Source: Alkalihalobacillus sp. AL-G (GTDB lineage Bacteria > Bacillota > Bacilli > Bacillales > Fictibacillaceae). From it: a stretch of DNA of 64,000 bases. Shown piece after piece: positions 1-64,000 of this stretch (positions are counted from its first letter, which is position 1; the number at the start of each line of letters is the position of its first letter). A program made the translations under genes and the position numbers. The stretch covers positions 2,294,001 through 2,358,000 of the forward strand of contig NZ_CP094656.1 of assembly GCF_030643805.1 (NCBI RefSeq), in the 5' to 3' direction. A model generated the notes under the pieces. The model was not told the origin of the DNA. It ran no database searches and worked only from the letters and a program-made list of their open reading frames with translations.

Positions 1-18
1 TATTATAACAGCTCTGTT

Positions 19-52
19 AAAGGTCTCCAATTTTAGGAGGCCTTTTTATTTT
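19..52 (+). terminator. Rho-independent terminator of a gene left of the window
   Basis: An AAAGGTCTCC arm pairs, with one G-U, with GGAGGCCTTT and runs into a T-rich tail. It probably ends a rightward gene that lies outside the window. Confidence 0.6.
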
Positions 53-154
53 GTTTCATTACTCAGTACTCAACAACCGAAAAGAGGAATTTTGAGGATA
101 GAAAGAGAATGGGAAGGAGTAATACCTAAATGTCCAACTATGGGAGTGAAACAT

Positions 155-1195
155 ATGGATATAAATAAGCTATCTGAAAGGTTTAATAACTTTGCGGTTA
201 TAGAGTGTAAAGGTTCAAGCCCTTTGTATGAGGCCTTGTCTTTACAAATTGCTATAGATACCGACATGCTCAGGTTAAGCTCATATGCTTCAGAAGGTCA
301 ACCAGTTCCAAACTTGTTTTTAGGTGCTGTGCATTATTTATTACATAAAGATAAGAATCATCCTTTGCATGAATTCTATCCTAGTTTAGTGAATGAACCA
401 AAAAAACCAGAGGGTGCCTTTACAGAATTTAAGGACTTTTGCGAGCATAATCGAAAGGAAATCATACAAATTCTTCAAAACAAATCGGTGCAAACCAATG
501 AGGTAAGACGGTGTGCATATCTTTACCCGGTTTTTTGCCACATCTATAAGAAGATAGGAACACCTTTATCATTAATAGAAATTGGGACGAGCGCTGGACT
601 CCAATTGATGTGGGATCAGTATTCCTACTCGTATGGAGACGATAAGGTGTACGGAAATAAGGACTCATTCCTACATTTAACCGCTTCTCTTAGAGAAGGT
701 ACTACTCCACAAATGCTTACTAATAGCCCTCCTGTCCATTCTCGTTTGGGGCTGGATCTAAACATAGTTGACTTGAACCATGAAGAGGAGTATTTATGGC
801 TAAAAGCATTAATTTGGCCAGAACATAAAGAGAGATTAGAAATATTTCAAAAAGCTGCAGTACAAATTCAGCATACACCGCCAACCCTCGTGGAAGGGGA
901 TGGAGTGGAATTATTAACGAAATATGCAGAAGAAGTATCGAGTGATAGTACAATCTGTATTTTTCATACCCATGTTGCCAATCAATTTCCGGATAGGTTA
1001 AAGCAAAAATTATTCAATCAAGTGAAGGAGATTGGAGAGAAAAGAGATATCTTCCATATATACAACAATATGCGCGACCGAAAACTCCACCTGGATTATT
1101 ACATCAAAGGTAACGAACAAAATGAAGTGATCGGGGACACCGATGGCCATGGGAGATGGTTCGATTGGAATATAGCAATGAGTCAAGAGGTATAA
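155..1195 (+). CDS. DUF2332 family protein
   Basis: A 346-residue soluble protein of the DUF2332 family, recognised from the overall sequence and the glycine-rich stretch IEIGTSAGLQL near residue 144, which looks like a methyltransferase-type nucleotide-binding loop. No function is established for the family. The reading frame is open back to position 92, but the ATG at 155 is preferred because GGGAGTGA sits about 8 nt before it. The ATG at 140 has no comparable ribosome binding site. The gene stands alone, with a terminator hairpin just downstream. No signal peptide or membrane segment is seen. Confidence 0.8.
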   Translation: MDINKLSERFNNFAVIECKGSSPLYEALSLQIAIDTDMLRLSSYASEGQPVPNLFLGAVHYLLHKDKNHPLHEFYPSLVNEPKKPEGAFTEFKDFCEHNRKEIIQILQNKSVQTNEVRRCAYLYPVFCHIYKKIGTPLSLIEIGTSAGLQLMWDQYSYSYGDDKVYGNKDSFLHLTASLREGTTPQMLTNSPPVHSRLGLDLNIVDLNHEEEYLWLKALIWPEHKERLEIFQKAAVQIQHTPPTLVEGDGVELLTKYAEEVSSDSTICIFHTHVANQFPDRLKQKLFNQVKEIGEKRDIFHIYNNMRDRKLHLDYYIKGNEQNEVIGDTDGHGRWFDWNIAMSQEV

Positions 1196-1215
1196 GCATA
1201 CTCAAAATAAAACAA

Positions 1216-1257
1216 CCCTAAAAGGACGTTTGCTAGTCATCCTTTTAGGGCTATCTT
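1216..1257 (+). terminator. Terminator after the DUF2332 gene
   Basis: CCCTAAAAGGA pairs perfectly with TCCTTTTAGGG (11 bp, 13-nt loop). The tail is only moderately T-rich. Confidence 0.6.
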
Positions 1258-1291
1258 TCTAGGATGGAAATATTCGGCTGGCAGACAAGTC

Positions 1292-1370
1292 AATCATGTT
1301 AGGACTGATTGAATGTTTTCGTGTTGATTTATATCAAATCTAATTAGAAACAATCAATCCGGTCATGATT
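1292..1370. repeat. Nested dyad upstream of the selenoprotein gene
   Basis: Outer arms of 20 nt (1292-1311 and 1351-1370) are inverted copies matching at about 16 positions. At their exact centre (1324-1337) lies a perfect inner palindrome, TTGAT-N4-ATCAA, identical to the classical FNR-type site. The structure lies 98 nt before the start of the thioredoxin-like selenoprotein. It could be an operator array, a leader hairpin or a small mobile repeat, and the sequence does not decide between these. Confidence 0.55.
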
Positions 1371-1467
1371 TTACAAGCCGTATTATGGTAATTACATTTC
1401 ATTTAAAAATCATTTCTTTTTAAGTTCATGCTCATATCATGTAAGGTGAAAATAAGGAGGGTATGCC

Positions 1468-2244
1468 ATGTTATTGAATAAATTTCAAACTATTCGTTTT
1501 ACTGACCAAAATGGAGACACCATATCAACCACAGATTTCCTTGGAAAGAAAACCTTGATTTTCATGTGGGCTTCCTGGTGACGTTGCCGCGAACAACTGC
1601 CTGGATGGCAGGACTTTTATGAAAAACATAAAGACAATGGATTTGAACTTCTTTCGGTAGCTGTCGACATCCAAGGGGCTGATGTTGTCAAACCTTATAC
1701 GAAAGGAACGACCTTTACGACCGTCGTCGATTCTGAAAACGTCTTGGGTAGCCTGTTTGGATTCAATATCGTTCCTAATGGGATATTTATTGATGAGAAC
1801 GGAATCATTCGTTTGATAAAACAAGGTTTTAGCATTACCGAAGAAGAACACTTGGAAGCCGTTGAAAACTTATTGAATGGAGAAGTTGAAAAAGTCGAAT
1901 TAGAAGACGCTTATTATGAACCTCAGGATTCAACCTCTGAATTGGAGGAACAGCTTGCACAAACCAAATTTAAACTTGGGATGGAATATTCAAAAAGCGG
2001 AAGGAAAGAAGAAGCATTAAAAGAACTGGATAAAGCGATCATGCTTGATTCCAATAACTTTTTAATTCGAAAGCAACGCTGGTACATTCGCTATCCGGAA
2101 AAATTTTCACCAGACATCGATACGGAATGGCAGCAAAAACAGCTGGAAAAAGAGAAGGAACAAGAGGCTCGAATGAAAGGAATCGATTGTGGCCCAGAAG
2201 GTTGTGTCATTCCTGGGACGACAAAAAATGAAGAGTCTAAATAA
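1468..2244 (+). CDS. Thioredoxin-fold selenoprotein with C-terminal TPR-like region
   Basis: One 258-residue protein, if the in-frame TGA at 1579-1581 is read as selenocysteine (U38). The start is the ATG at 1468, with AAGGAGG 7 nt upstream. Residues 1-110 are a redoxin/TlpA-like thioredoxin fold: the active site reads WASW-U-R-C-R, where relatives have WASWC, followed by the usual VPNGIFIDENG strand with the cis-proline. Residues about 140-200 look like a TPR unit (KLGMEYSKSGRKEEALKELDKAI). Near the C-terminus there is an extra thiol pair, CGPEGC (C241, C246). Upstream and downstream parts share one frame and one RBS, and no other defect is seen, which argues against a simple pseudogene. A bacterial SECIS-like hairpin follows the TGA. 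No signal peptide, so probably cytosolic. The substrate is unknown. Confidence 0.85.
1579..1611 (+). promoter_or_regulatory. UGA(Sec) codon and bacterial SECIS-like hairpin
   Basis: TGA at 1579-1581, then a 5-bp hairpin CTGCC (1597-1601), loop TGGAT, GGCAG (1607-1611). The loop starts 20 nt after the UGA and has a G at its second position. Published bSECIS models expect a loop with an early G roughly 16-37 nt downstream of the UGA. Confidence 0.7.
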
Positions 2245-2521
2245 AGATAAATCAAATCATTTTCTTTGTGAGGTAAGCAGCAATTTTGTTTACCTCTATT
2301 TCTTTAAGTAAAATGTGCAAGTAACTTTACTATCACCTGACTGTTATCAATATTACCCAGGATACGAGTATCTAACATCATATCACCAAGAAATAAGGTC
2401 TAAACGACAAGAACATACAAAGTACTTCTTTTCAGGAATATTCGAAAAGTGTTAGTAATCGATGTATAAAAAGCATAATCTTGTAAAAAATACTCCTTGA
2501 TAAAAGAAGGAGGATGTATTC

Positions 2522-2878
2522 ATGACAGGATTACTAATTAAATTGGTCGTATGTCCCGTTACAGTACTACTAGCATTCTTTATCTTTCCAAATGTTGACT
2601 ACACAAACTTATGGCAGCCAATTATTGTCGGATTAGTGTTGGCAATCGGAGCACACCTTATGGAAGTTTTTCTTTTAAATGAACAGACTTTTCGGATGAG
2701 TAATGTTTTAGATTTTTTTGCAGCTGCAATTATCGTATATTTTGTCTCTGTAATGTTACCCAATGCTGAAGTCACTATTATGGGTGCTCTTCTAACCGCT
2801 ACTCTACTGACCCTAACCGAGATACCTCAACACACATATTTAATCAAAACCGACAAAACTCGTAAGTCACCCGCCTAA
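2522..2878 (+). CDS. DUF2512 (YndM-like) membrane protein
   Basis: A 118-residue integral membrane protein with four hydrophobic segments (about residues 5-22, 31-48, 58-76 and 82-100), resembling the DUF2512/YndM family of Bacillus. The function is unknown. AAGGAGG lies about 8 nt before the ATG. It is monocistronic, with a terminator directly downstream. Confidence 0.8.
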   Translation: MTGLLIKLVVCPVTVLLAFFIFPNVDYTNLWQPIIVGLVLAIGAHLMEVFLLNEQTFRMSNVLDFFAAAIIVYFVSVMLPNAEVTIMGALLTATLLTLTEIPQHTYLIKTDKTRKSPA

Positions 2879-2885
2879 TCACACA

Positions 2886-2911
2886 GCCAGTGATCCCACT
2901 GGCATTTTTTT
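2886..2911 (+). terminator. Terminator after the YndM-like gene
   Basis: GCCAGTG pairs with CACTGGC around a short loop and is followed by seven Ts. Confidence 0.8.
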
Positions 2912-3054
2912 ATTTAAACATAATTTGTTAGAAAAGTACTTACCAAATGTAAGCTGAATTACAGTAAGACAAGTTTTGTTAAAGTTGATGATGTAATAAA
3001 AATCAACTTTAGGAGGTTGTTCAAAATGGCCGAAAATCAATGATAAGTATTGAG

Positions 3055-3582
3055 TTAAAACGCCGGAAAAAAACCTAGTGTCATGGTAATGGCTTTATCG
3101 CCGGTTACACTAGTACTACCAGAAGTTGGTCTTCCACTTCCGACGATTTGCCAAGTTATGAACACTTCCGGAGCGGTACACAAGGTTCCCACAATAAATA
3201 TACCGCCAACAATTTCTGAAACACCTAGAGCAGTCAGTATGTTCTCTGCAGAACGGACAGTAAAGTAAGCTCCTAAAACAATGGATACCACTCCAGTTAA
3301 GGATAGAAATAATTCTTTTTTGTCCATTCGACTTTCTTGCTTTCTTGTTTTCCTCTCAATATAGCCTGGGTTAAAAAATACAAATGCTCCAAGCATTATC
3401 CAGCCCTCAACCGGTTGCAGTTCTCTCCAAGCTTTTGGAATCGTCAAGATAGCCACTAATGCAATGAATCCTAAATATATTAAACATAATGAATGGCTTC
3501 GAAAAGATTTATGGGAAAATAAAAAAGCCCTAGAGTTTGGGGGAGTGTCGGGAAGTAAAGGGGGAAGGAGCCGCTTTTTCAT
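3055..3582 (-). pseudogene. Truncated sodium/calcium antiporter-like remnant
   Basis: A 175-codon frame. Its middle and end (AENILTALGVSEIVGGIFIVGTL, with a following CTAPEVFITW) resemble one alpha-repeat region of a sodium:calcium antiporter. Full-length proteins have 10-11 transmembrane helices and about 320-350 residues. Here only three or four hydrophobic segments remain and the frame stops soon after VTGDKAITMTLGFF. The first 25 residues do not look like the family. No good RBS precedes the start. I read it as a decayed fragment rather than a working transporter. Confidence 0.5.
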
Positions 3583-4168
3583 AAAATTCCACTTTCAAAC
3601 CTTTAGCCACATTACCAATCATTTCCTTCCTTTAAAACATTAAATATCAAAATGCAAAACGTTATGGAGATATCCATAAACGGAAATCAATAATAGATGG
3701 ATAAGATAAACAGTGATTGATATTAGATTTTTTTTGAAAACATAAGTATTGAATAACCCATCCAGATATTAAGTTAAAAATTTATAAATCCATAATTTCT
3801 ACAAATTTTATTCCTATAAAAATCTCGAGCTGCCACTTGATTTTAGGAAGTGTAAATCATTCTTTATGCTGCTATTTGCTTCAAAAAAACGTTTTAGGAA
3901 AGGGAGGAGAATAGCCGCGGGGCCTATTAATAGATTATCAAGTGATCACTTACCTATATCAAGGTTCAATAAAAAGGCGCTTTTCTATAGTAAAGGATTG
4001 CGCTCTTTTTGAGCTTAATTCTAAATAAAGATGGCCTGTTATCACAGATTTATTTATCAGAAAACATTACAAAGCTTCTTTTTATCAAAGATGAGGCAAA
4101 CACCTTATAAGATCCTTATTCATATGAATGTGAATATATATTTTGAAAATAAGGTGGGAAATAAACTT
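3583..4168. other. Intergenic region with a terminator-like hairpin
   Basis: AT-rich and without a supportable gene. Positions about 3974-4012 contain GGCGC and GCGCT arms around a stretch ending in GATTGCGCTCTTTTT. This resembles the GCGCAAT...ATTGCGC terminator found at 5925 and may be a copy of the same repeat type. Confidence 0.4.
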
Positions 4169-5851
4169 ATGTCAAAAAAAGCATTTGATTATATCGTGGT
4201 CGGAGCAGGCACTGCCGGAGGGGTGATCGCTAAAGAATTGTCAGATGACAAACATACGTCAGTTCTTCTCCTGGAACCGGGTACCAATATGACGGAAGCG
4301 CTTCGTAGTGGTTCTGGGAGCAGGGCATTATCTTTAGCTGCTGATAACAAATTTTCATTTAACATTCTTACAAAGGGTGAACTGAATATCGGACAGCAGT
4401 TACGGTTATCCAGTGGTAGAGCAATCGGGGGAAGTTCTGAACATAATGCTATGTATGCTGTACGCGGAAGCGAGGACCTCTATGATGAATGGGCAAGGCT
4501 TGTCGGTTCACAATGGAGCTACGACAGTATACGTTCATTATTTAAAAAGAATGAAACCTATACTGGAAGTACACAAGAACCGGATGAACGAGGAACAGAA
4601 GGCCCGATCTATGTCCGCCAGCAAGATATTCCAAATGGTCGGCTCATACCAACTTTGGTTAAAGCTACATCCGATATTTTGGATATTCCGATTGTCGAAG
4701 ATTACAATACAGGGATAAGGGATTGTACATTTTTAAAGTCCCAATTTCTTCAAAAGGAAGTCGATGATCAATATGTTCGTTCCTCTACTGCGACAGGTTA
4801 TCTCAATAAAGACATTGTTACTCAGGGAGACGAGTTCGAACCCGATGAGTTTGGGGTTGACGGTAGAAGGTTGGTTATTCTGACAAAAACGACAGTGAAC
4901 AGAGTGCTATTGGAAAAGGATGGAAGAGATTACATCGCTGTCGGAGTCGAAGTAGTCAAGGATGGAAAATCTAAGAGAGCGTATGCAAAAAAAGGAATCA
5001 TCATTTGTGCTGGTAACTTCTCATCTGTTATTCTACAGCGTTCAGGAATCGGAAAATCAACAGATTTGGCAAATATCGGCATATCTACTTTAATAGAGAG
5101 TGTGAATGTCGGCCATAATTTCCAATCACATTTTACCGGAGGAATCGGAGTCGAAGTAGAAACATCACGACTTAAACAGGTCATTGATGCGGATCCAGAT
5201 ATGCCATTTCCATTAGGTGCTTTTAAAGGAGATGGCCGATCAGGAGGGCGTCGCCTTCAATTCTATGGATCCACTGGACCAAGGTTTGTCCCTGTTCAGG
5301 ATGTCCATATAAACAACTGGGAGTTTGATCCAAACAAACCAACTAATGTCATGAGTGTTGGCATATTCGATCTGAATCCTAAAAGCAGAGGTACAATTCT
5401 CGCTGCGCATAGTGATCCAGAGGCTTATCCTTCCATCAACCTTAATCCGCTTACAGATCCTGACGATTTGGATTTTATGGTGGATCAATATATTGAAACG
5501 TTCAATATTATGAAACGAGCTCGCAAACTGGATAAAGGAGGCATTTATAAGGTCGTCTATCCACCTGAAAATGTTTTCAATATAGCAGATGAGGATACAA
5601 AGTATAAAAAACTTGCCGATTATATTAAGGCTTCTTATCATAATATTGCACATTTCTCAGGTCAATGTAAGATGGGAAGGAATATTGGAGAAGGAGTTGT
5701 GGATGGGTACCTAAATGTTTTCGGTACAAAAAAACTAAAAGTTGCTGATCTTTCCATATGCCCGATTATACCAGATGGGAACACCTCAATGCCTGCCCAG
5801 TTCATCGGGCTAAATGCAGTTAGATTTCTCCGTGAGGAATCTTCCGATTAA
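4169..5851 (+). CDS. GMC-family FAD-dependent oxidoreductase
   Basis: A 560-residue flavoprotein of the glucose-methanol-choline oxidoreductase family. The N-terminus carries the FAD dinucleotide-binding motif (VVGAGTAGGVIAKEL, then an acidic strand end LLLEPG). The GMC signature GRAIGGSSEHNAMYAVRG is near residue 90. At the C-terminus are the active-site His region HNIAHFSGQCKMG and the terminal LKVADLSICPIIPDGNTSMPAQ. The frame is open to 4031, but the ATG at 4169 is preferred because it has AAGGTGGG about 9 nt upstream and starts just before the Rossmann strand. The substrate (alcohol, sugar or gluconate) cannot be told. It stands alone and ends at a strong terminator. Confidence 0.88.
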   Translation: MSKKAFDYIVVGAGTAGGVIAKELSDDKHTSVLLLEPGTNMTEALRSGSGSRALSLAADNKFSFNILTKGELNIGQQLRLSSGRAIGGSSEHNAMYAVRGSEDLYDEWARLVGSQWSYDSIRSLFKKNETYTGSTQEPDERGTEGPIYVRQQDIPNGRLIPTLVKATSDILDIPIVEDYNTGIRDCTFLKSQFLQKEVDDQYVRSSTATGYLNKDIVTQGDEFEPDEFGVDGRRLVILTKTTVNRVLLEKDGRDYIAVGVEVVKDGKSKRAYAKKGIIICAGNFSSVILQRSGIGKSTDLANIGISTLIESVNVGHNFQSHFTGGIGVEVETSRLKQVIDADPDMPFPLGAFKGDGRSGGRRLQFYGSTGPRFVPVQDVHINNWEFDPNKPTNVMSVGIFDLNPKSRGTILAAHSDPEAYPSINLNPLTDPDDLDFMVDQYIETFNIMKRARKLDKGGIYKVVYPPENVFNIADEDTKYKKLADYIKASYHNIAHFSGQCKMGRNIGEGVVDGYLNVFGTKKLKVADLSICPIIPDGNTSMPAQFIGLNAVRFLREESSD

Positions 5852-5924
5852 GACTGCCGAAAATTTTAATCGCTATAAAACAAAACATTCGCGAATTTGG
5901 ATAGTACAAATTTTCTGTAAACGG

Positions 5925-5956
5925 GCGCAATACTGTTATAAGGATTGCGCTTTTTT
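5925..5956 (+). terminator. Terminator after the GMC oxidoreductase gene
   Basis: GCGCAAT pairs with ATTGCGC (7 bp) followed by six Ts. Confidence 0.8.
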
Positions 5957-6524
5957 GTACGTTATCGTCCTGTGTTGTATGCTAATTAAAATTTTGTTTA
6001 TCGCAGGTAAGAAACAAGTTGCCTTTAGTCCAGAGAGAATGTTGAACGATATCCCTCATTTTCAAAATAGGGAAGCTGCTTAATTAAAGTAAAGTCACAT
6101 CTGTAGAGTTGATTTTCTAAGTTAGATTTGTTTTATTTAACAACATCAAAAAACGAAGCACGGAGCAGTCGGCTATTTTTATACAAACGGCATTTACCCT
6201 GCAAGAAAGCATCGCCGCCCCCACTTCATGGATAGGTTGAACGAAGAAATGTATGTCAAATGATGCTGGGAGATGTGGGAGGGTTTGCCGCCATATGTGA
6301 TCATAGGATTCATTACATTTCGTGGGAGATCTACGTCCAGGTTTAAGAGGCACAAAGTCACTATTATTCAGATGTGATAGAAAAAAGAGAGCAGAGCTGG
6401 CAAAGAAACAGGCAGCAGAAGAAATGGAATCTGAAAAATCTACTATCAAACTCGCAGATCCAAAGCCTAAAAAAGTGAAAAAACGTTATCGCCAACAGGT
6501 GCGTGATGGAACATTACATGGTCG
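5957..6524. other. Region of short broken reading frames
   Basis: Short coding-like pieces are visible, such as a stretch ending FSPERMLNDIPHFQNREAA before 6083 and one reading HRRPHFMDRLNEEMYVK around 6210-6260. They are in different frames and interrupted by stops. A 68-codon frame at 6322-6528 ends in a lysine-rich tail. I see no intact gene and take this as debris between the GMC gene and the decayed Rhs locus. Confidence 0.4.
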
Positions 6525-6876
6525 TTGAATTTAGGAGTTATCCTGTTGGTACTCGCAGCAAGTACGTGGGAAACGCTCGATAACTGGATGAAAACCGGGC
6601 TGCTCGCACTCGTATCGATCCTATTTTTCGGGTTGGCTTATTTCACTAAGAAAGTGCTGAAAATCGAGAAAACCGCCTTTGCCTTTCATGTACTCGGCAG
6701 TTTGTTTTTACCGATTGTGATCTTATCTGCCAGTTATTTTGAATTGTTTGGCTCTTATTTTTCGGTTAGAGGAGAAGGGCGTTATGTGTTTGGAGCAATG
6801 GGTAGTTTAACAGATTCACTTGTATATCTATTGCTTTCAGTGAGGCTCTCATCCCGATTGTTCATGTGGTTCTCCT
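6525..6876 (+). pseudogene. Fragment of a large membrane protein
   Basis: About 115 codons with two or three hydrophobic segments (for example WMKTGLLALVSILFFGLAYF) and the stretch FAFHVLGSLFLPIVILSASY. They look like an internal piece of a large polytopic membrane protein seen in Bacillaceae. The frame runs without a gap into unrelated Rhs-type sequence at about 6877, so the 3' part of the original gene is missing. This junction marks a deletion or recombination point. Confidence 0.45.
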
Positions 6877-8765
6877 ATGTTAATGGGAAACAACATTGTG
6901 AATGCAACATCATATACATATGATCCAAACGGTAATCAAAAAACGGTCAGTGATCAATCCACCGCCACCATTTCTGACGACGTGATCACTAGTTTTTATG
7001 TTGATTATGATGTGTATTACGAGCATACTTTTTATGTGGAAGCTTGGTATAATGATCAATGGTATGTTGTATTTCGGGATTCTTTTGATCAAGATTCGAA
7101 GTGGGTGAATTTGCCTGCTGAACAACCGGCTACGAAACTACGTACCAGGTACACGACTACAACGTATGCTGATACTAGTGCCTATGGAGAGGTAACCAGA
7201 GTTAAAACTAAAGACAAAGATATGAACAAGCAACGAGCGGCCTTCTGAGGTTGGGATACCAAGGAGAAAACCAGGATACCTACAGTGACCCTTGGCAGCC
7301 TAATGAGGTTGTTACCATTACCGAAGGTCCTGTAGTCAAAGAGTTCTTCTATAATGAACGGAATCAAAAGTCAAAAATTATTGAGTACATTGGCGGCGGA
7401 GAGCGTTCGAAAAGTTTTGTCTATGATACGATGGGTAATGTCTTAACAGCGACGGATGGAAAAGGTCAAACCACATCTTATCAATACGATCCGTTTTCAC
7501 GGTTGACGAAGGTAACCGATCCGAAAGGAAATGTTACTGAGTATCAATATGATAATGTTGGAAACCGGACCAAAGTGATCCAATGCCAAAGGTAACATCA
7601 CGGCTTTTACGTATGATGCTATTAACCAGAGAGTGACCGAGACAGATCCACTTCAGAATACTATTGAATACGAGTATGATGGGAATGGGAATCTTGATAC
7701 AAAAATAGATTCTAAAGGCCAAATCATAGATTATCAGTATGACCGTTTAGACCGATTAACGAAAAAAGTGTACTTAGACGGTACATCGGTAGCTTACACC
7801 TATGATGCAGCTGGAAATCGCTCATCCATGTTGGACGGAACTGGTGAAATGGTTTATACGTATACACACCGGGATCAATTGGATAGTGTGACAGACCCTA
7901 ACGGGCGCGAGGTCAGCTATACGTATGACGATAACGGTAATCTCAAAACGCTTACGTATCCAGATGCGACAACTGTTACCTACGCCTATAACAAAGCCGA
8001 TCAAATGGTGAGTGTAACCGATTGGAACGGTAAGGTTACTCAAATTGATCCGGACCCACGCGGGCTAACTGACCAAAAAACTCTTCCGAACGGGGTAACG
8101 ACCAATTATACGTACAACAGCCTTGGTGAAGTGAAAGCGATTAAAAGTACGCTAGACCAGGCGATCCAAATACCGGAAGATTCATAACCAAAGATACTTT
8201 CAAAGGATTTGAAGATGATCCGATCTCACAAAACAAATATATTTATGCCTACAACAATCCGGTTACACTGACAGATCCAAGTGGCCACAGTCCAAAAGAG
8301 GGCTCCTCTTCATTATGGTCTGATCTCGGTACATCAATTATTGGATTGGTTGGCTCAAGCCATGTAGAAACAGTTGGAAAGGGTATCTTAGAGGGTATAC
8401 CAACTTTAGCCAAATATTCTTCATTTGTTCCCTTTGTTGGGAATGGTATTGGAATAACTACAGACCATTTTATTGGAGGACAAAGTTGGACATCAGCTTC
8501 ATTAGATGAAGCGACTGTTTCTGGAGCAACTGGCTTAACTATGGCTGCATTTGGGGTTTCTACTGGCGGAGCTGGATTTGCTATAGGGGCTGGTTACACG
8601 GGTGTGAATATGTTAGTAAAACAAGAAACAGGAAAAACCACAGGTCAACATATAGAGGATAATGTTATTAAACCTGTAAAACGTAAGGCTAAGGATATTC
8701 ATGATTACTACTTTGATTTCTCCGAAAATCCAAGGGAGACTTACCTTCATTGGTTCGGGTATTAA
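6877..8765 (+). pseudogene. Decayed Rhs/YD-repeat polymorphic toxin gene
   Basis: YD repeats (SYTYDPNGNQ, YEYDGNGNL, YTYDDNGNLKTL and others) cover most of the region but shift frame near 7245 and 7595. Near 8160 one repeat is joined directly, and in a new frame, to the end of the Rhs core (RFITKDTF then YIYAYNNPVTLTDPSG). A large internal part is therefore deleted. The last piece, about 8190-8765, encodes the region after the core and is intact to its stop. It is glycine- and alanine-rich with hydrophobic stretches, as in the pre-toxin region of Rhs proteins, and no toxin fold is recognised. A full gene would be several kilobases. The following membrane protein may be its immunity partner. 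Confidence 0.75.
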
Positions 8766-8821
8766 CACTTAATTAAAAGCTTCTATTTATATCGATATGC
8801 TAATTTAAAGGAGGGAGAATT

Positions 8822-9145
8822 ATGCCAGCTTCGTTAGATGCGAAGTATTATATTATACCATTCCTAATAATAGCAACGTATGCATTGTTATATACAAGGA
8901 AGGCAGATTTAAAACCGCATTCACGCGTAAAATTATATGCAACAGTAGTTTTTCTGTATTTGTTGGCTGTTTTCACTTTCGGTATGGCCTATATTAATCA
9001 GTCGCTTTTCGTTGATTTAGGATTATATGTAGGTGGAATCTGGGTACTTCAAGGATTTTTAATACCTAACTCTTGGATTGATAAAAAGTATTACAAGTGG
9101 AAGGAAAGACGCCAAGCAAATAATGAATTGGATAAATCAAAATAA
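8822..9145 (+). CDS. Small membrane protein, possible immunity protein
   Basis: 107 residues with three hydrophobic segments (about residues 8-24, 37-57 and 65-85) and a charged tail. GGAGGGAG lies about 8 nt before the ATG. It follows the Rhs C-terminal end by 56 nt in the same direction, the usual place for the immunity gene of a polymorphic toxin. No family is recognised, so the immunity role is inferred from position only. Confidence 0.6.
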   Translation: MPASLDAKYYIIPFLIIATYALLYTRKADLKPHSRVKLYATVVFLYLLAVFTFGMAYINQSLFVDLGLYVGGIWVLQGFLIPNSWIDKKYYKWKERRQANNELDKSK

Positions 9146-9195
9146 ATTTTAGAAGTTACAATATGGATAGAAATATAATTTAACAATAGTGTTGA

Positions 9196-9225
9196 TGACC
9201 CTGGAATCTATCTGGGGTCATTTCT
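9196..9225 (+). terminator. Terminator-like hairpin
   Basis: TGACCC pairs with GGGTCA around a 13-nt loop and is followed by a T-rich stretch. It lies about 50 nt after the small membrane protein gene. Confidence 0.6.
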
Positions 9226-9506
9226 TGATTTAACCCTCTCTAAATCTATTAAATACTAATTATTGCGTTGTGAATCGCCATCAAACAATAACTCTTGGAC
9301 GGAACCTGCCAACCGTCCCCCGTCCGACATGATTGTTCTTCAACAGAAGGAGGCTTTTCTGCAATAAAGCTATTGTAGACAATCTAAAAACGATCTTCCA
9401 CAATCGGGCCAGATTCTTGAGTAACTCATTTTCAAAATAAATGGATATTTGTATCAAAATTTATAGAAGAGATTGTGAAGAAATGTCCTTAAACTATAGA
9501 GGCAGT
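9226..9506. other. Non-coding spacer
   Basis: No gene seen. It includes a short inverted GGACGG...CCGTCC at about 9298-9330. Confidence 0.4.
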
Positions 9507-10094
9507 TTAGTTGAAGAAGAAGTGGTATTATTTAGGGTAGGAAAGAATGGGAAGGGAAGAACTTTATGAAACGTTTATTTTAGTTGGGACGATGATGATT
9601 ATATTGGTGGCACTACATATATAGAAATTGATGATGGTTATGTAACAAAACAAATTGCAGTAACACCAAAAAAGTATATAGCTTCCAATCGTAAAGACAA
9701 AGAACATCATTTTTATTTAGCAGAGGGACCAGTCAATATTGATGAAATTATAGAGTACGGTGGTTCCGAGATAAATGAAGAACATTTTTATAGTGTATGG
9801 AACACATATAAAAATCACCTTATTGATAAATGGAACGAGACAAAAGAAAAATTCCCTATTGGAGATAAGATTGAGGGAATAATTGAAGTTTTTTATCCTC
9901 AAGGGGTAATTTTTAATGTTTCACAAGATGTAATTGGTATCACTGACTACAATAAATCTAGCGACAGTACAAACCCAGAAAACCTTTATCCAGGACACAA
10001 AATAGTAGGAAAAATTGTTGGATATGATGAAGAAAATATGTGGTTAGTTATTGATAATCCAAGGGTGTTTTGACTCTTGTTCTTCTTCAACTAA
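9507..10094. repeat. 15-bp perfect inverted repeats around one gene
   Basis: TTAGTTGAAGAAGAA at 9507-9521 is exactly inverted at 10080-10094. The only coding sequence between them is the broken frame at 9566-10073. A related direct copy, GGCAGT(tt)AGTTGAAG, occurs at 9501 and again near 10146. The layout suggests a small mobile or recombined unit without a transposase. Confidence 0.5.
9566..10073 (+). pseudogene. Broken small gene of unknown function
   Basis: An ATG at 9566 reads only MKRLF before a TAG. One frame over, a continuous reading begins YFSWDDDDYIGG and runs about 160 codons to TGA at 10071. It contains no ATG near its start, so a one-base indel in the TTTATTTTAG run is likely. 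The C-terminal half (IGDKIEGIIEVFYPQGVIFN, then GHKIVGKIVGYDEENM) looks like a small S1/OB-type beta barrel. It sits among toxin-immunity type genes. Confidence 0.5.
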
Positions 10095-10217
10095 CTTGCG
10101 CCGATTGCTGGATAAGGTAATCGCCTTTGTTTTATTGAAGAATTAGGCAGTAGTTGAAGTAGTAAATGTAAAAGAAAAATAGAGTTTGGTTATGTTTACA
10201 AATGGAGGTAACAACAT

Positions 10218-10628
10218 ATGTCAGTTGAACGTGATGCAATGATTAGATCTTTAAAAGAGTTAGTTATTCCAATATTAAGAGAAAGTGGTTTTAAGGGTTC
10301 CTTTCCTCACTTTTATAGGAAATTAGAAGAACAAACTGATTTATTGATGTTTCAATTTAGTATGTGGGGTGGAGTCTTATATGTTGAAATCTCTAAGTGT
10401 CCACCAGAAGGACATACTGATGTCTCAGGTAAATTTCGTACACCTAATAAAATGAAAGTTTATTATATCGGTGATGGTTCTGCTTGGCATCGACATCGAA
10501 TTGGAAAAGACGTAAAAGGAATGTTTAAATTCCATAAAGATAATACTGATGAGATTGGAAAACTGATAAAAAACTCATTAAGTGAAGCTGGAGAATGGTG
10601 GACCTCTTATCCTAATTGGTGGACTTAA
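10218..10628 (+). CDS. DUF4304-like protein
   Basis: 136 residues, recognised as DUF4304-like from the layout: an N-terminal helix, the strand pair (FKGSFPHFYRKLE, then LLMFQFSMWGGVLYVEI) and a Trp-rich C-terminus (GEWWTSYPNWW). Members often sit next to toxins or immunity genes, but the function is not established. Start ATG with TGGAGG 8 nt upstream. No partner gene is adjacent. Confidence 0.6.
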   Translation: MSVERDAMIRSLKELVIPILRESGFKGSFPHFYRKLEEQTDLLMFQFSMWGGVLYVEISKCPPEGHTDVSGKFRTPNKMKVYYIGDGSAWHRHRIGKDVKGMFKFHKDNTDEIGKLIKNSLSEAGEWWTSYPNWWT

Positions 10629-10648
10629 TAAAGTTCATTTATATAGTA

Positions 10649-10716
10649 ATACCAGCTAATAGAAGCTCCTTGGTTATTCCATAATAGGGGGCACTTCTGG
10701 AATTAGAAGGTTATGT
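10649..10716 (+). repeat. Dispersed hairpin repeat, copy A
   Basis: Shares ATACCAGCTAATA with copy B, and TTATTCC-N-ATA-GGGGGC with the copies at 12938, 13807 and 16268. All copies lie between genes in this 6-kb accessory stretch. Confidence 0.5.
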
Positions 10717-10974
10717 TTTCCATATTAGGGTCATATTATTGAAGAAGGACTGATGTGTATAATGGTATTTCATGAAGCATTACATTTGTAATGCTTTTTT
10801 ATTTGAACCTTATAAAATTCAAGAAAAACTATTCAAAAAATGAAACTAAATAAAAAACCATAATTCTTAAAAGTACAGAAAGGAGGAAAATATGTGAAGG
10901 AAAATCATAATATTTGAATTGAAAAATGATATTGACCTTAAGGCGAACACAAGGAACAAATAATTGAGAAAATA
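10717..10974. other. Leader with remnant of the sigma gene 5' end
   Basis: A strong RBS (AAAGGAGG at about 10879) precedes a GTG/ATG pair whose frames stop within a few codons. With two small frame corrections the sequence would read into the sigma factor N-terminus. This suggests the original 5' end is here but damaged. Confidence 0.4.
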
Positions 10975-11457
10975 ATGAGCTTATATACCCAAGATGTTTA
11001 TTTACTAGCCTATTCTTTTGTAATAGATCAAGGATTGGCTGAAGGTATTTCTCAGGAAGTCTTTATTAAATGTTACAAGCATGTTGAAAACTTCCGTGGA
11101 GATGCTTCCATTAAATCCTGGGTCTATCGCATTACTGTAAATACATCTAAAGATTTTGTCAGGAAAAAAGTGTTGAGATTAAAATACCCGAAATTGTTAC
11201 TAGGGAATCTTCAAAAGACGGAAAGTCCAGAGGAAAGCTTTTTTAAAGATAATCAAAGAGATCAATTATTACATAAGGTTCTTTCCCTTCTTTACAAATA
11301 TCGTGAGGTTATAGAGCTCTATTATGTCAATGACCTAACAATAAATGAAGTTGGAGTTACACTAAATTTAAACACCAATACTATAAAAACAAGGCTTGTA
11401 AGAGGACGGGCCAAATTAAAAGAAAATCTTGTTTTCCAGAAAGGAGAGATTTTTTAA
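10975..11457 (+). CDS. ECF RNA polymerase sigma factor (5' end possibly damaged)
   Basis: 160 residues with region 2 (DVYLLAYSFV, then GISQEVFIKCYKHVENFRG, then SWVYRITVN) and region 4 (LSLLYKYREVIELYYVNDLTINEVG, then NTNTIKTRLVRGRAKLKE). Family members usually have 15-25 more residues at the N-terminus. In frame, a TAA lies 13 codons upstream of this ATG and the ATG has no good RBS, while a strong RBS sits about 90 nt further up in another frame. So either translation starts at this ATG or an ATT, or the gene has lost its proper start. It overlaps the anti-sigma start by one base (TAATG), so the two are coupled. Confidence 0.75.
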   Translation: MSLYTQDVYLLAYSFVIDQGLAEGISQEVFIKCYKHVENFRGDASIKSWVYRITVNTSKDFVRKKVLRLKYPKLLLGNLQKTESPEESFFKDNQRDQLLHKVLSLLYKYREVIELYYVNDLTINEVGVTLNLNTNTIKTRLVRGRAKLKENLVFQKGEIF

Positions 11458-12827
11458 TGGATGAAGATTTAAAGCAAGTAAAAAAGTATTATAAAGAAAA
11501 TTATTTCGATGAAGAAATCGCCACACGTATAAAAAGCAATGTTCAGCATCGCTTGATAAAAGGTAAGAAAAAGTTGAGCGTTAACAAGAAAATAACATAT
11601 TCCATCAGTGCTGCTGTATTATTTTTTACTCTGTTATTCAGTTTGGCTTTTGCTTCTCCCGCCATGGCGAGAATCATGTCAAATATTCCTTACTTGAATT
11701 CAATTTTTGAATTTATAGGTGACAGGGGGTTTCAAATTGCAAGTGAAGAAGGGCTAACTGCCCAAGTTGACAAATCTGCAACCGATAAAGGGATCACTCT
11801 TACCATTAACGAGGTATATTCTGCTGGACAGAAAATTTCTGTAGCCTACACAATACAGTCCAAGGAGAAACTTATTCCACCTTCGAAACAAAGCCCTTTT
11901 CAAATACTAGAAAGACCTGATATTGTCATTAATGGAAAATGGATCAATCATGCTGGTTCCTATCGTCATCAAAAAGTAACTGAAAATAAGTACATTGGTG
12001 TGGTAGAATTTCAAACATATAAACAGCTCCCCGATCATTTTGATGTGAAGATTAATACCGATAGCATCTTTAATCAGGTAGGGCAGTGGACTGTCCAATT
12101 TCCTGTAAAAAAGTCTACGGAAAAAGAAATTTTAATAGCGAAGAGTAAATCTTATAAGGAATTTACATTGACGGCAAATTCAATGGCTATCAATCCTGCA
12201 GAGATTTCGATCACGTTTGATCATGCGAATAAGGTGGCGTTTAAAGAAGACGGAACTATTATTCACGATGAACATATTGGTTTTAATTTACTAACCGATA
12301 ACGGCACGGCTTTAAACCTGTTAGATTTACATGGGTATTCAAGACCTGATGATCTGAATGGCAATACCCTTGTAATGCATAACAATTATATTTTCTTACC
12401 GCCAAAACGGAAAACAGACTATCTCATTTTAAGTCCGTACACCATTCCGGATTACAAATATCAAGAGGTGACTGGGGCTTTAGATGCTGAAAAATTCCCT
12501 CTTACACTTGATAAGGGTCAGCTTGGAAAAGTAACAATTACTGATGTGAAGTATGATCAGAATAAGACACTGTTATATTTCAAGGTAAAGAGTGAGTTCC
12601 CTTACCCGAATCATTTGGACGGGGCACGAATTTGGTTGAAAAATGTTTCTGGGGAAGTTATAACTACGCTAAAACGTTATCCCGATCGTGTTAAAGGTAA
12701 TTTGTTTGTCTTGGAATTTAAACCTATTAACGAAGAGGATAAACCTTTAAAAGTGGTTACACAAAAACATCCGATGCCTGAAATTCTAGAAGAACTTCGA
12801 ATTATGATCCCAATAAATAATAATTAA
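11457..12827 (+). CDS. Anti-sigma factor, DUF4179/DUF5643 type
   Basis: A 456-residue single-pass membrane protein: a charged cytosolic N-terminus (about residues 1-45), one transmembrane helix (ISAAVLFFTLLFSLAFASPA, about 50-69), then a large extracellular part. The part with ASEEGLTAQVDKSATDKGITLTINEV is the DUF4179 domain, and the C-terminal beta-rich half matches DUF5643. Family members hold the ECF sigma factor encoded just upstream until an envelope signal arrives. The start overlaps the sigma stop. An 11-bp terminator hairpin closes the operon. Confidence 0.82.
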   Translation: MDEDLKQVKKYYKENYFDEEIATRIKSNVQHRLIKGKKKLSVNKKITYSISAAVLFFTLLFSLAFASPAMARIMSNIPYLNSIFEFIGDRGFQIASEEGLTAQVDKSATDKGITLTINEVYSAGQKISVAYTIQSKEKLIPPSKQSPFQILERPDIVINGKWINHAGSYRHQKVTENKYIGVVEFQTYKQLPDHFDVKINTDSIFNQVGQWTVQFPVKKSTEKEILIAKSKSYKEFTLTANSMAINPAEISITFDHANKVAFKEDGTIIHDEHIGFNLLTDNGTALNLLDLHGYSRPDDLNGNTLVMHNNYIFLPPKRKTDYLILSPYTIPDYKYQEVTGALDAEKFPLTLDKGQLGKVTITDVKYDQNKTLLYFKVKSEFPYPNHLDGARIWLKNVSGEVITTLKRYPDRVKGNLFVLEFKPINEEDKPLKVVTQKHPMPEILEELRIMIPINNN

Positions 12828-12859
12828 AGGATTTGCACATTTATAGTACTTAGTAAGAT

Positions 12860-12891
12860 GAGTAGCTCCTGAGAAAAGCAAGGAGCTACTC
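12860..12891 (+). terminator. Terminator of the sigma/anti-sigma operon
   Basis: GAGTAGCTCCT pairs with AGGAGCTACTC (11 bp, 10-nt loop). Confidence 0.75.
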
Positions 12892-12937
12892 TCATTTATC
12901 TGGTTTGAAGTCAATTCAAAGGTTTTGTAATGCGTTC

Positions 12938-12984
12938 GTTATTCCGCTATAGGGGGCATATCTGAAATAAGGTATGCCTCCTTA
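12938..12984 (+). repeat. Dispersed hairpin repeat, copy C
   Basis: TTATTCCGCTATAGGGGGCAT, with GGGGGCAT pairing to ATGCCTCC. Same core as the copies at 10649, 13807 and 16268. Confidence 0.5.
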
Positions 12985-13077
12985 TTCGTAAAAGTAATCA
13001 TTGAGTAGGGCCAATTAATTTGTAATAATTGGTATTAACTAGATGGAGTTTAATGGAGTATGATTAAGGGGGATTAA

Positions 13078-13791
13078 GTGAGTAAAAAAAGTTTACTATT
13101 ATATAGTTGTATTACGCTTTTAGTTGCTATGGGTTGGTTTGCCTACCAAAAAGCTACTGATAATACTTACGAGGGTATGTCAATTATCCCTGAAGAACAC
13201 GAGGACATTCCTTTATTCGAGGGGTTAGAGCCGACTGAACACGAATATGTTATAGATGGTGATTATTGGTTGGATATTTATGATTTTTACTCAAAAGAAC
13301 TACCAAAGCTTGGCTGGAATGTTGAATATGAAGGCTCTGCCCTTAATGATAAAGACCCAGAAAATGATTGGAGCGGCTTTTATTCTCGTTGGAGAAAAGA
13401 AGGATTCAACGGTGAATTAACTGTTTCAGCACACTATAACCAATTTGAAGAACAAACAGAAGTGAAATTTGACAAAACGCCAATACATAATACAACAATA
13501 TGGATTAATTATACTCCAGAAAGCATTTGTATTTATGAAAGTCAGATGGATGAAAAATGCTCCAAAGTAACAGATCAAATTAAAATAGAGGAAATTGTAA
13601 ATTTTATAAACGGTGCTATTGATTGGAATGAAGAAGTATTACCTCGTGAAAAAACAAGTATGATTGATTTTGGTGACATAAAAATAAAGGTTCTTTATGA
13701 AAATGAAGAGGAAATTTATTTTCAATCAAAAAAAGGTACAAAATTGATGAAACCAGATCCTGATTTCTTTAAACTTACAAACCTTCAATAA
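13078..13791 (+). CDS. Membrane-anchored hypothetical protein
   Basis: 237 residues starting at GTG, with AAGGGGG 5 nt upstream. Residues 5-22 are one hydrophobic helix (signal anchor), followed by an acidic, mostly extracellular domain (WLDIYDFYSKELPKLGWNVEYEG, about residues 62-84) that reads like many small Bacillus exported proteins of unknown role. No lipobox cysteine is seen. I do not recognise a family with confidence. A terminator formed by repeat copy B follows. Confidence 0.7.
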   Translation: MSKKSLLLYSCITLLVAMGWFAYQKATDNTYEGMSIIPEEHEDIPLFEGLEPTEHEYVIDGDYWLDIYDFYSKELPKLGWNVEYEGSALNDKDPENDWSGFYSRWRKEGFNGELTVSAHYNQFEEQTEVKFDKTPIHNTTIWINYTPESICIYESQMDEKCSKVTDQIKIEEIVNFINGAIDWNEEVLPREKTSMIDFGDIKIKVLYENEEEIYFQSKKGTKLMKPDPDFFKLTNLQ

Positions 13792-13806
13792 AGGTGTTTT
13801 TCATTT

Positions 13807-13880
13807 ATACCAGCTAATAATGGGTTTCTACTTATTCCACATAAGGGGGCGTTGATCCAAGAAGGGTTACGCCTCTTTTT
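13807..13880 (+). repeat. Dispersed hairpin repeat, copy B, acting as terminator
   Basis: ATACCAGCTAATA, then TTATTCCACATAAGGGGGCGT. AGGGGGCGT pairs with ACGCCTCT and is followed by Ts, so the copy also works as a terminator for the gene before it. Confidence 0.6.
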
Positions 13881-14009
13881 GCTTAATATCTAACTAGTGG
13901 GCAGTTTTAAGGAGTACTGGGAGTAGACGGATAATAAGTTCCTTTTAAAGACAATTGATATTCGGGTTAACCTAAGAAAATTTAAAACTAAATTAAGGAG
14001 CCAACAATT

Positions 14010-14717
14010 ATGACCGAAGTATTTGAGTTAAAGAAGAATGATAGGTTTAAACTAATTAATGAAGTTGCCCTCAAATTACAACAGGAGATGAACACTACAG
14101 AAATTAACCTTTTTCTGAGTGGTTTTACCATTGAACATAATAATGAAACTATTGTTCCAAGTAAGAGAACTCATGTTATTAATTTATTATCAAAGGTTTC
14201 GGATTCAGTAGTTTTACAGGTAGCAAGCGGGTTAAATATTAACTTACATAACAATATAGAAGTAATAAACCAACTAGATAACTTATTACAAGAGAACTTT
14301 TTGAAGAATATTATTGATGATTTTAATCGCTCAGTATCAAATATTGAGAAAGATTCAGATCAAGCAATTGCAAGTGCTTCTTCAACACTAGAGAGTATAT
14401 GTAAATCTTTGTTAGATTTTTTCTCCACAGATTATCCCAAAGATCAAAGTTTATCATCATTAGTTTCAAAGACTTTTTCTCTGTTAGACTTATCATCTGC
14501 TGCTCACTCGGATGCTGAAATAAAAAGGATTCTAGGAGGATTAACTAACGCAGGGTTAGGCATAGGAGTGCTAAGAACTGGATATAGTTCTGCTCATGGA
14601 AAAGGTAGTAAACAATACAGGTTAGGAAAAAGACATGCTAGGTTAGTTGTGAATAGCATGGCAACAATAGGAATATTTTTGTTGGAAACATACTACGAAA
14701 AATATAATATGGTTTAG
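14010..14717 (+). CDS. Abi_C-domain protein (abortive-infection-like)
   Basis: 235 residues. The C-terminal third has the Abi_C pattern: conserved LGGLTNAGLGIGVLRTGYSSAHGKG followed by KRHARLVVNSMATIGIFLLETYYEK. The middle (about residues 110-140, SNIEKDSDQAIASASSTLES) is the helical region usually placed before it. The N-terminus has no recognised domain. Abi_C domains occur in abortive infection proteins that act against phages, but many members are untested. Start ATG with AAGGAG about 9 nt upstream. It stands alone in a region rich in repeats and decayed genes, which fits a mobile defence gene. Confidence 0.7.
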   Translation: MTEVFELKKNDRFKLINEVALKLQQEMNTTEINLFLSGFTIEHNNETIVPSKRTHVINLLSKVSDSVVLQVASGLNINLHNNIEVINQLDNLLQENFLKNIIDDFNRSVSNIEKDSDQAIASASSTLESICKSLLDFFSTDYPKDQSLSSLVSKTFSLLDLSSAAHSDAEIKRILGGLTNAGLGIGVLRTGYSSAHGKGSKQYRLGKRHARLVVNSMATIGIFLLETYYEKYNMV

Positions 14718-15063
14718 AAAAGGGAGTTAAGATATGGTCGTAACAAATTTATGAGGGAACACCATTTTCAGTTGCTCCCTTTCAGAACTTTTATAGAATA
14801 TCTTTATATTTATTCCTCCAGTTAAGGGGGTAATAATTAATAACTATCGCCTCCTAAAGAGAAAACACTAAATCTAAAATACATTAGAAGAAAGAGCTGG
14901 TCTAGCAAAAAATCTTATTCGGTCGAATAAATAGTAAAACCTGTGGTTATATCTGACCATAGGTTTTTTTACATCATGATGGTATTTATTTAAGGATACT
15001 TCCATATGCTAAACTCGAATTCCAAACTGAGAGAACACGCAAAGAAGAAAGGATTAGAGTGTA
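14718..15063. other. Spacer with terminator-like stems
   Basis: No gene seen. The only clear structure is the hairpin at 14936-14970. Confidence 0.4.
14936..14970 (+). terminator. Rho-independent terminator
   Basis: AAACCTGTGGT pairs with ACCATAGGTTT with one mismatch, followed by Ts. It probably ends transcription from the Abi_C-like gene. Confidence 0.7.
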
Positions 15064-16230
15064 ATGCTATTTGGAAAACTAAGTATTATTTTAAGTTTGG
15101 TGACCTCATTAAGTGCATCCCTTGATCATACAAATAACACTGAAAAGCCATACCCTACCTCTGTATTTCAACAGATGCATACTATGGGTTTTGATACGTC
15201 ATCAAAATATAAATTATCTACAAAAGTAAACCAAAAAATTCAACTGGAAGATACTACAATCACAATAACAGATGTATTATATGATGGAATAAACATTTAT
15301 ATTGGATATCAAACACGCCCGTACAATAAGGTTTATCATGATTATCATTTTTCGTTTAAAGTGAACGGTAAACCAATGGATGGTTTCGGATACTCAATTG
15401 ATCAACGAAAAATTAATAATTCACAGGGGGCTAACATTCTTACATTGACACCTCGAAATCCGCTTAATAGTGAGTTCGAATTGAGTTTATATTTGAATCA
15501 AAAAAACTCGAAACAAAATCTGACATCAAGCATGGTGGAATTACCGATTAAGAAAATAAAAGGGGTGAAATCATATTCGTTATCTTTAAATAAATCACTT
15601 CAAGGAAACAGATATAGCATTAAAAAGGTTGTGTTTAGCCCAATTGTTACAGCGATTATATTTGATGCGGAAATTTCAGTTCATGACCATAATAGCATTA
15701 AATATTTGCTTTTTAATAATGAAATTATGTTAAATCCTTTAGGAAGTGGAGGCGGAGGAGGGCCAGAGAAGGATGGCAAGATCGTGACCAGGAATATTGC
15801 CAGATTTGAGCCGCTCGAAAAACTTCCAAAACGTTTGGTATTTCAAGCCGTAAAAGTGCAAAATCCAAAGAATGGATCAAATAAGTTATTAGAAAAACCT
15901 TTATCAAAATTGCCATTATCATTGAAACAAGGCGAGGTAGGCTCCATAAAAGTAACTGAAATTAAAAATGGCAAAAACTATACTAAAATTTATTATGAAG
16001 TGGAGGGTAAAGAGCCCTATAAACAAGCCACTGCATTTTTCTTAAAAGATGATGCCAATCAAAAATATGATATGTTAAAACCACCTGATCGGTTAAGTGA
16101 CGACGAATATAAGTTTGTTGCAACCTTTGAACCGACTAACCAAACAGATAATTTATCAATTGTGTCCGCCCAGTTGAAAAAGCCTGTAAGCATTGATACT
16201 TTTAAAGTAGAAATTAAGTTAGAAAAGTAA
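15064..16230 (+). CDS. Secreted DUF4179/DUF5643-like protein without sigma partner
   Basis: 388 residues. A hydrophobic start (LFGKLSIILSLVTSLSASL, residues 2-20) acts as a signal peptide. The rest resembles the extracellular part of the anti-sigma factor at 11457-12827: a KLSTKVNQKIQLEDTTITITDV segment, then two beta-rich halves with a glycine run (GSGGGGG) near residue 224. The cytosolic sigma-binding part is absent and no sigma gene is adjacent. It looks like a truncated or repurposed anti-sigma ectodomain. The ATG has only a weak RBS (AAGGA, 12 nt away). Confidence 0.65.
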   Translation: MLFGKLSIILSLVTSLSASLDHTNNTEKPYPTSVFQQMHTMGFDTSSKYKLSTKVNQKIQLEDTTITITDVLYDGINIYIGYQTRPYNKVYHDYHFSFKVNGKPMDGFGYSIDQRKINNSQGANILTLTPRNPLNSEFELSLYLNQKNSKQNLTSSMVELPIKKIKGVKSYSLSLNKSLQGNRYSIKKVVFSPIVTAIIFDAEISVHDHNSIKYLLFNNEIMLNPLGSGGGGGPEKDGKIVTRNIARFEPLEKLPKRLVFQAVKVQNPKNGSNKLLEKPLSKLPLSLKQGEVGSIKVTEIKNGKNYTKIYYEVEGKEPYKQATAFFLKDDANQKYDMLKPPDRLSDDEYKFVATFEPTNQTDNLSIVSAQLKKPVSIDTFKVEIKLEK

Positions 16231-16267
16231 AGGTTTTCCTATATATGAGTAAATATTTTTTTGATTT

Positions 16268-16307
16268 ATCACTATTAGTTATTCCAGAAAAGGGCGCGAT
16301 TGTGGAA
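16268..16307 (+). repeat. Dispersed hairpin repeat, copy D
   Basis: Diverged copy: TTAGTTATTCCAGAAAAGGGCGC. The core matches the copies at 10649, 12938 and 13807. Confidence 0.4.
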
Positions 16308-16852
<545 letters not shown>

Positions 16853-16867
16853 AATGAAAAAATCACT

Positions 16868-17746
16868 TTATTTCTTTTTTTCTTCCTCTATAGCCGGTAA
16901 CCAAAATTCTACGAGTTCTTCTTCATGGATGAAGTTTTCAATGTCCGCGGCTTTTTTGCCATCGACCATGTGTGCGTATCCAAGAATTTCACCGTCGTTT
17001 TTATTTATAGCGATGTCAAGATCATTCAAGATACCCTTTAAATAACGCATTGCTGTTTTCATTCTTTCACTTGGTTGTTTCCATTGATCAACATGTGCTT
17101 GTGGCCATTCGCCTTTTGGTAGGTCGAGGTGTTCGTATCGTTCCTTTTCTTCCATATGAATTACAATTGTTAGATTCTTAATATTTTCGAAATCCTTTTC
17201 AATCGCTTCACCTTCAACATCGATATACCAAATAGAACCTCTTAAAATGTGTGAACCCATTGCTCGATAGTACATTTCGTCATCGTATTGTTCTGGTACC
17301 GGCGCATGCAACATCTCATTATTGATCCGGATCAACTTTTTTGCACTGTTGGTTTCATGATCAGGAACAGTTCCGACGTCGGTTACATCTTTCCAGTTTT
17401 TGTCCAACCCGGCATCGTTTGTAGGTTGGTCGTCAGAAGCTGCATTAGTTGGAGTATCATTACTTGGGTTATTGTTACCATCGTCATTCTTAGAAATATC
17501 AGGCGCCACTGCAGATTGATCGGGATTCGAACCAATCCCTTCATTCAACAATACTGCACCAAGTCCGAACAATAAAATCACAGTTGCAGTACTATAGAAT
17601 ATCCTTTTCAAGAATTGATTACTTGCTGGATTCTTTGTTGTTAATGAGTGTAGCACTTTTTGCTTTTCGTTATTTAAAAAACGGATTTCTCCATAAATGT
17701 CCTGATCTAAATCCTTTTTGAGTTTGTTAAATTCTTTTTCACTCAT
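16868..17746 (-). CDS. Anti-sigma factor, membrane-anchored
   Basis: 292 residues. The charged cytosolic N-terminus (about residues 1-45) is followed by one transmembrane helix (STATVILLFGLGAVLLNEGI, about 52-71), then an Asn/Asp-rich linker and an extracellular domain of about 180 residues with no clear family. The frame extends to a TTG at 17767, but the ATG at 17746 is preferred because it lies behind AGAGG with good spacing. It overlaps the end of the sigma gene by 8 nt (ATGAGTGA), so the two are translationally coupled. Confidence 0.75.
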   Translation of the reverse strand: MSEKEFNKLKKDLDQDIYGEIRFLNNEKQKVLHSLTTKNPASNQFLKRIFYSTATVILLFGLGAVLLNEGIGSNPDQSAVAPDISKNDDGNNNPSNDTPTNAASDDQPTNDAGLDKNWKDVTDVGTVPDHETNSAKKLIRINNEMLHAPVPEQYDDEMYYRAMGSHILRGSIWYIDVEGEAIEKDFENIKNLTIVIHMEEKERYEHLDLPKGEWPQAHVDQWKQPSERMKTAMRYLKGILNDLDIAINKNDGEILGYAHMVDGKKAADIENFIHEEELVEFWLPAIEEEKKK

Positions 17747-18287
17747 GTTCAATACCTCTCCTTTCAAATTCCTTTTTCAACTGTTCCTTTCCTCTACTTA
17801 ATCTTGTTTTGACTGTATTTTCGTTCAACTGCGTTATTTCGCTGATTTCTTTGATTTTCAAACCTTCATAGTAGAACATATAAATAATGGTTCTATATTT
17901 TGGATTTAATGACATCAATGATTGGGTCACACTTGATCGTCTGTCCTTGTCAATTAGTTTTAGCTCAGGGTTTTTTTCATTTGACTTAATTGCAAACTTC
18001 TTCATTGGTAGTAACCGCTTAAAAGCACTGCTTTTCAACACGTCTTTCGATTTGTTGATTGTAATCCTGAAAATCCAAGTTTTATAGCTCGATCTTTCTT
18101 CAAATTGATGGAGGTTATAATAGCAAGAAATAAAAACATCTTGTGCAATATCTTCTGCAGTGCTTAGGTCTTTGACATATGTAAAAGCTAGTTTTTTTAC
18201 CATATCACCATATGAATCCATCAATTCAATAAGCGTTTCTTCTTTGGATATCATGTTATTCAATGGTAGTTCTTCAATCTTAGGCAT
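17739..18287 (-). CDS. ECF RNA polymerase sigma factor
   Basis: 182 residues with region 2 (MVKKLAFTYVKDLSTAEDIAQDVF, then YKTWIFRITINKSKD) and region 4 (LNPKYRTIIYMFYYEGLKIKEISE, then NENTVKTRLSRGKEQLKKEF). RBS AAGAAGG upstream of the ATG. The promoter about 70 nt upstream has ECF form (TGAAAC, 16 nt, CGTC), which predicts autoregulation or control by a related sigma factor. The first gene of a two-gene leftward operon. Confidence 0.88.
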   Translation of the reverse strand: MPKIEELPLNNMISKEETLIELMDSYGDMVKKLAFTYVKDLSTAEDIAQDVFISCYYNLHQFEERSSYKTWIFRITINKSKDVLKSSAFKRLLPMKKFAIKSNEKNPELKLIDKDRRSSVTQSLMSLNPKYRTIIYMFYYEGLKIKEISEITQLNENTVKTRLSRGKEQLKKEFERRGIEHE

Positions 18288-18355
18288 TTATAAATCACAA
18301 CCTTCTTGTGGACATACTTCATTTAAACCACTTCCTTTAAATTTGATGTAACTTA

Positions 18356-18381
18356 GACGAGGGACTTTTAAAAAGGTTTCA
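18356..18381 (-). promoter_or_regulatory. ECF-type promoter of the sigma operon
   Basis: On the minus strand TGAAAC (18381-18376), 16-nt spacer, CGTC (18359-18356), the pattern of SigM/SigW/SigX-like promoters. Confidence 0.7.
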
Positions 18382-18611
18382 ACATTTTCTGCTCTATTTA
18401 AATAAAGGAAATAGCACCTAAAGGGTTAAAAAATTCAGCTATACTCTCGAAGTATATGGTTATCGAGTTTTAGGGGAATTATATGAAAGACCATTATCGT
18501 AATAAAATGAAGGAAATATGGAGAGCAAGCATCTCGAAGAAGAAAACAAAAGATGGCGTGAACACTACGAGGCAGGCTCACATCTCTATAGAAAAAACCA
18601 ACCAAGTACTA

Positions 18612-18666
18612 ATAAAGACAGAGCACATTTGTCTCTTACCCATAAGACAAAGCTCTGTCTTTATAG
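18612..18666 (-). terminator. Terminator downstream of the dehydrogenase gene
   Basis: AAAGACAGAGC pairs with GCTCTGTCTTT (11 bp), with a second nested stem (TTTGTCT/AGACAAA). It can work in both directions. Confidence 0.75.
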
Positions 18667-18678
18667 TTATACTCGAAT

Positions 18679-19560
18679 CTACTTTTGTTGAAACCATTTT
18701 ATCAGTGCTTGGGTCCCCTTCTCTTCTTCGCCTTTTTCCGCTAATGATTGATAAAGAGATAGCGATAATTCAAGTCCAGGCGTCAACATTTCCATATCCT
18801 TTGCTGATTCAAGCGCAATGCTCATATCTTTTATAAAATGTTTGATATAGAATCCAGGATCATAATCATCCCTAATCATTCGAGGAGCTAAGTTACTTAA
18901 GGACCAGCTACCTGCAGCACCAGTTGTAATACTCTCAAGCACTTTCAAAGGATCCAAACCTGCTTTTTCCGCATACACAATCGCTTCGCATACACCGATC
19001 ATATTCGAAGCGATCGCAATCTGGTTGCACAGTTTAGTATGTTGCCCGGAACCTGCATTTCCCTGAAGAACGATATTTTCTCCCATCACGTCAAAGATTG
19101 GTTTTACGGCATCAAACACTTCCGGATCACCACCAACCATTATCGCCAACTTCCCGCTTTTAGCCCCGATATCACCACCGGACACAGGAGCATCAAGTGA
19201 ATGGACATGTCTAGAATGCGCTTCTTCATAGATTTTTTCAGCCAAGGAAGGACTTGACGTAGTCATGTCGATGATATAAGAATTTGCAATCGCGTTCTTT
19301 ATGATCCCTTTCTCTCCAAAGTATATTTCCTCTACATCACTTGGGTAACCGACCATAGAGATGGTGACATTTGCTTCAGAGGCAAGATCAGCTACAGAAT
19401 CCTTCCATATGGCCCCTTTTTCGATAAGTTCTTCCGCCTTCGCTTTGGTTCGTGTATGTACAAGGACCGAATATCCTTCATTCAATAAGTTATTAGCCAT
19501 GCTCTTTCCCATAACACCTGTTCCAACAAAACCTATCGTTGATAAATTTTCACTCACCAC
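18679..19560 (-). CDS. 3-hydroxyisobutyrate dehydrogenase-family oxidoreductase
   Basis: About 293 residues, NAD(P)-dependent beta-hydroxyacid dehydrogenase. The Rossmann motif GFVGTGVMGKSMANNL is at the N-terminus. The substrate-binding motif DAPVSGGDIGAKSG is at about residue 123. The catalytic lysine lies in the GSGQHTKLCNQI stretch at about 171-182. Similar in length and layout to Bacillus YkwC. The exact substrate is not shown by sequence. The start is uncertain: AGGTGA lies 8 nt before the GTG at 19560, while the longer frame starts at 19572. Confidence 0.85.
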   Translation of the reverse strand: MVSENLSTIGFVGTGVMGKSMANNLLNEGYSVLVHTRTKAKAEELIEKGAIWKDSVADLASEANVTISMVGYPSDVEEIYFGEKGIIKNAIANSYIIDMTTSSPSLAEKIYEEAHSRHVHSLDAPVSGGDIGAKSGKLAIMVGGDPEVFDAVKPIFDVMGENIVLQGNAGSGQHTKLCNQIAIASNMIGVCEAIVYAEKAGLDPLKVLESITTGAAGSWSLSNLAPRMIRDDYDPGFYIKHFIKDMSIALESAKDMEMLTPGLELSLSLYQSLAEKGEEEKGTQALIKWFQQK

Positions 19561-19629
19561 GATCAAACTCACCTCTCCATTCTACCATTACGATAACGAT
19601 CCACACTTTCTCGTATCCTTGGATATCGT

Positions 19630-21078
19630 TTATTTGGTAACTTCTTCTTTTACCTTTTCTTCCTTTACTTTTAAAAGTTGTCGGAAGCCGAAGGTAATCC
19701 CTTTTACTTCGCCTTCATCATCATATAACATCCGTAAAGGAGCTTCAGAATCCTTTAGATCGACGACAAAAAGACTTTCACCAACAGCACGGATTGGATA
19801 GCTTTCGTCTAGAGTCGTAAACGTTAGTTTTCCTTCCTCGAGTCCAATCACTATTTGAGCACCTTCATTTGTCGTATATTGACCCGTATATTGAGGAAGG
19901 TGTTTTTCAGCAATCTCATAATCTTTGAATGTATTGTGTGTCGAGTCGACAGGAAGCCCTTGTATACAGTTCAAAGCAGATAACGCCAGTTTGTATGCAG
20001 GAACCCCTGCCAGGTTCGTGAGAATAATTCCAGATAACCCTTTTTCCGGGACCATCACCAGCTGTGAAGAAATCGCCTTTAGACTGCCACCATGCTCGAC
20101 CAATTTTACACCATGAAAATCAGGTGTAATCATCAATCCGTAACCATAGTACCTCCCTGGTTCACATTCAACATAGGGTTCCGTCATTTGCTTGACGCTT
20201 TCTACAGAAAGAATTCTCGCTTTGCCAACTACACCAGCATTTTGGAAAATTCCAGCGTACTTCAGCATGTCTCGAACCGTTGATTTCAAAAAACCTGCCG
20301 CTCTCATCGATGGAGCATCCCACCAAATCGGAGCTGCGTATACTTCCTTTTTTCCGTCTTCATTTTTCGTCGCATAAAGGTTCGTTATATCGTGGTATCC
20401 TTCAAGATCATCCAAGTCAAATGTACTATTGTCCATCCCAGCCGGTTGCAAGATCTGTTCTTTTATATACATTTCATAGGATTTACCGCTGACTCGCTCG
20501 ATAATTGCCCCGAGTAAGGCATAACCATCATTCGAATAACTGAATTCTGTCCCAGGTTTCCCTAGTAATTCAAACTCTGAATTAGCGATGAATTCCATTA
20601 ACTCCTCGTATGTATCAATTGGCTCTTCCTTTTCCTTGTCCCATTTTAGTCCAGGATAATCCCCGACAGATGTATCTGATTCCATACTTCGTTTCATTGC
20701 AAAGACCAAAGAAGACAACGGTGGTAACCCGGAGGTATGTGTCATTAAGTGGTGAACTGTAATTTGCGGAATTCTTGTTTTATCAGGGGTTTGAAATTCC
20801 GGCAAATATTTTACGATTGGATCGTGAACCGATAACCTCCCTTGTTCTTGCAGCTGCATGATTGCTACACACGTAAAGGACTTCGTTACAGAGGCAATTC
20901 CAAACACCGTATCAGATGTTACACCCAGCTGTTTTTCAACATCACGATATCCAAACCCTTTCTCATACAAAGGCACCCCATCCCTTGCAAAACCGATGGC
21001 CGCACCTGGAAGTTCATATTTATTAATGACCTTTTCCACATATCCTTCAAACGAATCGATCCATCTCTTATTTTCCAT
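19630..21078 (-). CDS. Serine hydrolase of the beta-lactamase/PBP4* type
   Basis: 482 residues. The serine beta-lactamase fold shows the SxxK motif in ASVTKSF (about residues 62-68), the Tyr motif as YSNDGY (about 191-196) and HGG in place of KTG (EHGGSL, about 344). The last 100 residues form a beta-rich tail seen in PbpE-like hydrolases. There is no signal peptide, so the enzyme is probably cytosolic, acting as a peptidase or esterase rather than a true beta-lactamase. It lies just upstream of, and is codirectional with, the dehydrogenase gene, 69 nt apart. Confidence 0.82.
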   Translation of the reverse strand: MENKRWIDSFEGYVEKVINKYELPGAAIGFARDGVPLYEKGFGYRDVEKQLGVTSDTVFGIASVTKSFTCVAIMQLQEQGRLSVHDPIVKYLPEFQTPDKTRIPQITVHHLMTHTSGLPPLSSLVFAMKRSMESDTSVGDYPGLKWDKEKEEPIDTYEELMEFIANSEFELLGKPGTEFSYSNDGYALLGAIIERVSGKSYEMYIKEQILQPAGMDNSTFDLDDLEGYHDITNLYATKNEDGKKEVYAAPIWWDAPSMRAAGFLKSTVRDMLKYAGIFQNAGVVGKARILSVESVKQMTEPYVECEPGRYYGYGLMITPDFHGVKLVEHGGSLKAISSQLVMVPEKGLSGIILTNLAGVPAYKLALSALNCIQGLPVDSTHNTFKDYEIAEKHLPQYTGQYTTNEGAQIVIGLEEGKLTFTTLDESYPIRAVGESLFVVDLKDSEAPLRMLYDDEGEVKGITFGFRQLLKVKEEKVKEEVTK

Positions 21079-21338
21079 CTACTATTCTCCCATCAATATT
21101 TAGATTTTGTTCTAATTTTCCGATAAAAGAATTGCTCACTTGTCCTGTTATATGGATTCAATCTTGTACTTCTCCATTGTCTGTATTCGGCACTATGTCG
21201 TGAGAATCCTTTCAAGGTTTGATGAAGAGCGTTAATGCTCGCATTATGTATAAATTTTACTATTTTTTCATAGGATAAAAAGGTGATGATAGTCTTGCGT
21301 CGAATTAACTAATTAACGATAAATATGGGGGTTATCGA

Positions 21339-21527
21339 ATGTATAATCATCGTCAAGATATACCGTTTCATGATGTTCCGACATTTGAGAATATTAAAAA
21401 CGACAATCATTTAAACGATTCTGTACTCGATTATCAAAATGGGGCTGTTCCTTCAAAGTTCCATTCCTACGATTACTCTATGGCTGTTCCTCTCGATCAA
21501 GTTCCATACAAGCCTCACGACGAATAG
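21339..21527 (+). CDS. Small hydrophilic protein
   Basis: 62 residues, rich in Asp, Asn, His and Pro, with no known domain. GGGGG lies about 7 nt before the ATG and a strong terminator follows at once, which supports a real gene. The function is unknown. Confidence 0.6.
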   Translation: MYNHRQDIPFHDVPTFENIKNDNHLNDSVLDYQNGAVPSKFHSYDYSMAVPLDQVPYKPHDE

Positions 21528-21535
21528 CAAATAAT

Positions 21536-21565
21536 AGAGCCCTGGGCGTAACCCTGGGCTCTTTG
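21536..21565. terminator. Bidirectional terminator
   Basis: AGAGCCC pairs with GGGCTCT between convergent genes, followed by TTTGCTTTT. Confidence 0.8.
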
Positions 21566-21568
21566 CTT

Positions 21569-22204
21569 TTAAAATTGCTTTGCGATTGTTTTTGCTTTTT
21601 CAATTGCATCTTGTTTGATTTGTTCTGCCTTATCTGGCATTGCTGCATGTCCTTCTGCAATCAAGGATTCCATATCATTAACACCTAGAAAACTCATAAC
21701 ATTACGAATGTAACGGTCTCCCATTTCAAGTTCTGCTGCAGGACCTTCTGAATAAATCCCTCCACGAGCTTGAATGTGAAGTGCTTTTTTATCTCCTAAA
21801 AGCCCGACCGGCCCTTCTTCTGTATACTTGAACGTTTGACCCGCAATTGCCACTGTATCGATATACGCCTTCATTTTTGGTGGGACACTGAAGTTCCAGA
21901 GCGGTGTAACGAAAATGTATTTATCCGCATTTTTAAACTGTTCTGTAAGAGCATTGATTCGTCTTACCTTATCCTTTTCGTCGGCGGATAGCTCATCGTA
22001 TGCCGTACCTTGCTGCAATTTTCCCCAGCCATTGAATACATCTGTATCGATATAAGGAATGTCATATTGGTAAAGATCCAGACGGATGACTTCATCTTCT
22101 GGATTCGCCTCTCTGTAGGCATTCACGAATTCTTCCCCTACAGAAAGTCCGAACGAATCCTCAACCGATTTTGGATTTGCTGAAATGTAAAGTACTTCTG
22201 CCAT
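21569..22204 (-). CDS. azoR: FMN-dependent NADH-azoreductase
   Basis: 211 residues, flavodoxin-like quinone/azo reductase. The FMN phosphate loop is [17 protein letters not shown] near the start, the FMN-ring loop [16 protein letters not shown] lies around 101-116, and a [11 protein letters not shown] segment follows. It reduces azo dyes and, more relevantly, quinones by two-electron transfer. RBS GGAGG precedes the ATG. Monocistronic. Confidence 0.9.
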
Positions 22205-22310
22205 TTTGTATAGTTCCTCCTATATATGATTGATTAGTTACTTACTTTATGTAACGTAACAGTTAGTATACTATCACGTTTCCTATGTATTTCAAATTGA
22301 TATGCTCAGA

Positions 22311-22335
22311 AAAAAGCTGGTGGCTCCAGCTTTTT
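22311..22335 (-). terminator. Terminator of the DUF3892 gene
   Basis: AAAAAGCTGG pairs with CCAGCTTTTT (10 bp, 5-nt loop), symmetrical enough to work both ways. Its right arm overlaps the stop codon of the gene. Confidence 0.85.
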
Positions 22336-22561
22336 AAAAAATCGGTAATCCGTCTAAATTATTGTCTCTCCGGTTATCGGGATTCGAACGAATATACGTT
22401 TCTCCATCCTCTTCCCTGACAACATTAACGCCTTCAATCATCTCATCATCGATTTCTTTGATCGCTTCTTCATAGGGCACTTCTCGGCCAGAGCTTGTCT
22501 GAAACATTTGAATTTTTCCATTGTCATCTTTTCGTACCGCTGTAAAACGTTCCTTTGCCAT
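22334..22561 (-). CDS. DUF3892 family small protein
   Basis: 75 residues with the DUF3892 pattern (ITAVRKD-like start as FTAVRKDDNGKIQMFQTSSGR, then an acidic stretch and YIRSNPDNRRDNNLDGLP). Function unknown. The ATG at 22561 is behind GGAGGGATAG. A TTG directly before it could also be used. Confidence 0.7.
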   Translation of the reverse strand: MAKERFTAVRKDDNGKIQMFQTSSGREVPYEEAIKEIDDEMIEGVNVVREEDGETYIRSNPDNRRDNNLDGLPIF

Positions 22562-22683
22562 CAACTATCCCTCCTTTTGTTCTAGTGTTTTTCGAGCATT
22601 CATGAAATATACAGGTTGGGATTAGAAATTTGGAAGTTTATGATAAAATAAACATATAAAAGTATTGAAAAAGGGGGGACATA

Positions 22684-22893
22684 ATGGACGGTTTTTGGGT
22701 CTTACTAGGTTTACTTGCACTTTTGGCTCTTCCAATCCTATGGGGGATAATAAAATCCAAGTTCGGAATCGGAAACCAATTTTATGGGGATGAAATGAAT
22801 AAGAAAGCGTTCAAACGAACAAAACGTGATGAATCCTATGAAAAAACAACCTCTGCCTCAAGGGGGCAAGATGGTCCGTTTGGGAACGGTTGA
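22684..22893 (+). CDS. Small single-pass membrane protein
   Basis: 69 residues. One N-terminal hydrophobic helix (residues 4-20, WVLLGLLALLALPILWG) is followed by a basic cytosolic tail. AAGGGGGG precedes the ATG. Unknown function. Confidence 0.65.
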   Translation: MDGFWVLLGLLALLALPILWGIIKSKFGIGNQFYGDEMNKKAFKRTKRDESYEKTTSASRGQDGPFGNG

Positions 22894-22930
22894 TCAAGCA
22901 TACGATCGTAAAGCTGATATTTCCAAATAA

Positions 22931-22954
22931 AAAGAGCCAATTCAGGCTCTTTTC
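22931..22954 (-). terminator. Terminator between convergent genes
   Basis: AAAGAGCC pairs with GGCTCTTT around a 6-nt loop. It works for both sides. Confidence 0.8.
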
Positions 22955-22969
22955 TATTGCTCATTCCTA

Positions 22970-23581
22970 TTATAAATTGTTATCTAACGTTGTTGTTTCA
23001 GCATTTAGATTATCTTCTGGGTGATCTCCAATGACTTTACCGATTTTCCTGATCAATAAAAGAAAGCTGATTTCCATAATGAGGCTCAGAACAACAAAAA
23101 CGACTGACAGGGCTATCAATAAATCGTTTGACAGGTTCATAGTAAACGATTGGAAAATAGTTAAAACAAACATTACGCTCATGTATATCTTGAACGTATT
23201 AGAAGCCCTTCTTATCAGGGATTCCGCTCCCAGGTTGTTAACGATTTTCATTAATAGCTGAAAAACATAAAACACGAGAATTAATTTTAGAATGCCAAGT
23301 ACGATCATATACATTGGCCAAATTGAAAAGGCAGTTATCTGCCCGAACTGATTCAACGAAGTTGTTTGTTGAAGAAAGACAGTCGGGACAGATATGAAAA
23401 TTATGAACATCGATAAGTTTTTTGCGTTTTTTCCAAATTGATAATCTTCAACAATTTTACTAATCCCTGAAAAAATAAAATAATAACCGATTGGATCAGG
23501 AAGGAGATCAATTGCTATAATATGAATCTCGATAAGAACCAACAAGAATCCCCAGAAAATCTTTCGGTAGCTTGAACTCAT
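22970..23581 (-). CDS. Multi-pass membrane protein
   Basis: 203 residues with five or six hydrophobic segments (for example FWGFLLVLIEIHIIAIDLL at 9-27, MSVMFVLTIFQSF at about 133-145, LLIALSVVFVVLSLIMEISF at about 153-172). No recognised family. It overlaps the upstream gene by 4 nt (ATGA), so the two are one operon. Confidence 0.7.
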   Translation of the reverse strand: MSSSYRKIFWGFLLVLIEIHIIAIDLLPDPIGYYFIFSGISKIVEDYQFGKNAKNLSMFIIFISVPTVFLQQTTSLNQFGQITAFSIWPMYMIVLGILKLILVFYVFQLLMKIVNNLGAESLIRRASNTFKIYMSVMFVLTIFQSFTMNLSNDLLIALSVVFVVLSLIMEISFLLLIRKIGKVIGDHPEDNLNAETTTLDNNL

Positions 23582-24519
23582 TCAGACCCCCCTCCTTTCT
23601 TTTCGATGATTTTATCGACATCTTCTTCATCTAGGAACGGGTGATCAATTATCGGTGTAGGTCTAATGAATGTTTCTCCATCGGTAGTCTCCCCTTTTAA
23701 CTTTATACCAAATTGAAAATAGCTTTGACGATCTGGATTAAATAATATACTTAATCTAAGTAAATCGTCTTCCTTGAATTCAATTGGGTACAATTCATCG
23801 ACGAGTGAAGATACACCTGGGATATCACTCCATTTCTTATCCCTGGCGTCCATATACCATTCAGGTCTGATTCCCTTTTTTGTCATTTTCTGTGACTGTT
23901 TCAATTTTTGTTGATCTAAGTCCAACTTAATTGCAATATCATTCGCTACCTCATTGGCAAAAGGAACCGTAATATCCTGTATGGCGAATGCTTGAGTTGC
24001 TGATAACATCTTTTCACTACCATGCTGGTTGCTGCTTCCACTCATAAGCATTTCAAACATTGGTATGTATTGTAGTTTAGGTAAAATCACTACCTTCCCT
24101 ATATCACTTTGCATTACTGTGCCATTCGTGAAATGTACCGTCATTGTTTCAAATGACCAATGTTCCTCCCCGGTTAAATGAATTTTGTCTATAGGCATCT
24201 TTATAAGAACCGATCGTAATTGCTGATGCCTAAATTCCCTTTCAAAATGAACAGGGTTATTATCTGTGAACATCTCAAATCCGCCATTTTCCACAGGAAA
24301 CGCTCGAACATCATCCATTTCAACAAAATTGACCTGTGACTGATCATTCTTATTCGCTAAATAGTAAAACTTCAAACCGAGGTTTTCTTCCGCTGGAACT
24401 TCATAATAATGATCTAGAAAAATGGGTTCTTCTACCTGTTGGGACTGAAGATATGTATAGTTTCCGATCCATGATATGATTACAATTAAAAGCGCTCCCC
24501 ATAAAAACTTCTCTTTCAA
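23578..24519 (-). CDS. Membrane-anchored extracellular protein
   Basis: 313 residues. A single N-terminal hydrophobic helix (LWGALLIVIISWIGNYTYL, residues 5-23) precedes a soluble, probably extracellular domain that I cannot assign. The gene product likely works with the multi-pass protein encoded immediately downstream. GGAGGGGG lies about 7 nt before the ATG. Confidence 0.7.
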   Translation of the reverse strand: MKEKFLWGALLIVIISWIGNYTYLQSQQVEEPIFLDHYYEVPAEENLGLKFYYLANKNDQSQVNFVEMDDVRAFPVENGGFEMFTDNNPVHFEREFRHQQLRSVLIKMPIDKIHLTGEEHWSFETMTVHFTNGTVMQSDIGKVVILPKLQYIPMFEMLMSGSSNQHGSEKMLSATQAFAIQDITVPFANEVANDIAIKLDLDQQKLKQSQKMTKKGIRPEWYMDARDKKWSDIPGVSSLVDELYPIEFKEDDLLRLSILFNPDRQSYFQFGIKLKGETTDGETFIRPTPIIDHPFLDEEDVDKIIEKKGGGSE

Positions 24520-24650
24520 CTTTATCCCCCTCCTTCTAATCTATGCCTACTACATTTTACCATAATCTAATTGTTAGATAGCTAGTCCCTCACCTATACA
24601 AGGGATTTTTCATAATGTAATGCAGTCTATAAAAAGGGGATGAAGTATAT

Positions 24651-25355
24651 ATGAGCAATCAAATGTACGAGCGTGCTGTTCTCGATATGAAAAGAGGCGA
24701 TGTAAACGGCGATCGTATACAGGATACGATTTATTTGACTGGGTCTAAGGCTTTCCCAGACAGCCCTTTTTACGAGAAAATTACATTGTGGGTCCATGAC
24801 GGCAGGACAGGTAAACGAACGGAAATCCCACTCAAAACAAATATGGGATACCACCCGACGCTTTTCTTAGGTGATTTTACGAAAGATCGTGTAGATGACA
24901 TTTTGATTCGCATGGATTCTGGTGGTTCTGGCGGAATGTCCTATGACTATATTTATTCCTTTCTAAACAATCAACCTAATAAGCTATTTGACTATGAAGT
25001 GTTTAACAATCAAGATTCGTATGAGGTAACCTATTTAGATGGTTATAAAGCAAGGGTGAAGAACAAGAATTCTGGTGATTCGTTCATCATCGATCTACAA
25101 TACAAAGGAAAAGAATATTTATCGGAAATCTATGACCAAAATGGGAAACTGAAGCAACCGATCAGCGGATGGGTGAATCCTCTCGGTGAAGTATATCCGG
25201 TCGACTTTCAACGGGATGGCACTTATGAGCTTTTAACGTACCAGCGGATTGCAGGACGTTACAATGCTGATGGTATTGGTTTACTAAATACGTATTTAGA
25301 ATGGAAAAACGGCAAATTTGCCCCTTATAACCAGACCGTCTCAATTTTTGGTTAG
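24651..25355 (+). CDS. FG-GAP/VCBS-like repeat protein
   Basis: 234 residues. A calcium-loop-like DVNGDRIQD near residue 14 and a second similar turn (GDFTKDRVDDI at about 71-81) are typical of FG-GAP/VCBS beta-propeller repeats. No signal peptide is seen, unlike most secreted members. Bacillus relatives of this type are spore- or envelope-associated, but no role can be proved here. AAGGGG lies about 13 nt before the ATG. Confidence 0.65.
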   Translation: MSNQMYERAVLDMKRGDVNGDRIQDTIYLTGSKAFPDSPFYEKITLWVHDGRTGKRTEIPLKTNMGYHPTLFLGDFTKDRVDDILIRMDSGGSGGMSYDYIYSFLNNQPNKLFDYEVFNNQDSYEVTYLDGYKARVKNKNSGDSFIIDLQYKGKEYLSEIYDQNGKLKQPISGWVNPLGEVYPVDFQRDGTYELLTYQRIAGRYNADGIGLLNTYLEWKNGKFAPYNQTVSIFG

Positions 25356-25389
25356 TACACGATTACAAATCGTACTACAAAAATTAAAA

Positions 25390-25426
25390 AAGCGGGTGAA
25401 CACCTTGATAAAGTTTCGACCCGCTT
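25390..25426. terminator. Bidirectional terminator
   Basis: AAGCGGGT pairs with ACCCGCTT between convergent genes. The A-run on the left gives a T tail for leftward transcripts. Confidence 0.75.
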
Positions 25427-25434
25427 AACTATTT

Positions 25435-26718
25435 TCAAATGTTGGTAACGCTTTGTATAATTAAATTTTTTCTCCGGTATACACTTAGTACCAGCCCGAT
25501 AATAGCAGCATTCAGAACAATTGGCGCAAGTCCATAACTGATGAAAGGTAATGGAATCGATGTAATCGGAAAAACACCTACTGCCATTCCAATATTTCCA
25601 ATCATAGCTGTAGCAAACAGACTGAGGGAACCTACGATTAGCATGCTCCCAAAAGGATCATGAATTTTACGATAGATGAACGAAATTCGAATCGTTATTG
25701 ATACAAGTAACAAAACTAAACTGATCGCAAACACCCATCCAAACGAGTATGTAAAAGCGACAAAAACAAAGTTTGTATGTGCTTCAGGAATGTATTCGCC
25801 TTCTACAATTGAATTTCCAAACCAACCAGCTGTCGTGATTAGGTCATTTATTTTTAAATAAATGTAACCGCCAGTATCTGCATACTTTTCAGGGTGTAAG
25901 AATGCCTCTATTCGTTCAATATGATACTCCTGTAACGAAAATACAAAACTCGAGATCATGACAATCCACGTTATCACTAATGAAGCCCATATCTTAATCT
26001 CCTTTTTGTATAGGCTTCTGATTAACATCATACAACTTACTAAAGTGATATACATTCCAAGAAATTGGATATCATTAGTAGTTCCAATCAACATTACAGA
26101 AACGAAAAACATTCCAAAATACTGCAAAATGTTGAATTTCTCTTTTTGAAGAACATCAACCCATGCGATCATAAAAATAGGCAGGGTCAAAACCGGACTT
26201 ATAATGAATGGACCAATTTCGAAAAATCTTGTTCCGTTTATCCTTGTAATCATCCAGTTAACATTTATAAAAACAAGGACAACACATCCAAAAAGGAAGA
26301 ACAACCATCCTCTACCTTTAAGTTTTCTATAATCGAACAACATCATTGCTATCAAAATGATGACTCCTATTACTACATCAATAACTTTACTCGACAGTAG
26401 ATTCACAGCTTCAAATAAAGGCTCTAGAACAATCAAAGGTAAAAACCCTATTCCCAATACGATACTGATGAGTCCCATCAAGATCCAATCGATTTTCGGC
26501 CGATGTATTTTGTTCAAGCGATGTCCTAATTGGGTTGGACTTCCCATTTGGAGAACTGCTTTTTCTTCTGCGTGGTCAACCGATTCCCCTTTCTTCATAA
26601 ATAGCTGCTTTGCTTCTTCAATATGGTGATGCAGCTCTTTCTTAACATATTCTTTTGCTTCTTTTGAACGTATTTGCTGAGTAACCTCATTCAAAAACTG
26701 TTTCTTATTTGTCATCAT
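25435..26718 (-). CDS. RodA/FtsW/SpoVE-like membrane protein with N-terminal prefix domain
   Basis: 427 residues. Residues 1-85 are a soluble helical region (VTQQIRSKEAKEYVKKELHH, then QMGSPTQLGHRLNKIHRP), the permease-prefix type found in front of FtsW-like proteins in ECF operons. About ten transmembrane helices follow, ending with GNIGMAVGVFPITSIPLPFI and SYG, the FtsW/RodA signature for lipid II polymerases. The ATG at 26718 is used because it is 2 nt after the stop of the regulator gene, which is codirectional and coupled. Confidence 0.82.
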   Translation of the reverse strand: MMTNKKQFLNEVTQQIRSKEAKEYVKKELHHHIEEAKQLFMKKGESVDHAEEKAVLQMGSPTQLGHRLNKIHRPKIDWILMGLISIVLGIGFLPLIVLEPLFEAVNLLSSKVIDVVIGVIILIAMMLFDYRKLKGRGWLFFLFGCVVLVFINVNWMITRINGTRFFEIGPFIISPVLTLPIFMIAWVDVLQKEKFNILQYFGMFFVSVMLIGTTNDIQFLGMYITLVSCMMLIRSLYKKEIKIWASLVITWIVMISSFVFSLQEYHIERIEAFLHPEKYADTGGYIYLKINDLITTAGWFGNSIVEGEYIPEAHTNFVFVAFTYSFGWVFAISLVLLLVSITIRISFIYRKIHDPFGSMLIVGSLSLFATAMIGNIGMAVGVFPITSIPLPFISYGLAPIVLNAAIIGLVLSVYRRKNLIIQSVTNI

Positions 26719-26719
26719 A

Positions 26720-27124
26720 TCACCCCTCGAACAACTCATTGAAGGCAAGACATTTAGACGAGGTCTTGTGTTCCTGTGACTGTAAAATCTTTGTCCCTTT
26801 TTTAGTAAGAGCATAATATTTTTTTTCAGAGGTCCAGGTGGAACTAATCAAACCTTTTTGTTCCCACCGATGTAGGAACGTGTATATTGAACCATTTTGT
26901 TTTTCGAAGTTATCAATCCCTCTTGAACGAAAAAGATTGGTCAATTCAAAGCCTGTTTTCTTAGATTTTAGAAGGTGAAGGACGATGGGTAACAATTCTT
27001 CTTCCGATAGATGATTGGTTTCCAGTTCATCGAATACCGATTGCTTTAATCGACATGAGAACCGTATATTTTTCAACTCTTTTTCTTGCAAATTTTTTCG
27101 TAAACCTTTTAACCGATTTTCCAT
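26720..27124 (-). CDS. PadR-like winged-helix regulator
   Basis: 134 residues with a PadR-type winged helix (ELLPIVLHLLKSKKTGFELTN, then GSIYTFLHRWEQKGLISSTW and KYYALTKKGTKIL). In related operons this protein links the ECF sigma factor to a membrane partner and takes the anti-sigma or repressor role. The ATG at 27124 is chosen because GAGGAGGG lies just upstream, and it starts 1 nt after the sigma stop codon. Confidence 0.8.
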   Translation of the reverse strand: MENRLKGLRKNLQEKELKNIRFSCRLKQSVFDELETNHLSEEELLPIVLHLLKSKKTGFELTNLFRSRGIDNFEKQNGSIYTFLHRWEQKGLISSTWTSEKKYYALTKKGTKILQSQEHKTSSKCLAFNELFEG

Positions 27125-27125
27125 C

Positions 27126-27677
27126 CTAACCCTCCTCAAGTAGTACTTTTAATAATTCTTTTCCACGGCGAAGTCTTGTTTTTATAGTAGCTTCTTTAAC
27201 CTCAATTAGTTGAGATATTTCCTTGATGCATCTTTCCTCGAAATAGAAGAGATAGATGACTTCTTTATAGTTGACTGGAAGGTTGAACACCGCGTCAATT
27301 AATGATTCTTCCTCATCTTTCTTTAATATAGCTTGTTCAACCTCTTGCTTGCCTGTCGCAATCGGATGTGAGTTATCCTTTGTTAATTGAACCTTCTGAA
27401 AATACCAGCTTTTCAAGTAATCTTTGCAATGGTTGATTGCAATCCTCCATAACCAGGTACGTAATTTGGAATTCTTTTTGTATGTATGTAGTGACTTGTA
27501 ACATTTCACGAAAATTTCTTGAGTTAGGTCTTCAGCAATCGCTTTATCGCGTACATACGAATAGGAGAGTTGTAGGATTTCATCACCATAGGAATCCATG
27601 ATTGTTTCTAATGCCCTTTTCCTGTCTTCAATCGCTATTCCATCTGAAGCAAAATCAATTAGTGCAACCTCATCCAA
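27126..27677 (-). CDS. ECF RNA polymerase sigma factor
   Basis: 183 residues with region 2 (ILQLSYSYVRDKAIAEDLTQ, then TWLWRIAINHCKDYLKS) and region 4 (LPVNYKEVIYLFYFEERCIKEI, then EATIKTRLRRGKELL). First gene of a three-gene leftward operon with a PadR-like regulator and a RodA/FtsW-like protein. GGGGGG lies about 8 nt before the ATG. An ECF-like promoter is visible about 30 nt upstream. Confidence 0.87.
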   Translation of the reverse strand: MDEVALIDFASDGIAIEDRKRALETIMDSYGDEILQLSYSYVRDKAIAEDLTQEIFVKCYKSLHTYKKNSKLRTWLWRIAINHCKDYLKSWYFQKVQLTKDNSHPIATGKQEVEQAILKKDEEESLIDAVFNLPVNYKEVIYLFYFEERCIKEISQLIEVKEATIKTRLRRGKELLKVLLEEG

Positions 27678-27706
27678 GTTTATCCCCCCTTTTTGTCTGT
27701 ATCTTT

Positions 27707-27733
27707 GACGATTTTAATTAGTTGAAAGTTTTA
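27707..27733 (-). promoter_or_regulatory. Candidate ECF-type promoter
   Basis: On the minus strand TAAAAC, 17-nt spacer, CGTC. One mismatch to the common -35 form. Confidence 0.5.
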
Positions 27734-27806
27734 GTGAAATTGGATTTTTTAAAGAAGCGCATTTGCCCTATAAACAGTGAAGATATTATATTAGCACTAA
27801 CATTAC

Positions 27807-27832
27807 AAAAAACCGCCAAGCAGCGGTTTTTC
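27807..27832 (-). terminator. Terminator of the 27849 gene
   Basis: AAAAACCGC pairs with GCGGTTTTT around a 6-nt loop. Confidence 0.85.
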
Positions 27833-27848
27833 TTTATTCATTATAAGA

Positions 27849-28295
27849 TCAGCTGAGATCTTTGCCCCACAAGGAATTCAACATTCCCATATATACCGTA
27901 AACGATAGAGAAAAAATGGTGAAGACTATCGGTAGAAACCGAAAGCTGCTAGTTCGTATGATTGCAACGACATACGCTATTAGTGCAAACAACGTTACGA
28001 TGTAAAATAGATAAAATAATCCGTAGAAAGTAAATGGTCCTAAGAATAAGCTTAAGACAGTGAATTGGCAAAGAAATGCAACCGTTGAAATTAAAACCCA
28101 CCTTGAATTCCCATTACTTTTAAAACTTCCAATGATTGATACGATAAATCCGATGACTACAATCAAGAATAAGAGCCATTCAAAAAGGAAAAACAACGAT
28201 TCATACGATACTGCAAAAAAATAACCAACAATTGAAAGCGGTATAATTGAAAGAAGCAAATAACACACAGTCTTTAGATAATAATTTTCATTCAC
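27849..28295 (-). CDS. Four-helix membrane protein of unknown function
   Basis: 148 residues with four to five hydrophobic segments (LLLSIIPLSIVGYFFAV at about 13-29, FLFEWLLFLIVVIGFIVSII at about 36-55, and two more around 68-112). No family recognised. RBS GGGGGAGAGG precedes the ATG. Confidence 0.7.
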   Translation of the reverse strand: MNENYYLKTVCYLLLSIIPLSIVGYFFAVSYESLFFLFEWLLFLIVVIGFIVSIIGSFKSNGNSRWVLISTVAFLCQFTVLSLFLGPFTFYGLFYLFYIVTLFALIAYVVAIIRTSSFRFLPIVFTIFSLSFTVYMGMLNSLWGKDLS

Positions 28296-28443
28296 GCCCT
28301 CTCCCCCTTTACAATTATTTTAGCATAAGCCTAAATTGATTTTTTTCTGGATTTTTCATTTTTCTATTGTAAAAATCGATACAATGAAGCCGATTTATGT
28401 TAGACCTCGGTTCATTTAAACATCAATTGTGATATAATCACTT

Positions 28444-28460
28444 TTGGTAACAGATACTAA
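28444..28460 (+). promoter_or_regulatory. FapR-like operator and promoter of fabI
   Basis: The 17-mer TTGGTAACAGATACTAA matches the FapR palindrome form TTAGTACCTGATACTAA at 14 positions (consensus from memory). It begins 5 nt after a perfect -10 hexamer (TATAAT, 28433-28438), so a bound repressor would cover the transcription start. This is the expected regulation for a fatty acid synthesis gene in Bacillus. Confidence 0.55.
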
Positions 28461-28485
28461 CAGTAGATATACAATGGAGGACGGC

Positions 28486-29265
28486 ATGGACGATTTACTT
28501 AAACTTAAAGGCAAGAATATTGTAGTTATGGGGGTTGCCAACCACAGAAGTCTCGCTTGGGGAGTAGCAAAGTCTCTCTACAAAGTCGGAGCGAATCTTA
28601 TTTTTACATATCGAAAAGATCGTTCTCAAGAAAAGCTTACAAAGCTGTTAAATGAAAACAATCTCGAAGCAAAATTAGTTGTACAATGCGATGTGAATAG
28701 TGACTTAAGCATTAAAGAAGCATTCACGAAAATCGGTGAAACAGTAGATGCCATTCACGGAGTCGTTCACTCTGTTGCATTTGCACATTCAGAAGACCTG
28801 AAAGGCGACTTTATTGATACGTCACGAGAGGGTTATTCGTTTGCTCAGGATACGAGTGCCTATTCCTTGGTCGCTGTAGCGAAAGAAGCACGCACGCTAA
28901 TGACCGAAGGTGGCTCGATCGTTGCGATGAGTTATCTTGGAGCTGAACGAGTCGTTAACGGATACAATGTGATGGGTGTTGCAAAGGCTTCCCTAGAAGC
29001 TTCAGTAAGATATTTAGCGAATGATTTAGGGAAAAATAACATCCGCGTCAACGCCATTTCAGCAGGAGCGGTCCGAACTCTTGCTGCGAAAGGAATCCCA
29101 TCGTTTAATAAGATTCTTCATAAAATTGAAGAGGAATCACCGTTGCGTAGAAATGTAACGCAAGAAGAGGTTGCCGATATGACAGTAGCGATCCTTAGTC
29201 ACTTATCAAGGGGCGTAACCGGAGAAATCGTATATGTCGACTCTGGTTACAACATTTTAGGCTAA
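28486..29265 (+). CDS. fabI: Enoyl-[acyl-carrier-protein] reductase FabI
   Basis: 259 residues, NADH- or NADPH-dependent reduction of the trans-2-enoyl chain in the last step of each fatty acid elongation cycle. The SDR cofactor motif is GVANHRSLAWGVAKSL near residues 16-31. The FabI active site has Tyr150 (MSYLG), Tyr160 and Lys167 (YNVMGVAK), spaced as in E. coli FabI (146, 156, 163). This is the target of triclosan-type inhibitors. The ATG at 28486 is chosen for its GGAGG 5 nt upstream rather than the upstream in-frame starts. Single gene with promoter, operator and terminator. Confidence 0.93.
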   Translation: MDDLLKLKGKNIVVMGVANHRSLAWGVAKSLYKVGANLIFTYRKDRSQEKLTKLLNENNLEAKLVVQCDVNSDLSIKEAFTKIGETVDAIHGVVHSVAFAHSEDLKGDFIDTSREGYSFAQDTSAYSLVAVAKEARTLMTEGGSIVAMSYLGAERVVNGYNVMGVAKASLEASVRYLANDLGKNNIRVNAISAGAVRTLAAKGIPSFNKILHKIEEESPLRRNVTQEEVADMTVAILSHLSRGVTGEIVYVDSGYNILG

Positions 29266-29281
29266 AATAAACGATTTAGAT

Positions 29282-29335
29282 AAGGGACTGACCCAAAACA
29301 TTGATGAAAATTGATGTCAGGGTCAGCCCTTTTAT
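29282..29335 (+). terminator. Terminator of fabI
   Basis: AAGGGACTGACCC pairs with GGGTCAGCCCTT (one bulge) and is followed by Ts. Confidence 0.8.
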
Positions 29336-29421
29336 AATTTCGAATTGATTTAAAGAATTATTGACGGAAATGAAGGATTTCCCGTTTTTTACTGATTAAG
29401 CAATTGTTTCCCTTATTCCAT

Positions 29422-30603
29422 TTATTCAGTTCCTAAATATTCTTCTAGTGTAATTTGTTTGGAATGGATATAGTTAGCGGCTTTCTTTCCGACATATCGT
29501 AAATGCCATGGTTCATAGTTATATCCGGTAATTGATGATTTTCCCTTTGGGTAACGGATAATGAAACCATAGTCATGTGCATGATTTAGCACCCATTGAC
29601 CTTCTTCAGTCTGGTCAAAAGACTGGACGAGATGGTAATCAATTGCAGGGGATGTTACGTCTATAGCTAATCCTGTTTGATGCTCACTTTCACCAGGCTC
29701 TGCACTGACTTGGTTTGCTTTTTCTTTGCTTCCGTAACGGTCTACATTATATGCGAAGATCGCTTCCTGGCGGTCATAGGATCGGTAACCAGATTGGGCA
29801 TAAAGGTTTAAACCATGTGAGTTCGCATCACTAAATAATTGATCTAATGCAGCCGCTGCTTCGGCCCGCAGGTTTCTCTTTGGCAAGTCTTGTTCAAATG
29901 GGAACTGAACAGGAGCCTCCACAAGGTCATTTGGAGTATAGGATTCTGGCAAATGATATTTTTTGTTTACAAGAACAAGAATGCTATCCGGATTGTCTAC
30001 AATCTTTGGTGAATTTTCGGTTGGCTTCTGTTCTTGTTTTTTCTGAGTTTCATCGTTTGGTGATTGTTCGACTTCTTTATGATCAATTTCACGGGAAGTG
30101 ATTTTCCACTGATCCTCTTTATAATGATACGTTATAGTCAGCGTGTATTTTCCGATCAATTGGTTTTCACCTTTTTGGACCGTATGATATTCTGTATCCG
30201 ATTTCTTGTTACTTTGAAAGTTTTCATTTGTATTCAGCCATACCGGACCATCCTGTTGTTCAAGATATAATCCCTCATTTTCTTCGTAATAAAATCGGTC
30301 TACATAGTTTTTTGCGAGATCTGTAGCTAGAATCTCCTCTAAATGATCAACTAGTGCTCCTTTAGTGGAAAAATCGTTTACTTTAAAATGATCATCTGTT
30401 TCTGGAAAGAGTCGCTCTTTAAATGTTGATTCAAGTTTTGTGTAATTAGGTTTCTGAACATTTTGTTCTTGGTCCTGATTCTCTTTTTGATCAGCTTCGG
30501 TATTCTCCCCTTGTTTCGGATCGTTGCCATTACTCGTATTTTCGTTCTGACAGCCCGGTAGAATCATGAATGTTAACAGTAGTAGTACCGACAAGCATTT
30601 CAT
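29422..30603 (-). CDS. VanY-type D-Ala-D-Ala carboxypeptidase lipoprotein
   Basis: 393 residues. Lipoprotein signal peptide with lipobox LPGC (cysteine at about residue 18). An Asn/Gln/Glu-rich linker and a TcaA/NTF2-like region fill residues about 50-165. The C-terminal 180 residues form a VanY peptidase domain with the zinc motif SEHQTGLAIDV and the second histidine in EPWHLRYVG. It trims the terminal D-Ala of peptidoglycan stem peptides outside the cell. The gene is the third of an operon with an ECF sigma and an anti-sigma, 11 nt from the latter, so it is probably part of an envelope stress regulon. Confidence 0.87.
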   Translation of the reverse strand: MKCLSVLLLLTFMILPGCQNENTSNGNDPKQGENTEADQKENQDQEQNVQKPNYTKLESTFKERLFPETDDHFKVNDFSTKGALVDHLEEILATDLAKNYVDRFYYEENEGLYLEQQDGPVWLNTNENFQSNKKSDTEYHTVQKGENQLIGKYTLTITYHYKEDQWKITSREIDHKEVEQSPNDETQKKQEQKPTENSPKIVDNPDSILVLVNKKYHLPESYTPNDLVEAPVQFPFEQDLPKRNLRAEAAAALDQLFSDANSHGLNLYAQSGYRSYDRQEAIFAYNVDRYGSKEKANQVSAEPGESEHQTGLAIDVTSPAIDYHLVQSFDQTEEGQWVLNHAHDYGFIIRYPKGKSSITGYNYEPWHLRYVGKKAANYIHSKQITLEEYLGTE

Positions 30604-30614
30604 TCGATTACCTC

Positions 30615-31292
30615 CTATTGTTCCTGTTGATATTCAATTTTATATTTAGTAATGATCCATCGATCGCCCTTTCGTTCTATGTCCGTCTCAATGACTATGG
30701 AGCCGGTCATCTCACTTGATTGGAGTTGTTCGATCGTGTATTTGTTCTCATTCATTTTTTCCAATTTCAAATCTTTAAACACAAATTTTGGTATCCCATG
30801 TAATGTTATAGGTTTAAGCTTCCCATCTTTTTCCTCATATTTAGCATTAACCCATTTTGTTGCGACTTGTTTACTGGTCGTTGCTGACACATTTTCAATA
30901 AGCTCTTCTTTAGACTTATACGATTTTACAAATTCACTTTTTTGATCAAGTTCCGGCTCAATTTTATTGTAAAATTCAGCTAGAATTTTCTCCACTTTTT
31001 GTTTTGTTAAATTGTTTTGCTCATGTTTCTCGTTTTTCTCTGGTTGTTCCAATTGATTTATCGGATCAGCACCTTTCTGTGGCTGAAGTGATTGATAGCC
31101 GATAGCTACAATAATCATCAGTAAAACTGAAAAAGTAGCAAAGCTTAATGTTTTTTGGAAAATGAAGGTATTCTTCGGCTTCTTATTGTCTAGCTCTTTC
31201 ACCTTTTGAAGGGTTTCTTGCTTCTTTCCCTCTGAGAATTGTATTTGATTTAAAGAGGAATTTTGCTTAAAATCGTCTAATTGATTTTTCAT
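30615..31292 (-). CDS. Anti-sigma factor, membrane-anchored
   Basis: 225 residues: cytosolic N-terminus of about 45 residues, one transmembrane helix (LSFATFSVLLMIIVAIGYQSL, about 49-69), then an extracellular part of about 150 residues. The start overlaps the sigma stop by 4 nt (ATGA). No zinc-binding anti-sigma motif is seen. Confidence 0.75.
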   Translation of the reverse strand: MKNQLDDFKQNSSLNQIQFSEGKKQETLQKVKELDNKKPKNTFIFQKTLSFATFSVLLMIIVAIGYQSLQPQKGADPINQLEQPEKNEKHEQNNLTKQKVEKILAEFYNKIEPELDQKSEFVKSYKSKEELIENVSATTSKQVATKWVNAKYEEKDGKLKPITLHGIPKFVFKDLKLEKMNENKYTIEQLQSSEMTGSIVIETDIERKGDRWIITKYKIEYQQEQ

Positions 31293-31843
31293 TCTTCTTC
31301 ATTCCTTTTGTCTAAATGCTCTTCTAATATTTGCCTTGCTCTTCTCAATCTGGTACGTACCGATGTATCCTTCAAATTCAATGATTCACTAATTTCTTTA
31401 GTAGATTGATCGTGAAAATAATACAAAATAATGACTTCCCTATATTTAACAGGAAGCTTTAAAACAAATTGGGTTAATGTGTCGTGTTCAACTTGCTTTG
31501 TTACCTGAGATTCTGGAGTTTCATAAGTTTTAGGATCTTTAAAGAGAGGAAGATCGAACTGGATATACTTTTTCCACCCACTCTTCAAATAATCTTTACA
31601 TTTATTGACCGTAATTCGATTCAACCAAGTTTTCAGAGATGAATTCCCTTTAAAGCTATCCAGTTTTGTGTAACATTTCAAAAACACTTCTTGGGTTATG
31701 TCCTCAGCAGTTGTAATGTCCTTCACATATGAATAAGCCAACCGTGTTAAATCAGCCCCATAGTCGGTCATGACTTCACGCAATACATCTTCTTTATTCA
31801 ATTGGTGCAGTTTGTATTGTTCAATTAAGCTTTCCAAAAACAA
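31289..31843 (-). CDS. ECF RNA polymerase sigma factor
   Basis: About 184 residues, with region 2 (LTRLAYSYVKDITTAEDITQ, then KTWLNRITVNKCKDYLKS) and region 4 (LPVKYREVIILYYFHDQSTKEI, then TSVRTRLRRARQILEEHL). The frame is open to an ATG at 31870, but a CGTC-type -10 motif lies only 4 nt upstream of it, so that ATG would probably not be transcribed. One of the TTG codons behind AAAAAGGATGG (31846, 31843 or 31837) is more likely. First gene of a sigma, anti-sigma, VanY operon. Confidence 0.82.
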   Translation of the reverse strand: MFLESLIEQYKLHQLNKEDVLREVMTDYGADLTRLAYSYVKDITTAEDITQEVFLKCYTKLDSFKGNSSLKTWLNRITVNKCKDYLKSGWKKYIQFDLPLFKDPKTYETPESQVTKQVEHDTLTQFVLKLPVKYREVIILYYFHDQSTKEISESLNLKDTSVRTRLRRARQILEEHLDKRNEEE

Positions 31844-32005
31844 CAACCATCCTTTTTCCGCTCCATACATTTAGACGAGGCTCCCACTGAAAACAATTCA
31901 AAATTAATCCATACTATTATTTACCCATCTAATGAAATTTAAAAAAGGCTGATCAAAACGACTTTTTGTAAATCGTCAGTCAACCTGTGGTTCATTATTA
32001 ATATG

Positions 32006-32466
32006 CTAGTATCGATGCCCCTCTTCTCTTGCCTTTTTTCTCCCATAATAAACACAAGTGGCACTCTCTTGAACATCTTGGACATCGAAACCCATCGTTT
32101 TGTAAAAACTGTAGTTGTTCGGGCTTGTATGAGCAAACCACGTTCCATGCGGCATTTTTTGAACACATAACCTTACGAGCTCTTTCCCGATGCCTTTTCC
32201 TTGGTGAGTGCCTTTAACAACGAGATCCAGTATTGTTGCATACATGATTTTGTCTGAGATGACCCGGACCATTCCAACTAGCTCATCATGATCCCAAACG
32301 TATGAGCCCAAGTCGAATTTTCGAAGACAAGTTGAAATCGCTCATACTGTATACTCGGTTTTTCGTCACCAATCCAACCTGCATCAACATACAGTTCATT
32401 TAATTTTTTTGAATCCAAACCATTGCAGCCTTCACGAATTATGTATCCTTTAAAATAAGTGTACAT
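32006..32466 (-). pseudogene. GNAT acetyltransferase with a frameshift
   Basis: Two overlapping frames give the halves of one GNAT N-acetyltransferase. The first (from 32466) reads to about FENS, and the second continues GSYVWDHDELVGMVRVISD and contains the acetyl-CoA loop HQGKGIGKELV. A single-base indel near 32317 would join them into a protein of about 140 residues, the normal size. Either a recent loss or a sequence error. Confidence 0.75.
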
Positions 32467-32624
32467 ATTCCCCTCCCCTTTAATACAAGAAAACGCAAGA
32501 TCCCAATGAAATCAGGATGTTCACTGCAGAAGTTGTAAGATACACCTTGAGAGTGTCCGAAAACGATTTAAAACTGAACAAAATACACTTTCATAGTGTC
32601 TTTGAACTCAAAATGTTTGAAAAA

Positions 32625-32657
32625 AAAGATGTGACCACTGATGAGTGATCACATCTT
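32625..32657 (-). terminator. Terminator of parC
   Basis: AAAGATGTGACCACT pairs with AGTGATCACATCTTT (one mismatch) next to an A-run that gives a T tail on the minus strand. Confidence 0.85.
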
Positions 32658-32662
32658 TCATA

Positions 32663-35098
32663 TTATTGTTCTTCTTCTTTTTCGTCTTTCCAAATTTCGA
32701 TTACTTGACCTTCTGTTGCTACATCAATTACGAAGGAACCATTATTGTAGCGGTCTGCAGGTCGTAGCTGCATCGGATCGATGACTTCCGTCTTCCCCTT
32801 TTCAGCTTGTATCGTAACGCGCTGTTGATCTGATACTGGTACAACTCCAACAATCCGGTGCGGGTTCGATTTCAGTTCCCTAAGCATGATGACACCGCGT
32901 TTTGCACGTGAAGTCTGTTCAAATTCACTGTCGAGCCGCATTCTCTTAACTGCCCCTCGATTCGTAACTAACACGATTTGTACGTTTTCTTCTTTCTTCT
33001 TCACAAATCCACTAACGACATAATCCTTATCCTTCAGGTTGATCGCCTTCACACCAGCTGCTCTCTGTCCGACAATGCTGACTTCTTCTTCCTCATACCA
33101 TAGTCCATAACCGTTATGTGTCGCAATGAATACTTCTTTCTTTCCATCGGTGACATGAACATCAATAAGTTCATCTCCGTTTTTAAGCTTCACGGCCATC
33201 AGCGGTTTTGAGTACCGTTGTGCTTTGTACTTGGAAAGCTCTGTTCGTTTGACCATCCCGTTTTTCGTAAAGAAGAGCAGGTATTGATCCTCTCTAAAAT
33301 CGATAATTTCCATGGCGTCGACGATTGTTTCATCTTTATCGATTGAAACGATATTCGTCACGTGCTGACCAGCATCCTTCCAGCGGATATCGGGCAATTC
33401 ATGGACCGGAATGTATAAGTAGTTCCCTTTGTTCGTAAACAACAGCAGCGTATTGGTTGTGTTGCTGCTGAATAACTTCAAGACTCGGTCCGTTTCCTTC
33501 ATTCCAGGCGGCTCTCCATTAGATGCAGAGAAGGACCGTGGGCTTGTTCGTTTGACGTAACCTTCTTTTGTCACTGAAACCATAACGTCCTCAGAAGGAA
33601 TCATGACTTCCAGATTGATTTTGATTTCTTCAATTTCTTGTTCAATCACCGTTCGTCGCTCATCCGCATATGTCTTTTTTACACGGCTGAGTTCTTTTTT
33701 TATTACCGTAAGCAGCTTTTTCTCACTACCTAAAATCGTAAGCAGTTCCTTGATTTTCTTTTCAAGCTCTCCCGCTTCTTTTTCAAGGGTGACGATATCT
33801 GTATTCGTTAAACGGTATAGCTGTAAAGTAACGATCGCTTCTGCCTGTGGCTCAGTAAACGCATATTTATCAACTAGGTTTTGCTTCGCATCACGTTTGT
33901 CTTTTGATGCTCGAATCGTCGCAATAACTTCATCCAGAATTGATATCGCTTTGATCAAGCCTTCGACCACATGCTGGCGGTCCTGTGCTTTTTTCAATTC
34001 AAAATTTGAACGGTTCGTCACAATTTCTTTTTGGTGTTCTATATACGCTTGGATCAATGATTTTAAGCCCATGAGCTTAGGTGTTCGGTTATAGATAGCA
34101 ACCATGTTGTAGTTATAGGAAATTTGCAGGTCCGTCGTTTTAAAAAGATAGTTCAAAACGCCCTTTGCGTCTGCATCCTTCTTCAACTCGATAACAATTC
34201 GCATGCCAGTACGATCGGTTTCATCGCGTACTTCAGAGATGCCATCCACTTTTTTATCAATACGCAACTCGTCCATACGTTTAACGAGGTTTGCCTTGTT
34301 GACTTCATAAGGAATTTCCGTAATCACGATTTGCTTACGACCGACACGCATATCCTCGATTTCAGTCTTGCCGCGAATAACGACCTTTCCTTTACCAGTT
34401 TCAAATGCTTGCTTAATTCCTTCTGCACCTTGAACGATTCCACCAGTAGGGAAATCAGGGCCCTTCATTACCTTCATCAGGTCATCAACGGAACATTCAG
34501 GCTTATCAATCTGCATTGTAACCGCGTCAATGACTTCACCTAAGTGATGTGGAGGAATTTCTGTCGCATATCCCGCGGAAATCCCTGTTGATCCATTTAC
34601 GAGTAAATTCGGAAACATCGCTGGAAGAACGACCGGTTCTTCTTGGGTATCATCAAAGTTCGGTGTGAAATCAACGGTGTTTTTCTCAATGTCTTGGAGG
34701 AGTTCAGAAGCGATCGCTGCAAGCCTTGCTTCCGTATAACGCATCGCAGCAGGTGGATCCCCATCGACACTTCCGTTGTTCCCATGCATTTCAATTAAAA
34801 CATTACGTACTTTCCAATCCTGGCTAAGTCGGACCATTGCATCATAGACCGATGTATCCCCGTGCGGATGGTAGTTACCGATAACGTTACCGACTGTTTT
34901 TGCTGATTTACGATATGGTTTATCCGCAACATTACCTTCCTGGTACATTGCATACAAAATCCGTCGTTGTACAGGCTTTAAACCATCTCGTGCATCCGGA
35001 AGTGCACGCTCTTGTATAATGTATTTACTATAACGACCAAAACGGTCACCAATAATATCTTCTAAAGGTAAATCAAGGTATTTCTCTGCGTTCGCCAA
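32663..35098 (-). CDS. parC: DNA topoisomerase IV subunit A
   Basis: 811 residues, the usual size for ParC/GrlA. The N-terminal winged-helix domain holds the catalytic Tyr121 (AAMRYTEARL) and the quinolone pocket GNYHPHGDTSVYDAMVRL, and the C-terminal third has the beta-pinwheel repeats (for example YVKRTSPRSFSASN and GVVPVSDQQRVTIQ). With ParE it unlinks daughter chromosomes after replication. It starts 4 nt after the parE stop codon, as expected for a coupled operon. Position 82 is Thr and 86 is Asp, where many relatives have Ser and Glu. Confidence 0.97.
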   Translation of the reverse strand: MANAEKYLDLPLEDIIGDRFGRYSKYIIQERALPDARDGLKPVQRRILYAMYQEGNVADKPYRKSAKTVGNVIGNYHPHGDTSVYDAMVRLSQDWKVRNVLIEMHGNNGSVDGDPPAAMRYTEARLAAIASELLQDIEKNTVDFTPNFDDTQEEPVVLPAMFPNLLVNGSTGISAGYATEIPPHHLGEVIDAVTMQIDKPECSVDDLMKVMKGPDFPTGGIVQGAEGIKQAFETGKGKVVIRGKTEIEDMRVGRKQIVITEIPYEVNKANLVKRMDELRIDKKVDGISEVRDETDRTGMRIVIELKKDADAKGVLNYLFKTTDLQISYNYNMVAIYNRTPKLMGLKSLIQAYIEHQKEIVTNRSNFELKKAQDRQHVVEGLIKAISILDEVIATIRASKDKRDAKQNLVDKYAFTEPQAEAIVTLQLYRLTNTDIVTLEKEAGELEKKIKELLTILGSEKKLLTVIKKELSRVKKTYADERRTVIEQEIEEIKINLEVMIPSEDVMVSVTKEGYVKRTSPRSFSASNGEPPGMKETDRVLKLFSSNTTNTLLLFTNKGNYLYIPVHELPDIRWKDAGQHVTNIVSIDKDETIVDAMEIIDFREDQYLLFFTKNGMVKRTELSKYKAQRYSKPLMAVKLKNGDELIDVHVTDGKKEVFIATHNGYGLWYEEEEVSIVGQRAAGVKAINLKDKDYVVSGFVKKKEENVQIVLVTNRGAVKRMRLDSEFEQTSRAKRGVIMLRELKSNPHRIVGVVPVSDQQRVTIQAEKGKTEVIDPMQLRPADRYNNGSFVIDVATEGQVIEIWKDEKEEEQ

Positions 35099-35102
35099 AA
35101 CA

Positions 35103-37070
35103 TTACTCCTCCTCTACGACAGCCAGGTTCTCATTTTCTAGGATGTTCGTTTCTTCATCAAGACCGAAAGCAACGTTCGATTCAATCCACTTTCGCCTCG
35201 GTTCTACTTTATCTCCCATCAATACGGATACACGGCGTTCTGCACGGGCAATGTCCTCGATCTTCACGCGGATCAATGTACGTGTACTAGGGTCCATCGT
35301 CGTTTCCCATAATTGGTCAGCGTTCATTTCACCGAGACCCTTGTAGCGTTGGATCGTGTAGCCTTTGCCAATCTTTTTGATAGCCGTCTTCAATCCATCC
35401 TCATCCCATGCATACTCGACGATCTCTTTTTTCCCTTTTCCTTTACTGATTTTATATAAAGGTGGGAGAGCGATATAGACTTTTCCTGCTTCGATCAATG
35501 GCTTCATATATCGGTAAAAGAATGTTAAAAGCAGTACTTGGATGTGTGATCCATCTGTATCCGCATCAGTCATGATGACAACCTTGTCATAGTTCGAATC
35601 TTTTATCGTAAAATCGGAACCGACTCCAGCCCCGATTGCATTGATGATCGTATTGATTTCTTCATTTTTAAAAATATCCTGCAGTTTAGCCTTTTCGGTG
35701 TTAATGACTTTTCCTCGGAGCGGTAGAATTGCCTGAAACCGGCGATCTCGACCTTGCTTTGCAGAACCCCCTGCAGAGTCACCCTCAACAAGATACAATT
35801 CGTTTTTATTCGGATTACGTGAAGAGGCGGGTGTCAATTTCCCACTCAGCAAAGAATCCTTACGTTTGTTCTTTTTTCCGTTGCGGGCATCTTCACGCGC
35901 TTTTCTGGCTGCATCCCTCGCTTGTGCTGCTTTAACCGACTTTCGGACCAGCATTTCACTCGTTTTCGGATTCTCTTCTAAAAAGTAGTTCAACTGTTCA
36001 GAAACAACAGCGTCAACGGCTGAACGAGCGTCACTTGTACCGAGCTTGCTCTTTGTTTGACCTTCAAACTGAAGCTTTTCTTCAGGAATACGGACCGATA
36101 CTACAGCAGTCAGTCCTTCACGAATATCTGAGCCGTCAAGATTTTTATCTTTGTCCTTCAGCAGTCCGGTTTTCCGAGCGTACTCATTGACCACACGCGT
36201 CATTGCTGTTTTGGATCCTGATTCATGTGTACCACCATCTCGCGTACGGACATTGTTTACAAATGACAGCATATTTTCCGAATATCCATCATTGAATTGG
36301 AAGGCAAACTCCGCCTCAATACTGTTATGGAACCCTTGGAAGGAAACAACCGAGTGAAGCGTATCCTTTTCTTCATTCAAATAGCTGACAAACGCCTCGA
36401 TCCCCGTGTCAAATTGAAACACATCCTGTTGGTCGTTGCGTTTATCAATCAGTTCGATTTTCATCCCTTTTAAAAGGAACGCGGCTTCGCGTAAGCGTTC
36501 GCTCAATGTATCGTAGTTATAGGTTGTTGTAGAAAAAATTTGCGGATCCGGCTTAAAGTGGATGACCGTACCGGATTTACGTGTTTTGCCGATGCGTTCA
36601 AGTGTTGATACCGGTTTTCCACCGTTCTCAAATCGTTGCTGAAACAGGACGCCATCCCGGTGAATGGTCACTTCAAGCCACTCGGACAACGCATTCACAA
36701 CTGATGCACCTACACCGTGTAGACCCCCACTCGTTTTATAGCCGCCTTGGCCGAACTTTCCGCCTGCGTGTAGGACGGTCAGAATGACTTCCGGAGTCGG
36801 TTTTCCTGTTTTATGCATACCAGTTGGCATACCACGTCCTTCATCCGTAACACTTACACTATTATCTTTATGTATCGTAACAGTGATTGCATTTCCATAT
36901 CCTGCGAGCGCTTCGTCAACAGAATTGTCTACAATTTCATAAACGAGGTGGTGTAGACCGCGGCCATCGGTACTTCCGATATACATACCAGGTCGTTTCC
37001 GGACAGCCTCAAGGCCCTCCAGTACCTGGATCGCATCATCATTATAAGTAAGCTGTTCTCTAGTAGCCAA
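35103..37070 (-). CDS. parE: DNA topoisomerase IV subunit B
   Basis: About 655 residues with the GHKL ATPase domain (NSVDEALAGYG, DEGRGMP, then GLHGVGASVVNALS), the transducer domain and the TOPRIM domain (YLVEGDSAGGSAKQGRDR and DADTDGSHIQ). It supplies ATP-driven strand passage for ParC. The frame is open to an ATG at 37106 that has no RBS. The TTG at 37070, giving MATREQLTYNDDAIQVLEG after GAGGG, fits the family start better. Confidence 0.95.
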   Translation of the reverse strand: MATREQLTYNDDAIQVLEGLEAVRKRPGMYIGSTDGRGLHHLVYEIVDNSVDEALAGYGNAITVTIHKDNSVSVTDEGRGMPTGMHKTGKPTPEVILTVLHAGGKFGQGGYKTSGGLHGVGASVVNALSEWLEVTIHRDGVLFQQRFENGGKPVSTLERIGKTRKSGTVIHFKPDPQIFSTTTYNYDTLSERLREAAFLLKGMKIELIDKRNDQQDVFQFDTGIEAFVSYLNEEKDTLHSVVSFQGFHNSIEAEFAFQFNDGYSENMLSFVNNVRTRDGGTHESGSKTAMTRVVNEYARKTGLLKDKDKNLDGSDIREGLTAVVSVRIPEEKLQFEGQTKSKLGTSDARSAVDAVVSEQLNYFLEENPKTSEMLVRKSVKAAQARDAARKAREDARNGKKNKRKDSLLSGKLTPASSRNPNKNELYLVEGDSAGGSAKQGRDRRFQAILPLRGKVINTEKAKLQDIFKNEEINTIINAIGAGVGSDFTIKDSNYDKVVIMTDADTDGSHIQVLLLTFFYRYMKPLIEAGKVYIALPPLYKISKGKGKKEIVEYAWDEDGLKTAIKKIGKGYTIQRYKGLGEMNADQLWETTMDPSTRTLIRVKIEDIARAERRVSVLMGDKVEPRRKWIESNVAFGLDEETNILENENLAVVEEE

Positions 37071-37331
37071 AACCCTCGTACCCCTTTCAAAACTCAAACC
37101 ATTCATTTTTTGTTATCATATCAGAACGTTTGTTCACATACAATCCTATTTATATAATTAAGTATCGGTATAAACCTTGGTATTGTGAAGTATTCCTACT
37201 CACAGTGAATTATTATACCATATGGTTTCGACAAAATTGGCTCATTATACAAAATACCTAAAAGCGAAGTATTTATACTTTTATACGTGTAAAGCAGAAT
37301 GAACCACCCTGCACAGAGTGGTTCACCTTCG

Positions 37332-37742
37332 TTACATCGACGCGTGATCAACTTTTATACAACGATCCATGACTACAGTCGTATCGGAATCCTGCAAAAT
37401 TTCTGCAGCTTCATCGTTCTTAAGTCCAAGCTGAGCCCAGAAGACATCTGCTCCAACTTTGCGTGTCTCTTTTGCTACTTCCGGTAAATGTTCACTTCGT
37501 CTGAACACATTGACAATATCAATTTTCCCATCGATGTCCTGCAGCGACTTGTATGCTTTTTCGCCAAGAACTTCGCTCACCGACGGGTTTACTGGAATAA
37601 TTTCATACCCGTTGTTTTGCATGTATTGAGAAACTTGATACGAGGTTCGCTCAGGTCGGTCCGAAAGTCCAACAACAGCAATCCGCTTCTTCGTCTGAAG
37701 AATTTCTTTGATGGTACTTTTATCGGGATTTTGATATGCCAT
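37332..37742 (-). CDS. yneT: CoA-binding domain protein (YneT/YccU family)
   Basis: 136 residues, a single Rossmann-type CoA-binding domain (IAVVGLSDRPERTSYQVSQY, then EIIPVNPSVSEVLGEKAY, then GADVFWAQLGLKNDEAA). The neighbouring parE-parC order is the same as in Bacillus subtilis, where yneT precedes parE. The biochemical role is unknown. Confidence 0.88.
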   Translation of the reverse strand: MAYQNPDKSTIKEILQTKKRIAVVGLSDRPERTSYQVSQYMQNNGYEIIPVNPSVSEVLGEKAYKSLQDIDGKIDIVNVFRRSEHLPEVAKETRKVGADVFWAQLGLKNDEAAEILQDSDTTVVMDRCIKVDHASM

Positions 37743-37954
37743 ACGACCATCTCCTTGTTTTTTATATTACCATTACACAAAAGTTGTGATTTCAAACATT
37801 CGCGCCATAGCATTTTATTCCTTTTGGATAGATTCAATGTGAATGACATTATTTATATCGAAAACTTGTTCAAATCCTGTCTCCATTAAAGATTTAGCGA
37901 CATATATTGTTAGTAGTAAAAAGTTTTGCCATAAGGAAATAGGAGGACGAAAAC

Positions 37955-38065
37955 ATGTCAAACCGTATTAAGAAAAAAATCTTCTATTGCACGATGCTCT
38001 TTCATTTCATATCTGTTTTTACAGATGAAGAGAAAGATGAAATCATGATGAAAATCAAGCTCTGA
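37955..38065 (+). CDS. 36-residue small protein
   Basis: A short gene with a strong RBS (AGGAGG, 8 nt before the ATG). The protein is basic at the start, hydrophobic in the middle (FYCTMLFHFISVF) and acidic near the end (TDEEKDEIMMKIKL). It overlaps the 3' end of the convergent carboxypeptidase gene by 11 nt. No family recognised. Confidence 0.55.
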   Translation: MSNRIKKKIFYCTMLFHFISVFTDEEKDEIMMKIKL

Positions 38066-39590
38066 TTTGATACACATTACGATATTTAGTATTCAAGTAA
38101 TTGATCAAGTATTTGGCGTTTAAGCCTTCACCTGTTACATCTTTAATGATTTCAATCGGTTGCTTTGTTTTACCGTGCTTATGGACCTTTTCGGTTAACC
38201 ACTCTTTTATGGGCAGCAAGTTTCCTCCCGCTAACTTCTCATTAAAATCGGGAAGATCCTTCAGCATTGCTTCCTTTAGTTGTGCTGCATAAATATAACC
38301 GAGTGCATAGGAAGGGAAGTAGCCAAAGTCTCCGCCTGACCAATGAACGTCTTGTAGAACGCCTTCTCCGTCGTGCTTCGGTCGAATGCCAAGATATTCT
38401 TGCATTTTGTCATTCCAAACCTCTGGTAAGTCTTTTACCTGCAATTGATCGCTGAACAAACCTTTTTCGATTTCATAGCGGAGGATGATGTGAAGCGGAT
38501 ACGTCATTTCATCGGCTTCAATTCGAATAAGTGATGGTCCGGCCACGTTGATCGCACGGTAATAGTCATCAATCGCTACTTGATCAAATTGACCATTCGT
38601 ATAGGACTTAAAGGTTTCGTAGTTGTGTTTCCAGAAATGCTCATTGCGACCTACGAAGTTTTCCCAGAAAAGAGATTGTGATTCATGGATACCCATCGAT
38701 GTCCCTGTACAAAGAGGTGTGCCGACTAGGCTGGAATCAATGTTTTGTTCATATAAGGCATGACCACCTTCGTGTATCGTACCGAATACAGCCGTTCGGA
38801 AATCTTTTTCATCGTATTTGGTGGTCACACGTACGTCTCCAGGATTCAATCCGATTGCAAATGGATGCGCTGTTTCGTCCAAGCGACCTGCTTTGAAGTC
38901 GTAACCCATTTGTTGTAAAACATGGAGACTGAAATCCTTTTGTTTATTTGCAGGAAAGGACTCAAACAAAAATGATGTGTCAGGCTTATCCTTTGCATCG
39001 ACCACATCCTGTAAAAGCGGAACAATCGCCTCTCTCAGTTGCCCGAAAACGCGATCGATCGTATCAACGGTCACACCTGGTTCATACAAATCTAACAATG
39101 TGTTATACGGGTGCTCTTCATAGCCCCAATACCCTACAAATTTCTTTTTAAAATCGACCAGTCTTTCAAGGTACGGTTGAAGGATCGAAAAGTCTGCTTT
39201 CGCTTTGGCATCTTCCCAAACATTTTCAGCTTTCGATTGAAGAATGACAAATTCCTTATACTCTGCCTCAGGAATTTTTTCATTCCGTTCGTATTCCTTT
39301 TTCGCTTCTTCTACCGCTTTTTTCGTGATCGGTGATAGGTCTGGGTGAAGCGAGTTGTCACTTAACGTATCGAGACACTCCTTCATTTCCTTTGATGTCG
39401 AAAGTTTAAACACTTCTGAGGAAAGTGTGCCAATCACCTCTGAGCGTTGTTCCACACCCTTTTTCGGAGCACCTGTTCTTAAATCCCAGAACATCAGTCC
39501 GATCGCTTCGTTGTAGCTCGTTATTTTTTGAGAAAGCTCTTTAAAATTTTGCTCGGTTTTGTTTAGAGTCGTGTTTGTCAATCTATTCAT
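38055..39590 (-). CDS. ypwA: M32 family carboxypeptidase (thermostable carboxypeptidase 1 type)
   Basis: 511 residues, all-helical metallo-carboxypeptidase. The zinc motif HEGGH is at residues 273-277, with the conserved HESQSLFWEN segment about 30 residues later. It removes C-terminal residues from peptides in the cytosol and probably recycles peptides. Single gene with GGGG upstream of the ATG. Confidence 0.93.
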   Translation of the reverse strand: MNRLTNTTLNKTEQNFKELSQKITSYNEAIGLMFWDLRTGAPKKGVEQRSEVIGTLSSEVFKLSTSKEMKECLDTLSDNSLHPDLSPITKKAVEEAKKEYERNEKIPEAEYKEFVILQSKAENVWEDAKAKADFSILQPYLERLVDFKKKFVGYWGYEEHPYNTLLDLYEPGVTVDTIDRVFGQLREAIVPLLQDVVDAKDKPDTSFLFESFPANKQKDFSLHVLQQMGYDFKAGRLDETAHPFAIGLNPGDVRVTTKYDEKDFRTAVFGTIHEGGHALYEQNIDSSLVGTPLCTGTSMGIHESQSLFWENFVGRNEHFWKHNYETFKSYTNGQFDQVAIDDYYRAINVAGPSLIRIEADEMTYPLHIILRYEIEKGLFSDQLQVKDLPEVWNDKMQEYLGIRPKHDGEGVLQDVHWSGGDFGYFPSYALGYIYAAQLKEAMLKDLPDFNEKLAGGNLLPIKEWLTEKVHKHGKTKQPIEIIKDVTGEGLNAKYLINYLNTKYRNVYQIRA

Positions 39591-39786
39591 CCCCTTTTAC
39601 GTATCAAGTATTCGCATTTACTTAAAAAAGCCCCACCATACATATTTGACGGATGAGGCATAAATTCCTGTTCATAGATTAATTTAATTTGCACGAAGGT
39701 ATCAGAGGGACAGATTGAACAAAAAAGAACCATTCGCACGGCAATTGATAGAATACCGTGACGAACAGTCCTTAATTAAATGATTA

Positions 39787-39975
39787 CTATCGAGGGTAAA
39801 ACGAAGAGTACTGGCTCATACTGACATCAAGTCCTGTCTCGTAAGCGATCGCCTTCTGTAGCTGATGTCGAATCAATTCACAAGTTTGTGAATAGCATTC
39901 TTTTTCAGCTGTCATCTGTTCAAGTCGGGTAAGCGTTTGATATATGCTTCCAATCTCTTTATAACGTTCATACAT
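39787..39975 (-). CDS. Small conserved-looking protein
   Basis: 62 residues, mostly helical, with two cysteines (ECYSQTCELI). GGTGGGG precedes the ATG. I do not recognise it, but the RBS and sense-like codon use support a real gene. Confidence 0.55.
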   Translation of the reverse strand: MYERYKEIGSIYQTLTRLEQMTAEKECYSQTCELIRHQLQKAIAYETGLDVSMSQYSSFYPR

Positions 39976-40193
39976 TTGAATTCCCCACCTTTACTGTTCT
40001 GGACAGAACTAGTATAGGCGGGAGATACGCTTTTTACACATAACGTAGTATAACTTTTCAACTAGATGCAAATTGATGTAGTAGAAAAGTTTACGTACCA
40101 AGTAAATGAAAGGGCACAATAGGAAAGCCTTTTGTCATACCTTAGATGCATAAGGCTCAACCAGCACTATGGTTTGGCTGAGCTAAGTTTTCT

Positions 40194-41345
40194 TTAAACG
40201 TTTACGTGTTGTCGAGGTGGTTTCTTTCCAAAGTATTGATAGTAATGGCATTTCAGATCGCCATTATAGAGCTTTCGTTTCTTAGATGCGGGTTTACCAT
40301 ATAACGATTCGAACTTTTCATGAGACGTTAAAATGTAAAGAGACCACGTGTCGTTTGCTCGAAAGACTTCACCAATTTCACGGTAAAGACGTTCGACATA
40401 ATCACGTTCATTTAAACGTTCACCATATGGTGGATTTCCAATTGCGTACCCGTATTGAGACTTTGAGGTAAAATCTTTCACTTGCATCTGTTTAAATCGG
40501 AGTGCATCCTCAAGGCCTGCTTCTACCGCGTTGTTCTCGGACAACTCAATCATTTTATGGTCAATATCTGTACCTAGAATGTCTACTGGCAAATCGAATT
40601 TAGCAAGATCATGTGCCTCTTCTACTGCTGAATACCACAGTTTTTTATCAAGCCAAGACCAGTTTTCTGAAGCGAACTCTCTGTTAAGTCCAGGCGCGAT
40701 GTTTTTTGCGATCATCGCAGCTTCTATCGGTATTGTACCTGAACCACAAAACGGATCAAGGAATGGACGATCAGCCTTCCAATTTGTGAGCTGGATCAGG
40801 GCTGCCGCAAGTGTTTCCTTGAGCGGCGCTTCGTTATGAAGATATCGATAGCCTCGTTTATGGAGTCCTTCACCGCTCGTATCGATGGTTAGCGTTGCAA
40901 TATCCTTATGAAGCGCGACCTCGACACGGTAAAAAGCACCTGATTCAGGCAACCAGCCCTCGACGTTATAGGATTCCTTCATTTTTTCAACGATTGCTTT
41001 TTTCACAATCGCCTGACAATCGGAAACACTGAAAAGCTTCGATTTGACGGATCTTCCGATAACGGGAAACTCCGCATCCTCAGGCAAAAAATCACCCCAT
41101 GGAAGAGCTTTCGTTTTTTCAAAAAGTTCTTCAAATGATAGTGCCTTAAAGTCTCCGATTTTCAATTTGATCCGGTCGGCTGTACGTAACCAAAGATTTA
41201 ACCTAGGAATAGCTGTTTCGTCTGCCTCAACTATAATTTTTCCGTTTTCGACTGTTACCTTTTCGTATCCGAGTCGGCGTACTTCATTTGCAACAATGGA
41301 TTCAAGTCCCATTGCTGCTGTTGCAATCAGGGTAATCGGTTTCAT
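40194..41345 (-). CDS. ypsC: THUMP-domain RNA methyltransferase (RlmL/YpsC type)
   Basis: 383 residues. A THUMP RNA-binding domain fills residues about 45-155. A class I SAM-dependent methyltransferase follows, with FLDPFCGSGTIPIEAAMIA as motif I (about 192-210) and the catalytic NPPYGERL (about 305-312), the signature for N2-guanine methylation. The likely target is a guanine in 23S rRNA. Same neighbourhood with rnpB and gpsB as in Bacillus. Confidence 0.92.
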   Translation of the reverse strand: MKPITLIATAAMGLESIVANEVRRLGYEKVTVENGKIIVEADETAIPRLNLWLRTADRIKLKIGDFKALSFEELFEKTKALPWGDFLPEDAEFPVIGRSVKSKLFSVSDCQAIVKKAIVEKMKESYNVEGWLPESGAFYRVEVALHKDIATLTIDTSGEGLHKRGYRYLHNEAPLKETLAAALIQLTNWKADRPFLDPFCGSGTIPIEAAMIAKNIAPGLNREFASENWSWLDKKLWYSAVEEAHDLAKFDLPVDILGTDIDHKMIELSENNAVEAGLEDALRFKQMQVKDFTSKSQYGYAIGNPPYGERLNERDYVERLYREIGEVFRANDTWSLYILTSHEKFESLYGKPASKKRKLYNGDLKCHYYQYFGKKPPRQHVNV

Positions 41346-41523
41346 AATTAATAGCTCCTAACTGTATGTATACTGATGTATCCCTATTATAGAGGATGTT
41401 CGTATTGTGTCCAAATGATTAGAAAAAGCGGTATATGATCGATGAGGACAGTTTAGTGGCTTTCTGACGATTTTCTGTTTTCAATGTCCCTTGATGACAG
41501 GAAAATGTTTTTTTAGACAAATA

Positions 41524-41548
41524 AAAAAAGCCCGTTTGAGTTGGGCTT
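41524..41548 (-). terminator. Terminator of rnpB
   Basis: AGCCC pairs with GGGCT around a 9-nt loop and the minus strand continues with seven Ts, directly after the mature RNase P RNA end. Confidence 0.85.
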
Positions 41549-41550
41549 TC

Positions 41551-41971
41551 GGTCATATACGTTTTGTAAGCCATGTTCTGTTCCTTGTACTCAAGCGAAG
41601 CGACCTGCTTCTCGTACGAAGGTGGCAATCATCTATCTTCAGGTGTTTCTCACACACCTGACCTTCTCTTCGTTCATTTCCTCCAAGAAGACTCCCCTAC
41701 CATAGTTTGGGTTTCTCGCTCGCGGGGTTTACCTCGTTCCACTCCGACAGTTTCCTGCAGGACTTCGTCACTGTGGCACTTTCAAAGTATTAACACCATA
41801 TCCGAAGACGTAGGTGCTTTCCCTGCCGTTAGCCCAGTCGAGACCAGACTACCCTAGCTTATGAATTCACTAGGCGCGAACACTACAATCATCACAGACT
41901 GTGCGAGCATGGACTTTCCTCTATACCACACTTATAAAGTGGGTACAGCGATTACCCAAACGTATATGACC
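41551..41971 (-). ncRNA. rnpB: RNase P RNA, Bacillus (B) type
   Basis: About 421 nt. The ends pair to form helix P1 (GGTCATATACGTTT with AAACGTATATGACC on the minus strand). Conserved core words include GGGTAATCGCTG, GAGGAAAGTCCATGCTCGCAC, the stretch with ACGGCAGGGAAAG, and AGATAGATGATTGCC near the 3' end. The catalytic RNA that trims tRNA 5' leaders. It lies between gpsB and ypsC, as in B. subtilis. Confidence 0.96.
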
Positions 41972-42037
41972 TTTTGTTGACGCATAGTCTATTATAACGA
42001 ATCCTATAAACAGTTTCAATGTTAAATTAACCCAAAA

Positions 42038-42343
42038 TCAATCGTATAGCTTGCTGCCGAACACATGCTTTTCTAAATTAGATAAGCGTTTTAAAATATC
42101 GTAGTTTGTAATACCAGGTGAGTTCGTTTGTGACTTGGATTGTTCACCTGAGCGCTGAACCTCTTTTTTCAGTTTGACATTCTCTTCATTCAACCGATCG
42201 ATTTCCTTATGAAATTGTTCATAATCCTTAATGACAACGTCTAAGAATTGATCGACTTCATCCTGATCGTAGCCGCGAAAACCCGTCTTAAAATCCTTTT
42301 CCAGTATTTCCTTTGCATTCAAACGTAGTTTTTTCATATCCAT
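42038..42343 (-). CDS. gpsB: Cell division protein GpsB
   Basis: 101 residues with a DivIVA-like N-terminal domain ([20 protein letters not shown], then [17 protein letters not shown]) and a coiled coil continuing to about residue 68, then a short C-terminal trimerising helix. It guides PBP1 between elongation and division sites. GGGGTGA precedes the ATG. Confidence 0.95.
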
Positions 42344-42431
42344 AATATACCGTCACCCCGCAAAATTCATCCTTTAAAAATACGTTCTATCCAACATTAT
42401 ACCAATATTAAAAAAATATTCATCTGTTTTC

Positions 42432-42995
42432 TTATGTTGTCCAATCGGATTGATTTGCTTCCTCGATGTAATCATTCACGTCAAAAAATGAAATCGACAG
42501 TATAGGATATTCGTTACCTGCCTCATGATATTTGAGTGCCGATTGTAAATAATACTCGGGAGAGCCTTGTTGTTCACTGTCATAGAACAAAAGAAGTCCG
42601 TCTGTTTTTTCGATAATGAATTGGTTGTGCGCCTGTAGCTGCCTAGGGGATTCATATGGTCGTTTTGAAACACTATCTACAAAGTCAGCTTTCGAAAGGA
42701 CTTCATGATAATATTCCTGTGACGGTTCCTTCCACCGTGTTTCCTGATCCTGGAATGGAGTAAGGATAGCAAGCTTTATTTCCGGATAGTAAGCCTTCAA
42801 TTCGTTCACGATCTCCCCGGTCCAGAGTTCAACTCCAAGCTGACCACCGATAACCACCCATTCAAGCCCTTCTTCAATTAGCGCAATTAATCGTCTTTTC
42901 ATTACACCTTTTATGTATGGAACTGCTTCGTGTTTGTTTGAAAAAATGCCAAGTTCATGGGCTTTATACCCACTTACCGCCATTACCTTAAGCAT
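42432..42995 (-). CDS. ypsA: YpsA, SLOG-superfamily protein (DUF1273)
   Basis: 187 residues, Rossmann-like SLOG domain with a nucleotide-binding glycine-rich turn (VVIGGQLGVELWTGE at about residues 47-61). In Bacillus it affects cell division and antibiotic stress. It is located next to gpsB, as usual. Confidence 0.92.
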   Translation of the reverse strand: MLKVMAVSGYKAHELGIFSNKHEAVPYIKGVMKRRLIALIEEGLEWVVIGGQLGVELWTGEIVNELKAYYPEIKLAILTPFQDQETRWKEPSQEYYHEVLSKADFVDSVSKRPYESPRQLQAHNQFIIEKTDGLLLFYDSEQQGSPEYYLQSALKYHEAGNEYPILSISFFDVNDYIEEANQSDWTT

Positions 42996-43063
42996 AAAAG
43001 GTCTCCTTCTGTTTTTATATTACTCTTTTCTAGTTTACCATATCATTACGAGAAAAATAAAAA

Positions 43064-43089
43064 GAGCTGACCCGGTTTCGAGTCAGCTC
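43064..43089 (-). terminator. Terminator of the cotD-like gene
   Basis: GAGCTGAC pairs with GTCAGCTC, with an A-run on the left that gives a T tail on the minus strand. Confidence 0.85.
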
Positions 43090-43097
43090 AATGGTAT

Positions 43098-43364
43098 TTA
43101 AAACCACGAAGGGCCATGACCGCCATGATGCGAAGAACAACCGCATTTCGGTCTTGGTGGGCACATTGAATGTTGATGCTTTGTCGTACAGCATTGCTTC
43201 TTGCTGACTGGCTGCGAATGCTTGTGTTCATAAATATTGTGATGAACGTGCTCCTCAATTACTGGGTGAACATGAGGAACTATCTTGTGATGATAAAAAT
43301 GCTTGACACACTTCTTAGGTTGATGCACCACAGGGCACATCATTTGAGGTTTTTTACAATACAT
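43098..43364 (-). CDS. cotD: CotD-like inner spore coat protein
   Basis: 88 residues, very rich in His, Cys and Pro (for example HFYHHKIVPHVHPVIEEHVH), the typical make-up of CotD. Cysteines allow cross-linking in the coat. The location between yprB and ypsA is the same as in B. subtilis. Expression is expected only in the mother cell, but I could not identify a promoter safely. Confidence 0.88.
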   Translation of the reverse strand: MYCKKPQMMCPVVHQPKKCVKHFYHHKIVPHVHPVIEEHVHHNIYEHKHSQPVSKKQCCTTKHQHSMCPPRPKCGCSSHHGGHGPSWF

Positions 43365-43467
43365 CCCACGGATTCTCCTTTTTTGTATTGTTTTTTACTT
43401 TCGTATTAATGTATGAGAGTCCTGTGAGACTTGTCTATGACATTCGCCTTCTTTTATTGTAAAATGG

Positions 43468-43542
43468 TCAAGCACCTACATTCATAAAGTAAATCGTTAA
43501 CCCGATCATTAAAAAGAACAGAACAACCAGGACGTTTCGCAC
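43468..43542 (-). CDS. 24-residue single-pass membrane peptide
   Basis: A GTG start behind GGGGG (7-nt spacing) gives VRNVLVVLFFLMIGLTIYFM followed by NVGA, one complete transmembrane helix with a positive residue before it. It is too short for normal gene calling. Such peptides are common in Bacillus, often in sporulation, but nothing proves function here. Confidence 0.5.
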   Translation of the reverse strand: MRNVLVVLFFLMIGLTIYFMNVGA

Positions 43543-43726
43543 GTTATTTCCCCCTACTTAAATCTCATTTCCATTGACTATTTTAGGGGGATTCGACATT
43601 TTTTTCAATCTTTTATTTTAATTGGAATAAAAAGGTTGAGAAAACCGCAGTATAAAGGCGAAAAACATCACTTTTTGCGCTTGCCCGGGCAATATTTTCT
43701 GACTATTCTATCATTTCCCTATTCTC

Positions 43727-44974
43727 CTATATAATCTTATGCTCCAGTCTTTCGATCCGTTTGATAAAGTCAACTCGTTCACGTTGCTCTTTTCCTCTTG
43801 AAATCCGACTTGTTTCCTTCCATTGCTGGTATCCTTGTTCTGCAAAGTATAACGCTTTAGTCAGGTCCTTGTAACGATGCTCATAGGCTTTCGATAGTTC
43901 AATATACGTAGATACATCTTTGGTTTGTTCGAGGGTAGCTTCCCATAAGGCGACTGCGCGGTCATACTCTTTTTCCTTCCTATAAAGAAGGGCTAATGCC
44001 TTCATCGCCTCGGTTGGCCGCGTTGATTTCGTTAGTGCTTTGTACCTTCTTTTCGCCTCGTCCACATCACCAACCGCTTCAAACCATCTTGCCACTTCAA
44101 ATTCCTCTTTTGAAGTGAGATGTGTATTACCAATATCCAATAAAATGTTCGACAGATGCGTATAAAGTGAAATTAACGTTAACACATCCAGCTCGTTATG
44201 GGTAAAGACGCCTTTTAAGATGCTAGGATCCTTTTCCCTTAAAAATTCAAAATAGAGCATCGGTGCCAAATAACCTGGAGTATCTTCTTTCCGTTCGATA
44301 TTCAGCAGTTCTTTTTCCACAACAGATAGCCGGAGTGATTCATACGACTTTTTCCAAACTCGACGCGAACCATGTAACAGATCGAAATGTCCGAACGGCG
44401 GCAGTTTCGGAACAGCGTCTCGTACAAAGGTATGTCGTGTTTTGACTTGTGGCCAATCGAACGCTTTCCCGTTATACGTAACGAGATTCTTCATTTCCTT
44501 TACATCACTTAAAAAGTGGTGGTATAGTGCGACTTCATTACCTGGACTAGGCAGAAAGTATTGACGAACCTGAATCCCCTCGCCTAGTACACGTGCCATA
44601 CCAAGTAGAAAGATCGTATTCCCAGCCCCACTTCCGAGCCCTGTTGTTTCTGTGTCAAAGAACAACAAATCCTCTGGCGTACGTTGATTCGCAGAAAGCG
44701 GATGTCGATCCTGCCGTTCATTCCACTTCTCAATCACGATCTTATAATCTTGAATCGTGTAGTGTCCCAGCTTCGTATCTGAAGCAAACCTTTTTTCACG
44801 AAGCATACAGCTTTCTTCTTCAAACGAAAGAGACCGAACATCAAACTTACTCCATTTCTCAGCATCACGATTAAGTAATTCAGGCTTTTTTGCTATCGCA
44901 GCGGAATCTCCTTTTTCTGCCCCTGTCCTCGTAATGTCCTTTTTGAATCGATTGAGTTTATTTTGGAGAGACAT
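43727..44974 (-). CDS. mrfB: MrfB (YprB), DnaQ-like 3'-5' exonuclease
   Basis: 415 residues. A ribonuclease H-like exonuclease domain occupies about 105-280: motif LLFFDTETTGLGSGAGNTIFLL gives the DxE pair, LVTYNGKAFDWPQ follows, and HNELDVLTLISL is the last acidic motif. The C-terminal 130 residues are TPR-like (ARWFEAVGDVDEAKRRYKAL). In B. subtilis MrfB acts with the MrfA helicase to remove mitomycin C adducts outside the UvrABC pathway. The coding regions overlap by 17 nt, so both are expressed together. Confidence 0.9.
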   Translation of the reverse strand: MSLQNKLNRFKKDITRTGAEKGDSAAIAKKPELLNRDAEKWSKFDVRSLSFEEESCMLREKRFASDTKLGHYTIQDYKIVIEKWNERQDRHPLSANQRTPEDLLFFDTETTGLGSGAGNTIFLLGMARVLGEGIQVRQYFLPSPGNEVALYHHFLSDVKEMKNLVTYNGKAFDWPQVKTRHTFVRDAVPKLPPFGHFDLLHGSRRVWKKSYESLRLSVVEKELLNIERKEDTPGYLAPMLYFEFLREKDPSILKGVFTHNELDVLTLISLYTHLSNILLDIGNTHLTSKEEFEVARWFEAVGDVDEAKRRYKALTKSTRPTEAMKALALLYRKEKEYDRAVALWEATLEQTKDVSTYIELSKAYEHRYKDLTKALYFAEQGYQQWKETSRISRGKEQRERVDFIKRIERLEHKII

Positions 44975-47246
44975 GATAGGTCCTCCTTTTCTGAATAAAT
45001 GAAAGCCCAGTTACTTTCACGTTCGATTCCTGAACCTCGATTCCGACACAGGATGGACACCCTTTTTCACATGGGCACTTCCCAATTACCTGCTCTGCCT
45101 CACCGAGGATCTCATCGATATGCTCATAAACGTATTCACTCAGACCAATTCCTCCAGGATAGCGGTCATAGAAAAAGAGTGTCGGCTTCTGTGAATGGGA
45201 AGCTTTCACCTGTGGAACGACATGCAAGTCGCTCACATCGCACATGACGAAAAGCGGGGCGACGTGCCGCATCACATTCGCAATCCCGATCAAGCTCTCC
45301 TCTAATTCTTGCTCGGACAGGCCTTCTGTTACTTCTTCTGAAAAACTGATCCACGCAGCTGATGTATGAAGCTCTTCTTCCGGCAATGAGATCGGACCTG
45401 ACCCGATGTTTTCATGGGTGCCGAATTTGATTTTTTTGAAAATCGTCGCCATCGCATTGACGGTTACATCTCCATAGGCGACCGTTCCATTCAGATATGT
45501 TTGATGCTTGTCCTCCTCTAAAACCTTTAAAGAAACAGCCAGATTGGCATCCGTATAGTAATCCACATCAACTTCACGAACAAAGGCTTTCTTCTCTTCA
45601 TAGTCCAACTTTTCAACCTGATACTGTGTTCCTTGATGTAAATAAATCGCTTCCTCATGGAGCAGTGTCATCGAACTGAACCGATCCATTTCGCCAATTA
45701 CACGGACATTTGCGACATCGGTTTGGTCAATGATCACTACATTTTCCTGAGATGCTGAACGTAAACTGATGTCATGAGCAGGAAAGGAATCGTTCATCCA
45801 AAACCAACGATCGCCCTGTCGGTGAAGGACCTGCTCTTCAGCCAAGTAAAATAAAATCTCATCGATATCGACGCCATCGAACCTTTCCTCTTTTCGGAAG
45901 GGCAGTTCATAGGCTGCGCATTTCAGGTGATCGACGAGTATGATCAAATTATCCGGATTGATCCGTGCGGTTTCTGGGTTGCGGTTAAAGAAATAGTCTG
46001 GGTTTTGAATGATGTATTGGTCCAATGGCGATGAACTTGCCACAAGGATAACGACAGATTCATCCTGTCGTCTCCCTGCTCTTCCGCCTTGCTGCCACGT
46101 GCTTGCAATCGAGCCGGGATAACCATTCATGATACACACCTGTAGCTGGCCGATGTCTACACCAAGCTCAAGTGCATTTGTGCTAACAACACCAATAATA
46201 TCCCCGTTCCGTAATCCTTGTTCAATTTCCCTGCGCTCCTTCGGTAAATAACCACCTCTATACCCGCGGATCGATTTATTGCCGATTTTTCGTTGAATCA
46301 ATCCTTGCAGGTAGGTCAGAAGAATCTCGACTCGTACTCTGCTTCTGGCAAAAACGATCGTTTGAACCGCATTTTCTAAAAACAGAGACGCGAGTTTTTT
46401 CGATTCAAGCGTTGAACTACGACGTACATTCAACGGTTTATTCACGACAGGAGGATTATAAAAGACAAAATGCTTTTTCCCGACCGGTGCCCCATTATTA
46501 TCAATTAACTGAACATCCTCACCGGTTAATTTTTCGGCTAGTTCTTTCGGGTTTGAGATTGTTGCGGACGTACAAATGAATGTAGGATTGCTTCCGTAGT
46601 AATTACAAATTCGTTTCAACCTTCGGATGACATTCGCAACATGACTGCCAAATACCCCCCGATACGTATGTAACTCGTCAACGACAATAAATTTAAGATT
46701 TTCGAACAGTGACACCCATTTTGTATGGTGAGGTAAGATGGCCGAGTGCAGCATATCTGGGTTGGTCATAACGATATGTCCTGCTTTCCGCACGACCTGA
46801 CGAATATTCGATGGGGTGTCTCCATCATACGTATAGCTCTTTATATCGATACCGATTTCATCAATCAGTTCATTCATCTCACTTTTCTGATCCTGAGCGA
46901 GTGCTTTTGTCGGAAAAAGATAAAGTGCACGACTGCAGTTGTTCTCTGCGATTTCTTGTAAGACAGGTAAGTTGTAGCATAACGTTTTCCCTGAAGCCGT
47001 CGGTGTAACAGCAACGAAGTTTTTCCTTTCCTTTGCCGTCCCCAATGCGGTGTGCTGGTGAGTATATAAAGAAGTGATTCCTCTTCTAACAAGTGCCTCT
47101 TTTATTTTCGGATGAACATGGTCGGGAAGATCAACTACATGCCCTTCTTTTTCGGGCAGTGTCTTCCAGTGGACAATGTTGGCTGCGACCGTCTCATCCT
47201 GATTCATGATTTTTAAAAGTTCAGCTAGGTTTTTTCGAAGTTTCAT
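44958..47246 (-). CDS. mrfA: MrfA (YprA), DEAD/DEAH helicase with cysteine cluster
   Basis: 762 residues: SF2 helicase with Walker A TPTASGKTL (about 80-88), DELHTYRG in place of the DEAH box, and the motif VI region QQGGRAGRRQ. The C-terminal MrfA domain (DUF1998) has the four-cysteine cluster CPCEKGCPSC just before the end. Acts with MrfB in repair of mitomycin-type DNA damage. A LexA-like box lies 31 nt upstream of its start. Confidence 0.93.
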   Translation of the reverse strand: MKLRKNLAELLKIMNQDETVAANIVHWKTLPEKEGHVVDLPDHVHPKIKEALVRRGITSLYTHQHTALGTAKERKNFVAVTPTASGKTLCYNLPVLQEIAENNCSRALYLFPTKALAQDQKSEMNELIDEIGIDIKSYTYDGDTPSNIRQVVRKAGHIVMTNPDMLHSAILPHHTKWVSLFENLKFIVVDELHTYRGVFGSHVANVIRRLKRICNYYGSNPTFICTSATISNPKELAEKLTGEDVQLIDNNGAPVGKKHFVFYNPPVVNKPLNVRRSSTLESKKLASLFLENAVQTIVFARSRVRVEILLTYLQGLIQRKIGNKSIRGYRGGYLPKERREIEQGLRNGDIIGVVSTNALELGVDIGQLQVCIMNGYPGSIASTWQQGGRAGRRQDESVVILVASSSPLDQYIIQNPDYFFNRNPETARINPDNLIILVDHLKCAAYELPFRKEERFDGVDIDEILFYLAEEQVLHRQGDRWFWMNDSFPAHDISLRSASQENVVIIDQTDVANVRVIGEMDRFSSMTLLHEEAIYLHQGTQYQVEKLDYEEKKAFVREVDVDYYTDANLAVSLKVLEEDKHQTYLNGTVAYGDVTVNAMATIFKKIKFGTHENIGSGPISLPEEELHTSAAWISFSEEVTEGLSEQELEESLIGIANVMRHVAPLFVMCDVSDLHVVPQVKASHSQKPTLFFYDRYPGGIGLSEYVYEHIDEILGEAEQVIGKCPCEKGCPSCVGIEVQESNVKVTGLSFIQKRRTYHVSPK

Positions 47247-47276
47247 TTCCGTTCACTCCATTCTCCTTCATTTTAG

Positions 47277-47290
47277 CGAATGAACGTTCG
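47277..47290. promoter_or_regulatory. LexA (DinR) box candidate
   Basis: CGAATGAACGTTCG matches the Bacillus SOS consensus CGAACRNRYGTTYG with one mismatch. On the minus strand it lies directly upstream of a TAAAAT -10 hexamer (about 47275-47270) and the mrfA start. It also precedes the peroxiredoxin gene on the other strand by about 95 nt. Confidence 0.55.
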
Positions 47291-47385
47291 TAAAGGAACC
47301 TTTTTTTATCTGATTTTCTACTTACACGTCTAATTCATAAAAAACATATAATGCAAAATAAAGCTGCAAGGACAGGTGAGCGTTG

Positions 47386-48006
47386 ATGCACAACCGACAT
47401 ATTCTCAAAACCGTAGAAGAAATGATAACCTGTACTGATACATTTCGTGCCACGATCGGTGATACAGCTCCTCTCTTTCAAACAGCTGCAGTCATTGATT
47501 CCGAAATAAAACCGATCAAGTTGGAGGATTACCTCGGAAAATGGACCGTGCTTTTCTTTTACCCGAGTGATTTTACATTTGTCTGACCGACTGAACTTGC
47601 GGCGGTCGCTGCTGTTTATTCTGATTTGCAGAAGATGAACACAGAAGTTCTAGCAATCAGTACCGATAGTGTCTATTCTCACAAAGTGTATTTGGAAACG
47701 TCGAAAAAGTTAAAGCAAGTAAAGTTTCCGGTCGTCAGTGATCGAAACCAACTGATCAGTAGAGCGTATCAAGTACTGGATTGCTCAGTAGGCGCTTCAT
47801 TTCGTGCTACGGTTGTCATCGATCCGGAAGGGGTTATTGTCTGTAAAACGGTATATCCGAATGATGTCGGCCGGAATATAGACGAATTATTACGTTTGGT
47901 TCAGGCCATACGTTATTCAAGACAACATAAAAAAGCGACCCCTGCCCACTGGGAGCCGGGTGACGAGGGAATCCGACGGGATCAAAATCGAATAGGGAGC
48001 GAGTGA
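47386..48006 (+). CDS. Selenocysteine-containing peroxiredoxin (AhpC/Prx family)
   Basis: 206 residues if the in-frame TGA at 47584-47586 is selenocysteine (U67). The start ATG lies 6 nt after AGGTGA; a TTG directly before it is also in frame. The protein is a typical AhpC/TSA peroxiredoxin: [13 protein letters not shown], the [19 protein letters not shown] active site where U replaces the peroxidatic cysteine, [12 protein letters not shown], the conserved [12 protein letters not shown] strand and a C-terminal [11 protein letters not shown] tail. Relatives have a resolving cysteine in the VCP before that tail; here it reads ATP, so the enzyme probably uses an external thiol or a 1-Cys-like mechanism. 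It reduces hydrogen peroxide or organic peroxides. A SECIS-like hairpin follows the TGA and a 12-bp terminator closes the gene. Confidence 0.88.
47584..47612 (+). promoter_or_regulatory. UGA(Sec) codon and bacterial SECIS-like hairpin
   Basis: TGA at 47584-47586, hairpin GCGGC (47599-47603), loop GGTC, GCTGC (47608-47612; one G-U pair). The loop begins 18 nt after the UGA. GGUC is part of the loop that SelB recognises in the E. coli fdhF element. Confidence 0.78.
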
Positions 48007-48019
48007 GAATATTTATAGA

Positions 48020-48055
48020 ACGGGGCTGACTAATTTTAAGTCAGCCCCGTATTTT
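48020..48055. terminator. Bidirectional terminator between the peroxiredoxin gene and yyaL
   Basis: ACGGGGCTGACT pairs perfectly with AGTCAGCCCCGT (12 bp), followed by a T-rich stretch. Confidence 0.92.
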
Positions 48056-48067
48056 ATATTAGATCGG

Positions 48068-49972
48068 CTATATAAGCTTTGTTAATATGGAATCCAAGTC
48101 TGTGGTTGGGCGTTCACAATGGAAATTTTCACAAAAATACACAGTTGGTTTGTCATCAATCTGTTCGTATTCATTTGCAAAGGACGCTAAAGATGCGAGA
48201 TTTAGTCCAGAATTAGATGATAGTACCGTAACTTCTGGTAAAAAACGCTCGTGAAGTTTCTTTAAAAATGTTTGGACTTCCGGATCCTCGGATAAGCCCA
48301 ACACCACAACTTCCTTACCTTTTAAATGGGTTAACAAAAATGCTTCAAGTAAGTGGGCAGAGCCATTCGGATAGTGAGAGACTTCCCCTGAAAATACGTT
48401 GAACAACTTGTTTAAAAGCTCCTCGAAACGGGTTTCTCCCGTCAATTTGGCGAGTCTCCATAGCTGGTTGGCTGCAACACTATTCCCTGAGGGAGTCGCA
48501 CCGTCATATAGTTCCTTTGGTCGAAGGATGAGCTGCTCAGAATCATGTCCAGAAAGGTAAAAGCCACCACCTTCTTTGTCCCAGAACAATTCGATCATCT
48601 CCTCGGTAAGCTGCTTTGCCTTCCCGAGATAGTCAAGTTCATATGTTGTTTCGTATAGCTCAATGGACGCCCATAGCAGGTTCGCATAATCGTCGAGGTA
48701 ACCATTGTATGCCGTTTCACCATCTCTGAACCGTGCCTGTAACCGACCTTCAATCACCATGTTTTCATTGATAAATCGATAGGACCGCTTAGCCATTACA
48801 GTGTAATCAGCATTATTGAAAACGCGCCCTGCCTTTGCGAGAGCGGCAATCATATACCCGTTCCACGAGGTCAGAATTTTATCGTCTTTGTGTGGGTGGA
48901 TGCGTTCGTCACGGATTTGAAACAACTGTCGCTTCGCTTCCTCCATATTCACTAGAAGCGCGTCAACAGATAGTCCTTCTTCCTCTGCAATATTTTCAAC
49001 TCTTGCATGAATCAGGTTCGGTATGTTGTTCCCTTCAAAGTTTCCTTTTTCCGTTATATCGTATACCTGACAGAACAAATCACCCTTTTTTTCACCGAGA
49101 TGTACAATGATCTCTTTAGGATTCCAAACGTAAAACTTACCTTCCATGCCTTCCGAGTCGGCATCCTCTGCACTATAAAAACCACCGAGAGGGTCAGTCA
49201 TGTCGCGCTCAACATATTCAAAAATTTCCTGTACAACCGTTTTGTACCTCTCGTTTTTCGTGACCGTGAAAGCATCAATATAGGCATTGGCGAGCAGGGC
49301 ATTATCATACAGCATCTTTTCAAAATGCGGTACCAACCATTCCTGATCAACGGAATAACGGGCAAATCCGCCTCCCAAATGGTCATAGATCCCGCCTTTA
49401 GCCATCGAATCAAGCGTTGTTGTCACATAGTTGAGGGCTTGCTTTTCCCCGGTCCACCTGTGATACTTTAGTAAAAACGTTAGTAAATGAGGCGTCGGGA
49501 ATTTAGGAGCCTGACCGAAACCACCATAGATCGTATCGAATGTTCTACTTAATTGGTTGTAGCATCGATGAAGCACTTTTTCCTCTAGCTGTTCACCTTG
49601 CTCTGCTCGAACTTTTTCCTGAAGCGAGTTAGTAATTTTATCACCGATATTTTGGATTTTCTCAGGATTCTCTATGTATTGATCATATAGCTGTGTAATG
49701 ACGTCCTTGAAACCAGGCTGTCCATATCGGCCCTCTTTCGGAAAATAGACCCCGCCGTAAAATGGCTTTTGGTTAGGTGTCAGAAAAACATGCAGCGGCC
49801 AACCACCTTGACCAGTGAGACCCTGTACGACCTTCATATAAATATGGTCAATATCTGGACGTTCTTCCCGATCGACTTTGATGGATACGAAACGATCATT
49901 TAATAGCTCTGCAACCTCTTCGTCAGCGAACGATTCCCTGTGCATAACATGGCACCAATGGCAAGTACTCAT
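48068..49972 (-). CDS. yyaL: YyaL (DUF255, thioredoxin-like plus glycosidase-like), main 3' part
   Basis: 634 codons from an ATG that precedes AGT-ACT-TGC, encoding STCHWCHVMHRESFADEEVA. This is the thioredoxin-like DUF255 domain starting at its active site CHWC, followed by a long (alpha/alpha)6 barrel region (GGFGQAPKFPTPHLLTF and GGIYDHLGGGFARYSVDQEW). Full YyaL proteins have about 690 residues. The first 56 lie in a separate frame (50178-50011) cut off by a TAG. Joining the parts without the 44-nt gap gives 688 residues. The ATG has AAAGG 6 nt upstream, so independent reinitiation is possible. Function: unknown, thioredoxin-like. Confidence 0.8.
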   Translation of the reverse strand: MSTCHWCHVMHRESFADEEVAELLNDRFVSIKVDREERPDIDHIYMKVVQGLTGQGGWPLHVFLTPNQKPFYGGVYFPKEGRYGQPGFKDVITQLYDQYIENPEKIQNIGDKITNSLQEKVRAEQGEQLEEKVLHRCYNQLSRTFDTIYGGFGQAPKFPTPHLLTFLLKYHRWTGEKQALNYVTTTLDSMAKGGIYDHLGGGFARYSVDQEWLVPHFEKMLYDNALLANAYIDAFTVTKNERYKTVVQEIFEYVERDMTDPLGGFYSAEDADSEGMEGKFYVWNPKEIIVHLGEKKGDLFCQVYDITEKGNFEGNNIPNLIHARVENIAEEEGLSVDALLVNMEEAKRQLFQIRDERIHPHKDDKILTSWNGYMIAALAKAGRVFNNADYTVMAKRSYRFINENMVIEGRLQARFRDGETAYNGYLDDYANLLWASIELYETTYELDYLGKAKQLTEEMIELFWDKEGGGFYLSGHDSEQLILRPKELYDGATPSGNSVAANQLWRLAKLTGETRFEELLNKLFNVFSGEVSHYPNGSAHLLEAFLLTHLKGKEVVVLGLSEDPEVQTFLKKLHERFLPEVTVLSSNSGLNLASLASFANEYEQIDDKPTVYFCENFHCERPTTDLDSILTKLI

Positions 49973-50010
49973 AGGAAACCTTTATTTATTATTCAATATT
50001 AGTCCCACTA
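49967..50010 (-). other. 44-nt intervening sequence inside yyaL
   Basis: On the minus strand the first frame ends ...GGT TAT AGC then TAG. After 44 nt the frame resumes at ACT TGC CAT, with AGT as the last codon of the gap. The gap is not a multiple of three and has stops in all frames. AGC (before) and AGT (end of gap) are both read by the same serine tRNA. A short hairpin, TAGT-GGG-ACTA, begins right at the TAG. AAAGG and ATG occur before the resumption. Confidence 0.7.
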
Positions 50011-50178
50011 GCTATAACCGATAGATACAAATACAGGCTTACCTTCTTCTTTAGCTTTTTTGAATGCCTCTACTCCCCACGGATACCAGTCAACGGGGTT
50101 GTGAGCGTGTTGCAATAAATAGGGTGATTTCTCATTTATCAATCTATTTGGTTTGTGTCCTTCTACGAACTCTTTCAT
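50008..50178 (-). pseudogene. yyaL: YyaL N-terminal part, ends at TAG
   Basis: 56 codons ending SIGYS then TAG. The sequence contains the family start [20 protein letters not shown] and WYPWG, so it is the missing N-terminus of yyaL and is otherwise in good condition. AAGGA lies 10 nt before the ATG. Whether it is joined to the main part by some recoding, or the gene is simply broken, cannot be decided here. Confidence 0.75.
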
Positions 50179-50318
50179 ATAAAACACATCCTTAAAAAGT
50201 ATTTAAGTTCTTTCCATCTTCGCATAAGCGGCGTATCATAACCGCATAGGTTTTTGACTAGGAAAGTTGACTTATCGTCATCGTTAGAGTAACACATTTT
50301 ACCACTTGACATACACAA

Positions 50319-50348
50319 AAAAAGACACCGACCTCCTTGGTCGCTGCC
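50319..50348 (-). terminator. Terminator at the left end of the foreign element
   Basis: CGACC pairs with GGTCG around TCCTT. On the minus strand the stem is followed by seven Ts. Confidence 0.75.
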
Positions 50349-50357
50349 GCATATTTG

Positions 50358-50534
50358 TTATCCCGCTTTTATTCGTTTGTCTCGAATATAATCCTTAAAA
50401 GCCCGTTTAAAACTCGTGATAGCCGCCTCGCTCGGTTCGTTAAGAGCTTGCGATATAATCTCGACCCCGTTCACGACGATAACTTTCTCACGTACGGGCT
50501 CTTGTTTTAGGTCCTCTCGTAGTTGTTTCGTCAT
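50358..50534 (-). CDS. Small phage/plasmid-type protein
   Basis: 58 residues (start MTKQLREDLKQEP, end DYIRDKRIKAG), with GGGGAG 9 nt before the ATG. Its middle (VNGVEIISQALNEPSEAAI) resembles the product of the next small gene, so the two are probably paralogues. Function unknown. Confidence 0.6.
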   Translation of the reverse strand: MTKQLREDLKQEPVREKVIVVNGVEIISQALNEPSEAAITSFKRAFKDYIRDKRIKAG

Positions 50535-50557
50535 TGTACCGTGCTCCCCTCGAAGTG

Positions 50558-50602
50558 TTGGACCGCATTAACACGTCCTTACTCCGTTAAGCACGGGAGG
50601 TC
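50558..50602. repeat. 45-bp repeated module, copy 1
   Basis: Begins TTGGACCG and ends TTAAGCACGGGAGGTC. Closely related to the copy at 57181-57226. Both lie just upstream of a leftward gene of this element, so a shared promoter, operator or leader is likely. Confidence 0.65.
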
Positions 50603-50665
50603 TTTATTCCGATACAAAAATGCAAAAAAATACGCCTAGTATGGAACTAGACGCTATCGATCGAA

Positions 50666-50812
50666 TTATTCTACATCGTATTTCGCTTTTAGGTCTAACA
50701 TTATCTTAACGTAATTTTCGAGAGCCTCTCGGGACGGTTCTCCAACCTCTCGGACCGTAATACCCGTGTCCTCGTGAACATATTCCTTAACGACTGGTTT
50801 ATCTTTTTTCAT
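50666..50812 (-). CDS. Small protein, paralogue of the 50358 product
   Basis: 48 residues from an ATG behind GAGGAGG. Pattern KPVVKEYVHEDTGITVREVG then EPSREALENYVKIMLDLKAKY parallels the preceding small protein. The longer upstream frame overlaps the methyltransferase gene and is not used. Confidence 0.6.
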   Translation of the reverse strand: MKKDKPVVKEYVHEDTGITVREVGEPSREALENYVKIMLDLKAKYDVE

Positions 50813-50837
50813 TGTTCGAGCCTCCTCTTGTGTCCGT

Positions 50838-51740
50838 TTACCACGTAAGTAGTAGTCGGTCGTGGACATCTTCGTTTTCCATAACTGCTCCACTACGTTG
50901 TAGTCGATTTATCATCGAGACTCCACAATTAACGTATTTTCCTCGTTCAAATAAACCATCGGGAATCTCGACGCTTATATCCTCCGACTTCGACTTTTTC
51001 TGACCGTTAATCGATAAAATAACCTTTGCACCACGTTGTTTACATTCGTAAATGGATTGCCATAAGTCCTCTATCTTAAACGATTGTGAACCGTAAAGTA
51101 TCGTTTGACTATGCGTATAGGGAGGGTCGCAATAGACAACGTCCCCTTCTCGAGCTAACGACATCGTCTCTCTAAAATCGTTATTTAAGAACGTTACGTC
51201 GTGTAATAAGTCGTGCCATTCCTTAACCCGTTCCGCAAAAGATGCGGGAGAAATTGGATTATGCGGTCCAATCGGAGTCGACATATAACCGTCCGATTTT
51301 CTGAAACGAATAACCCCCGAATAGCATGTTCTTGTGAGTACCGCAAAGTCTAATCCGTTATGGTTCTCATTAAAACTATCACGTATTTTTAAATAATTTT
51401 CTTTCCTATTATCATTAAAATTTTCGATACATTCCTTGTAGTGGTTAATAAGTGTTTCAGGGTCGTCCTTTACATACTTAAAAACTTCTATAAGTGGTGT
51501 CATAACATCGGACCCCACCGCCTTGTCAAAACTATGTGTTGGCATTAGTTTATCTCTTTTTCTATCACATAAGGTTGCCAATACCGCACCGCTACCCAAG
51601 AATGGCTCGTAATATGAATTAAATTCTCTAGGCATTGTATCGACGATTTCTTCGGCAAACCTTTGTTTATTCCCAATCCACTTTAGTAATTGTGGTAACT
51701 TTTTATTTTTGATGTTTGGCATAACAACATTTCCCCTCAT
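50838..51740 (-). CDS. N6-adenine DNA methyltransferase (D12 class)
   Basis: 300 residues. KWIGNK (20-25) and FLGSGAV (47-53) form the SAM-binding region, and the catalytic motif IV is CDPPY (DPPY at 205-208). This is the modification partner of a type II restriction system; the controller and nuclease genes are divergently transcribed from the other strand 88 nt away. Start ATG at 51740, or at 51722 behind GAGGGG. The recognition site cannot be read from sequence. Confidence 0.88.
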   Translation of the reverse strand: MRGNVVMPNIKNKKLPQLLKWIGNKQRFAEEIVDTMPREFNSYYEPFLGSGAVLATLCDRKRDKLMPTHSFDKAVGSDVMTPLIEVFKYVKDDPETLINHYKECIENFNDNRKENYLKIRDSFNENHNGLDFAVLTRTCYSGVIRFRKSDGYMSTPIGPHNPISPASFAERVKEWHDLLHDVTFLNNDFRETMSLAREGDVVYCDPPYTHSQTILYGSQSFKIEDLWQSIYECKQRGAKVILSINGQKKSKSEDISVEIPDGLFERGKYVNCGVSMINRLQRSGAVMENEDVHDRLLLTW

Positions 51741-51779
51741 ATTATTACTCTATCGGAAATTATATCACATTAAAAATGT

Positions 51780-51807
51780 AACTTATAGTATGTAGATTTA
51801 TTGTCTA
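51780..51807. promoter_or_regulatory. C-box operator of the restriction-modification system
   Basis: AACTTATAGTA, a GT-containing spacer, then AGATTTATTGTCT: two similar inverted half-sites like the C-boxes bound by controller proteins. It sits between the divergent methyltransferase and C genes. The C gene ATG is only 20 nt further on, behind an AATTATAGGC -10-like stretch, which suggests a leaderless C transcript. Confidence 0.6.
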
Positions 51808-51827
51808 CAAAATTATAGGCTTTACAT

Positions 51828-52052
51828 ATGGATAAATTAAACATTAAACAAGAGTTTGGAACTATTGTCAAGGATATTCGAAAAAAGAAAGGCATATCGC
51901 AAGAGGGACTAGCTGAACTAACGGGCTTGCATAGAACTTACATAAGTGATGTAGAGCGGGGGAGTCGCAATATATCAATAGTGAACATGTCCAAAATATG
52001 TCGTGCTTTAGGCGTAAAAATATCCTGTGTTTTTCAAAGAATGGGGGAATGA
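51828..52052 (+). CDS. Restriction-modification controller protein (C protein)
   Basis: 74 residues, XRE-type helix-turn-helix (ISQEGLAELTGLHRTYISDV, then ERGSRNISIVNMSKI). The size, location and upstream C-box fit C proteins, which delay expression of the nuclease until the methylase has protected the genome. It ends 3 nt before the nuclease start. Confidence 0.85.
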   Translation: MDKLNIKQEFGTIVKDIRKKKGISQEGLAELTGLHRTYISDVERGSRNISIVNMSKICRALGVKISCVFQRMGE

Positions 52053-52055
52053 AAA

Positions 52056-52958
52056 TTGCATCCGAATCCGAGATTTCTCAACCGTTCTAATGCGTTTTGG
52101 GGATACGCACAACTTATATCGGAAAAGTTAAAATACTCTAAAGGAGGAAACGTTAAAACCTATACGTCAAATGATGTCATTAAAAAGTTGAATGAACTAG
52201 ATATTAACCTTGATGATGAAATTGTTAAAGACGTACTGGATTACCTCAATTTCCGTGCTGATATTCTTAACAATAAAATAAAACACTTCTTTATGGACGT
52301 AGAAAAGGCACGGTACACATTTAAGAGATTACATAATTATTATCAAGAACAAAATTTCACTTGTAGCCTTCCGTTTAATAAGCAAAAGAGGGAAAAGAAG
52401 GATTATGCTTATTTTACTTGTATCATAAACATTCTAACCGAAAAATACTTACGTAAATATGCGGACGCAAACGGGCTAGTTTACGGTAAAGATATTTATT
52501 TTGACGACGACCCGAGGCAGCTTACATATTTAAAAGATGAAAATAATTATATCGGCGGTATACTCTCGAGAAGGTTTGACGGTGCGTTCCCCGAGACTAT
52601 CAATCCAAAGGCGATTTGGGAGATAAAAGAATATTATTACACTACTACTTTTGGAAGTAGGATTGCGGACGGCGTTTATGAAACTCAATTAGACGGACAT
52701 GAAATAAATGAACTTGCCGAGTTTACTAAAGATGATATAAATCATATCTATTTTATTGATGATTACAATACGTGGTGGAACATGGGTAAGTCATACCTAT
52801 GTAGAATTATTGATATGCTCCATAAAGGTCTTGTTGATGAAGTTATTTTCGGAGAAGAAGTTTTATTGAGATGGGAGTATGTATTATCAGTAATTGTAGA
52901 AGGTAAAAAAAGTGATACGGTGGAACCGCATAATCAAGTTGTTAAAGAAGTAAAGTAA
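52056..52958 (+). CDS. Type II restriction endonuclease, PD-(D/E)XK type
   Basis: 300 residues starting with TTG behind GGGGGAA. The candidate catalytic motif is D175 (SRRFDGAFPE) with E189-I-K191 (AIWEIKEYY), the PD-(D/E)XK pattern, followed by GSRIADGVYETQLDG, a conserved-looking stretch. The gene is directly behind the C gene and opposite the methyltransferase, so the nuclease role is strongly supported by context. The cut site is unknown. Confidence 0.78.
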   Translation: MHPNPRFLNRSNAFWGYAQLISEKLKYSKGGNVKTYTSNDVIKKLNELDINLDDEIVKDVLDYLNFRADILNNKIKHFFMDVEKARYTFKRLHNYYQEQNFTCSLPFNKQKREKKDYAYFTCIINILTEKYLRKYADANGLVYGKDIYFDDDPRQLTYLKDENNYIGGILSRRFDGAFPETINPKAIWEIKEYYYTTTFGSRIADGVYETQLDGHEINELAEFTKDDINHIYFIDDYNTWWNMGKSYLCRIIDMLHKGLVDEVIFGEEVLLRWEYVLSVIVEGKKSDTVEPHNQVVKEVK

Positions 52959-53020
52959 TTAAAAAATTACGGGGGAGTATAACACTCCGCCCGTTTTTAG
53001 TTTTGTTGCATATGGGAGGT

Positions 53021-53338
53021 TTAACGATTCCCCCGTCCTCGACCTTTATACTTCGACTTCCTCGTTTGGAGCTCGGTAATGTCGTCGACCGTCTCCTCTG
53101 CGATAACTCGTCCGTCTAGTACCGTCTGAAATACGATAGGTTGACCTTCGTGTCCTCCCCCGACACTCGAGATAATGTCGAGGATTTGGTCTTGTCGCAT
53201 TGCATTAGCGTGGTACGGGTCGATAATGCGGAATAGGTTCTTGTTGCCCGTAGTTAATGTCGTGTAATGCGAATATCGATTTTCTATAAGCTGAGCTTTA
53301 TCGAACTTATCTGAAGCGTTCGTCGTTGGCAGCCTCAA
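53021..53338 (-). CDS. Phage-like protein, tail or structural fragment
   Basis: 105 residues with a C-terminal PIVFQTVLDGRVIAEETVDD and a basic RGRGRGNR end, similar to the C-terminal ends of tape-measure-like proteins. The TTG start overlaps the stop of the preceding gene (TTGA), so it may be translated by coupling. A remnant or a small independent gene; low certainty about function. Confidence 0.45.
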   Translation of the reverse strand: MRLPTTNASDKFDKAQLIENRYSHYTTLTTGNKNLFRIIDPYHANAMRQDQILDIISSVGGGHEGQPIVFQTVLDGRVIAEETVDDITELQTRKSKYKGRGRGNR

Positions 53339-53551
53339 TTGATTTCGTTGTATCTCTGGTATTGATTCTTTCGTCTTTTACCGTAGCAGTATTTACACTT
53401 CGAACCCGTGAGCCCCGTTAGCGTTTTTGTGATATTCGTCGATCGTACGATAAGCCTCACATGAACTACACATTTTCGCTAAGGTTACTCCGTCCTCTCC
53501 GTGCCTTACCGTGATAAGTGGATATTTCGTCTTTGGACCACGTTTGCCCAT
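53335..53551 (-). CDS. Zinc-ribbon small protein with a +1 frameshift
   Basis: From an ATG behind AAGGAGG the frame encodes GKRGPKTKYPLITVRHG, MCSSCEAYRTIDEYHKNAN and GAHGFE, then stops two codons later. Skipping one G at 53398 continues as CKYCYGKRRKNQYQRYNEIN and stops at 53335. The joined protein has two CxxC pairs (CSSC, CKYC) as in small phage zinc-ribbon proteins. Whether this is programmed +1 shifting, a mutation or an error is not known. Confidence 0.6.
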
Positions 53552-53701
53552 ATATTCAAAAACCTCCTTGATTATAATAATGGACGGTCCATTAACCGCC
53601 TTCAATTTAATAAGACGGCTCCGCATATAGGAACCGCCTCTTTTTCCGTTCTTCTATTATTAAAGGGAGTTGTTAAATACACATGGTTAAGGGGTTTCGA
53701 C

Positions 53702-53908
53702 TTACTTTGTCTTCTCTCTCGCTTTAACTTGATTTTGACGTAAAGCGATTTTTATTGCCGTTTTTATAGTTGCATACTCGAGTCTTCGACATTTACGAGC
53801 GATATATTTCGCCATTTCGTAGTCGTCCGAGGTAACGTCATCCCGATCGAGGTTCTTTAGTCTTCGATATTCCTCATCGAAGTCGGTTATCCGTTCTTGT
53901 GTCCCCAT
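53702..53908 (-). CDS. Small helical protein
   Basis: 68 charged residues, no family recognised. The ATG overlaps the stop of the gene before it by one base (TAATG), so the two are coupled. Confidence 0.55.
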   Translation of the reverse strand: MGTQERITDFDEEYRRLKNLDRDDVTSDDYEMAKYIARKCRRLEYATIKTAIKIALRQNQVKAREKTK

Positions 53909-54654
53909 TATTCCGAATCTCCTTCGTCGCCGCCGTTATATTTCTCGAAGTATCCCTCGGGGTCGTTGACGTAGTGAGACGCAAGCGGCGAGATTTCCAT
54001 TAGTGCCCGCTTTTCGAGGTCGCCATATAACGGGGTCTCGAGTTGTTGTCGAGCGATTGCGATTCGTTGTTTAACCTCGTCGGCTCCCTCTGGGAGTGAA
54101 CGACTATCCACGTCCGTATAGAGTTGTCCGAGTTGGTTCTTTGTTTGTAGCCTTTCTGATCCGTTCTCGATACCGTTCACGACGTTTTGGGATAACGAGA
54201 GTACCTTGCCTTTTATGTCCCGAGCGAGAGCGGGTTCGTCCGTTAGGTTTACGAGCTCTTGTAGTGCCTCCGTAGCCGCTTTCGTGTTGGTTGCGAATAG
54301 GACTTTCCCCTCGAGCTCCATCGCCTTTTGTTCGAATAGCTTACGCTTTTGGTCGTCGACTTTCGGGAGCTCTGACGTGAGATAGTTCTCGCCGCTTTCG
54401 ATAGCCGCTTTTAGTTTCGCATTGGATTCCGTCTTGAACCCTCGAGCGTCCTCCATTAGCTTGCGTTCGAAAGTCGCTTGTAGTTTCGAGATTTGAGCTT
54501 GTTTTCCCTCGAGTGATAGTTCTCGGTTCTGGTTGATGATTCGCTTTTGAGCTCTAAAATCGTCGAGAGCTCCTCTCGTGAATGCGGTCATTTCTCCCCG
54601 TAGTGTGTTCGAAAAACTGATGCCCCCGTGTAGTTGTTCTAGTTTCTTAGACAT
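53908..54654 (-). CDS. Coiled-coil protein of unknown function
   Basis: 248 residues, highly charged and almost entirely helical, no membrane segment. The acidic tail ends EKYNGGDEGDSE. It resembles phage scaffold or minor structural proteins in general style but no family is recognised. GGAGAGG is upstream of the ATG. Confidence 0.6.
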   Translation of the reverse strand: MSKKLEQLHGGISFSNTLRGEMTAFTRGALDDFRAQKRIINQNRELSLEGKQAQISKLQATFERKLMEDARGFKTESNAKLKAAIESGENYLTSELPKVDDQKRKLFEQKAMELEGKVLFATNTKAATEALQELVNLTDEPALARDIKGKVLSLSQNVVNGIENGSERLQTKNQLGQLYTDVDSRSLPEGADEVKQRIAIARQQLETPLYGDLEKRALMEISPLASHYVNDPEGYFEKYNGGDEGDSE

Positions 54655-54705
54655 AGATAATCCTCTCCTTGTGGTTAGTAGTTTTATTTGAGTGTGTGGA
54701 CCTTC

Positions 54706-55080
54706 TTAGAGGTCTACTATTACGCTTTCCTTTCGTGTAACTCCGTCGGTCGCTAACATGAAAGCCCGTCTCATTTTCGAGCTCGTTCCGTGTACCCGAC
54801 GCATATAGATTTCGAGATTCATTTTCGGCATAGTCGCCGCTCCTCCGAGCTTTTCGTTGACGCCCTTGTATCCGAACATGAGTTTATTCGGGCTCCGTAT
54901 CATTAATAATTCGACGTTCTTGTCTAGGTCTCGTATGACGTGATGGAGAGCTCTCCCGACCGCCATTCGTTTCGAATAGACCTCGTCTCCGATGGCATAA
55001 GCGTCCCCCTCGTCGACTTCGTGTACGGTTAACGATATCTTGACGATGTTCTTCTCGTGTATGATTCTATCATTCTTCAT
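54706..55080 (-). CDS. Unknown small protein of the element
   Basis: 124 residues, mixed alpha/beta, with no recognised domain. GGAGG lies about 10 nt before the ATG. Sits in the leftward gene block with the coiled-coil protein and the XRE-like regulator. Confidence 0.6.
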   Translation of the reverse strand: MKNDRIIHEKNIVKISLTVHEVDEGDAYAIGDEVYSKRMAVGRALHHVIRDLDKNVELLMIRSPNKLMFGYKGVNEKLGGAATMPKMNLEIYMRRVHGTSSKMRRAFMLATDGVTRKESVIVDL

Positions 55081-55098
55081 AATGTCGCCTCCTTTCGT

Positions 55099-55401
55099 TT
55101 AGTTCGATAGTGTGCGTTTTACCTTGTCGAGAGCCTTTTCAAACTCCCGTAGTGGTTCTAACGATTCGAACCCGATTCCATATCGAGCCGCATAGTCGTT
55201 TAGATAACCGCTCGGAGCGTATGACTCGCCCGTCTCGTACCGTTTTACTCGCATTCGATTGACTCCGAGGTCTTTCGCTACGTCGTTCATTGTTTTGTCG
55301 AGAACGGCGGTTCGTATTAGATGCAGTTGGTTTTGTCGTATCACGTTTCCTATCGCCTCCTTTTCGTCTGGTATCGTGTTCATTTCGAACGTTGACCGCA
55401 T
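55099..55401 (-). CDS. XRE-like helix-turn-helix regulator
   Basis: 100 residues. KTMNDVAKDLGVNRMRVKRYETGESYAPS is a helix-turn-helix of the XRE type. Probably regulates this small-gene operon. An in-frame ATG six codons in could also be the start; neither has a strong RBS. Confidence 0.65.
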   Translation of the reverse strand: MRSTFEMNTIPDEKEAIGNVIRQNQLHLIRTAVLDKTMNDVAKDLGVNRMRVKRYETGESYAPSGYLNDYAARYGIGFESLEPLREFEKALDKVKRTLSN

Positions 55402-56645
55402 AAAGCGGAGGGACCCTATTCGAGCCCCGTTATGATGTCCCCGTGTGAGTGAGTGTGCGGGTCGTAAATAACCCGCAATTTCGATATTTAGGACGGTCGA
55501 GGTTTAGGAAAGAACTTTACGTTTTGCAATCCACGAAGTAGGAAGAAAGGTCCTACCACTTCCTTTCATTTTTGGGTTCCCCTACCGTCCAATGTTTTTT
55601 ATTTTGTTAAAGAAGGGAGGCACGGCGGGGAGACACTAGAGGGAGGGAAACTCGCCCGCCATACCCTCGAAAAAAGGCATATCATCGTAATGCGTTTATT
55701 TAGTTCGGACCCCATCCGATAGGGTCCCAATTTCGAGACGGCTCCGAGTGATAGAGCGGAACCGCCTCTCGGTATGGTAGACATTCCGACGCCTTTTCGG
55801 AGGACGTCGTCTCCGTCGACTACACCGTATCTGGCAATCGTATAAGCTAGGGAGCGGGACACAACGACGAACCCGCCGCCCAAATTGCGTTTTTTTATAT
55901 TGTTTTGTGTTATGGAGCGTTTTATCGTCTCACTTAAGTAAGCACTCGTAAAATCAGAATCAGTATGAAAAAATCGAAAGTTTTTTAGAAAGAAAGTAAG
56001 TAAACCAATTCGATTCGTTTTTGTGGGCGGCGTTTCCCCCTCACATACTTAAGCACGAGTGTTAGTTTATTGGACACAAAAAACATTAAAAAACTTTTTG
56101 AGATTGTCGTCGTCATGAGGAACCCATAAGGATCATCCCGTCTAAGTGATTCTAAGTCTTGTCGGGTAGAGTATGGACTCGGATGCGGTTAAAACGGCTT
56201 GTGTGGGCTCGTGTGCGGTCGTTCGAACCATATATGCGTATCTATATCCGTATAGACGTAAAAAAGGCGACCCCCGTCGGTGGAGTCGCTTGGTCTCGCA
56301 TATATTCGATTTAGAGGTTTATCTCGGCGTATACGTCGTCGATGTTGTCTTGCGTGATTCCGATATAAGCGAGCGTAATACTTGCTGACGAGTGTACGGA
56401 TTGACGGAACGAAAAAAGAGCCGCATTCCGCCGCTCCTCCCTTTATCGTTCTTTTAGTTTAATCGCATATTCTTTCGACCTTTTAAGAGTCTCTTATATC
56501 CTCTATGCGGGAACGCAAGGACGTTAGTCCGTTGCGTAAGTTGTTATAATACTATTGCTTTAATACAGTTGCTATCTTTACCGTTTTACTCGGTAATACT
56601 ACGAGGGTGTTACTCGGTGATACTAGGAGAGTGTTACCCCGCAAA
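55402..56645. other. 1.2-kb region without a clear gene; possible replication or control region
   Basis: Contains hairpins TGCGGGT/ACCCGCA (55456-55477) and GAAGTAGGA/TCCTAC-ACTTC (about 55539-55562). Then follow CACTTAAGTAAGCACTCG (about 55932) and TACTTAAGCACGAGTG (about 56045), each followed about 45 nt later by AAAGTTTTTTA or its inverse. Frames at 55599-55883 and 56173-56388 have no RBS and protein-unlike composition. It lies next to the Rep-like gene, which is why an origin is possible. Confidence 0.45.
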
Positions 56646-57155
56646 CTATCGGACCTTTTTCCGTGGTTTAGGTTTGTAGATTTTAGGGTCTGGAACGACC
56701 TTCTCCCCGTCCTCGTTCACGATATAACCGTCCTCGGAGACTCTCGATGCGTAGCTCGGATAATAGAGAACCGTTTGCCTCATATCTCGAGCGACCTTCT
56801 CTCTCGTTATAAGTCCGTTTGCCTCGAGAATATCGGCGAGACTTTTAACCCGTCCTCGGTTGATTTGGAGTAGTTCGGTTATCGAACTATACGACAACCA
56901 ACAAGCTCCGAACCTATCATTCGGGTTCCCGTCCTTGTGCGTATGCTCGCCGCTTACGTGGTCGAGTAGTAAATAATAGAACGCTACGACGTCCCTTATC
57001 TGCGGTTTGTTTCGCTTGTCCGAGTTGACCTCGTTCGACTCTCGTATAATACGAGGGAATACTTTTCGAGATAGTGCTCGATTGTGCATCTCGTAGCCTC
57101 CTGTATCGAGTAGCGTTTTCTTGTCGTTCGGTAGCGTTTTGTTTTCGTGTTCCAT
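56646..57155 (-). CDS. Rep-like winged-helix protein
   Basis: 169 residues. RDVVAFYYLLLDHVSGEHTH followed by SYSSITELLQINRGRVKSLA and DILEANGLITREK is a winged-helix arrangement seen in plasmid/phage replication initiators. The tail is very basic (KPKPRKKVR). A replication role for the element is inferred from this and the adjacent repeat-rich non-coding region. Confidence 0.55.
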   Translation of the reverse strand: MEHENKTLPNDKKTLLDTGGYEMHNRALSRKVFPRIIRESNEVNSDKRNKPQIRDVVAFYYLLLDHVSGEHTHKDGNPNDRFGACWLSYSSITELLQINRGRVKSLADILEANGLITREKVARDMRQTVLYYPSYASRVSEDGYIVNEDGEKVVPDPKIYKPKPRKKVR

Positions 57156-57180
57156 GATGTCGACCTCCCTTTCGTATGAT

Positions 57181-57226
57181 TTGGACCGTTAATAAACGCC
57201 CGTTACTATCTTAAGCACGAGAGGTC
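57181..57226. repeat. 46-bp repeated module, copy 2
   Basis: Begins TTGGACCG and ends TTAAGCACGAGAGGTC. Related to 50558-50602. It lies 26 nt upstream of the Rep-like gene start. Confidence 0.65.
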
Positions 57227-57334
57227 AGTTTTTCAGTACATACGAATTTTTGTTCGCATTCAGTAGGAACCGCCCGAACCGTTGTCGGAGTATGACGAAA
57301 CCCCTCGAGGATAAATTTCTGATATCGAATTTGT

Positions 57335-57556
57335 TTACGGGTTATCGTTCCATTCGTATCGGGTCGGGTTCGTGGTCGTGGAATTGTTATGATGTTTGCT
57401 TATGTAACGATGTAAAATGCCGAGTAGCCGTTCGGACTCTTGCGTCTTAGGGTGTTCGGCTCCGTATTTCTTCCAATTACATTCCATTTCGATTCTTAAC
57501 ATCGTACACGTTGCGTCGAGCCAGTCGATTTTTCTTTCGGTTTTATCGTAGTCCAT
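57335..57556 (-). CDS. Small protein resembling Spo0E-like phosphatases
   Basis: 73 residues. LDATCTMLRIEMECNWKKYG followed by QESERLLGILHRYIS has the length and helix pair of the Spo0E aspartyl-phosphate phosphatase family, but the SQxLD signature is replaced by SERLL. If real it would have lost the key residues; the assignment is tentative. GGGAGG precedes the ATG. Confidence 0.45.
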   Translation of the reverse strand: MDYDKTERKIDWLDATCTMLRIEMECNWKKYGAEHPKTQESERLLGILHRYISKHHNNSTTTNPTRYEWNDNP

Positions 57557-57641
57557 TCGTCCTCCCTATATCGTAATTTTAAATAAGTAATTCGTCTCAT
57601 ATAACTATAATCCTTTATTCCAGTAGAACCTTGCCGCAGAC

Positions 57642-57670
57642 AAAAAGCCGACCGTTGTTAAACGATCGAC
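57642..57670 (-). terminator. Terminator of the GIY-YIG-like gene
   Basis: On the minus strand CGATCGTT pairs with AACGGTCG (one G-U) and is followed by GCTTTTT. Confidence 0.75.
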
Positions 57671-57678
57671 CATTTTTC

Positions 57679-58380
57679 TTAATGTGATATTAAATTATTT
57701 ATTTCGGGTGTATATGGTCCGTTTTTAATCCATTCAATGTCTTTTGAATTGAGGTCAAACCATTCACCTTTCACTCTTTTTGTTTCAAAATATTTATGTA
57801 ACATTAATTCAAGTTCACCGTAATTTTCACAATAAAAATAGTGTATAAGCTCAATATTGAATGGTAAATCCACCTTGAATAAATGAATTCTATTATCGAG
57901 GCTTCTGGCTCTGCCTATTTTATACCGATAGGAATAATCCTCTTGAATGAGATATACATACCCTTTTTTATTTTTGTTTTCGTTTTTCTTTTTCTTTATA
58001 TTGATTGGGTCGAGTTTTTCGACTAAATTTTTATCGTATTTTTTTAGTAACTCTACCGCAAGTTTTCTATTTTCCTCTTTTTTATCGTTTTCTGCTATAA
58101 ACACAAGTCGGTCAAAACGCTGGTCGCTAATATCAAATTCCTTAAGAGTTTCTAAAGTAAGTTTTCGAATAAGTGGTCCCGAACTCGCTAAATTTTCCAT
58201 TAATCTAGGGATTGCTTTTTGACACGCCAAAGGATTAATTTTAACTGCCTTTTTTAAACCCTTTGTAGCATGTTTAATCTCTCCACCTTTACCGTGTTCT
58301 ATGTAATAAATCAATTCAGAAATATTACTTGAAGTCGAAACATTTTTCAATAATTGAAGTAGCGGTGTAACATTACTCAA
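57679..58380 (-). CDS. T5orf172/GIY-YIG-like domain protein with HEAT-like N-terminus
   Basis: 233 residues. Residues 1-125 are helical repeats (RLMENLASSGPLIRKLTLETL, then KKEENRKLAVELLKKYD). A lysine-rich linker follows, then GYVYLIQEDYSYRYKIGRAR at about 140 with ELIHYFYCENYGELELMLHKYF and KGEWFDLNSKDIEWIKNG, the T5orf172/MUG113 type of GIY-YIG nuclease-like domain. Occurs in phages and mobile elements. The combination with HEAT-like repeats is notable. Confidence 0.75.
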   Translation of the reverse strand: MSNVTPLLQLLKNVSTSSNISELIYYIEHGKGGEIKHATKGLKKAVKINPLACQKAIPRLMENLASSGPLIRKLTLETLKEFDISDQRFDRLVFIAENDKKEENRKLAVELLKKYDKNLVEKLDPINIKKKKNENKNKKGYVYLIQEDYSYRYKIGRARSLDNRIHLFKVDLPFNIELIHYFYCENYGELELMLHKYFETKRVKGEWFDLNSKDIEWIKNGPYTPEINNLISH

Positions 58381-59378
58381 CGTTTATCCTCCCGTCTATT
58401 CACCTTTGAAATTATCATTAGTTCTTATATCTTATCACAACATAGCATACACCCCGTTTTCAAAAATACGTTAGATAATCGGTAACGGTAAGTTGTAGGA
58501 AGCGGGTACGGGGGTGTTGGGGGATACGCCATATTACGTCATACAACGTCCGAGAATCGCTTGTGTCCTTTTCGATTCCTTCTCCGACTTCTTCCTTCGA
58601 TTCGAGAACGAATACTCACAACGAACGAGAGACGATCGATTCCTTCGCTCTACCCGATACCCTTCGCATAGATTCCGAACCGAGCCGATTAAGTAAGAGC
58701 TTGCGTTCTCTATTCGTTTGGAGACCGAGGACCTCGCCTACCTACCCGTACCGTATCGACCATATAACGGGACCTTTCGCTAATACTTATCGAGGGATAA
58801 TCGGTTATGTACATACGCATAGAAGGTCGAGAGATTACGTGTGTGAGACGCTAGGGATTATCGATTGTGCGTAGGTCGAATATAAAACGAGGGTATGACG
58901 GGATTTCTCTCGAGTGTATAGGCTGGGGGAGATTTCGAAAAGGGATACGGCGGGGTTATTTTCGTATCTCGATATGACGTTAGTTATTACGCTAGACCTT
59001 TAGGCTATCGCCACGTCGCCGCCTGCGGCTCCGTTGTGCTTACTTCGTACATTAACCGCCTTGGATTAACCGCATAGATAAGTGATCCGTGGTCGTTATA
59101 ACTAAGTTCTATATAGATAAAATATGCGATGACCCGAGCGGTAGCGATGGGAGAGAGACGAAGTCCTCTAAGATATAAAAGGACTTCCCACCCCGAAATG
59201 CCCTTCCGACTTACTCTCCCAACGGATTTGGTGATTTTTATATGTGTCGTTTTCACATGTAAAACGGGGTGATATGTGTCGTTTTCACATTAAGTGTTTA
59301 CATACGACAACGATAGTAACTCGGTTAATAGGAGACACAAAAAGACGAACCCTCGAAGGTCCGCCAGTGTTGATTAGT
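58381..59378. other. Non-coding or unresolved region with iterons
   Basis: Long frames here (58563-58874, 59005-59256) lack ribosome binding sites and look like chance. The clear structure is at 59241-59291. Confidence 0.4.
59241..59291. repeat. Direct and inverted iterons
   Basis: TATGTGTCGTTTTCACAT occurs at 59241-59258 and 59273-59290, a 32-bp period. Each unit is an imperfect palindrome (ATGTG...CACAT), and an inverted ATGTAAAACG lies between them. Looks like an operator or a replication iteron. Confidence 0.6.
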
Positions 59379-59972
59379 TTATACGTGGGACTTACGACGT
59401 CTCTCACGATAAAGCGTTGCCCTACTTACGTTTGTAATCTCGCATATCTTGTCGACCGTGTATCCGTTATGATCTCGATTCGCTACGAGCTCCATTGCGT
59501 GAATTAGACCGCTATGTTTGTCGGTATACTTTTTCGGTCGACCCTTGTAGACTCCTCGTTCTTTTGCGTCGGCAATACCTTCGAGTTGGCGTTCCTTTAT
59601 CATATCCGCCTCGAACTCGGCGATGCCCGAAAGGACCGTTATCATTAACTTACCGATAGCAGTCGAAGTGTCTACGGTGTCTCCGCCCATGTTGAGAACG
59701 ACTAGACCGACTCCCTTTTCGTTTAAGTCGTCGATAATTGTTAGAGCGTCTTTTGTGGAACGTGCGAATCGATCGAGTTTTGTAACGGCTATCTTGTCTC
59801 CGTGGTCGACGGTGACGAGTAGCTCGGTGAATTGTTCCCGATTAGATGCGGAACGACCGCTCACCTTTTCCTCGTAAACGACGTCGCAACCGTACTCTCG
59901 GAGCTTGTTCGTTTGAGTTTCGATGTTTTGTCCACGAGAGCTTACTCGGGCGTATCCATATATCATAGTCAT
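59379..59972 (-). CDS. Small serine recombinase (resolvase/invertase)
   Basis: 197 residues. Catalytic Ser11 in YGYARVSS, helix E region GIAEFEADMIKERQLEGI and a C-terminal helix-turn-helix (YTVDKICEITNVSRATLYRE). This is the size of Tn3-type resolvases and invertases. GGAGG lies 9 nt before the ATG. It likely resolves multimers of the element at the site just upstream. Confidence 0.88.
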   Translation of the reverse strand: MTMIYGYARVSSRGQNIETQTNKLREYGCDVVYEEKVSGRSASNREQFTELLVTVDHGDKIAVTKLDRFARSTKDALTIIDDLNEKGVGLVVLNMGGDTVDTSTAIGKLMITVLSGIAEFEADMIKERQLEGIADAKERGVYKGRPKKYTDKHSGLIHAMELVANRDHNGYTVDKICEITNVSRATLYRERRRKSHV

Positions 59973-59994
59973 TCGTTAAAACCTCCGATGAATT

Positions 59995-60085
59995 TTTGAT
60001 ACATGTAAATGATACACGATAAACGCCGTCGCATCAAGGAAGGTCATTTGTATCGAATGAGTGTACCCTATTGATACGGAGCGGA
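59995..60085. other. Candidate res site
   Basis: TGATAC at about 59998, 60010 and 60072, with inverted GTATC near 60050 and GTGTACC at 60061. Degenerate inverted half-sites clustered directly upstream of a resolvase gene are what a res site looks like. Confidence 0.45.
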
Positions 60086-60666
60086 CCCGATTTAGTTATT
60101 GCTACTTGACTCCGAGGGTATCTCGAAAACCTCGTATATATTGTACGATTTTAACCGTGAGAGCTCGTATGAGAGCAGCTAGTTTCTTTCGAGGGTTATC
60201 GGTTAGGCGAACGATTGGAACACTTAGACGGACGCACAATGTCGAAAACGTACAACGTAGCGAACATGGCTATAAAAGCATAGCGTCATGCGAACCCCGT
60301 GAGTTTGGAGACCCCTTCGCCCCAGACCTTCGAAGTGGCTGATATGCGATGTCTCACGTTAGCGACCACGATAGACGATGTCCTCGAGAACGTTCGAACT
60401 CCTCCGCATACTAACTCGTAAATACGCCATAGGCAACGACTTATAGACGCATAACCTACTTACACGGGACCCCTCGAAGTTAGCATGCGTAAACTTTCGT
60501 AAATACGATTACTACACTTTTCGTCAAGTTAATAACCTTTACACACCGTCATAACAACGTTTATAGATGTATGGAAATAATTAGTCGATCGATTGCGTTA
60601 GTTTACACCGTTTTGCAAACGTTTCGAGGGTATAAAAAAAGACGGTGTACTAAGTACCGACTTTGT
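60086..60666. other. Unresolved region
   Basis: No gene with an RBS is found. The open frame at 60061-60342 has an unlikely composition. Confidence 0.4.
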
Positions 60667-61299
60667 TCAACTTTTTATCCTGGTATCTACCCCTTTTAAG
60701 AAATCCCTTAAATCTTCATATGTACTATATGATTGCTTCAAAACTTCATACATGTGTTTTTGTTTTGATAATTTACTTTTGTTATTGCCAAACATTGAAT
60801 TAATATATCCCCAAAATTGTTCGTCGGCTTCTTTTGTGTTTTTCATCATCATTCTTGAATCAATTGTTATCGGTTTACTATGAACTAAATTATTTCTAAC
60901 GGAAACTAAATCGTTTATTTTTTGATATAATTGTTTATCTCTCGGGAATTTGGAACCCTTTACTTCGAAATAAAATTCCGTTATTTTATCCATTATCCCA
61001 AGTTTTTCTTTATCCTTAAATTGATCTTCACCAAGATAAACGGAACCATATTCGTTGATTAACGATTCAATCGCCATTACAAAAAAGACAGTTGAAATAA
61101 TACAATGCTTTTGCATTCCGTGATTTGTTCGTTGATACACTTGGTTTTCTTCTTTCGTATGTGAACCGAAATCCCATGACTTTCCGCCGTTTGTAATCTC
61201 ATCATATGTTTTGGATACTTCCCTAAATTCATTATAACTTTCCTTTGCTATCCCATTATAAAATGAATGCAATGCAACATTAAAAATCACATCATACAT
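60667..61299 (-). CDS. HEPN-like protein
   Basis: 210 residues, all-helical. The motif VSVRNNLVHSK (R135, H140) is the Rx4-6H form of HEPN ribonuclease domains. Its low-GC composition differs from the CGA-rich genes on either side. No nucleotidyltransferase partner is next to it. HEPN proteins are common in toxin-antitoxin and anti-phage systems; the role here is a guess from the motif. Confidence 0.6.
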   Translation of the reverse strand: MYDVIFNVALHSFYNGIAKESYNEFREVSKTYDEITNGGKSWDFGSHTKEENQVYQRTNHGMQKHCIISTVFFVMAIESLINEYGSVYLGEDQFKDKEKLGIMDKITEFYFEVKGSKFPRDKQLYQKINDLVSVRNNLVHSKPITIDSRMMMKNTKEADEQFWGYINSMFGNNKSKLSKQKHMYEVLKQSYSTYEDLRDFLKGVDTRIKS

Positions 61300-61469
61300 A
61301 CTGAATCACCATTAAAGTTAACTACAATATCCATATTCACAATCATTCTAACACCCCTTCTTTCTCTATAAATATTCTATAGGAAAATTAAGGACATTCA
61401 AACCTTTATTCCCGATATTCAGTAATTACCGTATATAAAAAACGAAGGTCCGATTGTGGACCCCGTCGG

Positions 61470-61645
61470 TTAGATTAGTTTCTCGACTGGTGAGAACTTC
61501 CGATGTCCTTCGAACACGTCGCTACTGAATAGATTAACGTAGTTCCGTACCATTTCGAGACTTGTATCTCCGAGAACCGCTTGGAGATTGAACACGTCCG
61601 CTCCGTTTTGGACTGACATTTTCGGAAACGTAGTCGGAACGTATG
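61470..61645 (-). pseudogene. C-terminal remnant of a tyrosine integrase
   Basis: SVQNGADVFNLQAVLGDTSL, then EMVRNYVNLFSSDVFEGHRKFSPVEKLI corresponds to the end of XerC/phage-integrase proteins, including the nucleophile Tyr (RNYVNL). The upstream catalytic Arg-His box is degraded to PTTF, and everything before is missing. It lies between the HEPN-like gene and the large serine recombinase. Confidence 0.7.
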
Positions 61646-61713
61646 CGGGGAACAAATAAAATATAATTTCCCTCTTTATTCCATACAAAAAAGGGACGGC
61701 TCTCACCGTCTCC

Positions 61714-63210
61714 CTATCTATAAGCAACTTGTATTCGAAGTTTCCCGTCGTCCTTCTTAAAGTTAATACGATCGATTACAAGCCGCAATAATTTGTTAAC
61801 CTCGGACGCCTCTCCGTCCCATATCTCGAGAACTTCTCCGATCTTTTCGAGTCGGTCCTCGTTCGTGATTTGTTCGTAATAGTTAATACGTTCCCTTAAT
61901 TCGTGTAGTTGATTTTCAAGTTCTTTTATTTGTTCGTCCCGTTTCGCCTTACGTTCTTGGAAATCGGTCTTGGTGATGTCGCCCTCCTCGTACATATCGA
62001 AAACACGAGCCCGAGCGTTCTTAGCCTTTTCGAGTTGTTGTTCGGCTTGGCGGAGTTCCTTCTCAAGTTGTTCCGTATCGTTTCCGTTGTTCCCGCCTAG
62101 GTCCTTCTCGAGTTCTTCCTTATACTCGATTAGTTGTGCGTAAACTGCTGCGTCGACGTATTCCTCTTTTCCGCCTCCATTGCGGCAAACGATTCCGAAC
62201 GGGTCCGCTTTTTGACACGATTTGACGAACACGACCGTTTTACCTTTGGCGTTCTTCCTCGTTACGAATGAGCGAGCGTATCCACAAGTACCGCATTTGA
62301 TTAGTCCGCTATAACGTTTCGAGTGCATACGGTTCCGAGCGTGTTCTTTCGAACGACGATCGAATGTCTCTTTAAGAGTCGCAAACTCCTCCTCGGTCAT
62401 AACTGCCTCGTGAGTGTCCTTCACGATAGTCCAATCACCACGAGCAACCTTTTCGAGTGGCTCTGTCTTTCGATCTAAGTGTCCGCTGCCTTTCGTTTTA
62501 CCATAAACGGTATGTCCGAGATGTGTCTCATTCGTAAGGATTCGCTTTATTGCGACTTGGTTCCAATGCTTACCATAAGCGGTTTTGTAGCCTTTACGAT
62601 TGAGCTCTTGGGCTAGCCTTAGAGCGGGCTCCCCTTTTAAGACTTGATTCTTTATATAGTCGAATAGGACTCGCTTATCCTCATTGACATATATGCGTTT
62701 ATTGTCTCGGTCGTACTCGTAAGGGAATGGAGGCGGACCGTTGACCCATGCTCCCATTTTCGCACCGATTTTCTTACCACGTTGGAGTCGCTTTTTGATT
62801 TGTCGATATTCGAATCGAGCCATAAGTCCGAGGAACTCCGAGAGCATTTCGTCCGATTCGTTTTTGAGGTCGAACACTTTTTGCGGTGTGATTATAAGAG
62901 TATCGCTATCACGCAAAGCAGCTCGAATGATTGCCGCATCTTGGTCGTCTCCACGTCCTAGACGATCGTAGTCAATCACGATAACTGCGTCGAATAAGTC
63001 GTCTCGAATATCGTCGAGTAGCTCTAGCATTTTCGGACGATAGTCCAACGAGTCCCCGCTCGCAATCTCATTATAGAGAATCGGAGTCCATCGGTTGGAC
63101 TCGGCGAGTTCGGTTAATTCTCGTTTATGTTTTTCGAGGTCGTCGTCTCCCTCTCCTCGTGATTTCCGAAGATAGATTGCGACCTCTTTTATATCTCGTA
63201 TTTGTTCCAT
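61714..63210 (-). CDS. Large serine recombinase (integrase)
   Basis: 498 residues. N-terminal resolvase domain with Ser17 (YLRKSRGEG), then the recombinase domain, a zinc ribbon (IKCGTCG and two further cysteines around KSCQKADPFGIVC) and a long coiled coil (about 380-450). This type integrates phages and conjugative elements by single crossover. It is located at the right end of the foreign region, as integrases usually are next to an attachment site. AAGGA is 5 nt before the ATG. Confidence 0.92.
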   Translation of the reverse strand: MEQIRDIKEVAIYLRKSRGEGDDDLEKHKRELTELAESNRWTPILYNEIASGDSLDYRPKMLELLDDIRDDLFDAVIVIDYDRLGRGDDQDAAIIRAALRDSDTLIITPQKVFDLKNESDEMLSEFLGLMARFEYRQIKKRLQRGKKIGAKMGAWVNGPPPFPYEYDRDNKRIYVNEDKRVLFDYIKNQVLKGEPALRLAQELNRKGYKTAYGKHWNQVAIKRILTNETHLGHTVYGKTKGSGHLDRKTEPLEKVARGDWTIVKDTHEAVMTEEEFATLKETFDRRSKEHARNRMHSKRYSGLIKCGTCGYARSFVTRKNAKGKTVVFVKSCQKADPFGIVCRNGGGKEEYVDAAVYAQLIEYKEELEKDLGGNNGNDTEQLEKELRQAEQQLEKAKNARARVFDMYEEGDITKTDFQERKAKRDEQIKELENQLHELRERINYYEQITNEDRLEKIGEVLEIWDGEASEVNKLLRLVIDRINFKKDDGKLRIQVAYR

Positions 63211-63391
63211 AAGTTCCTTAACACCCCCTTTAATAACTTATCACGTTATGTAACTAACACAAAGTCTAATAGATTCTTTTGGTAAGGTCAATAAGTTTAT
63301 TAGTCTTTGGAAAATTTTAAGTAATGTAGTAGAATCTTAATAGATAAAAAGAAAAGGTTTTCTTTTTGGTGATTAGGGGGGGAATTATGAA

Positions 63392-63805
63392 ATGGAGTAT
63401 ACTTTACCGATATTTCTGCTTGGGCTAGGTTTTCTAATAAAACTATGGGTTAACAAGGAAACAACAAAACCACATTTACTCACTTCTGTATCAGAGTTAC
63501 CCGTGGATATAATGTTTTTAAGTTCAGCCTTAATAATCTCATATACCGAATTGCAGACCAAAAAGGTAGTTCTAAATAATGTTAGGAGCTCCGCAGATGT
63601 AATTGCTAGCAATATAAATAATGGATATATCATTTTTATTGGATACATAATCATAACATTTATTATAACTGCAATTTGGAGATGGAATAGGAGTTTTTTT
63701 GAAGCTGAAAGATGGGTAGTATTTAACATTATTCTTATTGTAAAACTTGGTTTGGCAATATATTGTCTGTACCATGCTATTACAAAACTAAACGAGGTGA
63801 TGTAA
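63392..63805 (+). CDS. Multi-pass membrane protein
   Basis: 137 residues with three or four transmembrane segments (LPIFLLGLGFLIKLWV at 5-20, VDIMFLSSALIISYT at 38-52, GYIIFIGYIIITFIITAIW at 77-95, and one more). GGGGGGG lies about 10 nt before the ATG. A coupled second gene starts 3 nt after its stop. Confidence 0.65.
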   Translation: MEYTLPIFLLGLGFLIKLWVNKETTKPHLLTSVSELPVDIMFLSSALIISYTELQTKKVVLNNVRSSADVIASNINNGYIIFIGYIIITFIITAIWRWNRSFFEAERWVVFNIILIVKLGLAIYCLYHAITKLNEVM

Positions 63806-63807
63806 CA

Positions 63808-64000
63808 ATGGACACACAAACTATATTGATACTTTTATTGGTTATTACATCACTAATGGTATCAGTGTTAACATTCTTGACAACAAAAATTAAAAGCAGC
63901 AGAGATAAGGTTTACGATTTTGAAATGAACCAAGCGAAGTATAATGATATGCGTAGATACTATGAATCAATTCTAGAGAAATATAATGAAAAACTTATGT
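63808..64000 (+). CDS. Membrane/coiled-coil protein, cut by the window edge
   Basis: 64 codons visible. A transmembrane helix at residues 4-24 (TILILLLVITSLMVSVLTFLT...) is followed by a charged helix (KYNDMRRYYESILEKYNEKLM). GAGGTGA precedes the ATG. The gene continues beyond the window. Confidence 0.65.
   Translation, partial: MDTQTILILLLVITSLMVSVLTFLTTKIKSSRDKVYDFEMNQAKYNDMRRYYESILEKYNEKLM

Follow-up and report, generated by a model that had tools for sequence, protein, structure and literature searches.

The closest described family is PrxU (NCBIfam model NF040737), which we take to be linked to the selenocysteine peroxiredoxin of Eubacterium acidaminophilum (Sohling et al. 2001). In the excerpts available, peroxiredoxins that carry selenocysteine (Sec) in a TxxU motif are treated as an accepted selenoprotein family (PMC13188914, PMC1088965), and a Sec-containing PrxU was reported to be up-regulated in Sulfobacillus thermotolerans (PMC7409299). 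Animal Sec glutathione peroxidases belong to another protein family and thus offer a parallel, not kinship. For these enzymes, an available excerpt states that the exchange of Cys for Sec removed the need for a resolving Cys, which was later lost (PMC8614756). The literature titles, abstract starts and passages covered here contain no statement that Sec peroxiredoxins lack a resolving Cys; the 2001 description of PrxU lies outside this scope, and the point may be in print.

The peroxiredoxin locus and its relation to described families

The window, i.e. the whole stretch of 64,000 nucleotides that was analyzed, covers positions 2294001-2358000 of one 4.16-Mb contig. An RNase P of class B and, in the genome, BshC are present, which would suit a Bacillus-like bacterium and a Bacillales-like order. 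The following features define the locus and its surroundings.

47386..48006, plus strand: gene for a predicted Sec-containing AhpC/Prx1-type peroxiredoxin of 206 amino acids with Sec67; its stop codon is the TGA at 48004-48006
47374..47380, plus strand: putative ribosome binding site AGGTGAG ahead of the ATG at 47386, read by eye and identical in locus L010
47584..47586, plus strand: in-frame TGA, codon 67 of the open reading frame, predicted to encode Sec67 at the peroxidatic position (FTFVUPTEL)
47938..47940, plus strand: T185 (in ATP) at the resolving-Cys place (VCP) of Cys-type relatives, aligned with the C of VCP in 4fh8
48020..48050, plus strand: intrinsic terminator-like hairpin 3' of the peroxiredoxin gene, 12 pairs and a T-rich tail
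44958-47246, minus strand: helicase gene on one flank of the peroxiredoxin gene
43727-44974, minus strand: RNase H-like gene, on the same flank as the helicase gene
48068-49972, minus strand: DUF255 gene on the other flank

With the TGA read through, the product of 47386-48006 is an AhpC/TSA protein with a 1-cysPrx_C stretch. Its gene stands alone between the helicase and RNase H-like genes on one side and the DUF255 gene on the other. Analysis of the neighboring genes across 26 loci (approximately 1.5 kb) revealed no ORF family common to more than 6 of the 26 and no conserved candidate for a reductant. A common regulator is not indicated, as PerR and SigB motifs and a short Spx-like motif were not enriched upstream of 37 genes in comparison with resampled sequences. 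Structure prediction for the window protein as a single sequence yielded a mean pLDDT of 37 and was not used. The neighboring DUF255 ORF starts only at position 47 of the 163 profile positions and has same-frame stops upstream, which indicates that its N-terminus is missing or out of frame.

The window protein and the PrxU rows that were read are AhpC-type proteins with a peroxidatic Sec and without a C-terminal resolving Cys, and many of these rows have the hairpin that follows the TGA at an equal distance. The PrxU model is also the best match of the window protein. However, its score of 177.8 bits stays below the cut-off of 270, and four members of its tree clade miss the cut-off as well (164.8-191.0 bits; C was written for U in the query letters of the window protein and of these members). 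Scores above the cut-off (333.5-398.5 bits) were obtained for five Sec rows of the other clade. The Cys copy of genome G601, described below, gave no match to this model at E 1e-40. Trees place the two groups apart, and one common origin is not rejected.

With AhpC and the typical 2-Cys peroxiredoxins of the Prx1 type, the window protein shares the AhpC-TSA domain, the peroxidatic motif PxxxTxxC/U and the active-site stretch FFYPxDFTFV. The earlier note had placed the TGA at 47584 exactly at the peroxidatic position, and the alignments agree: Sec67 falls on the peroxidatic Cys of 2-Cys peroxiredoxins with solved structures and on the TGA in the other 25 members of a first set of 26 sequences. 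The window protein differs from the 2-Cys type in having Sec for Cys and in being without the C-terminal resolving Cys. Here the usual VCP does read ATP, as the same note had stated, and T185 stands opposite the C of VCP in 4fh8. This absence of a Cys at the VCP place is what the protein has in common with the Prx6-type 1-Cys enzymes. It differs from these in using Sec and in belonging to a clade that retains Tyr59 as well as FTFVUPTE; the corresponding stretch of the Prx6-like rows is SHPADFTPVCTTE. The active-site His and the motif PVCTTE, which we take to be the Prx6 motif, are not found; Tyr59 is invariant in the 26 sequences, and its place is occupied by His in the Prx6-like rows (by eye). 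An active-site His was reported to trap oxidised Prx6 in the excerpt available (PMC12697902).

Absence of the resolving cysteine is a trait of the group

The gene had been described in the earlier note as having lost its resolving Cys, and a comparison with Cys homologues had been suggested. This comparison comprised 152 rows, and the resolving Cys is present in 0 of 108 Sec rows and in 40 of 44 Cys rows; the latter were best-scoring or hand-picked, so that their fraction with the residue cannot be carried over to Cys peroxiredoxins in general. The rows were drawn from at most 30 loci for each search and from a further 80 regions chosen by place, and do not cover all matches. Left out of the 152 were L035, which runs on past its stop and represents the gene of L137, L131 without a readable frame, L182 with a broken frame, the weak named relative L046, and further loci of genes that were already included. 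With the resolving Cys absent in all 108 Sec rows, a loss in this single gene is not borne out. Judged from the aligned rows, the absence is a trait of the group and extends to rows of the described PrxU family. Among the Cys rows, four are without a resolving Cys: L126, L129 and L134, which are Prx6-like by motif, and L181, the copy of G601.

A tree of 78 rows, calculated without the two columns that define the traits, requires three changes of the Sec label and two changes of the resolving Cys; these numbers are also those of an earlier, quick tree with 80 rows. In the free trees, the Sec rows appear in two places, and a tree that holds all Sec rows of the 78-row set and L181 together was not rejected (AU p 0.31). 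The trees may therefore be compatible with one origin of Sec or with two. As a single origin is not rejected, the coupling of Sec with the missing resolving Cys may rest on one event.

We consider it rather unlikely that the resolving Cys was lost without any link to selenium, as would be the case if, for instance, a 1-Cys ancestor had acquired Sec at a later time. Such a sequence of events can draw on the existence of Cys peroxiredoxins without a resolving Cys, namely the three Prx6-like rows and L181 within the Sec clade, and the two changes of the resolving Cys in the trees are too few to show an order. However, a long branch separates the two Prx6-like rows included in the tree (L126 and L134) from the Sec clades, and the resolving Cys is retained in each of the 14 Cys rows placed beside one Sec clade. 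L181 itself (positions 313-930 of its locus) is nested within the Sec clade, and its genome has no SelB over the cut-off; it thus reads as a reversal from Sec to Cys. Its Cys codon is TGT, the place of the loop has neither GGTC nor AGTT, and with this hairpin loop gone the resolving Cys has not been regained. Neither G601 nor G058, a genome of the same genus, has SelB over the cut-off.

Other cysteine residues

The window protein contains three further Cys residues, which the earlier note had considered as possible substitutes for the resolving Cys.

47431..47433, plus strand: C16; Cys in 14 of 26 sequences at its column
47782..47784, plus strand: C133; in this protein only (1 of 26)
47842..47844, plus strand: C153; in this protein only (1 of 26)

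All three residues are present. As substitutes, C133 and C153 fall away, being found once each among the 26 sequences, and C16 is not required group-wide. A second N-terminal column holds Cys in 23 of 26 sequences (PFCA motif). This frequency, together with an N-terminal CQRP or similar motif in many Sec rows elsewhere in the phylum, gives some weight to a resolution of Sec67 within the protein, by C16 of the same or a neighboring subunit, in a 2-Cys-like cycle that is reduced by thioredoxin. Such a cycle nevertheless appears improbable. The position of the N-terminal Cys is not fixed, and the window protein has R21 where the 23 sequences have Cys. Furthermore, L013 and L022 of the 26 contain no Cys besides Sec, and in total the same applies to 7 of the 108 Sec rows, of which L057, L060 and L193 are perhaps cut or mis-started. 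In the Cys-free rows L013, L022 and L104, at most six more codons lie upstream before a stop, and the start of L164 is that of L013. These Sec rows without another Cys indicate that an internal selenosulfide is not needed in every member. A Cys-free row means that the protein concerned has no need of internal resolution and says nothing on C16 being idle in the protein of the window.

Distribution of the gene and predicted decoding of the TGA

A copy of the clade was identified in 26 of 120 genomes, the genome of the window included, and all 26 copies have TGA at the same codon. A sample of the order with 397 genomes yielded 54 clade copies, of which 52 are listed with one in-frame TGA, one contains Cys (G601) and one is frame-broken (G767). 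Fifty of the 52 single-TGA copies were read (G700 and G795 were left out), and all of these have the TGA at the site. The order sample contained eight further matches without TGA, and the three that were read (L036, L037 and L196) are AhpC-like with a resolving Cys. The frame-broken copy (L182) has kept its TGA, in a genome with SelB, and is evidence that gene decay does occur in the clade. Even with this copy in mind, the TGA has practically no chance of being an error in the sequence or a nonsense mutation of a once-Cys gene in decay, and both readings were rejected, since the TGA is conserved across relatives (at the same codon in 26 of 26 and 52 of 54 copies), as are the protein on both sides and the hairpin.

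The search for selB and selC proposed in the earlier note revealed a complete Sec machinery in the genome of the window. It includes a tRNA-Sec with UCA anticodon, SelB (354 bits; cut-off 242), SelA, SelD and the tRNA selenouridine synthase MnmH. The SelD gene itself has an in-frame TGA.

15409-16467 of locus L047 (same genome), minus strand: SelD gene with an in-frame TGA in GGUGCK

Selenophosphate synthesis thus seems to depend on Sec decoding itself. SelB over the cut-off was found in all 26 carriers of the peroxiredoxin gene versus 75 of the 120 genomes overall (hypergeometric P 6.6e-7, relatedness ignored). The gene is optional, as 49 of the 75 genomes with SelB are without it. Because of the TGA and SelB in 26 of 26 carriers, the Sec machinery and the constrained hairpin codons described below, the window gene very likely encodes a real selenoprotein, and decoding in the cell is predicted accordingly from the sequences.

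The hairpin downstream of the TGA

A hairpin with a GGTC loop had been noticed after the TGA, and this element was recovered in the analysis.

47599..47612, plus strand: SECIS-like hairpin GCGGC-GGTC-GCTGC; the loop, 47604-47607, lies 17 nt after the TGA

We take its loop to resemble that of the E. coli fdhF hairpin. Six consensus pairs are kept across the 26 sequences with three failing cells, all of them in the outermost pair, and two of the six pairs have changed on both sides. Five fourfold-degenerate codons within the hairpin have an entropy of 0.50-0.92 bits (56 rows), versus 1.35-1.97 bits for six other conserved fourfold codons nearby in the same number of rows (Thr -3, Val -1, Pro +1, Thr +2, Thr +26 and Val +29). 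A hairpin that follows the UGA and is kept by selection, as expected of a selenoprotein decoded by SelB, is thus present. Folding of 25 nt of the window hairpin gave a z of -1.63, with the best fold slid to a 3-base loop, and 57 nt of the region gave a z of -2.14, with other bases paired in the best fold. The slid variant with the 3-base loop was also the top result of a hairpin scan on the window sequence. The evidence for the hairpin is its conservation and not its energy, as the energy calculated for the window sequence by itself is a weak argument. No SECIS family of Rfam was detected in the window at the gathering score.

The four bases 17 nt after the TGA were compared between Sec rows with and without the residues LAAVAA at this place. 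The 65 LAAVAA rows have GGTC (52), AGTT (10) or CGTG (3), and the 43 Sec rows with other residues have AGTT (23), GGTC (5), CGTG (3) or other bases (12). For Sec rows without LAAVAA, where it was printed, the best hairpin lies slightly farther downstream. As a side observation, the AGTT loop differs from GGTC by two bases that change together (L012, L013, L161, L164, L167, L183, L184 and L188). It is spread over several families of the order and is commonest in the Sec rows with other residues at this place.

Proposed catalytic cycle and reductant

We consider it probable, on the strength of the sequence comparisons, that Sec67 is decoded by SelB and tRNA-Sec and acts in a 1-Sec cycle that is reset by an outside thiol. 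The hairpin 17 nt further on would direct SelB and tRNA-Sec to insert selenocysteine at UGA 67. Peroxide would oxidise the selenolate to a selenenic acid, which an outside thiol would attack directly to form a mixed selenosulfide, with no need for a protein Cys. A second thiol or a redoxin would then free the reduced enzyme. As the absence of the resolving Cys is a trait of the whole group, the enzyme is probably recharged by such an outside partner, and a different reduction partner is predicted as likely.

In the order of the window, the first thiol would most likely be bacillithiol with bacilliredoxin, or thioredoxin; carriers elsewhere in the phylum without BshC would use thioredoxin or another thiol. 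Within the order, all 27 carriers tested, among them the Cys carrier G601, have BshC, versus 8 of 28 carriers outside it. With this distribution, bacillithiol cannot serve as reductant throughout the family but could do so here. The PrxU family is named thioredoxin-dependent in NCBIfam.

By analogy with the glutathione peroxidases, Sec may have removed the need for a resolving Cys in these peroxiredoxins as well. A more general rule is put forward tentatively: in AhpC/Prx1-type enzymes, Sec and the resolving Cys would be mutually exclusive, Sec would hand reduction over to a small thiol (bacillithiol in the order), and loss of SelB would leave a 1-Cys enzyme in which the resolving Cys is not readily restored, as in G601. 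The occurrence of the clade in 54 of 397 genomes of the order and the lack of any Sec row with a resolving Cys allow a clear test of whether selenium removes the need for this residue. The natural Cys copy of G601, a genome without SelB, provides a ready comparison enzyme, and the physiological reductant could be settled.

A second selenoprotein candidate is encoded in the window.

1468-2244, plus strand: ResA/TlpA-like selenoprotein candidate with TGA at 1579, the motif WASWURC and a long C-terminal part

Its match to NF041054 is far below the cut-off. Full-length matches with TGA, counted from the listing, occur at 15 loci in 14 of the 120 genomes, and five of these 15 loci list further stops in the match. 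Nine of the genomes have the Sec peroxiredoxin and five are without it, and 17 of the 26 genomes with the Sec peroxiredoxin lack the candidate. Going by this distribution, the Sec peroxiredoxin does not have the selenoprotein at 1468 as a constant partner.
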